The translations under genes were made by a program, and so were the position numbers. A DNA stretch of 38,878 bases from Clostridia bacterium (GTDB taxonomy: Bacteria; Bacillota; DTU025). Shown here piece by piece: positions 1 to 38,878 of the stretch. Positions within the stretch are counted from its first letter, which is position 1; each line of letters opens with the position of its first letter. The notes beneath the pieces are model-generated. The model saw only the letters and a list, made by a program, of their open reading frames with translations. It did not search any database and was not told where the DNA came from. The DNA lies in the NCBI GenBank assembly GCA_034926675.1, contig JAYFQW010000057.1:1-38878 (forward strand). Reading direction: 5' to 3'.

Positions 1-2157
1 TACCGCGATGAGGACAGCCTCTTCACCGTGGCCCAGATCGGGATGGATGGTGGAACCACCGTGACTGCTGTGGGGCCATTCCCATCTGCGTCTGTGGGGC
101 AGGCGGTGAAGGTGAGCGGTTCATGGGTGCAGCACCGCGAGTATGGTAAGCAACTCCGCGTGGATCATGTGGAGACTATCGCGCCATCCACTCTTCAGGG
201 CATTGAGAAGTATCTTGGATCCGGCTTGATTCGAGGCATTGGCCCAAGCACTGCTCGCCGTCTGGTGAAGCAGTTTGGTCATGATACTCTGCAGGTCATA
301 GAATCCCAACCGGACGCGCTCATGACTGTTCCTGGAATCGGCAAGGTCAAGGCCGAACGGATAGTGAAGGCAGTAGCTGAGCACAAGTCCGTGCAGAAGG
401 TCATGGTCTTCCTTCAGTCGTACGGAGTCACTCCCACTTACGCCGTCAAAGTGTACAAGCGCTATGGTGAGGACTCTATCGATGTGGTCAGCCGGAATCC
501 CTACCGGCTTGCGGACGACATATACGGAATCGGGTTCAAAACTGCCGACAGGATAGCGAGGGAACTGGGAATCGACAGGGATTCCATGAGCCGGGTCCAG
601 GCTGGGATCAAATACTGGCTAGCGCGAGCCTCCGATGAAGGGCATTGTTACTCTGATCTGAAGGAGTTCGTGGAAGCTGTTTCTGCAGAGCTGGAGGTGG
701 CGCGCGAGCTCGTGCAGCAGGGCCTCAAGGTCCTTGAGGAATCCGGGGATGTGTTCATTCAGAATGAGACCGCCGTGTACCTGGCGCCTTTCTACCACGC
801 GGAGAAGGGTGTGGCGCGGCGGCTCTGCGAGCTCGCCGAGGCCAGAATGTGGGCACTGGAGGAGCTCCCTGAGTCCGAGCTTGATGAGGCGCAACGCCGA
901 GCTGGCCTTTCGCTCGGGGTCCAACAGCGCAATGCCGTGATGAGATCGTTTCAATCCGGGGTGATGGTGATCACTGGAGGCCCCGGAACAGGCAAGACGA
1001 CCACTCTGAGACTCATCATCGATCTGTTCGAGCGGCGAAAGCTCCGCGTGTACCTGGCGGCGCCAACTGGACGAGCTGCGAAACGGCTATCGGAGGCCAC
1101 CGGAAAGCCGGCGAGGACTATCCATCGCCTGCTTGAGTTCGGACCGGGCGAGCAGGGCTGGCGCTTCGGCAGAGGGGTGGATAGCCCCCTTGAGTGCGAC
1201 GTTCTTGTAGTCGACGAAGTATCGATGGTCGACATCCTACTGATGTATAACCTGCTTAAGGCGATCCGTCCTGGAATGAAGCTAGTGCTCGTCGGAGACG
1301 TGGACCAGCTCCCATCTGTAGGCCCGGGCAACGTGCTCCGGGATGTGATCGATTCCGGAGTGGTGGATACGGTCGTCCTCGACCAGGTTTTCAGGCAGGC
1401 CCCCGGGAGCATGATCGTGATGAATGCCCACCGGATCAACAAGGGCGAGATGCCTGAGTTCCGCGACGCGAACGATTTCTACTTCATGTACCAGGAAGAC
1501 CCCGAGAAGATCGTTGAGACAGTGGTGGCAGCAGTAGCGACCAGGCTGCCTCGCTACCTGAAATGCGATGCCATGGACGACATACAGGTGCTTTCGCCGA
1601 TGAGGAGGACTGTGACGGGCGTCGACAACCTCAACGCTGTTCTTCGGGACGCTCTGAACCCTCCGCGCCGAGCTGCCTCGGAGATACGGGCAGGGGCGCT
1701 TCTATTCCGCCGCGGAGACAAGGTCATGCAGGTCCGCAACAACTACGAGCGCAGAGTGTGGAACGGCGATATGGGGCGGATTGCACGGATCGACCCTGAA
1801 GAGGGCGAGGTGGTGGTGAGGTTCCCGGAGGCCGATGGAGACAGGGATGTGACCTATCGGCAGGAGGACCTCGACGAACTCACCCTTTCCTACTGTGTGT
1901 CCATCCACAAGAGCCAGGGGAGCGAGTATCCTGCAGTGGTCATTCCGCTTTCGACGCAGCACTACGTGATGCTTCAGCGGAACCTGGTTTACACCGCCGT
2001 TACCCGCGCCAAGAGGATGGTAGTGCTCGTAGGCACAAAGAAGGCGCTTGCAATCGCAGTGGGCAGGGCATCCATACTCAAGAGGCGTACGATGCTTGCG
2101 GAGCGCCTCCAGGAGGCGGCCAGCAGAGGGATTTCCGACAGGCAGCATGATGCCTGA
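1..2157 (+). CDS. recD2: RecD2-type ATP-dependent DNA helicase (5' partial)
   Basis: Superfamily 1 DNA helicase of the RecD2/YrrC type, which unwinds DNA 5' to 3' in repair and is not part of RecBCD. The frame is open to base 1, and the nine codons before the GTG at 28 (YRDEDSLFT) fit the family's N-terminal domain, so the true start lies upstream of the window. From residue 28 onward (GTG numbering) there is an OB-like N-terminal region, two helix-hairpin-helix segments (GSGLIRGIGPSTARRL and VPGIGKVKAERI), Walker A GGPGTGKTTT, Walker B VVDEVSM, motif III GDVDQLPSVGPG, and the C-terminal motifs IHKSQGSEYP and YTAVTRAKR. All helicase motifs look intact. It is followed by a hairpin and then comFA on the same strand. 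Confidence 0.95.
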   Translation, partial: YRDEDSLFTVAQIGMDGGTTVTAVGPFPSASVGQAVKVSGSWVQHREYGKQLRVDHVETIAPSTLQGIEKYLGSGLIRGIGPSTARRLVKQFGHDTLQVIESQPDALMTVPGIGKVKAERIVKAVAEHKSVQKVMVFLQSYGVTPTYAVKVYKRYGEDSIDVVSRNPYRLADDIYGIGFKTADRIARELGIDRDSMSRVQAGIKYWLARASDEGHCYSDLKEFVEAVSAELEVARELVQQGLKVLEESGDVFIQNETAVYLAPFYHAEKGVARRLCELAEARMWALEELPESELDEAQRRAGLSLGVQQRNAVMRSFQSGVMVITGGPGTGKTTTLRLIIDLFERRKLRVYLAAPTGRAAKRLSEATGKPARTIHRLLEFGPGEQGWRFGRGVDSPLECDVLVVDEVSMVDILLMYNLLKAIRPGMKLVLVGDVDQLPSVGPGNVLRDVIDSGVVDTVVLDQVFRQAPGSMIVMNAHRINKGEMPEFRDANDFYFMYQEDPEKIVETVVAAVATRLPRYLKCDAMDDIQVLSPMRRTVTGVDNLNAVLRDALNPPRRAASEIRAGALLFRRGDKVMQVRNNYERRVWNGDMGRIARIDPEEGEVVVRFPEADGDRDVTYRQEDLDELTLSYCVSIHKSQGSEYPAVVIPLSTQHYVMLQRNLVYTAVTRAKRMVVLVGTKKALAIAVGRASILKRRTMLAERLQEAASRGISDRQHDA

Positions 2158-2190
2158 ACTACTCTGCCAAAGAACACATACCGCGGCTAT

Positions 2191-2215
2191 GCCCGGGCTG
2201 ATGGTTAGCCCGGGC
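2191..2215 (+). terminator. Strong hairpin after recD2, possible terminator
   Basis: A perfect 9-bp stem (GCCCGGGCT / AGCCCGGGC) encloses a 7-base loop, 33 bases after the recD2 stop. The bases that follow (GATTCTCGT) are only weakly T-rich, so this is not a textbook intrinsic terminator. It may attenuate read-through into comFA or protect the 3' end of the message. The rest of the 2158-2299 gap shows nothing I recognise. Confidence 0.4.
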
Positions 2216-2299
2216 GATTCTCGTACAGCGGAGAGGTGAGCATGGGTATGACGCCGAATACCATTTACAGGCAATAGGCACAATTGGTAGGCGGTTGAA

Positions 2300-4105
2300 G
2301 TGTACCACGTGTACGTCGCGTTATTGCCCTCAGGCCCAACTGCTGGGTTCGGGCGCTCCCCACGCTACGACTGGCTGTACATGAACTCTAAGGGCCCGAC
2401 TGATCTGGCGGTTCTCACAGCCCCGATCCCGCTGTCGATGGCAGAGGCCGCTTCACGCGAAGCGCTGCGAGCCGTCTTGTCACGGCCGCGGCCATGGGGA
2501 AGGCCATGCGGGTTCGCCAAGGCGTCGGGGCGGGCTCATTCGGCTGTGAGGCGCGGGTTGAGAGCGCTTGGAGAACGCGGCTCAATCATGCTTGCCAGGC
2601 CACAACTGCTCCGTGCGTCTGACTACGATCAGGGCGAGGCTTCCCGAGTGCTTCCAGACGAGGGGCTCGTGAATGAGTGTACACGGGCCATGGCCGGAAG
2701 AGTGCTTCTTGACGAGGAAGCACTCGAGGTCCTGTTCCACGCCGGCCTCGGCGGGCTGGATCAGGCGGTGCGGCTCACTGCTGCCATGAGCCTCTCTGGC
2801 CTGGCCCGGTTGCTTCCAGGTGTGGGAATCACCAAGTACGGAGGCATGATCTGCAACAGATGCGGCTCAACAGGGCCGTTCGTTTCCACTGCCTGTGCCC
2901 GCTGCGGCAGGGATAAGTGCGCTATCTGCATGAACTGCCGGTCTATGGGGGTATCTCGGGAGTGCGTTCCAGTCTACATAGTGAATGAACCCCGCGTTAT
3001 TCAGGTGCAGGAGTGTACTGTGGCCGAGGGCGGGTTTCCTATAATCCCCCACGTTCTCACTGAGGCACAGAAGCGGGCGTACGGGGAACTGGTTGACTGG
3101 CATGATCACGGCGCAAACCGCGAGGCTCTCGTGTGGGCGGTGTGCGGCGCAGGGAAGACAGAAGTCTCGTTCGGCGCCATCGCCGCTGCCTTGCGCAGTG
3201 GGCGGCGAGTGGCATATGCGGCGCCAAGGCGGGATGTAGTGGCGGAACTAGCGCCACGGATTCAGTCGGCATTTCCAGGAGTGCCGTGCGCGGTGTTCCA
3301 TGGAGGGTCCACCCAAAGGGATTACGGCGCCTGCATCACGGTACTCACCACTCATCAGGCGATGAGGTTTCACTCAAGGTTCGATCTGGTCATCTTGGAT
3401 GAGGCTGATGCGTTCCCATACTACGGATCTGAGGCCCTGGCTACTGCGCTCGAGCGCACCCTAGTGATGGGCGGGCGCATGGTGATCATGACAGCCACTC
3501 CGTCCCGCGGACATCTCGCAAGAGTGCGGGTGGGCTCGCTGCCATGCGTGAGGATATCCGCGAGGCACCACGGGCGCCCGCTGCCAGTCCCCGTTGTGGT
3601 GGAAACTGGAGGCCGAAGCATGGGCTCTGCAGTAGCCGAACTGGCGCGTGTGAGCCTCGCGGCAGCCGCGCCCCTGTTTGTGTTTGTTCCATCCCGAAGC
3701 CGAGCTCCGGAACTATCTCGGGAGCTATCCCCGGCTCTGCCCGGCCGAAGAGTGGAGTGGGTGCACTCAGGAGACCCCGAAAGGAGTGGAAAGAGGGAGT
3801 CTTTTGCTTCGGGAAGATGTGATGTTCTGGTCACCACGTCGGTCATGGAAAGAGGCATTACGGTGGATGGAGCAGACGTCATCGTCGCCGAAGCGGACTG
3901 GGAGGCGGTGTTCGACTACCGGTCATTGGTTCAAATGGCGGGAAGGGCAGGAAGAACCTCAGCTCATCCTGCGGGAAGAGTGTGGTTTGTGTGCAGCGAG
4001 GCGAATTCTGCGATCCTCACGGCGATTGGCATGATCCGGGAGATGAATGATGATGCGAAGGCCCGCGGACTTCTGTGCCCTACCTCGGATTCCCGGTCTA
4101 CATGA
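2300..4105 (+). CDS. comFA: ComFA-like DEAD/DEAH-box helicase
   Basis: Superfamily 2 helicase of the ComFA type, an ATP-driven cytoplasmic component of DNA uptake during transformation. It begins with an unrecognised region of about 190 residues. A cysteine cluster follows at about residues 192-215 (CNRC, CARC, then CAICMNC), the zinc site expected in ComFA. Helicase motifs come next: Walker A CGAGKTE, Walker B ILDEADAF, motif III MTATPSR and motif VI QMAGRAGRT. At 601 residues it is clearly longer than the roughly 460 residues I recall for Bacillus ComFA, and the extra length is all N-terminal. The GTG start at 2300 has no strong ribosome binding site, so a later start is possible. Its stop is 14 bases before the likely comFC start, suggesting co-expression. 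Confidence 0.88.
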   Translation: MYHVYVALLPSGPTAGFGRSPRYDWLYMNSKGPTDLAVLTAPIPLSMAEAASREALRAVLSRPRPWGRPCGFAKASGRAHSAVRRGLRALGERGSIMLARPQLLRASDYDQGEASRVLPDEGLVNECTRAMAGRVLLDEEALEVLFHAGLGGLDQAVRLTAAMSLSGLARLLPGVGITKYGGMICNRCGSTGPFVSTACARCGRDKCAICMNCRSMGVSRECVPVYIVNEPRVIQVQECTVAEGGFPIIPHVLTEAQKRAYGELVDWHDHGANREALVWAVCGAGKTEVSFGAIAAALRSGRRVAYAAPRRDVVAELAPRIQSAFPGVPCAVFHGGSTQRDYGACITVLTTHQAMRFHSRFDLVILDEADAFPYYGSEALATALERTLVMGGRMVIMTATPSRGHLARVRVGSLPCVRISARHHGRPLPVPVVVETGGRSMGSAVAELARVSLAAAAPLFVFVPSRSRAPELSRELSPALPGRRVEWVHSGDPERSGKRESFASGRCDVLVTTSVMERGITVDGADVIVAEADWEAVFDYRSLVQMAGRAGRTSAHPAGRVWFVCSEANSAILTAIGMIREMNDDAKARGLLCPTSDSRST

Positions 4106-4119
4106 GGAGGTGTGTATGC

Positions 4120-4890
4120 GTGACATTCGCAGCAGTCGTCGATACCCTACAGGACGTCGTGTTCGGCCGCGACTCTCGATGCGTCATATGCGGAAGGCGT
4201 TCCCCAAGAGGCGGGATGTGCGGCGAATGCATCGGCCGGATTCCTCTTGTTCTGCCCCCTGTATGCCAGTTGTGCGGCACTCCACTCAGGCTTGCGCAAC
4301 CGGCGTCTGGTCCATTGCTGTGCTCAGGGTGCCATGGGGCCAACCACTACTTCGAGCGGGCGCGGGCTGCCGCTGTGTACGATGGCGCTGCTCGCGAGCA
4401 TGTGCAGGATCTGAAGTATCGGGGGCGGGTCGAAATCGCGCCGGTTCTTGCAAGGATGATGGCCCGGGCGGCGGTCGCTGATGGAATGGTCCGTTCCATC
4501 GATGTCATTGTGCCAGTGCCCCTTCACCCGGATAGGGCGATTCGCCGAGGATACAACCAGGCAGAGCTGCTTGCTCATGGCGTGGGTGCGTGTCTTGGAG
4601 TTAGAGTTGCACCGGCTGCGCTTGAGCGGCACGCGTCAACTGGGACTCAAACTCATCTCCACAGGCGGGACCGACGTTCCAACGTGATTCACGCCTTCAC
4701 CTGCGCCAAACCATCCCACATATCGGGCAGGGCCGTGCTTCTCATCGATGACGTATTCACATCCGGCGCCACCGCCGATGGGTGTTGCAGGAGCCTTCTT
4801 CGTGCAGGAGCAGCCAGCGTCCGCGTGCTCGCTTTCGCAGTGTCTGTGGCCGATGAGCGCGATTGGTTCACGTCCGTTGCGCCGTGCTGA
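4120..4890 (+). CDS. comFC: ComFC-like phosphoribosyltransferase-fold competence protein
   Basis: ComF/GntX-family protein (256 residues), associated with DNA uptake together with ComFA. The N-terminus carries a zinc-finger-like set of cysteine pairs (CVIC, CGEC, CQLC, CSGC). The C-terminal half is a phosphoribosyltransferase fold with the PRPP-loop motif LLIDDVFTSGAT. I chose the GTG at 4120 because GGAGG at 4107-4111 lies 8 bases upstream. An in-frame ATG at 4075 would overlap comFA by about 30 bases and has no such site. No comFB-like gene separates it from comFA. The last codons overlap the promoter of the following ATPase gene. Confidence 0.88.
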   Translation: MTFAAVVDTLQDVVFGRDSRCVICGRRSPRGGMCGECIGRIPLVLPPVCQLCGTPLRLAQPASGPLLCSGCHGANHYFERARAAAVYDGAAREHVQDLKYRGRVEIAPVLARMMARAAVADGMVRSIDVIVPVPLHPDRAIRRGYNQAELLAHGVGACLGVRVAPAALERHASTGTQTHLHRRDRRSNVIHAFTCAKPSHISGRAVLLIDDVFTSGATADGCCRSLLRAGAASVRVLAFAVSVADERDWFTSVAPC

Positions 4891-4905
4891 TCTGAGGGAT
4901 ATAAT
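4877..4905 (+). promoter_or_regulatory. Sigma-70/SigA-type promoter for the P-type ATPase gene
   Basis: TTGCGC (4877-4882) and a consensus TATAAT (4900-4905) are separated by exactly 17 bases. The -35 box lies inside the end of comFC, and the ATPase start codon is 72 bases beyond the -10 box. This gives the ATPase independent transcription. Confidence 0.7.
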
Positions 4906-4976
4906 CGAACCACATTGGCTCCCGCGGTAGCGGAGGGCATCGTAGCACGCTGTTCTAGCATGGAGGCAAGGGGCAT

Positions 4977-7715
4977 ATGGAATCGAAATCGTGGCACGCC
5001 ATAACATCCGGAGAGGTCATGGCTGCTCTGGGCAGCTCGAGAACGATGGGGCTATCTGATGAAGAGGCTCGGTCGCGGCTTTCCCGGTACGGACGAAATG
5101 CGCTCGCTGAGGTCAAGCGCCGAGGCTTGCTGCAGGAGTTGGCGGCGCAGTTCAAGGAGTTTCTGGTGATTCTCCTCCTCATCTCGGCGGGCATCTCGGC
5201 CGCAGTGGGCGAAGGGGAGGATGCGCTGATCATCGCCGGAATCGTGATTCTCAATGCGGTTCTCGGCGTCATCCAGGAACGCAGGGCGGAGAATGCGCTT
5301 GACGCCCTTAAGAAGATGGCATCTCCGAAGGCGCGAGTGATACGGTCGGGCCAGCCTCGGGTCGTGGATGCTTCACAGCTGGCGCCTGGAGACATCATTC
5401 TCATAGAGGTTGGCGACAGCATTCCTGCGGACGCGCGGCTAATCGAATCGGGGATGCTGCGGGTGGACGCGTCAGCACTCACCGGCGAATCGGTTCCTGC
5501 AGAGCAGTCGGCCTCCGCCATTCTGCCGTCGGATGCATCCCTCGGCGACAGGGTCAACATGGTCTACGCCGGCTGTTCCGTCGTGTACGGCCGTGGAATG
5601 GGGATCGTGACGGAGACGGGCATGTCCACGGAGATGGGGAAGATAGCCTCGCTTCTGCAGGAGGCCGATGAGGAGTTGACTCCGCTGCAGAGGCGCCTTG
5701 AGGCGCTGGGTAGGAAACTTGGCGTGGGGGCTGTGGCGCTCTGCGCCGGAGTGTTCGTGGTCGGCGTGCTTCGGCATGAGAGGCCGTTCGACATGTTCCT
5801 CACCGCCGTCAGCCTGGCGGTGGCTGCCATACCAGAAGGTCTGCCTGCCATAGTGACAATCGTACTGGCCCTGGGAGTCCAGAGAATGGCGTCGAGAAAC
5901 GCGATCATCCGGCGCCTTCCCGCTGTTGAGACGCTAGGGAGCGCGAGCGTCATCTGTTCCGATAAGACCGGGACTCTCACCACAAACCAGATGACAGTCC
6001 GCAGGCTGTACGTGCCTGGCCGTCTGCTTGAGGTTACGGGCGAAGGTTACTCGTCCGAGGGCAGGCTGACGGAAGCCGGCCGCGATGTAGATTGCCCATC
6101 CGATCCAGCGATCTCGCGCTTGCTTTCCTGTGCTGCATTGTGCAACGACGCCAGGCTTCGCAATGGCGATGGCGGGCGAATCGAGATGCTCGGAGATCCA
6201 ACGGAGGGCTCGATAATCGTTGCCGCCATGAAGGCCGGAATCGACAAGGCCAGATTGGTTGAGTGGGCGCCTAGGATTGAAGAACTGCCTTTCGAATCCG
6301 ACCGCAAGCGCATGACCACTGTCCACAGGCTCCCTGAAGCCTACCTTTGCTGCACTAAGGGGGCTCCTGATGAGCTTATTCGAGTATGCGCGAAGTGGTT
6401 CGATGGAACAGAGACCAGGCCCCTTGATGATCAGCTTCGTGGGGAGATCAGGGCGGCGAATGTGGAGATGGCTGAGGGCGCTCTCCGTGTCCTCGGAGTC
6501 GCTCAGAGGGAGGTCTCAGATCTGCCCCCAGAGATCTCCGTCGAGTCAGTGGAGTCAGATATGGTGTTCCTGGGGCTGGTGGGCATGCAAGACCCGGCAA
6601 GGCCGGAGGCCGCAATCGCGGTGAAGGAGTGCCTCAGCGCAGGCATAACCCCTGTGATGATAACAGGGGACCACAAGGCGACTGCAGTGGCGATCGCTCG
6701 CGACCTCGGGATAATGACGCCTGGGTCAGTGGCCATAACAGGAGCTGAGCTTGGCGCGATGTCTGACGCCGAACTTGATGAGGCGGTAGAGCATGTGAGC
6801 GTATACGCACGGGTGGCTCCAGAGCACAAGGTTCGGATCGTCGATGCCTGGAGAAGGCGCGGCCAGGTTGTAGCCATGACAGGGGATGGCGTGAACGATG
6901 CCCCAGCTCTGAAACGCGCCGATATCGGGGCGGCCATGGGCATCACAGGGACTGACGTTGCGAAGGGCGCAGCGGACATGATCCTAACTGACGACAACTT
7001 CGCCACGATCGTTGCGGCTGTGCGCGAAGGAAGGGTTGTGTTCGAGAACATCAAGAAGTCAGTCCAATACTTGGTATCATGCAACATCGGCGAGATACTG
7101 GTGGTGTTCGCCGCGATCATCCTCGGGCTCCCAAGGCCCTTGCTGCCCATACATATCCTGTGGCTCAACCTGATCACCGACGGCTTGCCTGCCCTTGCCC
7201 TGGGAGTAGACCCACCGGAAGCGGGAATCATGAGTAGAAGGCCCAGAGCGCGCCAGGACGACGTGTTGAGCGGTGGCGCCGCTGTGCGGCTCCTGGTGTA
7301 CGGCCTTAGCATCGCTGCCCTGGGGTTGCTCTCGTTTGCAGTGGGCCTGGGATGGCCGGGCGAGCTGGATCTATCAGCCGAGAGGCTGTTGGAGGCTCAG
7401 ACCATGTGCCTGCTGACGATGAGTTTCTCTCAGCTGTTCCACGCCTTCAACTTCAGATCGGAGACGGGTTCCCTGTTTCGGGTAGGTCCGTTCGCCAACT
7501 CCAAACTGGTAGGCGCGTTCCTCGGTTCTGGCCTGCTTCAGCTCGTGGTCACCTTCGTCCCGCCCGCACGGAGGTTCCTCGACCTCGGGGATGTGCACGG
7601 AGCGAAGCTCTTCGATGCGTTGACACTGGCAGTCATCATGATCGCCGTAGGCGAGTTGACAAAGCTCTTCGCCCGGACGCAGGAATTTCGCGACCGAAAT
7701 GGAACTACTAACTAG
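4977..7715 (+). CDS. P-type Ca2+-transporting ATPase (type IIA)
   Basis: Integral membrane cation pump of the SERCA/PMR1-like type IIA group (912 residues, usual length), predicted to export Ca2+ from the cytoplasm using ATP. Visible in order: actuator motif LTGESVPAE; M4 IPEGLPA; phosphorylation motif DKTGTLT with the acceptor at Asp329; nucleotide-binding KGAPDEL; hinge motif TGDGVNDAPALK; M5 NIGE; and M6 NLITDGLPA. The acidic and amide residues in M4, M5 and M6 match the Ca2+-binding positions of the family. The ATG at 4977 has GGAGG at 4962-4966, and a promoter lies upstream. Ca2+ rather than Mn2+ is inferred from family resemblance. Confidence 0.93.
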   Translation: MESKSWHAITSGEVMAALGSSRTMGLSDEEARSRLSRYGRNALAEVKRRGLLQELAAQFKEFLVILLLISAGISAAVGEGEDALIIAGIVILNAVLGVIQERRAENALDALKKMASPKARVIRSGQPRVVDASQLAPGDIILIEVGDSIPADARLIESGMLRVDASALTGESVPAEQSASAILPSDASLGDRVNMVYAGCSVVYGRGMGIVTETGMSTEMGKIASLLQEADEELTPLQRRLEALGRKLGVGAVALCAGVFVVGVLRHERPFDMFLTAVSLAVAAIPEGLPAIVTIVLALGVQRMASRNAIIRRLPAVETLGSASVICSDKTGTLTTNQMTVRRLYVPGRLLEVTGEGYSSEGRLTEAGRDVDCPSDPAISRLLSCAALCNDARLRNGDGGRIEMLGDPTEGSIIVAAMKAGIDKARLVEWAPRIEELPFESDRKRMTTVHRLPEAYLCCTKGAPDELIRVCAKWFDGTETRPLDDQLRGEIRAANVEMAEGALRVLGVAQREVSDLPPEISVESVESDMVFLGLVGMQDPARPEAAIAVKECLSAGITPVMITGDHKATAVAIARDLGIMTPGSVAITGAELGAMSDAELDEAVEHVSVYARVAPEHKVRIVDAWRRRGQVVAMTGDGVNDAPALKRADIGAAMGITGTDVAKGAADMILTDDNFATIVAAVREGRVVFENIKKSVQYLVSCNIGEILVVFAAIILGLPRPLLPIHILWLNLITDGLPALALGVDPPEAGIMSRRPRARQDDVLSGGAAVRLLVYGLSIAALGLLSFAVGLGWPGELDLSAERLLEAQTMCLLTMSFSQLFHAFNFRSETGSLFRVGPFANSKLVGAFLGSGLLQLVVTFVPPARRFLDLGDVHGAKLFDALTLAVIMIAVGELTKLFARTQEFRDRNGTTN

Positions 7716-7824
7716 CCTGGCGAAGCAGTCTGTCCGGCTGGCTATGCACCAGTCTTGCGCAGGAGCATGAGCGGGCCGAACCGCCAGGGTGTCCACGGAA
7801 AAAGTCCAGAAGGGGCTGGTGTGA
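7716..7824 (+). other. Leader region of hpf, no clear element
   Basis: This 109-base gap has no ORF or convincing promoter. The segments CCTGGCG near its start and CGCCAGG about 70 bases later are complementary and could pair in the RNA, but this is weak. The segment AAGGGGCTGG just before 7825 probably provides the ribosome binding site. Confidence 0.3.
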
Positions 7825-8376
7825 ATGGAGATAACGGTTGTCGGACGAAACATCGCGGTCACCGATGCGCTGCGGGGCTATGCTGAGAGGAAAGTCAGCA
7901 AGCTCCAGAGGTACTTTGAGCGTGAGATAGTGGACGCTCAGGTCTCCATGGCGGTTGAGCGCGGAATTCACGGCGTCGACGTTACCATCCAGGTAGACGG
8001 CCTGCTTCTCCGGGGCGAGGAAAAGACCGGTGATATGTACGCGTCCATCGACGGGGCCGTTAGCAACATCGAGCGGCAGATCGAGAAGTACAAGACCAGA
8101 ATCAACCGCAAGCTGCGCCAGGCGGGAAACAAGCTCATTGAGTCGGCGATGTCTCCTATGCTTCCAGCTGGAGCGGCGGCAGTAGAAGCGCCTGAGCCGA
8201 AAGTTGTGAAGACGAAGCGATTTGCCATAAAGCCGATGTCCGTGGAAGAGGCCATCATGCAGATGGAACTGCTGGGGCACGACTTTTTCGTGTTCATGAA
8301 CTCGTCGAGCGAGGATGTTAACGTGGTATACAGGCGCAAGGATGGCAACTACGGCTTGATAGAGCCTGAATTCTGA
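7825..8376 (+). CDS. hpf: Ribosome hibernation promoting factor, long form
   Basis: Long-form HPF (183 residues), which dimerises 70S ribosomes into inactive 100S particles in slow growth. Residues 1 to about 100 are the HPF/YfiA domain that binds the 30S subunit (MEITVVGRNIAVTDALRGY start, VDVTIQVDGLLLRGEE). The final 55 or so residues are the C-terminal dimerisation domain, ending in the typical NVVYRRKDGNYGLIEPEF. The position just upstream of secA and prfB matches the Bacillus order, except that one extra gene intervenes here. A terminator follows directly, so it is probably transcribed alone. Confidence 0.95.
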   Translation: MEITVVGRNIAVTDALRGYAERKVSKLQRYFEREIVDAQVSMAVERGIHGVDVTIQVDGLLLRGEEKTGDMYASIDGAVSNIERQIEKYKTRINRKLRQAGNKLIESAMSPMLPAGAAAVEAPEPKVVKTKRFAIKPMSVEEAIMQMELLGHDFFVFMNSSSEDVNVVYRRKDGNYGLIEPEF

Positions 8377-8395
8377 GGCTGATCAGGGAGTTCAT

Positions 8396-8440
8396 GGCGG
8401 GGGCGGGGCGCTGTTGGCGCTCCCGTTCCCGCCGCTTGTT
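8396..8440 (+). terminator. Intrinsic terminator of hpf
   Basis: A long G+C-rich stem (left arm 8396-8411, right arm 8417-8433, with two G-T pairs and a one-base bulge) closes on a 5-base loop. It is followed by GCTTGTTT. It begins about 20 bases after the hpf stop codon. Confidence 0.7.
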
Positions 8441-8486
8441 TAGGGGCATGGGGCTGTTTCCCAGCCTCCGCCGGGAGGGGATCTGT

Positions 8487-9677
8487 GTGGGCTCATTTGT
8501 TGCTTTTGTTTTCGAAGGCGGGACGTCATCGGGGTGTATCGAGACGTGGGTGGCGAAGGTAAGGGAGGAGATGGCCCTGTCCCTTGCCGGGCGCCTCAGG
8601 GCAACCGGGTGTTTCGATGAGGTTATCATGGTGACTGATAGAAGCGCCCTTGCGGAGCGGGCTCTTGCGCAAACTGGTGCAGTGCCTGACGTCAGGCACG
8701 ACGATGGCGCGTTCCATTTCGGGGCTAGGCTTTCCCAGGCACTGCATCGCGCCGCGGAGCACACGCGGGCATGCTGCGGGAACGACGACCTGAGTGGGTT
8801 CGTTTACATGAGTGGCGGATCCGGGTTCTTCATGGGCGCTGAAGAGATACGTTCGTTCGCACGGGCGGTCCTCGCGAATCCCCATGCGGTGGTGGCGAAC
8901 AACACCTATTCGGCCGACATGTTCGGGGCAGCGGACGTCAACCTCGTTCTGAAGGCGGATCTTCCGGCGTCCGACAACGCTGCGCCGATGGCAGTGTGGG
9001 CGCAAGGAGCTGAGCTCATCGCCTTGCGCCAGACTATTGGGACCACATTTGACGTGGACACCCCGAGCGACCTTCTGGTAATGGAGGCGGTTGCCGAGAG
9101 GCTCGGGGCTGACGCAAAAGGAACTGTGGATGAGATCCTGCGTTTCAACTCGGCCGGCATTGCGCGGGAACGCCTTGATCTCGCAAGGCGCGTGCTGGAG
9201 CGAGAACTCGCCGAGGCAGCCATATTCGGCAGGGTCTCCCCGTCCACAGTCGAGGAGCTCAACTCCCTTACCCGCGCGCGCCTTCGTATCTACTCAGAGG
9301 AGCGGGGCATGCGCTCGTTCGGCCGCGATAAGCCAGGCGGCGCCAGGAGCCTCATCGGAAGGTACATTGACTCGCGAGGGCCTGAGGGGTTCTTTGCGGA
9401 TCTGGCATGGTGCGCGGATGTGGCATTCATCGATACGCGGGTCCTGTTTTCGCACATGGGGGCGGCCCTCTCTCAGGAGGAGAGGTTTGCGGCCGATCTG
9501 TTTCTGCCGGAATTGGTCAGGGATTCACGGGCGGCGCGCTTGGTCACGGCCGCCACGGACGCCGAAATCCCCGTTGTGCTGGGAGGACACTCGCTGGTTT
9601 CAGGCGGCGTCAGGGCGCTCGCCTTGTGCCCCCCTGGGGGCGATGGTATAATGCCTTGTTGGCAGACGCGCAAGTGA
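8487..9677 (+). CDS. Unrecognised protein with nucleotidyltransferase-like N-terminus
   Basis: I do not recognise this 396-residue protein as a named family. The first 200 or so residues resemble a MobA/CofC-like sugar-nucleotide or NTP-transferase fold: an N-terminal hydrophobic strand ([10 protein letters not shown]), a central [10 protein letters not shown] segment, and D189-V-D-T-P-S-D-L, like the DxDTPxDL motif common in that superfamily. The remainder is probably helical and unassigned. No membrane segment or signal peptide is evident. The GTG at 8487 is chosen because GGGAGGGG (8473-8480) sits 6 bases upstream. A longer reading frame reaches an ATG at 8394, but it would run through the hpf terminator. 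The gene ends 1 base before the secA GTG, so expression with secA is likely. Confidence 0.6.
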
Positions 9678-9678
9678 G

Positions 9679-12261
9679 GTGGCCCTTTTGCTGAATATCT
9701 TCAAGAGGATCTTCGACTCTAACCCGAGAGAATTGAGAGATCTGCAGGCCAAAGCTGATGCGGTTTCTGCCCTCGCTTCCGAGGCTGAACGCGCTTCCGA
9801 TGGTGAACTGGCTGAGCGGACCGGGGATTACCGGAGCAGGATTGAGAGGGGAGAAACCCTCGATTCTCTGTTGCCAGAGGCATTTGCGACCGCTCGTGAG
9901 GCCGCGCGACGCACCATAGGCCTGTACCCGTACGACGTACAGGTGATGGGCGGAGTAGTCCTTCACGAGGGGAAGATCGCGGAGATGAAGACCGGCGAGG
10001 GGAAGACCCTCGTCGCGACTATGCCGGCATACCTTAACGCCCTCACTGGAAAGGGCGTTCACATCGTTACAGTCAATGACTACCTGGCGAGGCGTGACCT
10101 GGAGTGGATGGGCCCAGTGTATCGGGCTCTCGGCCTTGATGTGGGAGTGATCGTGCACGACCTGGAAGGACCTGGCCGTCGCGAAGCCTACAGGCGCGAC
10201 ATCACCTTCGGCACCAACAATGAGTATGGTTTCGACTATCTCAGGGACAACATGGTCACGTCTATCGAGCAGCAGGTGCAGAGGGGCCACAACTACGCCA
10301 TCGTCGATGAGGTGGACTCGATACTGATCGACGAGGCCAGGACCCCCCTGATCATCTCCGGGCAGGCCGAGGAGTCCACCGAGAAGTACTTCGTCTTCGC
10401 CAGGATCGCAGATAGCCTCAAGTCGGAAGAGGACTACACCGTGGACGAGAAAGCCAACTCGGCGGCGCTCACCGAGGCGGGAGTCTCCCGAGTTGAGAGA
10501 TGGCTTGGTGTGGAGAACCTGTACGATGAACAGAACATCGAGCTTACTCACCACATCAACGCCGCGCTGCGGGCCAGGGCATTGATGAGGCGGGACCGGG
10601 ACTACATCGTGAAGGACAACGAGGTAATCATCGTCGATGAGTTCACAGGCAGGCTCATGTTCGGTAGGCGATACAGCGATGGTCTTCACCAGGCGATAGA
10701 GGCCAAGGAGAACGTGAAGGTGCAGAGGGAGAACCAGACCATGGCCACCATCACGTTTCAGAACTACTTCCGCATGTACCACAAGATCGGCGGCATGACT
10801 GGCACTGCAGCAACTGAGGAAACGGAGTTCATCAAGATCTACAACCTCAGTGTTGTTCAGGTGCCCACGGCCAAACCCATGATCAGGGTGGACCTCCCAG
10901 ATGTCGTGTACAAGACCGAGTCAGCGAAGTTCCGTGCAGTGGTGGATGAGATATGCGAGAGGCACGCAAATGGCCAGCCCGTGCTTGTAGGCACTGTGTC
11001 GATTGAGAAATCCGAAAGAGTCTCGGATATGCTCTCGCGCAGAGGCGTAGATCATCAGGTGCTGAATGCGAAGCACCACGAGAGAGAGGCTGAGATCATC
11101 AAACTTGCCGGTCAACCAGGAGCGGTGACCATCGCTACCAACATGGCTGGGCGCGGAACCGACATTGTGCTCGGTGAGGGAGTAGCGAAAGGCGGTGGGC
11201 TCCATGTGATCGGCACTGAGAGGCATGAGAGCCGGAGAATCGACAACCAGCTCCGCGGCAGATCAGGCCGGCAGGGAGACCCAGGTTCCTCCAGGTTCTA
11301 CGTCTCGCTCGAGGATGATCTGATGCGTCTGTTTGGCGGGGACTTCATATCCAACCTGATGAACCGACTGGGTTGGAGTGAGGACGAGCCGATCGAGCAC
11401 CCTCAACTCACTCGGGCCATAGAGAATGCCCAGAGGAAGGTCGAGGGCAGGAACTTCGAAATCCGCCGCCAGGTGCTTGAGTACGATGACGTCATGAACA
11501 AGCAGCGGGAAGCCATATATTCGAGGCGTTCCGCGATCCTTGAAGGCACCGATCTGCGAGCGCAGGCCCTCGAACTGCTGGCTGCTACGGCCGAAGGCAT
11601 GGCGCGGGCACATGCAGATGAGAAACTCAAGCAGGGGGAGTGGGATCTTGCAGGGCTCTCGGTCGAGATCGCAGGCCTGCTCAGTACGGGCGGCAAACCC
11701 GAGCTCTCGCAGTTCCTGACTGGCTCCTGGGCGGATCTCCGCGATGGAGTGCTCTCCCTTCTCACCGAGGCCTACGAGCAGAAGGAGGCCGTCATAGGGC
11801 CGGAGCGCCTTCGAGAGCTGGAAAGGGCCATAATGCTCTACATGATCGACTCCAAGTGGGTGGATCATCTTCAGGGCATGGACGTCCTGCGAGAGGGCAT
11901 CGGCCTGAGAGCGTACGGGCAGATGGATCCTCTCGTGGAATACAAGAAAGAGTCGTTCCTAATGTTCAATGACCTACTTACGAGCATTGGTGAGGATTTC
12001 GTAAGGTATGTGCTTAGGATACAGGTCCGCCTGGAGCAGGAAGGCGGAGAGCACGCCGAAGGGGTTGGCCAGAGCGAGGGGCGTGTGCGCACTGATGCGG
12101 CCGCGCCGAAACACCCGCGGTGCTCTATGCACATCAACAGGGACGAGGGCAGGTCTTCAAAACAGCCTGTGAGGAAGGCAGATCAAAAGGTGGGCCGGAA
12201 CGATCCGTGCCCGTGCGGAAGTGGCAAGAAGTATAAGAAGTGCTGCGGAGCCGGGAAGTAG
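9679..12261 (+). CDS. secA: Preprotein translocase ATPase SecA
   Basis: Motor ATPase of the Sec pathway, pushing unfolded preproteins through SecYEG. At 860 residues it has full family length. Motifs in order: Walker [10 protein letters not shown]; Walker [17 protein letters not shown]; preprotein-binding and HelD regions; [22 protein letters not shown]; and a C-terminal zinc-binding tail [13 protein letters not shown], which binds SecB or ribosomes in other bacteria. Two starts are possible. The GTG at 9679 directly follows the upstream stop. A TTG at 9688 (giving [10 protein letters not shown]) has GTGAGGTGG spaced better and matches usual SecA N-termini. prfB follows after 46 bases. Confidence 0.97.
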
Positions 12262-12307
12262 CCGGGGCCAGCGGGGCATCTGCATAGCACTAGAGGGGGA
12301 TTAGCCG

Positions 12308-13430
12308 ATGAGAGCAGAGCTTGATCAGGCGTTGGCTGCGATGGAGGCCAGAATAGACGAAATGAGGGCCTATCTTTGACGTAGCGGGCAAGCGAGCCCG
12401 GCTAGGGGAATACGAGGCGAAAGCTGCGGAGCCAGGGATATGGGATGACCGTGATCGTGCGCAGGCGCTGATGCAGAAGATATCGACCCTGCAGGCGGGG
12501 ATCGGGAAGTTCCAATCAATTCTAGGCCATCTTGAGGACGCGCGCGCTCTCGCGGAGCTTGCCGATGAAGAGGACGACGCAGACGCGATCAGGGAGTGCT
12601 TCGATCGTCTTCGTGAGCTTGACCAAGCAGTCGGTGTGATTGAGCTTGAGAACCTGCTCTCCGGACCCTATGACTCTTCCAACGCGATCATGGCCATTCA
12701 TCCGGGGGCAGGCGGAACCGAGAGTCAGGATTGGGCGGAGATGCTGCTCAGGATGTACACGAGATGGGCGGAGCGGAGTAGGTATCGGGTGGAACTCGTG
12801 GACCTGCTCCCCGGCGAGGAGGCAGGGATCAAGAGCGCCACAATGATCGTGTCGGGCGAGAACGCCTTCGGTTACCTCAAGACGGAGAAAGGCGTGCATA
12901 GGCTCGTTCGGATCTCGCCTTTCGATGCCTCGGCAAGGAGGCACACTTCGTTCGCGTCGGTCGATGTAGTGCCTGAGATGGGAGAAGGCGAGATCGACAT
13001 CGACCCGATGGATCTGAAGATCGATACTTATCGATCAGGCGGCGCAGGTGGGCAGCACGTGAACAAGACCGACAGCGCAGTGAGGATCACCCACATCCCC
13101 ACCGGCATTATCGTGCAGTGTCAGAACGAGAGGTCGCAGCACAGCAACAAGGAGACGGCCATGAAGATCCTCAGGGCGAGACTCGGCGAGAAGCAGCGGC
13201 AGGATCAGGAGAAGGAACTGTCGGCCATCCGCGGTGAACAGCACGAGATCGCCTGGGGCAGTCAGATCAGGTCTTACGTATTCCAGCCCTACACAATGGT
13301 CAAGGATCACAGGACCGATGCTGAGACCGGGAACGTTGGCGCTGTGATGGATGGGGCCATCGATCAGTTTATAGAGGCCCAGCTCAGAGCCTCCGCTGCA
13401 GCGGCCTCTGCAAGCAGGAACCGAGAATGA
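12308..13430 (+). CDS. prfB: Peptide chain release factor 2 with programmed +1 frameshift
   Basis: RF2 recognises UGA and UAA stop codons and triggers peptide release. The gene is in two frames. A 23-codon first part starts at ATG 12308 (AGAGGGGG upstream) and ends at an in-frame TGA at 12377-12379. The second part resumes at 12378 in the +1 frame as DVAGKRARLGEYEAKAAEPG and runs to 13430, giving about 373 residues. RF2 hallmarks are present: the stop-recognition tripeptide in RISPFDASA and the catalytic GGQ in GGAGGQHVNKTDSAV. Starting at the internal ATG 12471 would remove the conserved N-terminal helices, so that start is rejected. Level of RF2 is presumably autoregulated through the frameshift. 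Confidence 0.97.
12364..12380 (+). promoter_or_regulatory. prfB programmed +1 frameshift site
   Basis: The bases TGAGGGCCTATCTTTGAC contain the conserved RF2 signal: a Shine-Dalgarno-like GAGGG, then TAT CTT TGA C. The ribosome slips +1 on CTT when RF2 is scarce, reading GAC instead of terminating at TGA. The upstream element is GAGGGCC rather than the commoner AGGGGG. Confidence 0.93.
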
Positions 13431-13435
13431 GGTGA

Positions 13436-15484
13436 ATGGCATTGACAGTCTCTGTTCCGGTCAACCGGAGAGATCCGTGGACTGTCTGGTGGCTCCTGGC
13501 TCTGGTATTAGTGGCATCAGCTGCCTCCGCGTGGATCAGTTGGAAACGCCATGTGGTCGAGGACGCGAACGCCGCGGTTGAGCTCTGCATGGACTACAGA
13601 GAGGGCATGGCGTTCGCGAGGAAGGTGGGGATTCCGAAGAACCAGTACCTGCAGGATATAAGGCAGGCTGGTATAGTGTCCGTGGCGGTGGATGAGGACA
13701 CCCTGGGGACCTTGGAATCCGAAGGAGAGGCAACACTGATCCGCGGCACTGATGTGGCCGAGCAAGCCGCGCTGGAGGGCCACACAGGGATCATGCAGGC
13801 CGCTCTCTCCCAAAAGGGATTTGCGCCTTCCGATACTCTTGTTGTGCCCGGAAGCCCCAGTGTCGCTGCTTTCCTCTCCGATCGTCTGGCTGCGCGAGCC
13901 CACGGAGGACCTACAGTGAAGATCATCAAGTCCGGTCAGAACTCCGCCTTCTTGATAGGTCTTCAGGTGGACGAAGCTCGTTCGCTTAACCTAGGTGTGC
14001 GGCCGGCCACTCTTGACTCGATACACCAAGCAGGTCTGACGGCGGTGCTGAGGATATCCAACTTCGTTGGCGTATCTGAGGGATGGATAGACACCGTCAT
14101 CCCCAAGTCCCACCCTGATTCCCCGGTTAGCACTGTCATCTTCAGTGGAACAGATGTCCTGGGTTATCCTGGCCTCGTGCCTGCTGTGGCACATGCTCTG
14201 ATGTGCAGCGGAACGAGGTACGGGGACATCGAGTTCCAACAGCAGGCAGGCGGTGCGGAGCTGGCGTCATTGCTCAGCTTCGGTTTGGTCCGCGTGCACA
14301 GCATCACCAGAGGGGAAATGGATAGGGGCATATCGCCTCAGACAATGCAGGATAGGTTTGTTAGGGCTGTCAGAGAGCGCAACATTCGCATCCTGTACAT
14401 GCGCCCCATCACCAAACCTGTGGACGAGCGCCCTCTGGCAGTGGTGAACCAGGCTTACATTGAGGATGTGGCCAAAGCCGTTCAGGGAGCAGGCTTCAGG
14501 CTCGGTTCGGCAGCGCCTATGGGACAAGCAGATCCGGGTCTTTTGCTTACCCTCATTGTAGCTGCCGGAGTGGCCGCTGGATGTGTGATGCTGCTGAATG
14601 CGGTGTGGGATGTTCCTTTCCCGATTTCCGCTGGTTTGGTGGCAGTCGGAGCGGCAGGGTTCGCAGCATTATGGGCCATGGGCCGCCCGGCGCTGGCGCG
14701 CCAGGCAGCAGCCTTGGCATCAGCCATTGCTTTCCCCTCTTTGGCAGGGTTCGTGCTGCTTCGTCCGGCAAGCGATGGAGATGATGCGGGGAAGCTGGGA
14801 TCAGCCTGGGCAAGGAGTGCAATCTCCCGGTTCCTGATTGCATCTGCTTTGTCACTGGCAGGTGGGTTGATGCTGGCAGCGTGCCTCACGAGTTTGGTGT
14901 TCATGGTCAAGGTCAAGCAGTTCATCGGCGTGAAACTCATGCATGTCGTGCCCATTCTCTTCCTGGCCCTCGCATACTGGAAGTACTATGCACGCAGAGG
15001 CAACGAGTCGTTCCTCGCCTCCGCTTCCAGGCTCGGCGTGTCTCCCATACTGGTATGGCACGCCGCTGTCATCGCGATCATCGGTGTTGCAGGGCTGATC
15101 TACATTGCCAGGACTGGAAACACGTCCACAGTCGGCGTCGGCGTCTCTTCGGGCGAACAGCTGATGAGGGCTGCCCTGGAGAGGATACTGCCGGTGAGGC
15201 CGCGGACCAAAGAATTCCTTCTCGGGCATCCCGCATTCATACTTGCTGCTGCGCTGGCCGTAACTGGCGATAGGACGCTCCTTCTCCCAGTCGCAGTGAT
15301 CGGGCTGATAGGCCAGATCTCGGTCGCGAACACCTTCGCCCATGTCCACACGCCCATATGGGTGAGCCTCGTTCGAGTGCTCCTAGGAATGGGTTTCGGC
15401 GTTGTGATCGGGCTTGCGGGAACTGCCGTGTGGAGAATTCTCGTCGGCATCATCAGGCGGAAGGCGAGGTCAGTGCCTAGATAG
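13436..15484 (+). CDS. DUF5693 family membrane protein
   Basis: Probable DUF5693 protein (682 residues), a family I recall next to csaB genes in Bacillota and whose biochemical role is unknown to me. One membrane segment lies near residues 17-37. A soluble, presumably extracytoplasmic, region of about 330 residues follows. From about residue 365 to the end there are roughly eight or more hydrophobic segments. The ATG at 13436 lies only 1 base after GAGGTG. A TTG at 13442 (MTVSVPVNRRD) has better spacing and may be the real start. It follows prfB by 5 bases and precedes the CsaB fusion, consistent with a job in envelope polymer export or modification (inference from neighbours). Confidence 0.7.
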   Translation: MALTVSVPVNRRDPWTVWWLLALVLVASAASAWISWKRHVVEDANAAVELCMDYREGMAFARKVGIPKNQYLQDIRQAGIVSVAVDEDTLGTLESEGEATLIRGTDVAEQAALEGHTGIMQAALSQKGFAPSDTLVVPGSPSVAAFLSDRLAARAHGGPTVKIIKSGQNSAFLIGLQVDEARSLNLGVRPATLDSIHQAGLTAVLRISNFVGVSEGWIDTVIPKSHPDSPVSTVIFSGTDVLGYPGLVPAVAHALMCSGTRYGDIEFQQQAGGAELASLLSFGLVRVHSITRGEMDRGISPQTMQDRFVRAVRERNIRILYMRPITKPVDERPLAVVNQAYIEDVAKAVQGAGFRLGSAAPMGQADPGLLLTLIVAAGVAAGCVMLLNAVWDVPFPISAGLVAVGAAGFAALWAMGRPALARQAAALASAIAFPSLAGFVLLRPASDGDDAGKLGSAWARSAISRFLIASALSLAGGLMLAACLTSLVFMVKVKQFIGVKLMHVVPILFLALAYWKYYARRGNESFLASASRLGVSPILVWHAAVIAIIGVAGLIYIARTGNTSTVGVGVSSGEQLMRAALERILPVRPRTKEFLLGHPAFILAAALAVTGDRTLLLPVAVIGLIGQISVANTFAHVHTPIWVSLVRVLLGMGFGVVIGLAGTAVWRILVGIIRRKARSVPR

Positions 15485-15609
15485 CAGGGGGAATCGGCCA
15501 CGGCGCAACTTTGGGGTCGCGGCACGATGTGGGTGGCTGCTTCGCGTGAATGGACGTCAATCGATGCACAGATACCGAGAGACTATACGGAATCGGGGTG
15601 GGGTTGGGA

Positions 15610-17535
15610 ATGCGCGTTCTGGTTTCCGGATACCATGGCATGGGAAACCTCGGCGATGAGGCAGTCCTGGCCGCATTCCTGCAGCACCTCGCGGAGATTG
15701 ATCCGCACGCCGAGTGCACTGTGCTATCGGGTGATCCTGATAGCACCAGGAAGGCCTTCGGAGTCAGCGCGGTTCCCAGGACGTCCCTTCCAGCCATAAT
15801 CAGGGAGATACGCCGTGCAGACATCCTAGTGAGTGGAGGCGGGAGCCTTTTGCAGGATGTGACCGGCGCGCTCTCGGTCCCATACTACCTTGGGATCATC
15901 ACCTTGGCGAGGTTATCTGGCAGGCCAGCATCTGTGTATGCACAGGGGATTGGCCCGCTGAATTCCGGGTTCTCGCGGCTCTTGGTCAGGCAGGTGATGT
16001 CGTGGGCGTCTGTGATAACGCTTAGAGATCAGGGCTCCTGCGATCTCCTTCGGCGGCTCGGACATGTGAGGCCGGAACCAGCACTCGTGACTGACCCGGC
16101 GTTTGCTCTCCGACCGGCGCAGGGCTGCTCATTGCCTGCAGAGTGGACCGAATCACGTGAGGCTTCCGGCAGGCCTGTCGTTGTGTTCTGCTTCAGGCCA
16201 TGGCCTTCCGTTGATGGAAGAGAAGCCGAGCTTGCTGCGTGTGTGGACAGAATATCATCTGAGCTCGGAGTTTGTCCTGTGTTCCTGGCGTTCCAACCTG
16301 GCGTCGATCTGCCGCTCGCCCGCAGGATCGCTGGACTGATGAAGGTGAGTTCGGGACCTCCGGCTGTCATAGGGTGTGGTATTCCACCTCAGCAGGTTCT
16401 GGCCATGATTGCCCAGGCGGAGCTGGTTGTCGGAATGAGGCTCCATTCCCTGGTGTTTGCAGCCGCAGCTGGCGTTCCGTTCGTGGCCATCGACTATGAT
16501 CCCAAGGTGAGGGCCGTCAGCGAGCGGGTTGGGAATCCTAACGTAGCGCCGGCCAATGCCTCAGGCGATGAGCTGTTCCGCGTGGTGTCGCTGGCATGGG
16601 CTGACCGGGCCCGCATCAGGCAGTTGCTCTCGGAGATTCGGCCCGAACTTGAGCGCGAAGGACGGCAGGGGGCGGAGCTTGCCTTGGCGCCTGTCATGGG
16701 TAAGGCAAGGGAATCCCGTGTGGAGAAGGATGGCAGGAAGGATGCACGCCAAGGAGATGCAGATGCACGCAGGGCCGTTCTTCTGGGAGTGCCGGTGGAC
16801 TGCGTCGATATGGATGAGGCCGTGGCCCGGTGCATGAGGCTTGCGGAATCTGGGGAAGGCGGCCACGTTGTGACGCTGAACCCAGAGATGACTCTGGCAT
16901 CAGGACGTGATGAGGCGCTCATGGAGGCAATTCGCGGCGCAGATCTGGTGGCGCCGGATGGGATAGGAGTCGTGTTGGGGCTGAAACTGACGGGGTCGAA
17001 ACCCAGAGGCAGGGTGGCCGGCATAGAGCTTGCCACGCGCCTGATGCAAGCTGGGGCTCTGGGCGTTTCCGGGCCGGATGCAGATGCACGTGTGGGGCTC
17101 AGGTTCTTTTTCGTCGGCGCCAAGCCCGGCGTGGCCGAGCAGGCAGCCGAGAAGATGCGGGAGGCCAACCCGGGCCTTTCGATTGTCGGCACGCACCACG
17201 GCTACTTCCAGGATTCCAGTGAAGACACAGTGCTGCACATGATCTCGGCAGCGCATCCCGACGTAGTGTTCGTAGCAATGGGAGCGGGAAAACAGGAGAA
17301 ATGGATTGCAAAGGCGCGACACGCTGCGCCGGCTGCTGTATGGATTGGAGTTGGGGGGTCCCTTGATGTTCTGTCGGGGAACACGAAGCGGGCTCCTGTG
17401 GTGTTCCGCAAGCTTGGCCTTGAGTGGCTTTATCGCCTCGTAACCGAGCCTAGCAGGGCCAAGCGCATGACTGCGCTTCCTGTGTTCATGTTGGCAGCGA
17501 TCGGCGAGGCGTTTCGCAAGGGTAGGAGGGACTGA
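15610..17535 (+). CDS. csaB: Fusion: CsaB-type pyruvyl transferase + WecG/TagA/CpsF glycosyltransferase
   Basis: Two enzymes in one chain of about 641 residues. Residues 1 to about 345 are a polysaccharide pyruvyl transferase like CsaB (start MRVLVSGYHGMGNLGDEA; GMRLHSLVFAAAAGVPF), which adds pyruvate ketals to secondary wall polymer so SLH-domain proteins can bind. A charged linker of about 40 residues follows. Residues 387-641 are a WecG/TagA/CpsF glycosyltransferase (RRAVLLGVPVDCVDMDEA, VTLNPEM, APDGIGVVLGLKL, VAMGAGKQEKWI), a family that transfers N-acetylmannosaminyl-type sugars to lipid-linked glycan. The ATG at 15610 matches usual CsaB starts and has GGGGTGGGG upstream. GTG 15598 and ATG 15550 are alternatives. 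Its stop overlaps the next start (TGATG). Confidence 0.85.
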   Translation: MRVLVSGYHGMGNLGDEAVLAAFLQHLAEIDPHAECTVLSGDPDSTRKAFGVSAVPRTSLPAIIREIRRADILVSGGGSLLQDVTGALSVPYYLGIITLARLSGRPASVYAQGIGPLNSGFSRLLVRQVMSWASVITLRDQGSCDLLRRLGHVRPEPALVTDPAFALRPAQGCSLPAEWTESREASGRPVVVFCFRPWPSVDGREAELAACVDRISSELGVCPVFLAFQPGVDLPLARRIAGLMKVSSGPPAVIGCGIPPQQVLAMIAQAELVVGMRLHSLVFAAAAGVPFVAIDYDPKVRAVSERVGNPNVAPANASGDELFRVVSLAWADRARIRQLLSEIRPELEREGRQGAELALAPVMGKARESRVEKDGRKDARQGDADARRAVLLGVPVDCVDMDEAVARCMRLAESGEGGHVVTLNPEMTLASGRDEALMEAIRGADLVAPDGIGVVLGLKLTGSKPRGRVAGIELATRLMQAGALGVSGPDADARVGLRFFFVGAKPGVAEQAAEKMREANPGLSIVGTHHGYFQDSSEDTVLHMISAAHPDVVFVAMGAGKQEKWIAKARHAAPAAVWIGVGGSLDVLSGNTKRAPVVFRKLGLEWLYRLVTEPSRAKRMTALPVFMLAAIGEAFRKGRRD

Positions 17536-18392
17536 TGTCATTGAGAAGAGAGACCCTCTCACGCCCCGAGGAGATATCGGCGGTGGCGCGGGAGATTCGC
17601 AAACATGTGATCAGGATGACGGGAGAAGCAGGCTCAGGGCACCCGGGCGGGTCGCTATCAGCTGCAGATATCCTCTCGGTGCTGTACTTCAACGAGATGC
17701 GAATAAGGCCTGATGACCCACACTGGCCTGAAAGGGATAGGTTCGTGCTCTCAAAGGGCCACGCGGCGCCTGCACTCTATGCGGCGCTCGCGGAGGCAGG
17801 ATACTTCCCGCGGGAGGACCTCGCAGGGCTCAGGCAGCTCGGCTCCCATCTTCAGGGCCACCCGGACATGAGAGGCACTCCGGGTGTGGAAATGTCCACC
17901 GGCTCCCTCGGACAGGGCTTCTCGGCCTCGTGCGGAATGGCCATTTCCGCCAAGATCGACGGGGCGGATTGGCGAGTATACGTAATGCTCGGAGATGGAG
18001 AACTCGAGGAGGGGCAGGTGTGGGAGGCTGCCATGACGGCGGCTCACAGGAAGCTCGACAACCTCACTGCCTTTGTGGACTGGAACGGGCTGCAGATAGA
18101 CGGCCCCATCGCAGAGGTGAAGTCGATCAACAGGATAGGCGAGCGGTTTGCAGCATTCGGCTGGCATGTGATCGAGATAGACGGACACGACATTCGCGCC
18201 ATCATGGGTGCGCTCTCGGAGGCGCGAGCGACTCGGGGAATGCCCACCGTGATAGTGGCCAAGACCGTGAAAGGCAAGGGTGTGTCTTTCATGGAGAATC
18301 AGGTAGGCTGGCATGGGACTGCCCCAAAACCTGAGCAGGTCGAGGCGGCCCTCGCAGAGCTTAACGCTTCCGCAAAGGTAGGTGAGGCGTAA
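17535..18392 (+). CDS. Transketolase, N-terminal (thiamine diphosphate-binding) subunit
   Basis: First half of a split transketolase (285 residues), exchanging two-carbon units in the non-oxidative pentose phosphate pathway. Features: GSGHPGGSLSAADIL, GHAAPALYAAL, STGSLGQGFSASCGMA, and the ThDP/Mg motif GDGELEEGQVWEAAMTAAH followed by NLTAFVDWNGLQ. The ATG overlaps the stop of the upstream fusion gene by one base and has GGAGG just before it. The stop overlaps the start of the C-terminal half (TAATG), so the two subunits should be made in equal amounts. Confidence 0.94.
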   Translation: MSLRRETLSRPEEISAVAREIRKHVIRMTGEAGSGHPGGSLSAADILSVLYFNEMRIRPDDPHWPERDRFVLSKGHAAPALYAALAEAGYFPREDLAGLRQLGSHLQGHPDMRGTPGVEMSTGSLGQGFSASCGMAISAKIDGADWRVYVMLGDGELEEGQVWEAAMTAAHRKLDNLTAFVDWNGLQIDGPIAEVKSINRIGERFAAFGWHVIEIDGHDIRAIMGALSEARATRGMPTVIVAKTVKGKGVSFMENQVGWHGTAPKPEQVEAALAELNASAKVGEA

Positions 18393-19336
18393 TGGCTGAG
18401 ATGATCGCTACTAGGGCGGCCTACGGCCGTGCGCTTTTGGACCTGGGCGCGAGGAACCCGAATGTGGTGGTTCTGGATGCAGATCTCTCGAAATCCACGA
18501 TGACTTTCGAGTTTGCGAAGAGGTTCCCCGAGCGCTTCATCCAGATGGGCATCGCAGAGCAGGATTTGATGGGTACGGCGGCCGGAATCGCGACCACCGG
18601 CAAGATCGCCTTCGCCAGCACCTTTGCGATTTTCGCAACCGGCCGAGCATTTGAACAGGTGCGAAACGGCATATGCTATCCTGGGTTGAATGTGAAGATA
18701 TGCGCAACACATGCTGGACTCACTGTGGGTGAGGATGGGGCATCACACCAGTCTATTGAGGATATCGCCCTGATGCGCGCTGTGCCCAAGATGACTGTGG
18801 TGGTTCCCTCAGATGCCGTTCAGACTGCATGGGCAGTGAACACCGCGGCTGCGACAGATGGCCCGTTCTACATCAGACTGGGCAGAGCGCCCTCGCCTGC
18901 GATATACCAGCCGGACCATGAGTTCCATCTGGGTAAGGCGGAACGGCTTCGCGATGGCCGTGATGTGACTTTGATCGCCTGCGGCTACATGACCCCGAGG
19001 GCGCTTGCCGCGGCTGATCTCCTGGCAGGCCGGGGCATATCGGCACGAGTCATCGACATGGCCACCATCAAACCCTTGGACGAGGCGGCTGTTGCGGAAG
19101 CTGCGGCAGAGACGGGCGCGATAGTCACAGTCGAGGAGCATTCGATAATCGGCGGGTTGGGCGGAGCAGTATGCGAATGCGTGTGCAATTCCGTGCCTGT
19201 GCCAGTGGTCAGGGTTGGGGTCCGCGATATGTTCGGCAAATCGGGAAAGCCCGAGGCGCTGCTATCGCACTTCGGCCTTACGGCAGAGGATATCGCAAGT
19301 GCGGCTCAGGCTGCAGTCACTCGTTCCCACAGATAG
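18392..19336 (+). CDS. Transketolase, C-terminal (pyrimidine-binding) subunit
   Basis: Second half of the split transketolase (314 residues): pyrimidine-binding domain followed by the transketolase C-terminal domain. Diagnostic stretches are VLDADLSKSTMTFEFAKRFP, MGIAEQDLMGTAAGIAT (with the Glu that activates ThDP), HAGLTVGEDGASHQ and VEEHSIIGGLGGAV. It partners with the gene ending at 18392. Split transketolases are common in Bacillota and archaea. A related 1-deoxyxylulose-5-phosphate-like reaction cannot be excluded from sequence alone but is less likely. Confidence 0.94.
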   Translation: MAEMIATRAAYGRALLDLGARNPNVVVLDADLSKSTMTFEFAKRFPERFIQMGIAEQDLMGTAAGIATTGKIAFASTFAIFATGRAFEQVRNGICYPGLNVKICATHAGLTVGEDGASHQSIEDIALMRAVPKMTVVVPSDAVQTAWAVNTAAATDGPFYIRLGRAPSPAIYQPDHEFHLGKAERLRDGRDVTLIACGYMTPRALAAADLLAGRGISARVIDMATIKPLDEAAVAEAAAETGAIVTVEEHSIIGGLGGAVCECVCNSVPVPVVRVGVRDMFGKSGKPEALLSHFGLTAEDIASAAQAAVTRSHR

Positions 19337-19412
19337 AGCTGGTTTGCCACGTTTTCCAGCCGATTGCGGCAGGAATCCGAGGGATGTGAGAAGAAGTACC
19401 GCAGGTGAAAGT

Positions 19413-19440
19413 GCAGGGTAAAGCCTTCGGCTTTGCCTGC
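19413..19440 (+). other. RNA hairpin in the tkt-ftsE gap
   Basis: The 125-base gap between the transketolase and ftsE holds a near-perfect stem of about 12 bp (GCA-GGTAAAGCC paired with GGCTTTGCC-TGC, one bulge, one G-T pair) with a TTC loop. No T-tract follows, so it is not a standard terminator. It sits 22 bases before the ftsE start and could influence ftsE translation or be the end of a processed transcript. Confidence 0.4.
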
Positions 19441-19461
19441 CGTGCGGGAGCGTAGATCTAG

Positions 19462-20148
19462 ATGGTGCACATGTATGGCGTAACCAAAGTATACCCGGGC
19501 AACGTTAGAGCCCTCGCTGGGGTGGACTTGAGCATCTCCAAGGGGGACTTCGTCTTCATAGTAGGATCGAGCGGCGCAGGAAAATCCACGCTGCTGTCAA
19601 TGGTGTACCGCGGCGCCGTTCCCACTCGCGGGCAGGTGCTTGTGGCTGGCAGGAATATCGCCAGGCTCAGATGGCATGAGATCCCGATGTTGCGCCGCAA
19701 GACCGGTGTGGTGTTTCAGGACTTCAAGCTCCTGCTCGACCGTTCAGTTGGCGACAACGTTGCCTTTGCTCTGCAGGTGATCGAGGCCCCGCCGAAGGAC
19801 GTAGCCAGACGGGTGCAAACGGCGCTGGAGATGGTGGGGCTCTCCCACCGGGCATCCGCGATGCCGAATGAACTGTCTGGCGGAGAGCAGCAGCGGGTTG
19901 CGATAGCGCGCGCCATAGTCAACGACCCTCTCATCCTAGTAGCGGACGAACCCACGGGGAATCTGGATCCGGATACCTCAATGGACATCATGGGCCTCCT
20001 ATCCGATATCAACAGACGTGGCACCACCATACTCATGGCAACCCACAATCAGGTCATCGTAGATCGGATGAAGAGGCGAGTCATACAGCTGGATGGCGGC
20101 GTGATCATAAGGGACGAGATGCGGGGGAGCTACTGCCATGAAGCCTAG
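19462..20148 (+). CDS. ftsE: Cell division ABC transporter ATP-binding protein FtsE
   Basis: ATPase of the FtsEX complex (228 residues), which uses ATP hydrolysis in the cytoplasm to activate murein hydrolases outside the membrane. Walker A GSSGAGKSTLL, Q-loop FQDFKLL, signature LSGGEQQRVAIARAI, Walker B LILVADEPTGNLD and the H-loop ATHN are all present. The N-terminus MVHMYGVTKVYP matches the family's usual start. Only a weak site (GGGAG) precedes the ATG. It overlaps ftsX by 11 bases, indicating translational coupling. Confidence 0.96.
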   Translation: MVHMYGVTKVYPGNVRALAGVDLSISKGDFVFIVGSSGAGKSTLLSMVYRGAVPTRGQVLVAGRNIARLRWHEIPMLRRKTGVVFQDFKLLLDRSVGDNVAFALQVIEAPPKDVARRVQTALEMVGLSHRASAMPNELSGGEQQRVAIARAIVNDPLILVADEPTGNLDPDTSMDIMGLLSDINRRGTTILMATHNQVIVDRMKRRVIQLDGGVIIRDEMRGSYCHEA

Positions 20149-21016
20149 GACTGTCAGGACCCTGAGCTTGCAGGCTATCCGGAATCTCAAGAAGACCCCA
20201 GCAATAACATGTATCGCGATAGTTGCCGCGTGCATGTTCCTGCTTGGGGCGTTCCTGGTGACAGCCGTGAACCTCACTGATCTGGGACGCCAGCTTCGCA
20301 CACAGGTGCAGATACGGGTTTTCCTCGCTCCGGGCCTCGCCCAGGCCCGGGTTGATGGTCTAGGCAAGGCCATAAGGGCCACTCCAGGAGTTGGGAGTGT
20401 GGACTACGTCGGCAAGCAGGAGGCGCTCGAGCGCCTTGGCAGGCAGCTCGCGGATTACCGTTCCATATTGAATGACCTCCCCGCGAATCCACTCCCCGAG
20501 TCGTTCGATGTGTCGCTCCGGAAGGCCGAGGATGTCTCGTCTGTGGCAGAGGCCCTGAGGAAGCTTGACGGAGTGGCGGATCTCAGATATGGGCAGCAGT
20601 ATGTTGAGAAGCTTCTGAAATCATTGAAGATCATCTGGGGCGTCGCCGGCGTGGTTGCCATCCTTGTAGCCATCGGCGCGAGTCTCATAGTGGCAAACAC
20701 CATCAAACTCTCGGTGTTTGCCAGGAGACGTGAGATAGAGATAATGAAGCTTGTCGGAGCTACTGACGCGTTCATACTATTCCCCTTCGTGCTCGAGGGG
20801 ATCTCCATAGGCGTTATCGGTTCAATCGTGGCTGCGGCGGTCGTGTATGGGGGTTGCTTTGGCCTTTCCAGATGGATTGCGGCTGTTGCCCCGTTTATTC
20901 CACTGGTCCGCGATGTCGCGAGGATGTGGTATGTTGTGCTCGCACTGTTTACATTCGGAGGAGTAGTCGGGTTGGCAGGAAGCGCCATATCCACGAAACG
21001 CCATCTCCGAGTATGA
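20138..21016 (+). CDS. ftsX: Cell division protein FtsX
   Basis: Membrane partner of FtsE (292 residues). A first membrane helix lies at about residues 22-45, followed by an extracytoplasmic domain to about 170 (PLPESFDVSLRKAEDV, VADLRYGQQYVEKL). Three further helices carry the FtsX/MacB permease core (ANTIKLSVFARRREIEIMKLVGATDAFI). The extracytoplasmic loop is expected to contact a hydrolase. The adjacent M23 gene is the obvious candidate. Confidence 0.95.
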   Translation: MKPRTVRTLSLQAIRNLKKTPAITCIAIVAACMFLLGAFLVTAVNLTDLGRQLRTQVQIRVFLAPGLAQARVDGLGKAIRATPGVGSVDYVGKQEALERLGRQLADYRSILNDLPANPLPESFDVSLRKAEDVSSVAEALRKLDGVADLRYGQQYVEKLLKSLKIIWGVAGVVAILVAIGASLIVANTIKLSVFARRREIEIMKLVGATDAFILFPFVLEGISIGVIGSIVAAAVVYGGCFGLSRWIAAVAPFIPLVRDVARMWYVVLALFTFGGVVGLAGSAISTKRHLRV

Positions 21017-21049
21017 GCTGGAATCAAGTTCATGGAGGTTTCGCATGCG

Positions 21050-22276
21050 ATGAAATCTGGACTGCGCGGTAGCGCTCTCCCTAGGGCGATTCTAGCCGTC
21101 TGCATCATGTGCACGGTCATGCTGGGTCTGTCGGCGGATTTCACCACGGCAAGCTCTAGCCCTTCAGATCTGTCCTCCAAAGAGAACGCTCTGGGGAATC
21201 TCAATGATCAGATAGAGAAGACCAGAGGCGTGGTCACGAAGTACAAGAAGGAAGAGAAGAACGCACTGGCGGCTCTTCAGAAGGTAGAGGCTAGGCTGGA
21301 GGATCTTCAAGATAGCATCGCCAACACCGATGCCAGGCTCAAGAACGCAGAGAAGCAATTGGTGAAGGCAGAGGCGGATTTGGCCGTCGCCGAGAAGGCG
21401 CTCACGGCCGCGACAGATGATTATCAGGCATCGGTTGCGCGGTTGGGCGGCAGGCTTACAGAAATCTACAAGCTCGGGCCTGGAACTTACCTCGAACTGC
21501 TCTTGAACGCGGAGGACTTCTCCGACTTCGTGACCAGGTACGAGTTCCTGGGCATGATAATCCAGCAGGACTCGGGAGTGCTTTCCCGCGTCAAGGAGGA
21601 ACGGGACCAGATCGAGGAGAGAAAGGCCTCCATTGCGAAGCGCCAGGAGAGCCTAGAGGAGAAGAAGAAAGAGATCGCGCTGCTTTCTGCAAGCCTGAAG
21701 CGTGAGGAGAAATCGGCTCAGGAAGCGATGAGCGACCGTGCCTATTACCTAAAGCGTGTGCAGGCTGAGAAGGGCAAATGGGAGAGAGAGCTTGCTGAGG
21801 AGGAACGGCAGTCACGCGAGCTAGAGCGGACGATCAGGGACATGCAGGCGAAACTATCCGCATCTGGGCGCGCTCCCGTTTGGCGCGGTAAGTTCGTGTG
21901 GCCCACTTTGGGGCGGATATCTTCTGAGTTCGGGTGGAGAGTGCATCCCGTATTCAAGGATAGACGGTTTCACTCCGGGATCGACATTGCGGCAAGGACC
22001 GGGACCCGTGTGGCAGCGGCTGCCTCGGGGACCGTGCTTCTGGCCGGTTGGATAAACGGGTACGGGAACACGGTGATCATCGCCCACGGAGACGGTCTCT
22101 CGACGCTCTACGGACACAACAGCGCCCTCACGACCTCCTCGGGGAAGACGGTGCTTCAGGGCGACACCATATCCAAGGTGGGCTCAACCGGCTTTGCCAC
22201 CGGCCCGCACCTTCACTTCGAAGTGCGTCTTAACGGGAAACCTAAGAATCCCCTCGACTGGCTCCCAGCTAGATAG
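21050..22276 (+). CDS. Secreted coiled-coil M23 murein hydrolase (EnvC/PcsB-like)
   Basis: Exported peptidoglycan hydrolase or hydrolase activator of about 408 residues. A signal peptide covers about residues 1-35 (MKSGLRGSALPRAILAVCIM then a hydrophobic core). A long coiled coil rich in Lys, Glu and Ala spans about 40-270. An M23 peptidase domain follows at about 295-400. Metal and catalytic positions look intact: HSGIDIA, IIAHGDGLSTLYGH, GPHLHFEV. I chose ATG 21050 because GGAGG (21034-21038) precedes it by 11 bases. The ATG at 21032 would place the ribosome site inside the gene. Position after ftsEX suggests it is the hydrolase controlled by FtsEX, as with PcsB, EnvC or CwlO elsewhere. Confidence 0.9.
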   Translation: MKSGLRGSALPRAILAVCIMCTVMLGLSADFTTASSSPSDLSSKENALGNLNDQIEKTRGVVTKYKKEEKNALAALQKVEARLEDLQDSIANTDARLKNAEKQLVKAEADLAVAEKALTAATDDYQASVARLGGRLTEIYKLGPGTYLELLLNAEDFSDFVTRYEFLGMIIQQDSGVLSRVKEERDQIEERKASIAKRQESLEEKKKEIALLSASLKREEKSAQEAMSDRAYYLKRVQAEKGKWERELAEEERQSRELERTIRDMQAKLSASGRAPVWRGKFVWPTLGRISSEFGWRVHPVFKDRRFHSGIDIAARTGTRVAAAASGTVLLAGWINGYGNTVIIAHGDGLSTLYGHNSALTTSSGKTVLQGDTISKVGSTGFATGPHLHFEVRLNGKPKNPLDWLPAR

Positions 22277-22341
22277 GGCAAGTTCGAAGTGGTGGACAGG
22301 GTGCATACGATGTATGAACCATTGAAAGCAGGTGTGGAACT

Positions 22342-23661
22342 ATGGCTTCATCTCGGGGCGTGAGGAGGGTTGCCGGGATCGTCCTGGCCATCGTGGCCCT
22401 CCTTGTAGGGTGTGCGTTCCTTGCTCCGGCGGCATTTGGCGATCCGGTTAAGGGGGCTACTGATGAGCAGCCGAAGTTCAGGGATGTTCGAACTGCCATC
22501 GAGGCCGTATATCTGGTCAGATCTGAGTTCTACAAGCCAGTGTCCGTCGGCAAGCTGATGCAGGCATACCTATCCAAGGGGACTGTCAGTGGGATGCTTG
22601 AAGCGCTGGGCGACCCATACACCAGGTACATGAGTCCCAAGGACTGGCAGTCTCTCAAGGACGAATCCGCGGGCGTGTTCGGCGGCGTTGGCATTCTTGT
22701 GGGAATCAGGGATGAGAAGATAACGATCATCACCCCTATCGATAAGACCCCAGGGTTCAGAGCAGGACTTCTCCCTGGCGACCGCATCGTCGAAATCGAT
22801 GGAGTCTCCACTGAGGGCATGGCTCTGGATCGCGCGGTTTCGATGATGCGCGGAGAGCCCGGCGCCTCGGTTGTGCTGACGATAGATAGGCCATATCCCG
22901 CGAATCGCTTTAAAGTCGACATTGTAAGGGACATCATCGATTCCCCTGCTACACGTGGTTACATTCTGAACAAGGAACATGGGATTGGATATATCGAGCT
23001 TCGCACGTTCTCACAGAGGGCGGGAGCGGAGATCGAGTCGGAAGTGCTCAGGCTGGAGCGACAGGGAATGAAAGGCCTCATTCTCGACCTGAGGTACAAC
23101 GGCGGAGGCCTCGTGTCCCAGGCAGTAGAAGTCGCGAGCAAGTTCATACCGGCGGGGCCGGTCATGCACGTGCAGGGCAGGGATCTTCAGAAGAAGACCA
23201 TGAACACTGTGGGAAGCCGCGTATCGGAGTTGCCCATGGTGGTTCTGGTGAACGAGTACACTGCGTCGGCATCGGAGATCGTCACAGGCGCTCTTCAAGA
23301 CAACCATGTGGCAACGATTGTTGGCGTGCCGACCTTTGGAAAAGGCCTCGTCCAGACGCTGTTCCCGCTTTCGGACGGATCGGGCTTGGCCGTGACCACC
23401 CAGATTTACCTTACCGCGGCCGGCAGGGCGATAACGCCCGATACCCCCATTGCTCCTGATGAAGTTGTCGAACCCTTGTCCCCTGAAGAGCTGGAGAAGC
23501 TCATGAAACAGCAGACCAAGGCGAATTCGCCGGCTTCTGGTCCGTATACCGCAGAGGATTTGCTCCGTCTCGACCCCGCCCTCGATCCACAGCTAAAGCG
23601 CGCTTTGGACATTCTGGAGGAGCAGATACGGCCAATGGCGTCAGCCAGGCCCGCCGCGTAG
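22342..23661 (+). CDS. Carboxyl-terminal processing protease (S41, CtpA/CtpB type)
   Basis: Exported serine protease (439 residues). An N-terminal hydrophobic segment (about residues 12-35) acts as signal or anchor. A PDZ domain (about 105-185) contains GILVGIRDEKITIITPIDKTP-like sequence and a peptidase S41 core follows. The catalytic dyad is readable as Ser309 in TASASEI and Lys334 in TFGKG, with the 25-residue spacing of the family. The C-terminus (about 390-439) is a non-catalytic tail. In Bacillus the equivalent ctpB lies between ftsX and minJ, as here, apart from the inserted M23 gene. Confidence 0.94.
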   Translation: MASSRGVRRVAGIVLAIVALLVGCAFLAPAAFGDPVKGATDEQPKFRDVRTAIEAVYLVRSEFYKPVSVGKLMQAYLSKGTVSGMLEALGDPYTRYMSPKDWQSLKDESAGVFGGVGILVGIRDEKITIITPIDKTPGFRAGLLPGDRIVEIDGVSTEGMALDRAVSMMRGEPGASVVLTIDRPYPANRFKVDIVRDIIDSPATRGYILNKEHGIGYIELRTFSQRAGAEIESEVLRLERQGMKGLILDLRYNGGGLVSQAVEVASKFIPAGPVMHVQGRDLQKKTMNTVGSRVSELPMVVLVNEYTASASEIVTGALQDNHVATIVGVPTFGKGLVQTLFPLSDGSGLAVTTQIYLTAAGRAITPDTPIAPDEVVEPLSPEELEKLMKQQTKANSPASGPYTAEDLLRLDPALDPQLKRALDILEEQIRPMASARPAA

Positions 23662-23675
23662 AGCTTCAGAGCGGA

Positions 23676-24968
23676 GTGTTGAAGTTGCTTTCATTTCCTA
23701 TAGGTCAGGTGTTCAGCATCATAGTGGCTAGCATGGTCTCTATTCTGAGCTATGCTCCCACTATGATCGCATTCTGGGTAGTGCTCTTCGTTGTCTATTC
23801 ACAGTACAGGCGGGTGTGTACGCTCGAAGAGCAGACCCTCAGGAGATCAAGGGGCAGCGCTCTCGTGCGGACGATGTTCGCGCTTGGGCAGGGGATTGTA
23901 GGAGGGCTTGTCGGAAGCTTCGTCTTCATCCTGCTTGGAGCATCAATCGACCAGATGGGTCTGGAGTTCATCTGGATGATCGCTCTGGCCTTGGCGCTTT
24001 TCGACATGAGGCTGATATGCTTCGCGTATGCAGGCGGGATAGTCGCCCTCTCATCGCTGGCGTTCGGCTGGCCGAAGGTGGATATCCCGGCGGTGATGTC
24101 GCTTGTTGGAGTGCTTCACCTGGTGGAAGCCGGGCTCATCTGGTCCACTGGCGCTCAGGACGCCATACCGGTGTTCGCGGCTGACCGAGATGGCAGGCCG
24201 ATGGGCGGGTTCATGATGCAGAAGTACTGGCCTCTGCCAATGGCCATTGGGTATCTGCTCTATCTGCCGTTCGCTAATCTGCCAGTAGACATGCTGAAGA
24301 TGCCTGACTGGTGGCCTCTGATTCGCAGCTCCGTTCTGCCCCCTTTGGGCGCTGAAGCTGTGTACCTGGTACTGGCGATTACGGCGGTGGCGGGCTACGG
24401 GGATGTCACCTACACCAGGACGCCAGAGCGAAAGACCACCGAGACCGCTGCCACGTCCGCGGCATTCAGCCTGGCGCTCCTGGGCCTAGCGATATTGTCA
24501 GGGAAGTATCCGGCGCTGCAGTGGGCGGCGGCGCTGTTCTCGCCGATCGGGCACGAGCTAATCATATATCTCGCCCGGCGGACTGAGATGGAAGGCTCGC
24601 CGATTTTCCAGAGCGGCCCGTCCGGACTGATGATCCTGGACGTAATGCCCGGGTCACCGGCACAGGCTGCGGGGGTGCGGTCAGGCGATGTAATTGAGGC
24701 GGTGAACTGCCAGCCCGTAGCGGCCATCGGCGAGTTCATTGAGGCCATCAGCGTTGTTCCACATACTGTGATACTCGACTTGAGATCGCCCTCTCCAGGA
24801 GGGCCGCCTGCCCAGAAGACAGTCCAGATAAGGCGGGCTTCAGCTGGGATAGGTGTGGTTCTAGTCCCCCGAGAGGGGTCCTTCCAGGCACTGCAGTTTG
24901 AGAAGACGGGGCTAATTGCTCTACTGATCAGGTTCATTCGTGTGCGGGGGCGCACTCGGAGGCTGTAG
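23676..24968 (+). CDS. MinJ-like polytopic membrane protein with C-terminal PDZ domain
   Basis: Membrane protein of about 430 residues with some six to eight hydrophobic segments up to about residue 300 and one PDZ domain at about 305-385 (GLMILDVMPGSPAQAAGVRSG, then GDVIEAVN). This architecture and its position after ftsEX-ctp match MinJ (YvjD) of Bacillus, which bridges DivIVA and MinD at the division site. Sequence identity alone would not let me assign that role. Three clustered starts exist: GTG 23676, TTG 23679 and TTG 23685, with GCGGAG upstream. No protease motif is present. Confidence 0.7.
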   Translation: MLKLLSFPIGQVFSIIVASMVSILSYAPTMIAFWVVLFVVYSQYRRVCTLEEQTLRRSRGSALVRTMFALGQGIVGGLVGSFVFILLGASIDQMGLEFIWMIALALALFDMRLICFAYAGGIVALSSLAFGWPKVDIPAVMSLVGVLHLVEAGLIWSTGAQDAIPVFAADRDGRPMGGFMMQKYWPLPMAIGYLLYLPFANLPVDMLKMPDWWPLIRSSVLPPLGAEAVYLVLAITAVAGYGDVTYTRTPERKTTETAATSAAFSLALLGLAILSGKYPALQWAAALFSPIGHELIIYLARRTEMEGSPIFQSGPSGLMILDVMPGSPAQAAGVRSGDVIEAVNCQPVAAIGEFIEAISVVPHTVILDLRSPSPGGPPAQKTVQIRRASAGIGVVLVPREGSFQALQFEKTGLIALLIRFIRVRGRTRRL

Positions 24969-24970
24969 GA

Positions 24971-26353
24971 ATGCGGAAAATCAGTTTTGCCTGTTTTGTC
25001 GTCGTGCTCTCATGCGTTGCGCTCATTGCGTCAGGATGCGGAGGCAGAGGCGCTGGCGGGGGTGGGCATGATGGCGCTCCCCGGGCCGAGCAGGAGGATC
25101 GTCGAACAGAGATCGAAAGTTCAGAATATGCCGGTAGTCCCGATGCCGCTGAACGCACGTACGAAGGCAAGGCAATGAGCGGCGACGCCAACTCGGAGAC
25201 GGCTGCGGAATCAGGCGATTCCTTCAGTGTGGTCCCTGTGACTCGCTTGATGGATTCCAGCGACGCGCACGCAGGCGCAAAACACAGTGACGACATGGAT
25301 AGCGCTGATGCTGGAGTTGTCAAAGGAGAGGCTGTTGGAGACGTGCCGTCGATCCGCACCGACTACGAGGCAAAGGAGACTCCTCTTCCGGCTTCCGGCC
25401 CAAGGCCCGATGGCACGCCGAGAGGCCGGCTTGCGATAGTGATCGATGATCTTGGCGGGGGCGTCGCCGGCACGAGTGAGATAATGAACATACGAGCGCC
25501 GCTGACTGTCTCCATTCTGCCGCAGGGACGATATGCTGCCAGAGAGGCGAACATGGCTGCGGAGCGGGGTTACGCAGTGCTCGTCCATCAGCCCATGGAA
25601 CCGCTTGATCGCACGAAGAACCCGGGCGGAGGGGCGCTTCTTGCCGGCATGGACGCGGACGCGATCAGGCGGATCCTGTCGTCGAACGTGGCCCTGGTCC
25701 CCGGGGCGATAGGCGTCAGCAACCACATGGGTTCACGCGTAACGCAGGACTCAGCGGCCATGAGAGTGGTTCTCGAAGAAGTGTACGGTCGTGGGCTTTT
25801 CTTCTTCGATAGCCGAACAACTAGTGATTCTGTGGTGGGCAAGGTCGCGCAGGGCATGGGAATCCAGGTTCTGGAGAACGTGAGGTTCCTCGATCATATC
25901 GACTCCCAGGACTACGTCATCGACTCCATCAGGGTTGTGGCTCGGATCGCCATGGCAAGGGGATCCGCTGCTGCGATTGGCCATGTGAGACCTGCCACGG
26001 CTCGGGCAATACAACGAGTGCTTCCGGAGCTTGCCGCTGCAGGGATAGAGCTGGTCACCATCGACAAGCTGGCGCCCGCGGCGCACGGCATGGCGGCGGC
26101 GCCGGGGAAATCGGGGACTTCGGAGAAATCCACAGCACAATCTGAGGCGCCGAGGCCCGCAGCTGCGCCCGCGAGCACGCCCCCGAGCACTCCTGTAGCC
26201 ACGCCTGCAACCGCGCCTGAGGCACAACCTGAGGCGGCGGCGCCCCCGCTTCTGCCGGACGCGCAGCCTGCCGCCACATCGTTGACCCCCGCGATGCCGA
26301 CCCCAGCAACTGCCTCGACAGACCAGGATTCGGTTGAAGACCCGGTTCATTAG
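24971..26353 (+). CDS. Divergent polysaccharide deacetylase lipoprotein
   Basis: Exported lipoprotein (460 residues) with a lipobox LIASGC; the lipidated cysteine is at about residue 23. A low-complexity acidic linker leads to a divergent polysaccharide deacetylase (YibQ-like) domain at about 155-365. The domain shows GRLAIVIDDLGGG, LTVSILPQGRYA, VLVHQPMEP, GVSNHMGSR, FFFDSRTTSDS, and IGHVRPATARAI. The first Asp pair and the SNHMGS histidine are the likely metal-site residues. The last 90 residues are rich in Ala, Pro and Thr, which suits a wall-spanning tail. It starts 2 bases after the PDZ gene and is the last gene of the + strand block. Confidence 0.85.
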   Translation: MRKISFACFVVVLSCVALIASGCGGRGAGGGGHDGAPRAEQEDRRTEIESSEYAGSPDAAERTYEGKAMSGDANSETAAESGDSFSVVPVTRLMDSSDAHAGAKHSDDMDSADAGVVKGEAVGDVPSIRTDYEAKETPLPASGPRPDGTPRGRLAIVIDDLGGGVAGTSEIMNIRAPLTVSILPQGRYAAREANMAAERGYAVLVHQPMEPLDRTKNPGGGALLAGMDADAIRRILSSNVALVPGAIGVSNHMGSRVTQDSAAMRVVLEEVYGRGLFFFDSRTTSDSVVGKVAQGMGIQVLENVRFLDHIDSQDYVIDSIRVVARIAMARGSAAAIGHVRPATARAIQRVLPELAAAGIELVTIDKLAPAAHGMAAAPGKSGTSEKSTAQSEAPRPAAAPASTPPSTPVATPATAPEAQPEAAAPPLLPDAQPAATSLTPAMPTPATASTDQDSVEDPVH

Positions 26354-26394
26354 AATGACCCCGTTGGCGTCGGCGGTCGCTGCGTTGGCAGGTC

Positions 26395-27272
26395 TTATCT
26401 TGTTCCCAACCAGGCATGCATCAGGATTTCTCGGGCTAGGGACTCGGTCAGACGCTTGGGGCTGAGCATAGCCGCACCTGAGGTGAGGCCTGCATCGAGC
26501 GCGCTATCAATGCACGACTCGAATGCGTGTCCGTCAATGCCTGCCGCTTCAAGCGAACGTGGAATTCGCCTTCGCCAGGTCGCGACCGCACTGATATGGG
26601 CAGCCATCCGAATACTTCCAGTGCTGCCTGCACAGCCACGGATACTACAAGCCCCGACGATACTGTGCATGTAGCTGCTTCCAATGCGTGACTCAATGCG
26701 TCTAGCCCGGAGTAGGCTGCTACTTTGGCTGGCATGGAATCTACAAGGTCAGCATCTAGTATTGCCAGGTCGGGAACGAGTTCACTCGACATCATCAGGC
26801 GCTTGGTTCGAGTGTCGGGGTCTATCAGCACTGCCACACACGTAGTCTCCGATCCGGCGCCGCTGGTAGTCGGCGCCGCTATCAGTCTTGCCTTGTCGCC
26901 CAGGCCAGGTATGGCGAAGGGAGTAAAGGCCTTTTCTAGGCCTATCCCGGGATGCTCATAGAACACCCACGAGGCCTTGGCGGTGTCGAGTACCGAACCT
27001 CCGCCAATGGCTACGATAGTGTCGGGCTTGAACACGGCCATCTCATCCAGTGGTCGCAGCGCATCGTGGATGCTGGGTTCGCCGCCGATGTCGGCCACAA
27101 GCTGCCAGGCGATACCCGCCTGCTCAAGGCCGGAAGTTACGGCCTTGAGCCGCTCGCGCCCCAGGGCGCGCGAATCGATGAACAGCGCCACTCGTTTCCC
27201 TGAAACCTCAGGCAGCGTGCTCAGACAACCTCTACCACACGCAAAGGGTGCGTTCACGAATCTTGCGTTCAT
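26395..27272 (-). pseudogene. Iron-containing alcohol dehydrogenase, internal deletion and frameshift
   Basis: Remnant of a type III (iron-dependent) alcohol dehydrogenase. The start at 27272 overlaps the grdE-like stop (TAATG). The N-terminal two thirds are normal: GGGSVLDTAKA, PTTSGAGSETT, and SGLDALSHALEA with two of the metal ligands. After a segment ending near 26585 the frame changes, and what continues in the other frame (IPRSLEAAGIDG through REILMHAW, ending at 26395) is the family's normal C-terminus. About 110 residues are missing, including the region that carries the remaining two metal-binding histidines. The product cannot be an active enzyme of the usual kind. It was probably the last gene of the operon. 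Confidence 0.85.
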
Positions 27273-28588
27273 TAGTATGCAGCTCCATATAGCCTGCCGT
27301 GGCCTGACTGGTTGCCAGAACAGTAGATGTGCGTGGTTGTGTCGAAGGTGATCGCATCCGTCGCCTCCGGGAACCAACCTCCCGACTCCTTGTTGAGCCT
27401 CAGCACATCTCCACCCACCACACGATCCACTGCAGGCAGTGATGTTGTCTTCTCAATGCTCCCGCCGCTCACGATGGCGATGGCCTCAGGCACACTGTCT
27501 ACAAGAAGGTCGCCTTCAGTGCCATCTTTGCCCCCGAATTCGAACGTGATGGCGGAGGCAGCGATGCCTGATGTTTCAGCATACTGAATGGTGAGCATTG
27601 CGTCTACCGCAGCGTTGCCTCCGCCTTCCCACGCCATCACCAGGCCATCAGCGCCGAGCATGTGGGCCAGCTTCACGCAGAAACTGGCTGAGCGTTCCTT
27701 GTGCCAGTGGGTTGGGTTATGGCTGCGGCTGAACACCACGCCCCTGAAATTCAGGTCTACGCCGTGGCGCCTGTAGAGGTCGAGCAGTATCGGGTGGTTC
27801 GCATGAAGATAGGTGGGAACCTTGAAGGCTGGCCAAACGTAGTTGCCGCTCACCACGGCTCCGTCTAGCATTTCGTTGGGATGCAGCCATGTGGGCGTCA
27901 GATTATCAATGGGGTGCGCATAGAGCAGCGTGTTTGCGTACACGCCCTGGTTTTGGCACTGCCATACGAGTACCACTTTGGGAAGGTCGTCGGCTGCACC
28001 GTCGATTGAGAAGTGCTCAACCTGATCCGGCTGGGCCCCTTCGGCAACCCTCGCCAGGTAGTCGGCTACTCGCATTGCCGACTGCCTTATGGCTGCGTCG
28101 TACTCAGCTGATGATTTGCCTTCGACCAAGCTGTAGCAGATCACCAGGTTGCTGGTGTGGGAGAAGGGGCTGTACTCGGATATTGGGCCAGTCATGTCCA
28201 CTATCGCGTCTCTAGGATATAGCAATCCGCTGCTTGTGCTGGCCGATTCCCATGGCAGCGGCGCACTCTCCATCACTGCGAATCCTCTGAGCAGATTGGT
28301 GGCGCCTGAGCCGGTGGTAGTGGGTGGGCCGATGATTCCCGGATATGCATTGCCCTCTGGCTTGTGCATTGGCTGTATCGTATCGAGCACATGGATTATC
28401 CGAGTGTTCTCTCCGGGGGCGACTAGGTCGAAACTGGCCTGAGCAACCCCGTCCAGAATGGGTTTTACCAGTTTCTCAATTTCGGCTCGGTTGATCCGCA
28501 GAAGGCCGTCGCGTAGGTCGGTCCTGTCGGCCCATACTGCGTGCTTCACATCGTAATTGTTTCTCGTGAGGTTCATTGTCGTGGCCAT
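27272..28588 (-). CDS. GrdE-like subunit (glycine/sarcosine/betaine reductase component B family) lacking the processing cysteine
   Basis: 438-residue homologue of GrdE/GrdG/GrdI, the proprotein partner of the GrdB-type selenoprotein in component B of glycine, sarcosine or betaine reductase. Family-like stretches: GIIGPPTTTGSGATNLLRG, DMTGPISEYSPFS, and DLYRRHGVDLNFRGVVFSR. In known GrdE proteins an Asn-Cys bond in a VSGNC-like motif is cleaved and the Cys becomes a pyruvoyl group. Here the motif reads VVSGN-Y250-V-W-P, with Tyr (codon 27839-27841) replacing the Cys. The protein may therefore be uncleaved and lack the cofactor. The ATG at 28588 has GGAGG 7 bases upstream. A TTG at 28594 is less likely. 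Confidence 0.82.
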   Translation of the reverse strand: MATTMNLTRNNYDVKHAVWADRTDLRDGLLRINRAEIEKLVKPILDGVAQASFDLVAPGENTRIIHVLDTIQPMHKPEGNAYPGIIGPPTTTGSGATNLLRGFAVMESAPLPWESASTSSGLLYPRDAIVDMTGPISEYSPFSHTSNLVICYSLVEGKSSAEYDAAIRQSAMRVADYLARVAEGAQPDQVEHFSIDGAADDLPKVVLVWQCQNQGVYANTLLYAHPIDNLTPTWLHPNEMLDGAVVSGNYVWPAFKVPTYLHANHPILLDLYRRHGVDLNFRGVVFSRSHNPTHWHKERSASFCVKLAHMLGADGLVMAWEGGGNAAVDAMLTIQYAETSGIAASAITFEFGGKDGTEGDLLVDSVPEAIAIVSGGSIEKTTSLPAVDRVVGGDVLRLNKESGGWFPEATDAITFDTTTHIYCSGNQSGHGRLYGAAY

Positions 28589-28590
28589 GC

Positions 28591-29928
28591 TCAAGCCTCC
28601 CTCCCTTCGTCCACCGTGAACACCGTTGGCACCGGCACATCCGTAGCCAACGCCTTGAGCGCGGTTTCCACAACACGTTTTCTGTAGGCCAGTTCACGCT
28701 GGGCTGGAAGATCTGGGTTGCCTGCAGGACTGGTGAAGTGCCCCCCGAACACGATCCTGTTTGCTTTGACGTTCTCGGCGATGGACGTGAATGCGGTGAT
28801 CTGGGCAGTGGGGATTCCGGCCTTGTCGAGTTCTTTGGCTATCGTTGCACCGCAACGTGTACAGGTGCCTCAGGTGGACGTGAGTATGGCTGCGCGAACC
28901 CCTGCCTGCTTGATCTGTGCCGCCATACGCTCTCCAATAGACACAGAGCTGCTAACGTTGGTGCCTATGCCGCAGGTTGTGAGGAACATGTTCCACACGC
29001 CGCCGACGGCGCCGTCGGCCTCAAGCTGCCTGAGGGCGTCCAGAGGAACCAGTCGGTTGGGATCGGCATTTACCATGGTGGTGTCATAACCGCCGTGAAT
29101 AGACTCGTAGTCGCCGGCTGTCATTGCGGATAGGTGCGCCAACGAGTACGAGCCGTAAGTGGTGGAGAACGCCTGCCTGAGCTTGTCGGGGTTGCCCTGG
29201 GGAACGAGCCCGCCTGTGGTGATGAGGGCTATAACTGAGTTCCCGAGGTCGGTCACTCGAGGAGCGGCGGGTACGGTTTCGAACGTGCGTATGGGTATCT
29301 CGGTGACGAACGGTGCGTTCGCGAGCCTGGCCATGAGCGTGTTCACAACACGCGTGGCCCCGATGAGCTGGTGCAACTCGTTTCTGCGATGCCCGGTAGG
29401 GATGTAGCCTTCGTCCAGGGCGGCGCCTATGGGCCTGCCCTGTGCAAGTTTGAGCGCTAGCGCTGCAAGGGGTGGGAGAGCTTTTGCCATTCCGGCTGCG
29501 GTTTCAGGCGTTGCGACAATGTAGTTGTGCTTCACGAACATTGGAACCGCCGGATTCTCAGGATGCATGGCGGTAACGCTGGGAATTCCAAGTTTCGAGC
29601 TTGCATACTCGGCGGTTCGTGCACACGCGACTCCATAGCGTCCGGCGTTGAAGGCTGGCCCCGAGATGAACACATGGGGCTTGAACCTAACAACCGCTTC
29701 AGTTAGGGCGGCAGCGAGTTGAGGAAAACTGGTTTCGGTGTTGGCGAAGTTGTCGCCGCACGCGATGGTGGCGACTACCTCCATCTCTTGACGCCACATG
29801 GCTTGCATGCCTATGGATGGGCCCTTGGCGCCCTCAAACAAGTTTACGCCAATGCCAGCCTTGTCCTCACCGCCAATACCGGCATAGAACTGGTTGATGT
29901 AACACAAAGCTCTTAGTTTGTCTGCCAA
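28591..29928 (-). CDS. GrdB-like selenoprotein (component B reductase family), in-frame UGA read as selenocysteine
   Basis: Selenocysteine-containing subunit of about 445 residues. The frame is interrupted by TGA at 28872-28870 (residue 353), yet continues for 92 further codons to TGA 28593-28591. Around the UGA it reads ILTST-U-GTCTRCGA, the U-x-x-C-x-x-C active site of GrdB/GrdF/GrdH. The continuation (KELDKAGIPTAQITAF, RIVFGGHF, ending TVDEGREA) is typical of the family C-terminus. A hairpin follows the UGA. I prefer the TTG at 29928 (GGAG upstream, product MADKLRALCYINQFYAGIGG). A GTG at 29967 would overlap the permease gene by 23 bases. The next gene starts 3 bases after its end. Confidence 0.92.
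28843..28872 (-). promoter_or_regulatory. Putative SECIS hairpin behind the UGA codon
   Basis: Starting 12 bases after the UGA, a perfect 6-bp stem CGTTGC / GCAACG closes on a GGT loop (28857-28843). An alternative pairing GCACC / GGTGC overlaps it. Position and size fit bacterial SECIS elements, which lie in the coding region just 3' of the UGA and recruit SelB. Clostridial SECIS sequences vary too much for a firm call. Confidence 0.6.
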
Positions 29929-29944
29929 TGATATCAGCTCCGTT

Positions 29945-31285
29945 CTAGGCTCTTGCTGAACCTGCACGGCCCACTGCGAAGATCACCAGGCCAATGAGGT
30001 GCCACCAACCCCCAAGCATGTAGGAGGCGGCCGGTAGCTTAACTAGGTTCACAACGACTACTACTATGGTAAGCAACGGCAGCGCGATTCCGCCAGGAAC
30101 CTGATATGCGCCTTTAGCTCCCAGATTGCGTATTCTGGCGGCAATCAGCGACACGGCCATGAGTACCACCAATATGGCTGAGCACAGCGAGCCCGTGCCG
30201 ATGATCTCCATGGTGAACTGTGGGAAACAGGCGACAATTGCGGCGGCGAGCGCGGAAACGGTAAGCGAGAAGCCGGGCGCCTGATTCTTGTTGACTGACC
30301 TGAACGCTGCGGGAAGCAGGCCGCCTTCGCTGACTCCCATCAGAGTGCGACTGCAGCTCATCACGAGCACCAGCATTGTGGTGACTATTGCGAACAGTGC
30401 TGAGATGGATATTGCAAGGCTTACCCACTTTGCTTCCGGTGCGAATACGGTGGCAGCAAATTGCATCGGTGCGTAGTAGGCGAAGGAATCAGGCGTGAAC
30501 TGCTTCCACGACACCACTCCAAACGTGGCGATTAGCATGATCAGGTAGAGCACGGTGGTCATTCCCAGGGAGATCATGATGGCCTTGGGAATGGTCTTGC
30601 GCGGTTCCTTGGCCTCTTCGGCCAGGCTGGCAATGGCTATCACAGAGCCGTAGGCCAGCATAGCCATGGGAATCGAAGTCATGATGCCGCTCTTTCCCAT
30701 GGCTCCCGAAGTCCAGAAGTTCGAGAAGCTCGCGGGATCGACGTGGGGGAAGGCCGCGAAGCTGTACGCCAGGCAACCTACCATGAGCAGGGCGGTGAGC
30801 ACCAGGTTGGTCTTTCCCATCAGGCTTATGCCCAGGTAGTTCACGGCCCAGCAGAACACTATCGCGATCACGCCTACGAGGATAACGGCATCCTTGGCGC
30901 CGGGGATTATGGAATCGAGATAGCCTGCAACGAAAATGGCGCCGAACGATGTGCCGAGAACTGTCACGTTAACCCATGACCACGATGCGAGCCAGCCTAG
31001 TAGCTGTTGAATGAGGGGGTTGTTGCTCAAGGTAGCAGCAGGATATGCGTACAAACCGCCGGCTTTAGGGAACCTGCTTGATAGCTCGGCTACGTTTAGC
31101 GCATATAGCATGATGATGGCCGCTGCGATGACCCATGCCACGAGCGCCGCGGGGCCTGCAAGACCGTAGGTCACGCCAGAGAGAGTGAATATGCAACTTC
31201 CAACCATGCCGCCGACGCCGATCATCACGCATTCCCATAGGCCCAGAACTCCAGTGCGCAGTTGCGACTCTTCAGATCCGCTCAT
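29945..31285 (-). CDS. APC-superfamily amino acid/amine permease
   Basis: Integral membrane transporter (446 residues, usual length) with about twelve hydrophobic segments. The APC consensus in the first helices is clear: GLWECVMIGVGGMVGSCIFTLSG and AELSSRFPKAGGLYAYP. Another signature segment is ASLAEEAKEPRKTIPKAI. It presumably imports the substrate or exchanges it for a product of the neighbouring enzymes. Its specificity (amino acid, amine or related zwitterion) cannot be read from sequence. The family differs from the BCCT or Opu transporters usual for betaine. The ATG at 31285 has GGAGG 8 bases upstream. Confidence 0.9.
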   Translation of the reverse strand: MSGSEESQLRTGVLGLWECVMIGVGGMVGSCIFTLSGVTYGLAGPAALVAWVIAAAIIMLYALNVAELSSRFPKAGGLYAYPAATLSNNPLIQQLLGWLASWSWVNVTVLGTSFGAIFVAGYLDSIIPGAKDAVILVGVIAIVFCWAVNYLGISLMGKTNLVLTALLMVGCLAYSFAAFPHVDPASFSNFWTSGAMGKSGIMTSIPMAMLAYGSVIAIASLAEEAKEPRKTIPKAIMISLGMTTVLYLIMLIATFGVVSWKQFTPDSFAYYAPMQFAATVFAPEAKWVSLAISISALFAIVTTMLVLVMSCSRTLMGVSEGGLLPAAFRSVNKNQAPGFSLTVSALAAAIVACFPQFTMEIIGTGSLCSAILVVLMAVSLIAARIRNLGAKGAYQVPGGIALPLLTIVVVVVNLVKLPAASYMLGGWWHLIGLVIFAVGRAGSARA

Positions 31286-31339
31286 GTTCGTTCCTCCACT
31301 TCAAATGCGGTGTGAATAGGTTCGCTGCAGTATGCCGGG

Positions 31340-32833
31340 TTACATGGGCGGAACAGTGCCGTCTTCGAGCTCAACGAATACCGTTTTCGGGTGCATGTAC
31401 TTTGTGATTCCCGCACCTCCAACGCCGCTGGCTTTCCAGCCCACTCCGGGCGACTCCATGATGCCCTTGCTGTAATAGGTGTTCACATACACCTGACCAG
31501 CTTTGATCTTCTCAGCCACGCGCTGCGCGCGCCTTGCGTCGCCGGTGAACACTCCGCCAGCCAGGCCGTAGTCGACGGCGTTGGCCAGCTCGACCGCGTC
31601 CTGCTCGGTGCTGAACTTGCTCACGCATAGCACGGGCCCGAAGATCTCTTGCCGGAATATGCTCATCTGGGGCGTTACATCGGCGAATATGGTGGGAGGT
31701 ATGAAGTTGCCTGCGGCCAGTGTTGGGTCGGTGTAGCGGAATCCTCCAGTAACTAGACTGGCGCCTTCGGCGATTCCCTGCTCAATGTGACGCCATACGC
31801 TCTCGCAATGCTCGCGAGAGATCATGGGGCCGAAGTTCACGCCGGGGGTGAAGCCGTCGCCCGGCACGACTTGCTTGCACAGGTTGACGAGCTCGTCGAT
31901 GAATCTGTCGTATATGGCCTCATGCAGTATCAGCCTTGTGCCAGCCACGCACACCTGGCCGGAGTTGAGAGTGAACCCGAAGAATGCCCATTTGGCGGCT
32001 TTACTGATGTCCACATCGTCGAATATGATGTTCGGGCTCTTTCCACCGAGCTCCAGCGCTACGTTTTTTACGGTGTCGGCGGCAGATGCAAATATCTGTT
32101 TGCCTGTTTCGGTGCCTCCAGTGAGCGACACCATGTCCACCTGTGGGTTTCTCACGAGGGCGTCTCCAACGCTTGAGCCAGGGCCCGGAACCACGTTCAC
32201 GACACCTTCAGGGAACCCTGCTTCGTGGAATACCGAAGCCAGTTCCAGCATGGATAGGGGCGCCCAGGTGGGCGGCTTGATCACTACCGTATTTCCGGCA
32301 GCCAGAATCATGCTGACTTTCTGGCAGCCCATCATGAGCGGGCCGTTCCAGGGCAGGATCTCGGCTACCACGCCACACGGCTGCCACATCACGTAGTTCA
32401 GATAGTGCCCACCGCCGTCTACTGGCACTACCTTGCCCTCAAGGCAGCGCGCCTTGCCTGCGGCGAATTGAAAAGCGTCAACGGCGGAGGGCAGTTCATA
32501 GAACTTCAGGCTTGGCCAGAGCTTTCCGCAGTTTAGACCCTCTATGGCTATGAACTCGTCTTCACGCTTCTTAAGGATCTCCCCTGCACGCAGCAAGAGG
32601 TGACTTCGTTCCGCCTGGGTCATGCGGCCCCACGGGCCATCATCGAATGCGCGCCGGGCTGCAGATATTGCGCGTTCCACGTCTGATTGGCTGCCCTGGT
32701 AGGCCGTGGCGATCACCTTGTTGGTTACCGGGCTGACCACGTCGAAGGTTTTGCCGGAATCTGAGGCTTCGAACTCACCGTCAACATACATCTTGTAGGG
32801 TTCGCGCTTGAGTACGCTTTGCGGATCAAGCAT
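31340..32833 (-). CDS. NAD(P)-dependent aldehyde dehydrogenase
   Basis: Aldehyde dehydrogenase superfamily enzyme (497 residues), oxidising an aldehyde to its acid with NAD(P)+. It most resembles the betaine-aldehyde/general aldehyde class. Visible motifs: EILPWNGPLM, IKPPTWAPLS, SLTGGTETGKQI, VALELGGKSPNI (catalytic Glu), and NSGQVCVAGTRL (catalytic Cys). All catalytic residues appear intact. The ATG at 32833 has GGGAGG 7 bases upstream. It is the first gene behind the sigma-54 promoter at 32880-32895, so it heads the operon. The aldehyde substrate is unknown. Confidence 0.92.
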   Translation of the reverse strand: MLDPQSVLKREPYKMYVDGEFEASDSGKTFDVVSPVTNKVIATAYQGSQSDVERAISAARRAFDDGPWGRMTQAERSHLLLRAGEILKKREDEFIAIEGLNCGKLWPSLKFYELPSAVDAFQFAAGKARCLEGKVVPVDGGGHYLNYVMWQPCGVVAEILPWNGPLMMGCQKVSMILAAGNTVVIKPPTWAPLSMLELASVFHEAGFPEGVVNVVPGPGSSVGDALVRNPQVDMVSLTGGTETGKQIFASAADTVKNVALELGGKSPNIIFDDVDISKAAKWAFFGFTLNSGQVCVAGTRLILHEAIYDRFIDELVNLCKQVVPGDGFTPGVNFGPMISREHCESVWRHIEQGIAEGASLVTGGFRYTDPTLAAGNFIPPTIFADVTPQMSIFRQEIFGPVLCVSKFSTEQDAVELANAVDYGLAGGVFTGDARRAQRVAEKIKAGQVYVNTYYSKGIMESPGVGWKASGVGGAGITKYMHPKTVFVELEDGTVPPM

Positions 32834-32879
32834 GCTCGAACCTCCCTTTCAGCCACAACTGAGGCTGATGGATTACCAT

Positions 32880-32895
32880 TGCAACATGCGTGCCA
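32880..32895 (-). promoter_or_regulatory. Sigma-54 (-24/-12) promoter of the aldehyde dehydrogenase operon
   Basis: Read on the - strand, TGGCACG-CATG-TTGCA is a full match to the -24/-12 consensus TGGCACG-N4-TTGCW. Transcription would start near 32868, giving a leader of about 35 bases before the ATG at 32833. A sigma-54 activator is encoded immediately upstream on the same strand. Confidence 0.9.
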
Positions 32896-32958
32896 GCTAT
32901 CGCAGAGCGTAGAAGTGAGCTGATGGCGGGCGAGAGCGAAACCACTTGTGGACAGAGC

Positions 32959-32986
32959 GTCACATGTGTGACCTAGGCGTCACACA
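32959..32986 (-). promoter_or_regulatory. Palindromic activator-binding array (likely UAS)
   Basis: Two overlapping perfect inverted repeats occur here: TGTGTGAC-N6-GTCACACA (32965-32986) and GTCACA-TG-TGTGAC (32959-32972). The centre lies about 100 bases upstream of the predicted start site of the sigma-54 promoter, a usual distance for an enhancer. The array overlaps the last codons of the activator gene itself. The adjacent NtrC-type protein is the natural candidate to bind it. Confidence 0.7.
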
Positions 32987-34389
32987 TCATCCTCACAGGA
33001 GCAGCCGTCGTCGTGGTCGCGCATCTGCCGAAGCATTCGATGAAGGGTTTCTCTGGCAATCCCCAGATCATCCGCGGCACGGGTCACATTCCCATCGTGC
33101 CTGGCCAGGGCCAGTTTGATGTAGGAACACTGATATTGGGAAAGCGCCTGCTTCAGGGGCAAATCCTCTGGCGGGCAGCTGGCCGACTGCGTCAGAGACG
33201 GCGAGGAGCCCAGCGGGGGGCCTGATAGGTGCGCTGCCAGCTCTAGCTCGTCTATCACATCTGACTGCGCGAACACCATGGCTCGTTCCACGACGTTCTT
33301 GAGTTCGCGCACATTCCCCCGCCAAGGCTGCTGCCTGAGGAGTTCCAGTGCTGAAGGGGCGAGGTTCACGCGCTTGTTCATCTCCCTTGCATAGGAGTGG
33401 GCGAAATGGACGGCGAGCGCGGGAATGTCGTCGGGGCGCTCTCGTAGGGCTGGCATATGGATGGGGATCACGCACACTCTGTAGTACAAGTCCTCGCGGA
33501 ATCGGCCCATTGCTGCCTCCTGTTCCAGCTCGCGGTTGGTGGCGCAAATCAGGCGGAAGTCCACGCTGATTGTGGAAGTGCCTCCGACACGCTCGAAGCA
33601 TTTGTCTTCGAGGACGCGCAGGAACTTGGGCTGCACTGGTGCAGGGATATCCGCAACTTCGTCGAGGAACAACGTGCCGCCTGCGGCCAGTTCCACTTTT
33701 CCCTGTTTGCGAGCGACGGCTCCAGTAAAGGCGCCCTTTTCATGGCCGAACATTTCGCTTTCCCACAGGTCGCCGGGCACTGCTGCGCAGTTGACCTTGA
33801 CCAGCCTGTAGTTGTGCCGGCAGCTCAATGCGTGAATAGCCCTAGTCACCACGTCCTTGCCAGTGCCGCTCTCCCCGGTGATGAGAACGGGTGAATCACA
33901 GGCGGCCGCTGCGGCTGCCAGTCGACGAACCCTCATCATAGGCTCTGAGCTTCCCACAAGAGCCTGCCCGCCGGTGAGTTCCGCCAACTCTTCCCTGAGG
34001 CGCCTGTTTTCGCTTGTGACCTCAGAGAGACGGAGCGCCTTGTCGATCTCGAGGGCGAGATCGTCGGGGCGAATGGGCTTGGTAAGATACGTGAAGGCCC
34101 CCTTGCGCATGGCCTCCACTGCGCCGTCAATCGAGCCGTGCCCTGTCAACACGATCACCTGTCCGGCAAAGCCCTGTGTTCTTACGGATTCCATCAGTTC
34201 GATTCCACTCATCGTGGGCATGCGTACGTCTACCACCGCCACGTCAAAGTCCGATGAGGCCATGATGGCGTAGGCTTGAGCGCTTCCTGTTGCGGTCTGA
34301 ACCTGGTAGCCACAATCAGCAAGGCTGAGCTGCATAAAGTGTAGGAAGTCAGGCTCATCGTCTACAAGCATGATCTTGGCCCTGCTCAT
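32980..34389 (-). CDS. NtrC-type sigma-54-dependent response regulator
   Basis: Two-component activator of 469 residues. A receiver domain occupies about residues 1-125 (VDDEPDF, VAVVDVRMPTMSG with the phosphoacceptor Asp, LTKPIRPDD). The sigma-54-contacting AAA+ domain lies at about 140-380 (Walker A GESGTGKD, the GAFTGA loop in HEKGAFTGAVARKQ, Walker B GGTLFLDEVADIP, ERPDDIPALAVHF). A Fis-type helix-turn-helix is at about 425-460 (GNVTRAADDLGIARETLHRMLRQ). All motifs are intact. The ATG at 34389 has GGGAGG upstream and overlaps the broken kinase gene by 35 bases. It should activate the -24/-12 promoter at 32880-32895. Confidence 0.94.
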   Translation of the reverse strand: MSRAKIMLVDDEPDFLHFMQLSLADCGYQVQTATGSAQAYAIMASSDFDVAVVDVRMPTMSGIELMESVRTQGFAGQVIVLTGHGSIDGAVEAMRKGAFTYLTKPIRPDDLALEIDKALRLSEVTSENRRLREELAELTGGQALVGSSEPMMRVRRLAAAAAACDSPVLITGESGTGKDVVTRAIHALSCRHNYRLVKVNCAAVPGDLWESEMFGHEKGAFTGAVARKQGKVELAAGGTLFLDEVADIPAPVQPKFLRVLEDKCFERVGGTSTISVDFRLICATNRELEQEAAMGRFREDLYYRVCVIPIHMPALRERPDDIPALAVHFAHSYAREMNKRVNLAPSALELLRQQPWRGNVRELKNVVERAMVFAQSDVIDELELAAHLSGPPLGSSPSLTQSASCPPEDLPLKQALSQYQCSYIKLALARHDGNVTRAADDLGIARETLHRMLRQMRDHDDGCSCEDDV

Positions 34390-34730
34390 CCGGAATTTGC
34401 CTCCCGTCGTCTGCCCCTGGCTGTGCTATGGAACTGCCCGGAGGCAGCTCAATAGCGCCCTTCGAACCCTGCCCCGGTCGACTAGGCATACGAATGGACC
34501 CGCGGCGCCGTCCGATCTCGCGGCAGCATATTGCCAGGCCCAGCCCTGTGCCCCAGCCAGGCGCTTTTGCGGTGAAGAACGGTGCGCTGAATGCAGCTGC
34601 CCATTGGTAAATCATGGCCCAAGAGCCCACGCGCGCACTCATTGGCATGCACAATGACGCCGTCGGGTTCAGTCAGGATCAAGCCTTCTGTATCGATAGA
34701 GTCGATGATCTGCAGCGCCTGGCGTCGCAT
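34355..34730 (-). pseudogene. Sensor histidine kinase remnant (PAS start joined to the C-terminal G2-box end)
   Basis: Two fragments in different frames. The N-terminal piece (start ATG 34730, GGAGG 8 bases upstream) is the beginning of a PAS domain: IIDSIDTEGLILTEPDGVIV, HANECARGLLGHDL. Near 34590-34607 the frame shifts, and the rest (APFFTAKAPGWGTGLGLAIC, then IELPPG, ending at 34355) is the ATP-binding end of a histidine kinase. The phosphoacceptor-His domain and the N-box are absent. A functional kinase would need some 250 more residues. It was presumably the cognate partner of the regulator that follows. Confidence 0.82.
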
Positions 34731-34766
34731 GACCATGGCCTCCGACCCGTATAGCTTTCTGCCCCA

Positions 34767-34794
34767 ATTATAGCAGGATACCATCTCAGGACAA
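34767..34794 (-). promoter_or_regulatory. Sigma-70-type promoter for the kinase-regulator pair
   Basis: On the - strand TTGTCC (34794-34789) and TATAAT (34772-34767) are 16 bases apart. The predicted start falls about 30 bases before the GGAGG and ATG 34730. It would still transcribe the intact regulator gene despite the damaged kinase. Confidence 0.65.
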
Positions 34795-35398
34795 ACCTGC
34801 TTCTCCTTTCCGTGTCACTCGTCCCCAAGCCCTGGACGTTCAGCAGCAACGACGGCAGGTTCCGGTTTGATCGACACTGAACCCCTTGAATCCCGAGGTG
34901 TGAAGAAAAGCGCCGAACGGGTCCACTCGCCTCCTTCATGATCAAGGCTTCTGAACAGTAATGGATTTCGAACCGTACTGCTTGCGTCCGCTGCCGTGGA
35001 GTCCTGCACGCGGATTCCGGCTGCGCCCGCGATCATTCCTCTTTTGCAGGCATGGGCGCCTTGGGGAGGCGACAGGCCCGGGGTTGGCGGCCACAGTGAT
35101 CACTGCGGATACCACCTCAAGGTGCAGTTGATCTCCAAGCAGGATTCAGAACAACCCGCTAGCTTCAGCTGGAGCGTGAGCCAGATGCCCAGCATCTCGT
35201 GATTTCGCGATATTCATCAGAAGGAACCACTACGCGAGTAACGAATGCATAGGAAATTGGGAACGTTTCAGGTTTGTACTGGACGGCATCCCACTGTATG
35301 GGGTTTTCCCGCTTCGTCTCGGATGTCAGGAATCAACGCAGCCTCGGCCAGCATGTAGCCCACAGTTCCTCAGTCACCAGGCGAACGGAGGCGGTTGA
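34795..35398 (+). other. 600-base region with no recognisable gene
   Basis: Several short open frames exist on both strands, the longest around 68-73 codons, but none has recognisable motifs, a convincing start or protein-like composition. A GGAGG at about 35386 serves the next gene. The region may hold decayed sequence from the RHS-like locus or from the kinase side. Confidence 0.5.
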
Positions 35399-36119
35399 AT
35401 GCGTCGCATCGGTTACCGCTCTTGTCCGAGGGCCCTTCTGTCCATAGCGGCGTTCTCCCTCGTCGTGCTTCTCCTGCAGTCGTCTCCGACCTGTGCTGCC
35501 TATGACACCCCAGTCTCATGCGATGTCGTGTCTCAGGATATCCGCGTCGTCCTGAAGGATCTCGCCGCTCAGGCATGCGTGAACATCGTTATAGACGACA
35601 ACGTACAAAGAAGAGTGACCATCCAGCTCAAAAAGGAACACCCTCGATTGCTGATCCTTCCGCGATGTATGACTGCAGGAAGATGTCTCCCTTCAATCAT
35701 TACTTCGAGGGCCTCTCGGAGACGATAGACCCGAAGACCGGAGCGCTCATCGTGAGGCAGAAAGACCTGGTGCTCCCCGGCCGCAACGGATTCGATCTTG
35801 TGATAGAACGAGTCTATAGCAATCAGATGGCTGCGGCCGGCAAGCCTGACGTCAGTGTATCTGTCGAGTGGAAAGTGGAAGCTGGTTCTCAGGCGTGTTC
35901 GCGCGTCGAGGATGCCTACATAATCGAAGGACGGACATACCGGTGTTTCTTGGAGGGCGTCGTTCAGTGGGCAGAACAGTCGCTGTCTGACGAACCGATC
36001 TACGCCTGCTTTTGTGGTACAGCGCGCATGATGCGCTGGGAACCGGATCAGTGCACCTGGACGTGCGTAAAGGAGCAAGAGACTATATCCGCGATACGGA
36101 TACCCGCTCCTGAGGGCAG
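35399..36119 (+). pseudogene. Secreted RHS/YD-repeat-like protein N-terminus, frameshifted and cut by an IS
   Basis: Broken gene. ATG 35399 (GGAGG 7 bases upstream) begins a signal peptide, hydrophobic to about residue 34. A short secretin/TonB N-terminal-like domain follows (VVSQDIRVVLKDLAAQACVN, IVIDDNVQRRVTIQL). At a run of five A near 35629 the frame must shift by -1 to continue as KKGTPSIADPSAMYDCRKMS. Next comes a segment like the N-terminal region of RHS/wall-associated proteins (DPKTGALIVRQKDLVLPG, NGFDLVIERVYSNQ). It is interrupted at about 36120 by the insertion sequence. An open frame to 36411 beyond this point is inside the IS and antisense to its transposase. Confidence 0.65.
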
Positions 36120-36120
36120 C

Positions 36121-36142
36121 CTCAGCCCATTATCCACAGTAG
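36121..36142 (+). repeat. IS terminal inverted repeat, left
   Basis: Starts CTCAGCCCATT and matches the reverse complement of 37889-37910 at 19 of 22 positions. The match continues two bases outward (GC). It lies 45 bases beyond the transposase stop codon. Confidence 0.82.
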
Positions 36143-36186
36143 GGGTCCATCGAACTAGTCGCTACAGGACACGGGATGGAACACAG

Positions 36187-37830
36187 TCATCCCTGAGGGC
36201 GACGGTACTCTCCGATCAGGAGTCCAAGTCTGTCGAGGGCACGGTAGTGAAAGGGCAAGGCGTTTTCAACGTGGCTTACCTCGGCGCCGTTGGGCAACTT
36301 GGCATTGGTCAGGGCGATCTGGTCGAAATCGAGGAACAGCTCACGGACGGATTCATCTATGCCGGCCAGTTTCAGTATGTGCTCGAGGAGGCAATAGACG
36401 ACGAGGGCTAGGTTCGTAACAAACGCCAGCCCCTTTATCCGCATCTCCGATTCGAGAAAAACGGGTCTCACCTTGAGCTGGCTTTTGAGGCGCCGCATCC
36501 GCATTTCGATATGGCTTCGTCCTCTGGAAGTGCGGAATATGTCGGCGGCGCTAACGACGGGATCCATCTGGTTTGAGATCACCACGTACTTGCCACCCAG
36601 CGAAATGAGTCTTTGCATGGCCTCTTCGTCCATGGACCAACTGAAGTCGAGACGGTTGCCGTCGCTTCCCACCTTGGGGTTGTAGATGTTTCGATTGAAG
36701 AAAGCGTCTATCCGTTTTTCTACATACTCGAGTTTCTTGTAGCGGCGCTTGTTTATCTTGTTGTCGCGAACGTCACGCAGCCAGGCGTCGACGGTCTCCG
36801 TCTCTTTGGATCGTTTCATCTCGTCGACCTTGAGTTTGCTTGGGCTCTTGATGACGATTGCACGAAACCAGCCGGACTCGTACTGCCGTTCTTCGCCATC
36901 AAGCTTCCGATGGAGGCAAATGCCTCGTTCAGCGATGAAGAAGGGCTCGCCGTCCTTGGACCTGTAGTCCGCTTCCCGGAACTCATCGTCGCTCGTCCCG
37001 AGGATCAGCCCAGTATAGCAGTCGTCATCGTCGGCTGGGGCTACGAACTTCGTGCCCTTTGAGTCCAGCAGGAACACGTTCTTCACGCTTGCAAGAGCCC
37101 TATCTGCTACCACAACATAGTCGGCGCGACCCGCTTTGCTGAGTGTGGCTTTCAAGGTCTCAAGGTTATCGACGACGAGCTCGGAATCGGGTCTTCTGCC
37201 TGATTCTCGGCTGCTAGCAAGGGGTATGCCAGTGCCGGCGTCCACACACATGCCGATGCGGACGCGCTTGGCGTCGGTACTCCCTTATACAGCATATCCG
37301 AACGTTACGAACCCGGAGTCGTCGTACGCGCCTTCGAAGTAGAACGATGTGCTGTCCCATATCACGAGGTCAGGGGAAACCCCGAAGTCGCGTATGAGCT
37401 TGAGGCAGAGCAACGTCTCCATGTCGCCTGAGTACGTAGCCAGAAGTTCCAGGCAACGCCCCAGTTTGTCATCATTTAGCAGGTAGGGAGGTATCCCGAA
37501 AAGGTCAATGGTGGATACGTGATCTGCCCAATCCTCGACTCTGTACAGCGGTCCGGGAGAGATGAGCCTGTTTAGGACGAGGATCTTGCAGGCCTCGCCT
37601 ACCGATACGCTGGCCCTATTGGAGGCAAGGGGACAAACGCTGTCTACGATATCCTCGAGGCCAAGCAAAGCCAAGAGCGGTTTCAGGAGAAAGATATTCC
37701 CGATGACCTTCGACTCGCACCTCGTGGAAACGCCCGATGGATACGGGTTGAAGGTGCCGTGGTGCTGCTTCTTTGGATTCTTGAGCGCCATGCCGCCCCC
37801 CCGCTTCTGTATCGAGGCTATGTTCGACAT
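36187..37830 (-). pseudogene. DDE transposase interrupted by an in-frame stop
   Basis: Transposase of about 547 residues in a single reading frame broken only by TAA at 37287-37285. Before it: an N-terminal region and the first part of the DDE catalytic fold (PDLVIWDSTSFYFEG). After it: DAKRVRIGMCVDAGTGIPL, then DYVVVADRALASVKN, and the C-terminal YVVISNQ and RFF-like helix region. The expected GYSxDxRPD stretch is replaced by GYAV-stop-GSTD. With one nonsense codon the element is probably immobile unless helped in trans. The start could also be the ATG at 37791. Confidence 0.82.
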
Positions 37831-37888
37831 GAGCGTTGCCAGTACCTTCTCAGAATGTTCTGGAAAGATTCCGAGGATTCAGCCTTTT

Positions 37889-37910
37889 CTACTGCGGAAA
37901 ATGGGCTAAG
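37889..37910 (-). repeat. IS terminal inverted repeat, right
   Basis: Read on the - strand it starts CTTAGCCCATT and pairs with the left repeat at 36121-36142. It lies about 60 bases upstream of the transposase start. Confidence 0.82.
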
Positions 37911-38102
37911 GCAGGGTTCGCTAAGTTCACCGAAATCGCTTTGAACATTGTAAACAATATCGATAGACTCGGCGGATCGGTGCGAATGTGGGAGAGCGGC
38001 AAGACGGCGTACTGGTTCAATGACGTAATCGTGATAGTGTTCAACGGCAAACTGCAGACCGTGATACCAGGCTCGCTGGAGTATTTTCGGGGAATGAAAT
38101 AG
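37911..38102 (+). pseudogene. Possible polymorphic-toxin C-terminal tail, 5' end lost at the IS
   Basis: About 64 codons of protein-like sequence follow the IS and end at TAG 38100-38102: KFTEIALNIVNNIDRLGG, RMWESGKTAYWFNDVIVIV, QTVIPGSLEYFRGMK. The upstream part of this frame lies in the IS. The basic, Trp/Tyr-rich end with alternating strands resembles the small toxin domains at the C-terminus of RHS proteins, and a small gene follows at once. That resemblance is by eye only, and no toxin family is identified. Joining the flanks after removing the IS does not put it in frame with the RHS-like N-terminus. Confidence 0.4.
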
Positions 38103-38120
38103 AGAAGAAGGGATGCAGCG

Positions 38121-38546
38121 GTGGAATATGAAGCAACAGTCTGCAGACTTGATGATGCAGACTACTACGACGGCTATGTCACCATCTCGATCTTGGTGCA
38201 GAGTCTTCGTGTGTATTACCAAACGTCAATGGAATTCGCTCTGGAGAAGCTGACGCCCGGCGCAGTTATCGTAGTTGATCTGTGGCATGTGTGGGGTCAT
38301 GCCGTTAAGGCCGATGTTGCTCAGAAGGCATTTGTTACATCACCGAGCCTTGATACAGCAACCATTCGAGGGCAAGTCGTAGACGTTATGTCGCTTACGG
38401 AGTTCAGAGTGGATTGTGGGATGTTGATAGATGTGGACAACCGGGATGGGTCAGAGGAAATTGCTCCAGGAGATATCATTGAGACGTCTGGTTGCTGTCA
38501 AATCTACTTCCCCGGAACGGAGTGGGACAAAGAAGCTGTCTCCTGA
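38121..38546 (+). CDS. Small protein of unknown function, candidate immunity protein
   Basis: 141-residue acidic protein starting at GTG 38121 (AGAAGGG about 10 bases upstream), with no signal peptide or membrane helix and no family I recognise. It begins MEYEATVCRLDDADYYDGY and has a strand-rich pattern with clustered acidic residues. It lies 18 bases after the toxin-like tail, which is where immunity genes of polymorphic toxins sit. The A+T content appears higher than in the core genes, as is common for such cassettes. The immunity role is inference from position. Confidence 0.5.
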   Translation: MEYEATVCRLDDADYYDGYVTISILVQSLRVYYQTSMEFALEKLTPGAVIVVDLWHVWGHAVKADVAQKAFVTSPSLDTATIRGQVVDVMSLTEFRVDCGMLIDVDNRDGSEEIAPGDIIETSGCCQIYFPGTEWDKEAVS

Positions 38547-38554
38547 CAGAATAG

Positions 38555-38878
38555 CATGACGCGCTCGGAGGATTCGTCGAACTGCGAAGGCCAGCCGCGC
38601 TGCCGAGGTTTGGGCGCAGGATCAAGACAATCTATCCGGATAGCAGCCTCGCTGCGACCGTGTTTGACGTGTGCTGGGGCGACTCGTCAGGCGCAGTTTG
38701 GGCCGAGACGCGCACTGATGCTCTCGGACACTACACAAAGACCTGCTGAACCGGGTCACCCGCATGATCGACCCCGCAGGTCAGGAGATGCTTTATGGAT
38801 ATTCGACTCAGACGCCGAACGGAGTGGTCTACGGATACTGGGATAGTCCGCTCGAGGTCGACCTGCCTGGCGCCCAGG
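38555..38878 (+). pseudogene. RHS/YD-repeat fragment, frameshifted, continues past the window
   Basis: Starts right after a stop codon with no start codon: HDALGGFVELRRPAALPRF, then TIYPDSSLAATVFDVCWG and AETRTDALGHYTK, in the frame of 38555. That frame ends at TGA 38747-38749. From 38740 the neighbouring frame continues as DLLNRVTRMIDPAGQEMLYG and stays open to the end. DALGxxT and YDLLNRVTxxxDPxG are classic RHS-repeat phrases, so this is a repeat core with a small deletion at about 38738. It may be a displaced core piece of the same RHS locus as 35399-36119. Confidence 0.75.

Follow-up and report, generated by a model that had tools for sequence, protein, structure and literature searches.

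GrdB is the substrate-attacking subunit of component B of glycine reductase. GrdHI and GrdFG, of the betaine and sarcosine systems, are likewise extra component B pairs for N-substituted substrates, and GrdI is reported as unprocessed. FarBE, the fluoroacetate reductase of Cloacibacillus, serves as an accessory component B, has a transporter of its own, lacks the pyruvoyl-forming Cys, and feeds a shared GrdA/C (PMC10838667). Anaerobic conversion of riboflavin to lumichrome in Clostridium scindens was reported in 2026 together with an induced gene neighbourhood (PMC12934955). As described in the fin sections of this preprint, the finA-K region is riboflavin-induced, the organism forms lumichrome, and an aldehyde dehydrogenase (ALDH) adjoins two GrdB/E-type genes. 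Faecalicatena fissicatena is described there as having a comparable region from which the two grd homologues are missing, and its product is hydroxyethylflavin (PMC12934955). The grd homologues are not assigned a reaction sequence in these sections (PMC12934955).

The window, which is the whole analysed stretch of 38,878 nucleotides from a Clostridia bacterium, encodes a GrdB-type selenoprotein (28591..29928, - strand) and a GrdE-type subunit (27272..28588, - strand). Both belong to the GrdB/GrdE superfamily, with 410.6 bits for PF07355 and 406.9 bits for PF09338 against a threshold of about 22. The GrdB-like frame has a TTG start, the ribosome-binding site AACGGAG, and a TGA stop at 28591-28593. 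Its in-frame UGA (28870..28872, - strand) is read as selenocysteine within a UxxCxxC motif (STUGTCTRCG), which is conserved across the clade. A SECIS element (28832..28869, - strand; Rfam RF01990, SECIS_4, 54.2 bits, gathering threshold 38) sits directly behind this codon, and Rfam also detects the element in the related loci L009, L010, L011, L048, and L051. Three selenocysteine loci, including GrdA, suggest that the genome decodes selenocysteine. In its Pfam families, selenocysteine motif, and SECIS, the pair resembles glycine reductase component B, and it presumably shares the selenolate attack and the transfer to GrdA. FarB has no CxxC, whereas the window GrdB keeps it (PMC10838667).

The pair differs from all of the curated types. 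Against the NCBIfam models, GrdB obtains 395.9 bits for GrdB (cut-off 602.2), 433.9 bits for the sarcosine protein GrdF (cut-off 800), and 389.8 bits for the betaine protein GrdH (cut-off 775). GrdE obtains 251.6 bits for the sarcosine protein GrdG (cut-off 780) and 127.6 bits for FarE (cut-off 675). Scores against the GrdHI and GrdFG types are thus about half of the curated cut-offs or less. In the trees, GrdB and GrdE each fall in an 11-member clade with 100/100 support, outside the glycine GrdBE. The first-pass annotation had held that this is not a glycine, sarcosine, or betaine operon and had proposed a tree as a check; both the scores and the trees agree with it. The operon also lacks the grdA, grdC, grdD, and trx genes of glycine reductase and the BCCT or Opu transporter of the betaine and sarcosine types.

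The window GrdE is about 33% identical to the genome's own glycine GrdE, and the alignment places SGNYVWPAF where the latter has SGNCVSACD. The pyruvoyl-forming Cys of glycine reductase (SGNC) is therefore absent, and SGNY is the motif of the clade. GrdI and FarE are also reported without this Cys (PMC10838667). The clade GrdE proteins are rich in aromatic residues, with 19 aromatic positions found only in the clade against 5 found only in glycine GrdE, and with 6.6 Trp per protein against 0.6. No other residue class is skewed in this way between the two groups. Sequence searches found no solved structure for either subunit. AlphaFold models of the two have a mean pLDDT of 84 and 83, and what Foldseek returned for these models, with a TM of about 0.2 at best, is not meaningful.

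The gene set recurs in other anaerobes, as the first-pass annotation had suggested looking for. Wherever the flanks of a clade locus are complete, an aldehyde-oxidising enzyme adjoins GrdBE. The clusters L009, L011, L012, and L049 comprise a RibF-like kinase, a DhnA/DeoC-type aldolase, a Tdh-like (Zn) dehydrogenase, and an ALDH, and their composition matches that of finA-K as given in the fin sections (PMC12934955). They appear to be fin-type clusters, a match by gene composition rather than by the C. scindens FinHI sequences. The window has an ALDH beside a GrdBE pair of the same clade as these RibF/aldolase/dehydrogenase clusters. The window version is compact. In contrast to fin as described, no RibF-like kinase, no aldolase, and no Zn dehydrogenase lie beside it, its APC permease is a different one, and it is controlled by sigma-54 and a response regulator. 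An aldolase orthologue (at least 52% identity) occurs only in genomes with long or PTS clusters and in none of the five compact genomes. The AU test for compact clusters as a separate clade gives p = 0.336; on this result, the idea that the two architectures, compact and long, interleave in the tree was dropped. The compact clusters have a distinct permease and may form their own clade, so X, the group that carries the two-carbon tail, could differ there.

The ALDH (31340..32833, - strand; PF00171, 536.6 bits) has its catalytic Cys and Glu motifs and is 56-75% identical to the ALDHs adjoining related GrdBE. Its nearest named family is betaine-aldehyde dehydrogenase, at 472.8 bits and below the cut-off of 668.6. 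The APC-superfamily permease (29945..31285, - strand; PF13520) is of the compact-cluster type and groups with those of L010, L016, and L050 (100/100), apart from the permeases of the RibF/aldolase clusters. The far genes differ in having an MFS antiporter and a radical SAM protein and no ALDH (PMC10838667). ALDH, permease, GrdB, and GrdE are all coded on the - strand, with 2 nt between the GrdB stop and the GrdE start. A pattern scan finds the sigma-54 promoter TGGCACGCATGTTGC at 32881..32895 (- strand), a perfect -24/-12 box (TGGCACG-CATG-TTGC) with the ALDH start 48 nt downstream. The pattern has only 5 matches across the window and the comparison loci, and in G114, a genome of the same family, the box recurs as TGGCACGGTTATTGC upstream of the orthologous ALDH (locus L048). 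A sigma-54-dependent response regulator of NtrC/AtoC type (32980..34389, - strand; PF00072, PF00158, PF02954) shares 59% identity with its counterpart at the equivalent place in G114 and is the likely activator of the operon. Of the five-gene sigma-54 operon read in the first-pass annotation, the promoter and four genes stand, and the fifth is broken. This iron-containing alcohol dehydrogenase (26395..27272, - strand), whose start overlaps the GrdE stop (TAATG), is degenerate. Compared by tblastn with four intact relatives, it is missing about 95 residues from its interior (residues 234-328 of L011) and changes frame, so that the two-domain protein is not intact.

Elsewhere, the same genome carries a full grd locus of the canonical kind, comprising GrdE, GrdA, GrdB, a fused GrdCD that exceeds both curated cut-offs, and a TrxR/Trx fusion. 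The window GrdB/E is therefore an additional, substrate-specific component B and not a free-standing system. The first-pass annotation had asked for grdA, grdC, and grdD elsewhere and had considered that the window genes might be a decayed duplicate of such an operon. The operon exists, but the window genes are no decayed copy of it, because purifying selection acts on ALDH, GrdB, and GrdE; codon divergence between the window and G114 is 0.53-0.56 at third positions and 0.14-0.25 at first and second positions. The trees and the SGNY motif also reject a decayed duplicate, and together with selection they rule out the identity of a canonical grd operon.

The GrdBE pair probably works after the ALDH to remove a two-carbon acid tail from a molecule that contains nitrogen. 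We infer the reaction order, the flavin substrate, and the transport as follows. The ALDH would oxidise X-CH2-CHO to X-CH2-COO-, the GrdB selenolate would attack the CH2 and expel X-H, and the carboxymethyl group would be handed to the GrdA encoded elsewhere in the genome. The fused GrdCD would convert it to acetyl phosphate, with thioredoxin as the electron source. X would be no primary amine, so no pyruvoyl Schiff base would be used. For ALDH, GrdB, and GrdE as a tail-clipping module, the flavin N10 is the leading candidate for X, at about even chances. X-CH2-CHO would then be 10-formylmethylflavin, X-CH2-COO- would be 10-carboxymethylflavin, and X-H would be lumichrome. In the fin-type clusters, the RibF-like kinase would form FMN from riboflavin, the Zn dehydrogenase would form 4'-keto-FMN, and the aldolase would split this into DHAP and formylmethylflavin. 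ALDH would then give carboxymethylflavin, and GrdBE would release lumichrome and feed acetyl phosphate formation. The compact operon has no kinase and aldolase steps and would therefore use an already shortened X-CH2-CHO compound, imported by the APC permease. In the window genome, no orthologue of FinB (RibF-like) or of FinC (class I aldolase) was found, the best matches being 30% for RibF and 33-34% for aldolase. Because it has no FinC orthologue and a single RibF, the organism probably does not itself degrade riboflavin. Rfam scans found no FMN riboswitch near the operon or the related loci. A more specific version is tentative and falls somewhat short of an even chance: the clade GrdBE would act as a selenium-dependent reductase of carboxymethylflavin and break the N10-C bond of the flavin, and compact operons would gain acetyl phosphate from partly degraded flavins (formylmethyl-, carboxymethyl-, or hydroxyethylflavin) scavenged from other organisms.

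The same tail clipping could have an ordinary amine as X. The imported compound, an amino alcohol or amino aldehyde of the choline/betaine-aldehyde type, would be oxidised by the ALDH to an N-substituted glycine, which GrdBE would split into a free amine and acetyl phosphate. Betaine-aldehyde dehydrogenase as the closest named ALDH family (472.8 bits), the usual APC permease cargo of amino acids and amines, and the own permease of the compact clusters are in line with this. So are the betaine reductase GrdI, which likewise has no pyruvoyl Cys (PMC10838667), and the Trp/Tyr-rich site, since an aromatic-rich GrdE pocket could serve as a cation-pi cage for a quaternary amine. This substrate is nevertheless unlikely. 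GrdB scores 390 against the betaine cut-off of 775, the ALDH stays below the 668.6 of its nearest family, and no GrdB or GrdE residue separates compact from RibF/aldolase clusters, in a low-power test. The alcohol dehydrogenase required for choline is broken, and this, with the RibF/aldolase relatives, also weakens a choline-type pathway through a GbsB-like Fe-ADH and ALDH.

The first-pass annotation had GrdBE directly cleave an imported amino acid or amine, with the ALDH and the alcohol dehydrogenase only balancing redox. Gene co-location and the APC permease fit this reading, which is improbable on other grounds. Only a remnant of the Fe-ADH is left in the window and no such gene was seen in the G114 locus. 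A free amino acid with a primary amine also fits poorly with a GrdE that has lost its pyruvoyl Cys. Aldehyde oxidation is kept throughout, and in L051 a non-homologous, tungsten aldehyde:ferredoxin oxidoreductase-type protein adjoins the same GrdBE in place of the ALDH. The ALDH is for this reason more likely to supply the carboxymethyl substrate (X-CH2-COOH) of GrdBE than to balance redox. A decaying locus, with the operon out of use, is similarly improbable. Decay would fit the kinase and Fe-ADH remnants in the window, which make expression of the operon uncertain, and the APC permease of G114, which is reduced to 95 residues. Against decay, the sigma-54 box, regulator, ALDH, GrdB, and GrdE are intact in both genomes, and the last three are under purifying selection.

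The clade would tie the fin grd homologues to a definite step, in which a carboxymethyl tail is removed reductively, and the intermediates of this route are testable. If true, the carboxymethylflavin reading would fill in the so far unexplained final step from riboflavin to lumichrome in the absence of oxygen and explain hydroxyethylflavin as the end product in organisms without the grd homologues. It would also add a new substrate class for glycine-reductase selenoenzymes and make the side chain of a vitamin a source of acetyl phosphate. Lumichrome and formylmethylflavin bind the immune receptor MR1, and the proposed pathway bears on both.

Upstream of the response regulator, tblastn with the intact 611-aa kinase of G114 (L048) detects a remnant of the cognate PAS sensor histidine kinase (34442..34715, - strand). 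It consists of two pieces that lie in different frames and match residues 11-50 and 548-594 alone.

The window operon lies on the minus strand behind a perfectly matching sigma-54 box (32881-32895) and consists, in order, of an aldehyde dehydrogenase (ALDH), an APC permease, a GrdB-type selenoprotein, a GrdE-type subunit, and the remnant of an iron alcohol dehydrogenase (Fe-ADH). The selenocysteine UGA of GrdB is at 28870-28872 (minus strand) and is directly followed by a SECIS_4 element (54.2 bits). The five-gene operon behind one -24/-12 promoter described in the first-pass annotation holds for the box and the first four genes. The Fe-ADH is broken; its start overlaps the GrdE stop (TAATG), and it has a frame change and lacks about 95 internal residues. 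The sigma-54 response regulator upstream of the box is intact, and only fragments remain of the sensor kinase behind it.

The corresponding locus of the same-family genome G114 (L048) has the box, regulator, ALDH, GrdB, GrdE, and an intact sensor kinase, and the genes after GrdE differ from those of the window. Its APC permease is reduced to the first 95 residues (L048:7280-7564). Different parts of one operon have thus been lost: the window lost the kinase and kept the permease, while in G114 the permease was cut. Because they were kept in both, with other parts lost differently, the regulator, promoter, ALDH, GrdB, and GrdE are the common core under purifying selection. Between the two loci, ALDH, GrdB, and GrdE differ at 0.53-0.56 of third codon positions and at 0.14-0.25 of the first two.

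Window GrdB and GrdE each belong to a clade with 11 members (support 100/100), and glycine GrdBE fall outside it in both trees. The window proteins score far short of the cut-off with every glycine, sarcosine, betaine, and fluoroacetate model. The proposal that this is not a glycine, sarcosine, or betaine operon is borne out by these scores and trees. The pyruvoyl-forming Cys of glycine GrdE is replaced by Tyr in nearly all clade members (SGNYVWPAF) and by Leu in L012, a member with a long gene cluster. Aromatics are the only residue class enriched in clade GrdE relative to glycine GrdE, at 19 clade-only positions versus 5 glycine-only, with 6.6 versus 0.6 Trp per protein. The former pyruvoyl site itself gained aromatics (C to Y, S to W, D to F). 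This enrichment fits a flat aromatic substrate; a cation-pi cage is also possible.

The ALDH/GrdBE neighbourhood was found to recur in other genomes, in three kinds. Long clusters (L009, L011, L012, L049) comprise a RibF-like kinase/FAD synthetase, a DhnA/DeoC-type aldolase, a Tdh-like Zn dehydrogenase, APC permease, and ALDH, with Fe-ADH also in L011, L012, and L049. The PTS cluster, L051, contains a mannose-family PTS, Zn dehydrogenase, and aldolase. Beside its window-type GrdBE is a tungsten aldehyde:ferredoxin oxidoreductase (AOR)-type protein (together at L051:11723-14037 and 8779-11426), and ALDH was not seen in this stretch; the AOR-type protein is probably a non-homologous replacement of the aldehyde step. 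Compact clusters (the window, L048, L010, L016, L050) have ALDH and APC permease, a stub in L048, and neither kinase nor aldolase. A close aldolase orthologue (at least 52%) is confined to genomes that have a long or PTS cluster and is absent from all five compact genomes. Compact and long permeases form two separate groups (100/100). Compact GrdBE may form one clade (AU p = 0.336), and no position in GrdB or GrdE separates compact from long in a test of little power.

Taken together, the genes of the long clusters suggest removal of a ribityl tail, a reading reached before comparison with PMC12934955. The tail would be phosphorylated at C5′ and oxidised at C4′ to a ketose-1-phosphate-like group, and retro-aldol cleavage between C2′ and C3′ would yield dihydroxyacetone phosphate and an aldehyde, X-CH2-CHO, where X is the group bearing the tail. 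ALDH or AOR would oxidise this to X-CH2-COOH, an N-substituted glycine of the type handled by component B. The selenolate would attack the CH2, X would be lost, the carboxymethyl group would pass to GrdA, and GrdCD would form acetyl phosphate. If X is flavin N10, 10-formylmethylflavin and 10-carboxymethylflavin would be the intermediates and lumichrome would be released. No Schiff base is required at a tertiary ring nitrogen, in line with the loss of the pyruvoyl Cys. The upper steps are missing from the window locus, and the genome has no orthologues of FinB (RibF-like) and FinC (class I aldolase) of the Clostridium scindens fin region, so the input of this locus would already have to be X-CH2-CHO or a close precursor. 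At this compact locus X may be either flavin or another amine.

According to PMC12934955 (bioRxiv, February 2026), C. scindens converts riboflavin to lumichrome without oxygen. The region it induces encodes RibF, a class I aldolase, an alcohol dehydrogenase, and ALDH, together with two homologues of glycine/betaine/sarcosine reductase. In F. fissicatena, whose product is hydroxyethylflavin, these two homologues are missing from the region, and an additional aldehyde-alcohol dehydrogenase flanks it. The proposed scheme predicts this outcome, since without GrdBE the aldehyde would be reduced to hydroxyethylflavin. The neighbourhood Results and early Discussion of that preprint contain no reaction sequence like this scheme. 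The link of window GrdBE to the GrdB/E-type FinHI, and to flavin, is a candidate one predicted from gene content.

The window's genome has three component B loci: the window, C3, and C76. The grdA, grdC, and grdD genes sought elsewhere in the genome are all on contig C3, a canonical set with GrdE (SGNC), selenocysteine-containing GrdA, GrdB, a 921-aa GrdC-GrdD fusion above both curated cut-offs (L007:4948-7713), and a fusion of thioredoxin reductase with a thioredoxin domain (L007:11362-12603). Since C3 encodes GrdA, GrdCD, and thioredoxin, window GrdBE is an accessory component B able to draw on them. Sarcosine, betaine, and fluoroacetate components likewise draw on shared GrdA and its partners (PMC10838667). 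Contig C76 (L008/L054) has a second GrdBE (SGNY) with ALDH, a WrbA-type flavoprotein, an XRE-cupin regulator, a complete mannose-family PTS (EI, HPr), Zn dehydrogenase, and class II aldolase. Its type of GrdE is the nearest neighbour of the window clade in the GrdE tree (99/95). The cluster looks like the same tail-clipping logic, applied to a PTS-imported N-polyol compound. The C76 ALDH C-terminus is apparently frame-shifted near L008:7860-7900, and type I CRISPR-Cas-like genes (Cas5/Cas7/Cas8-like, by eye only) lie near this locus (L055:1-5804).

The order of G000 is small, with 12 genomes in the collection searched. Further afield, one contig of an Acidobacteria MAG (L015:1-13279) has two GrdBE-like pairs, a DhnA-type aldolase-like gene (9130-9945), and a possible FGGY-type kinase (12197-13279), a gene set that perhaps points to a wider family of tail-clipping pathways. 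In genome G188, a further GrdBE pair accompanied by an ABC uptake system has a group II intron nearby (RF02005, 77 bits; L053:1600-1830).
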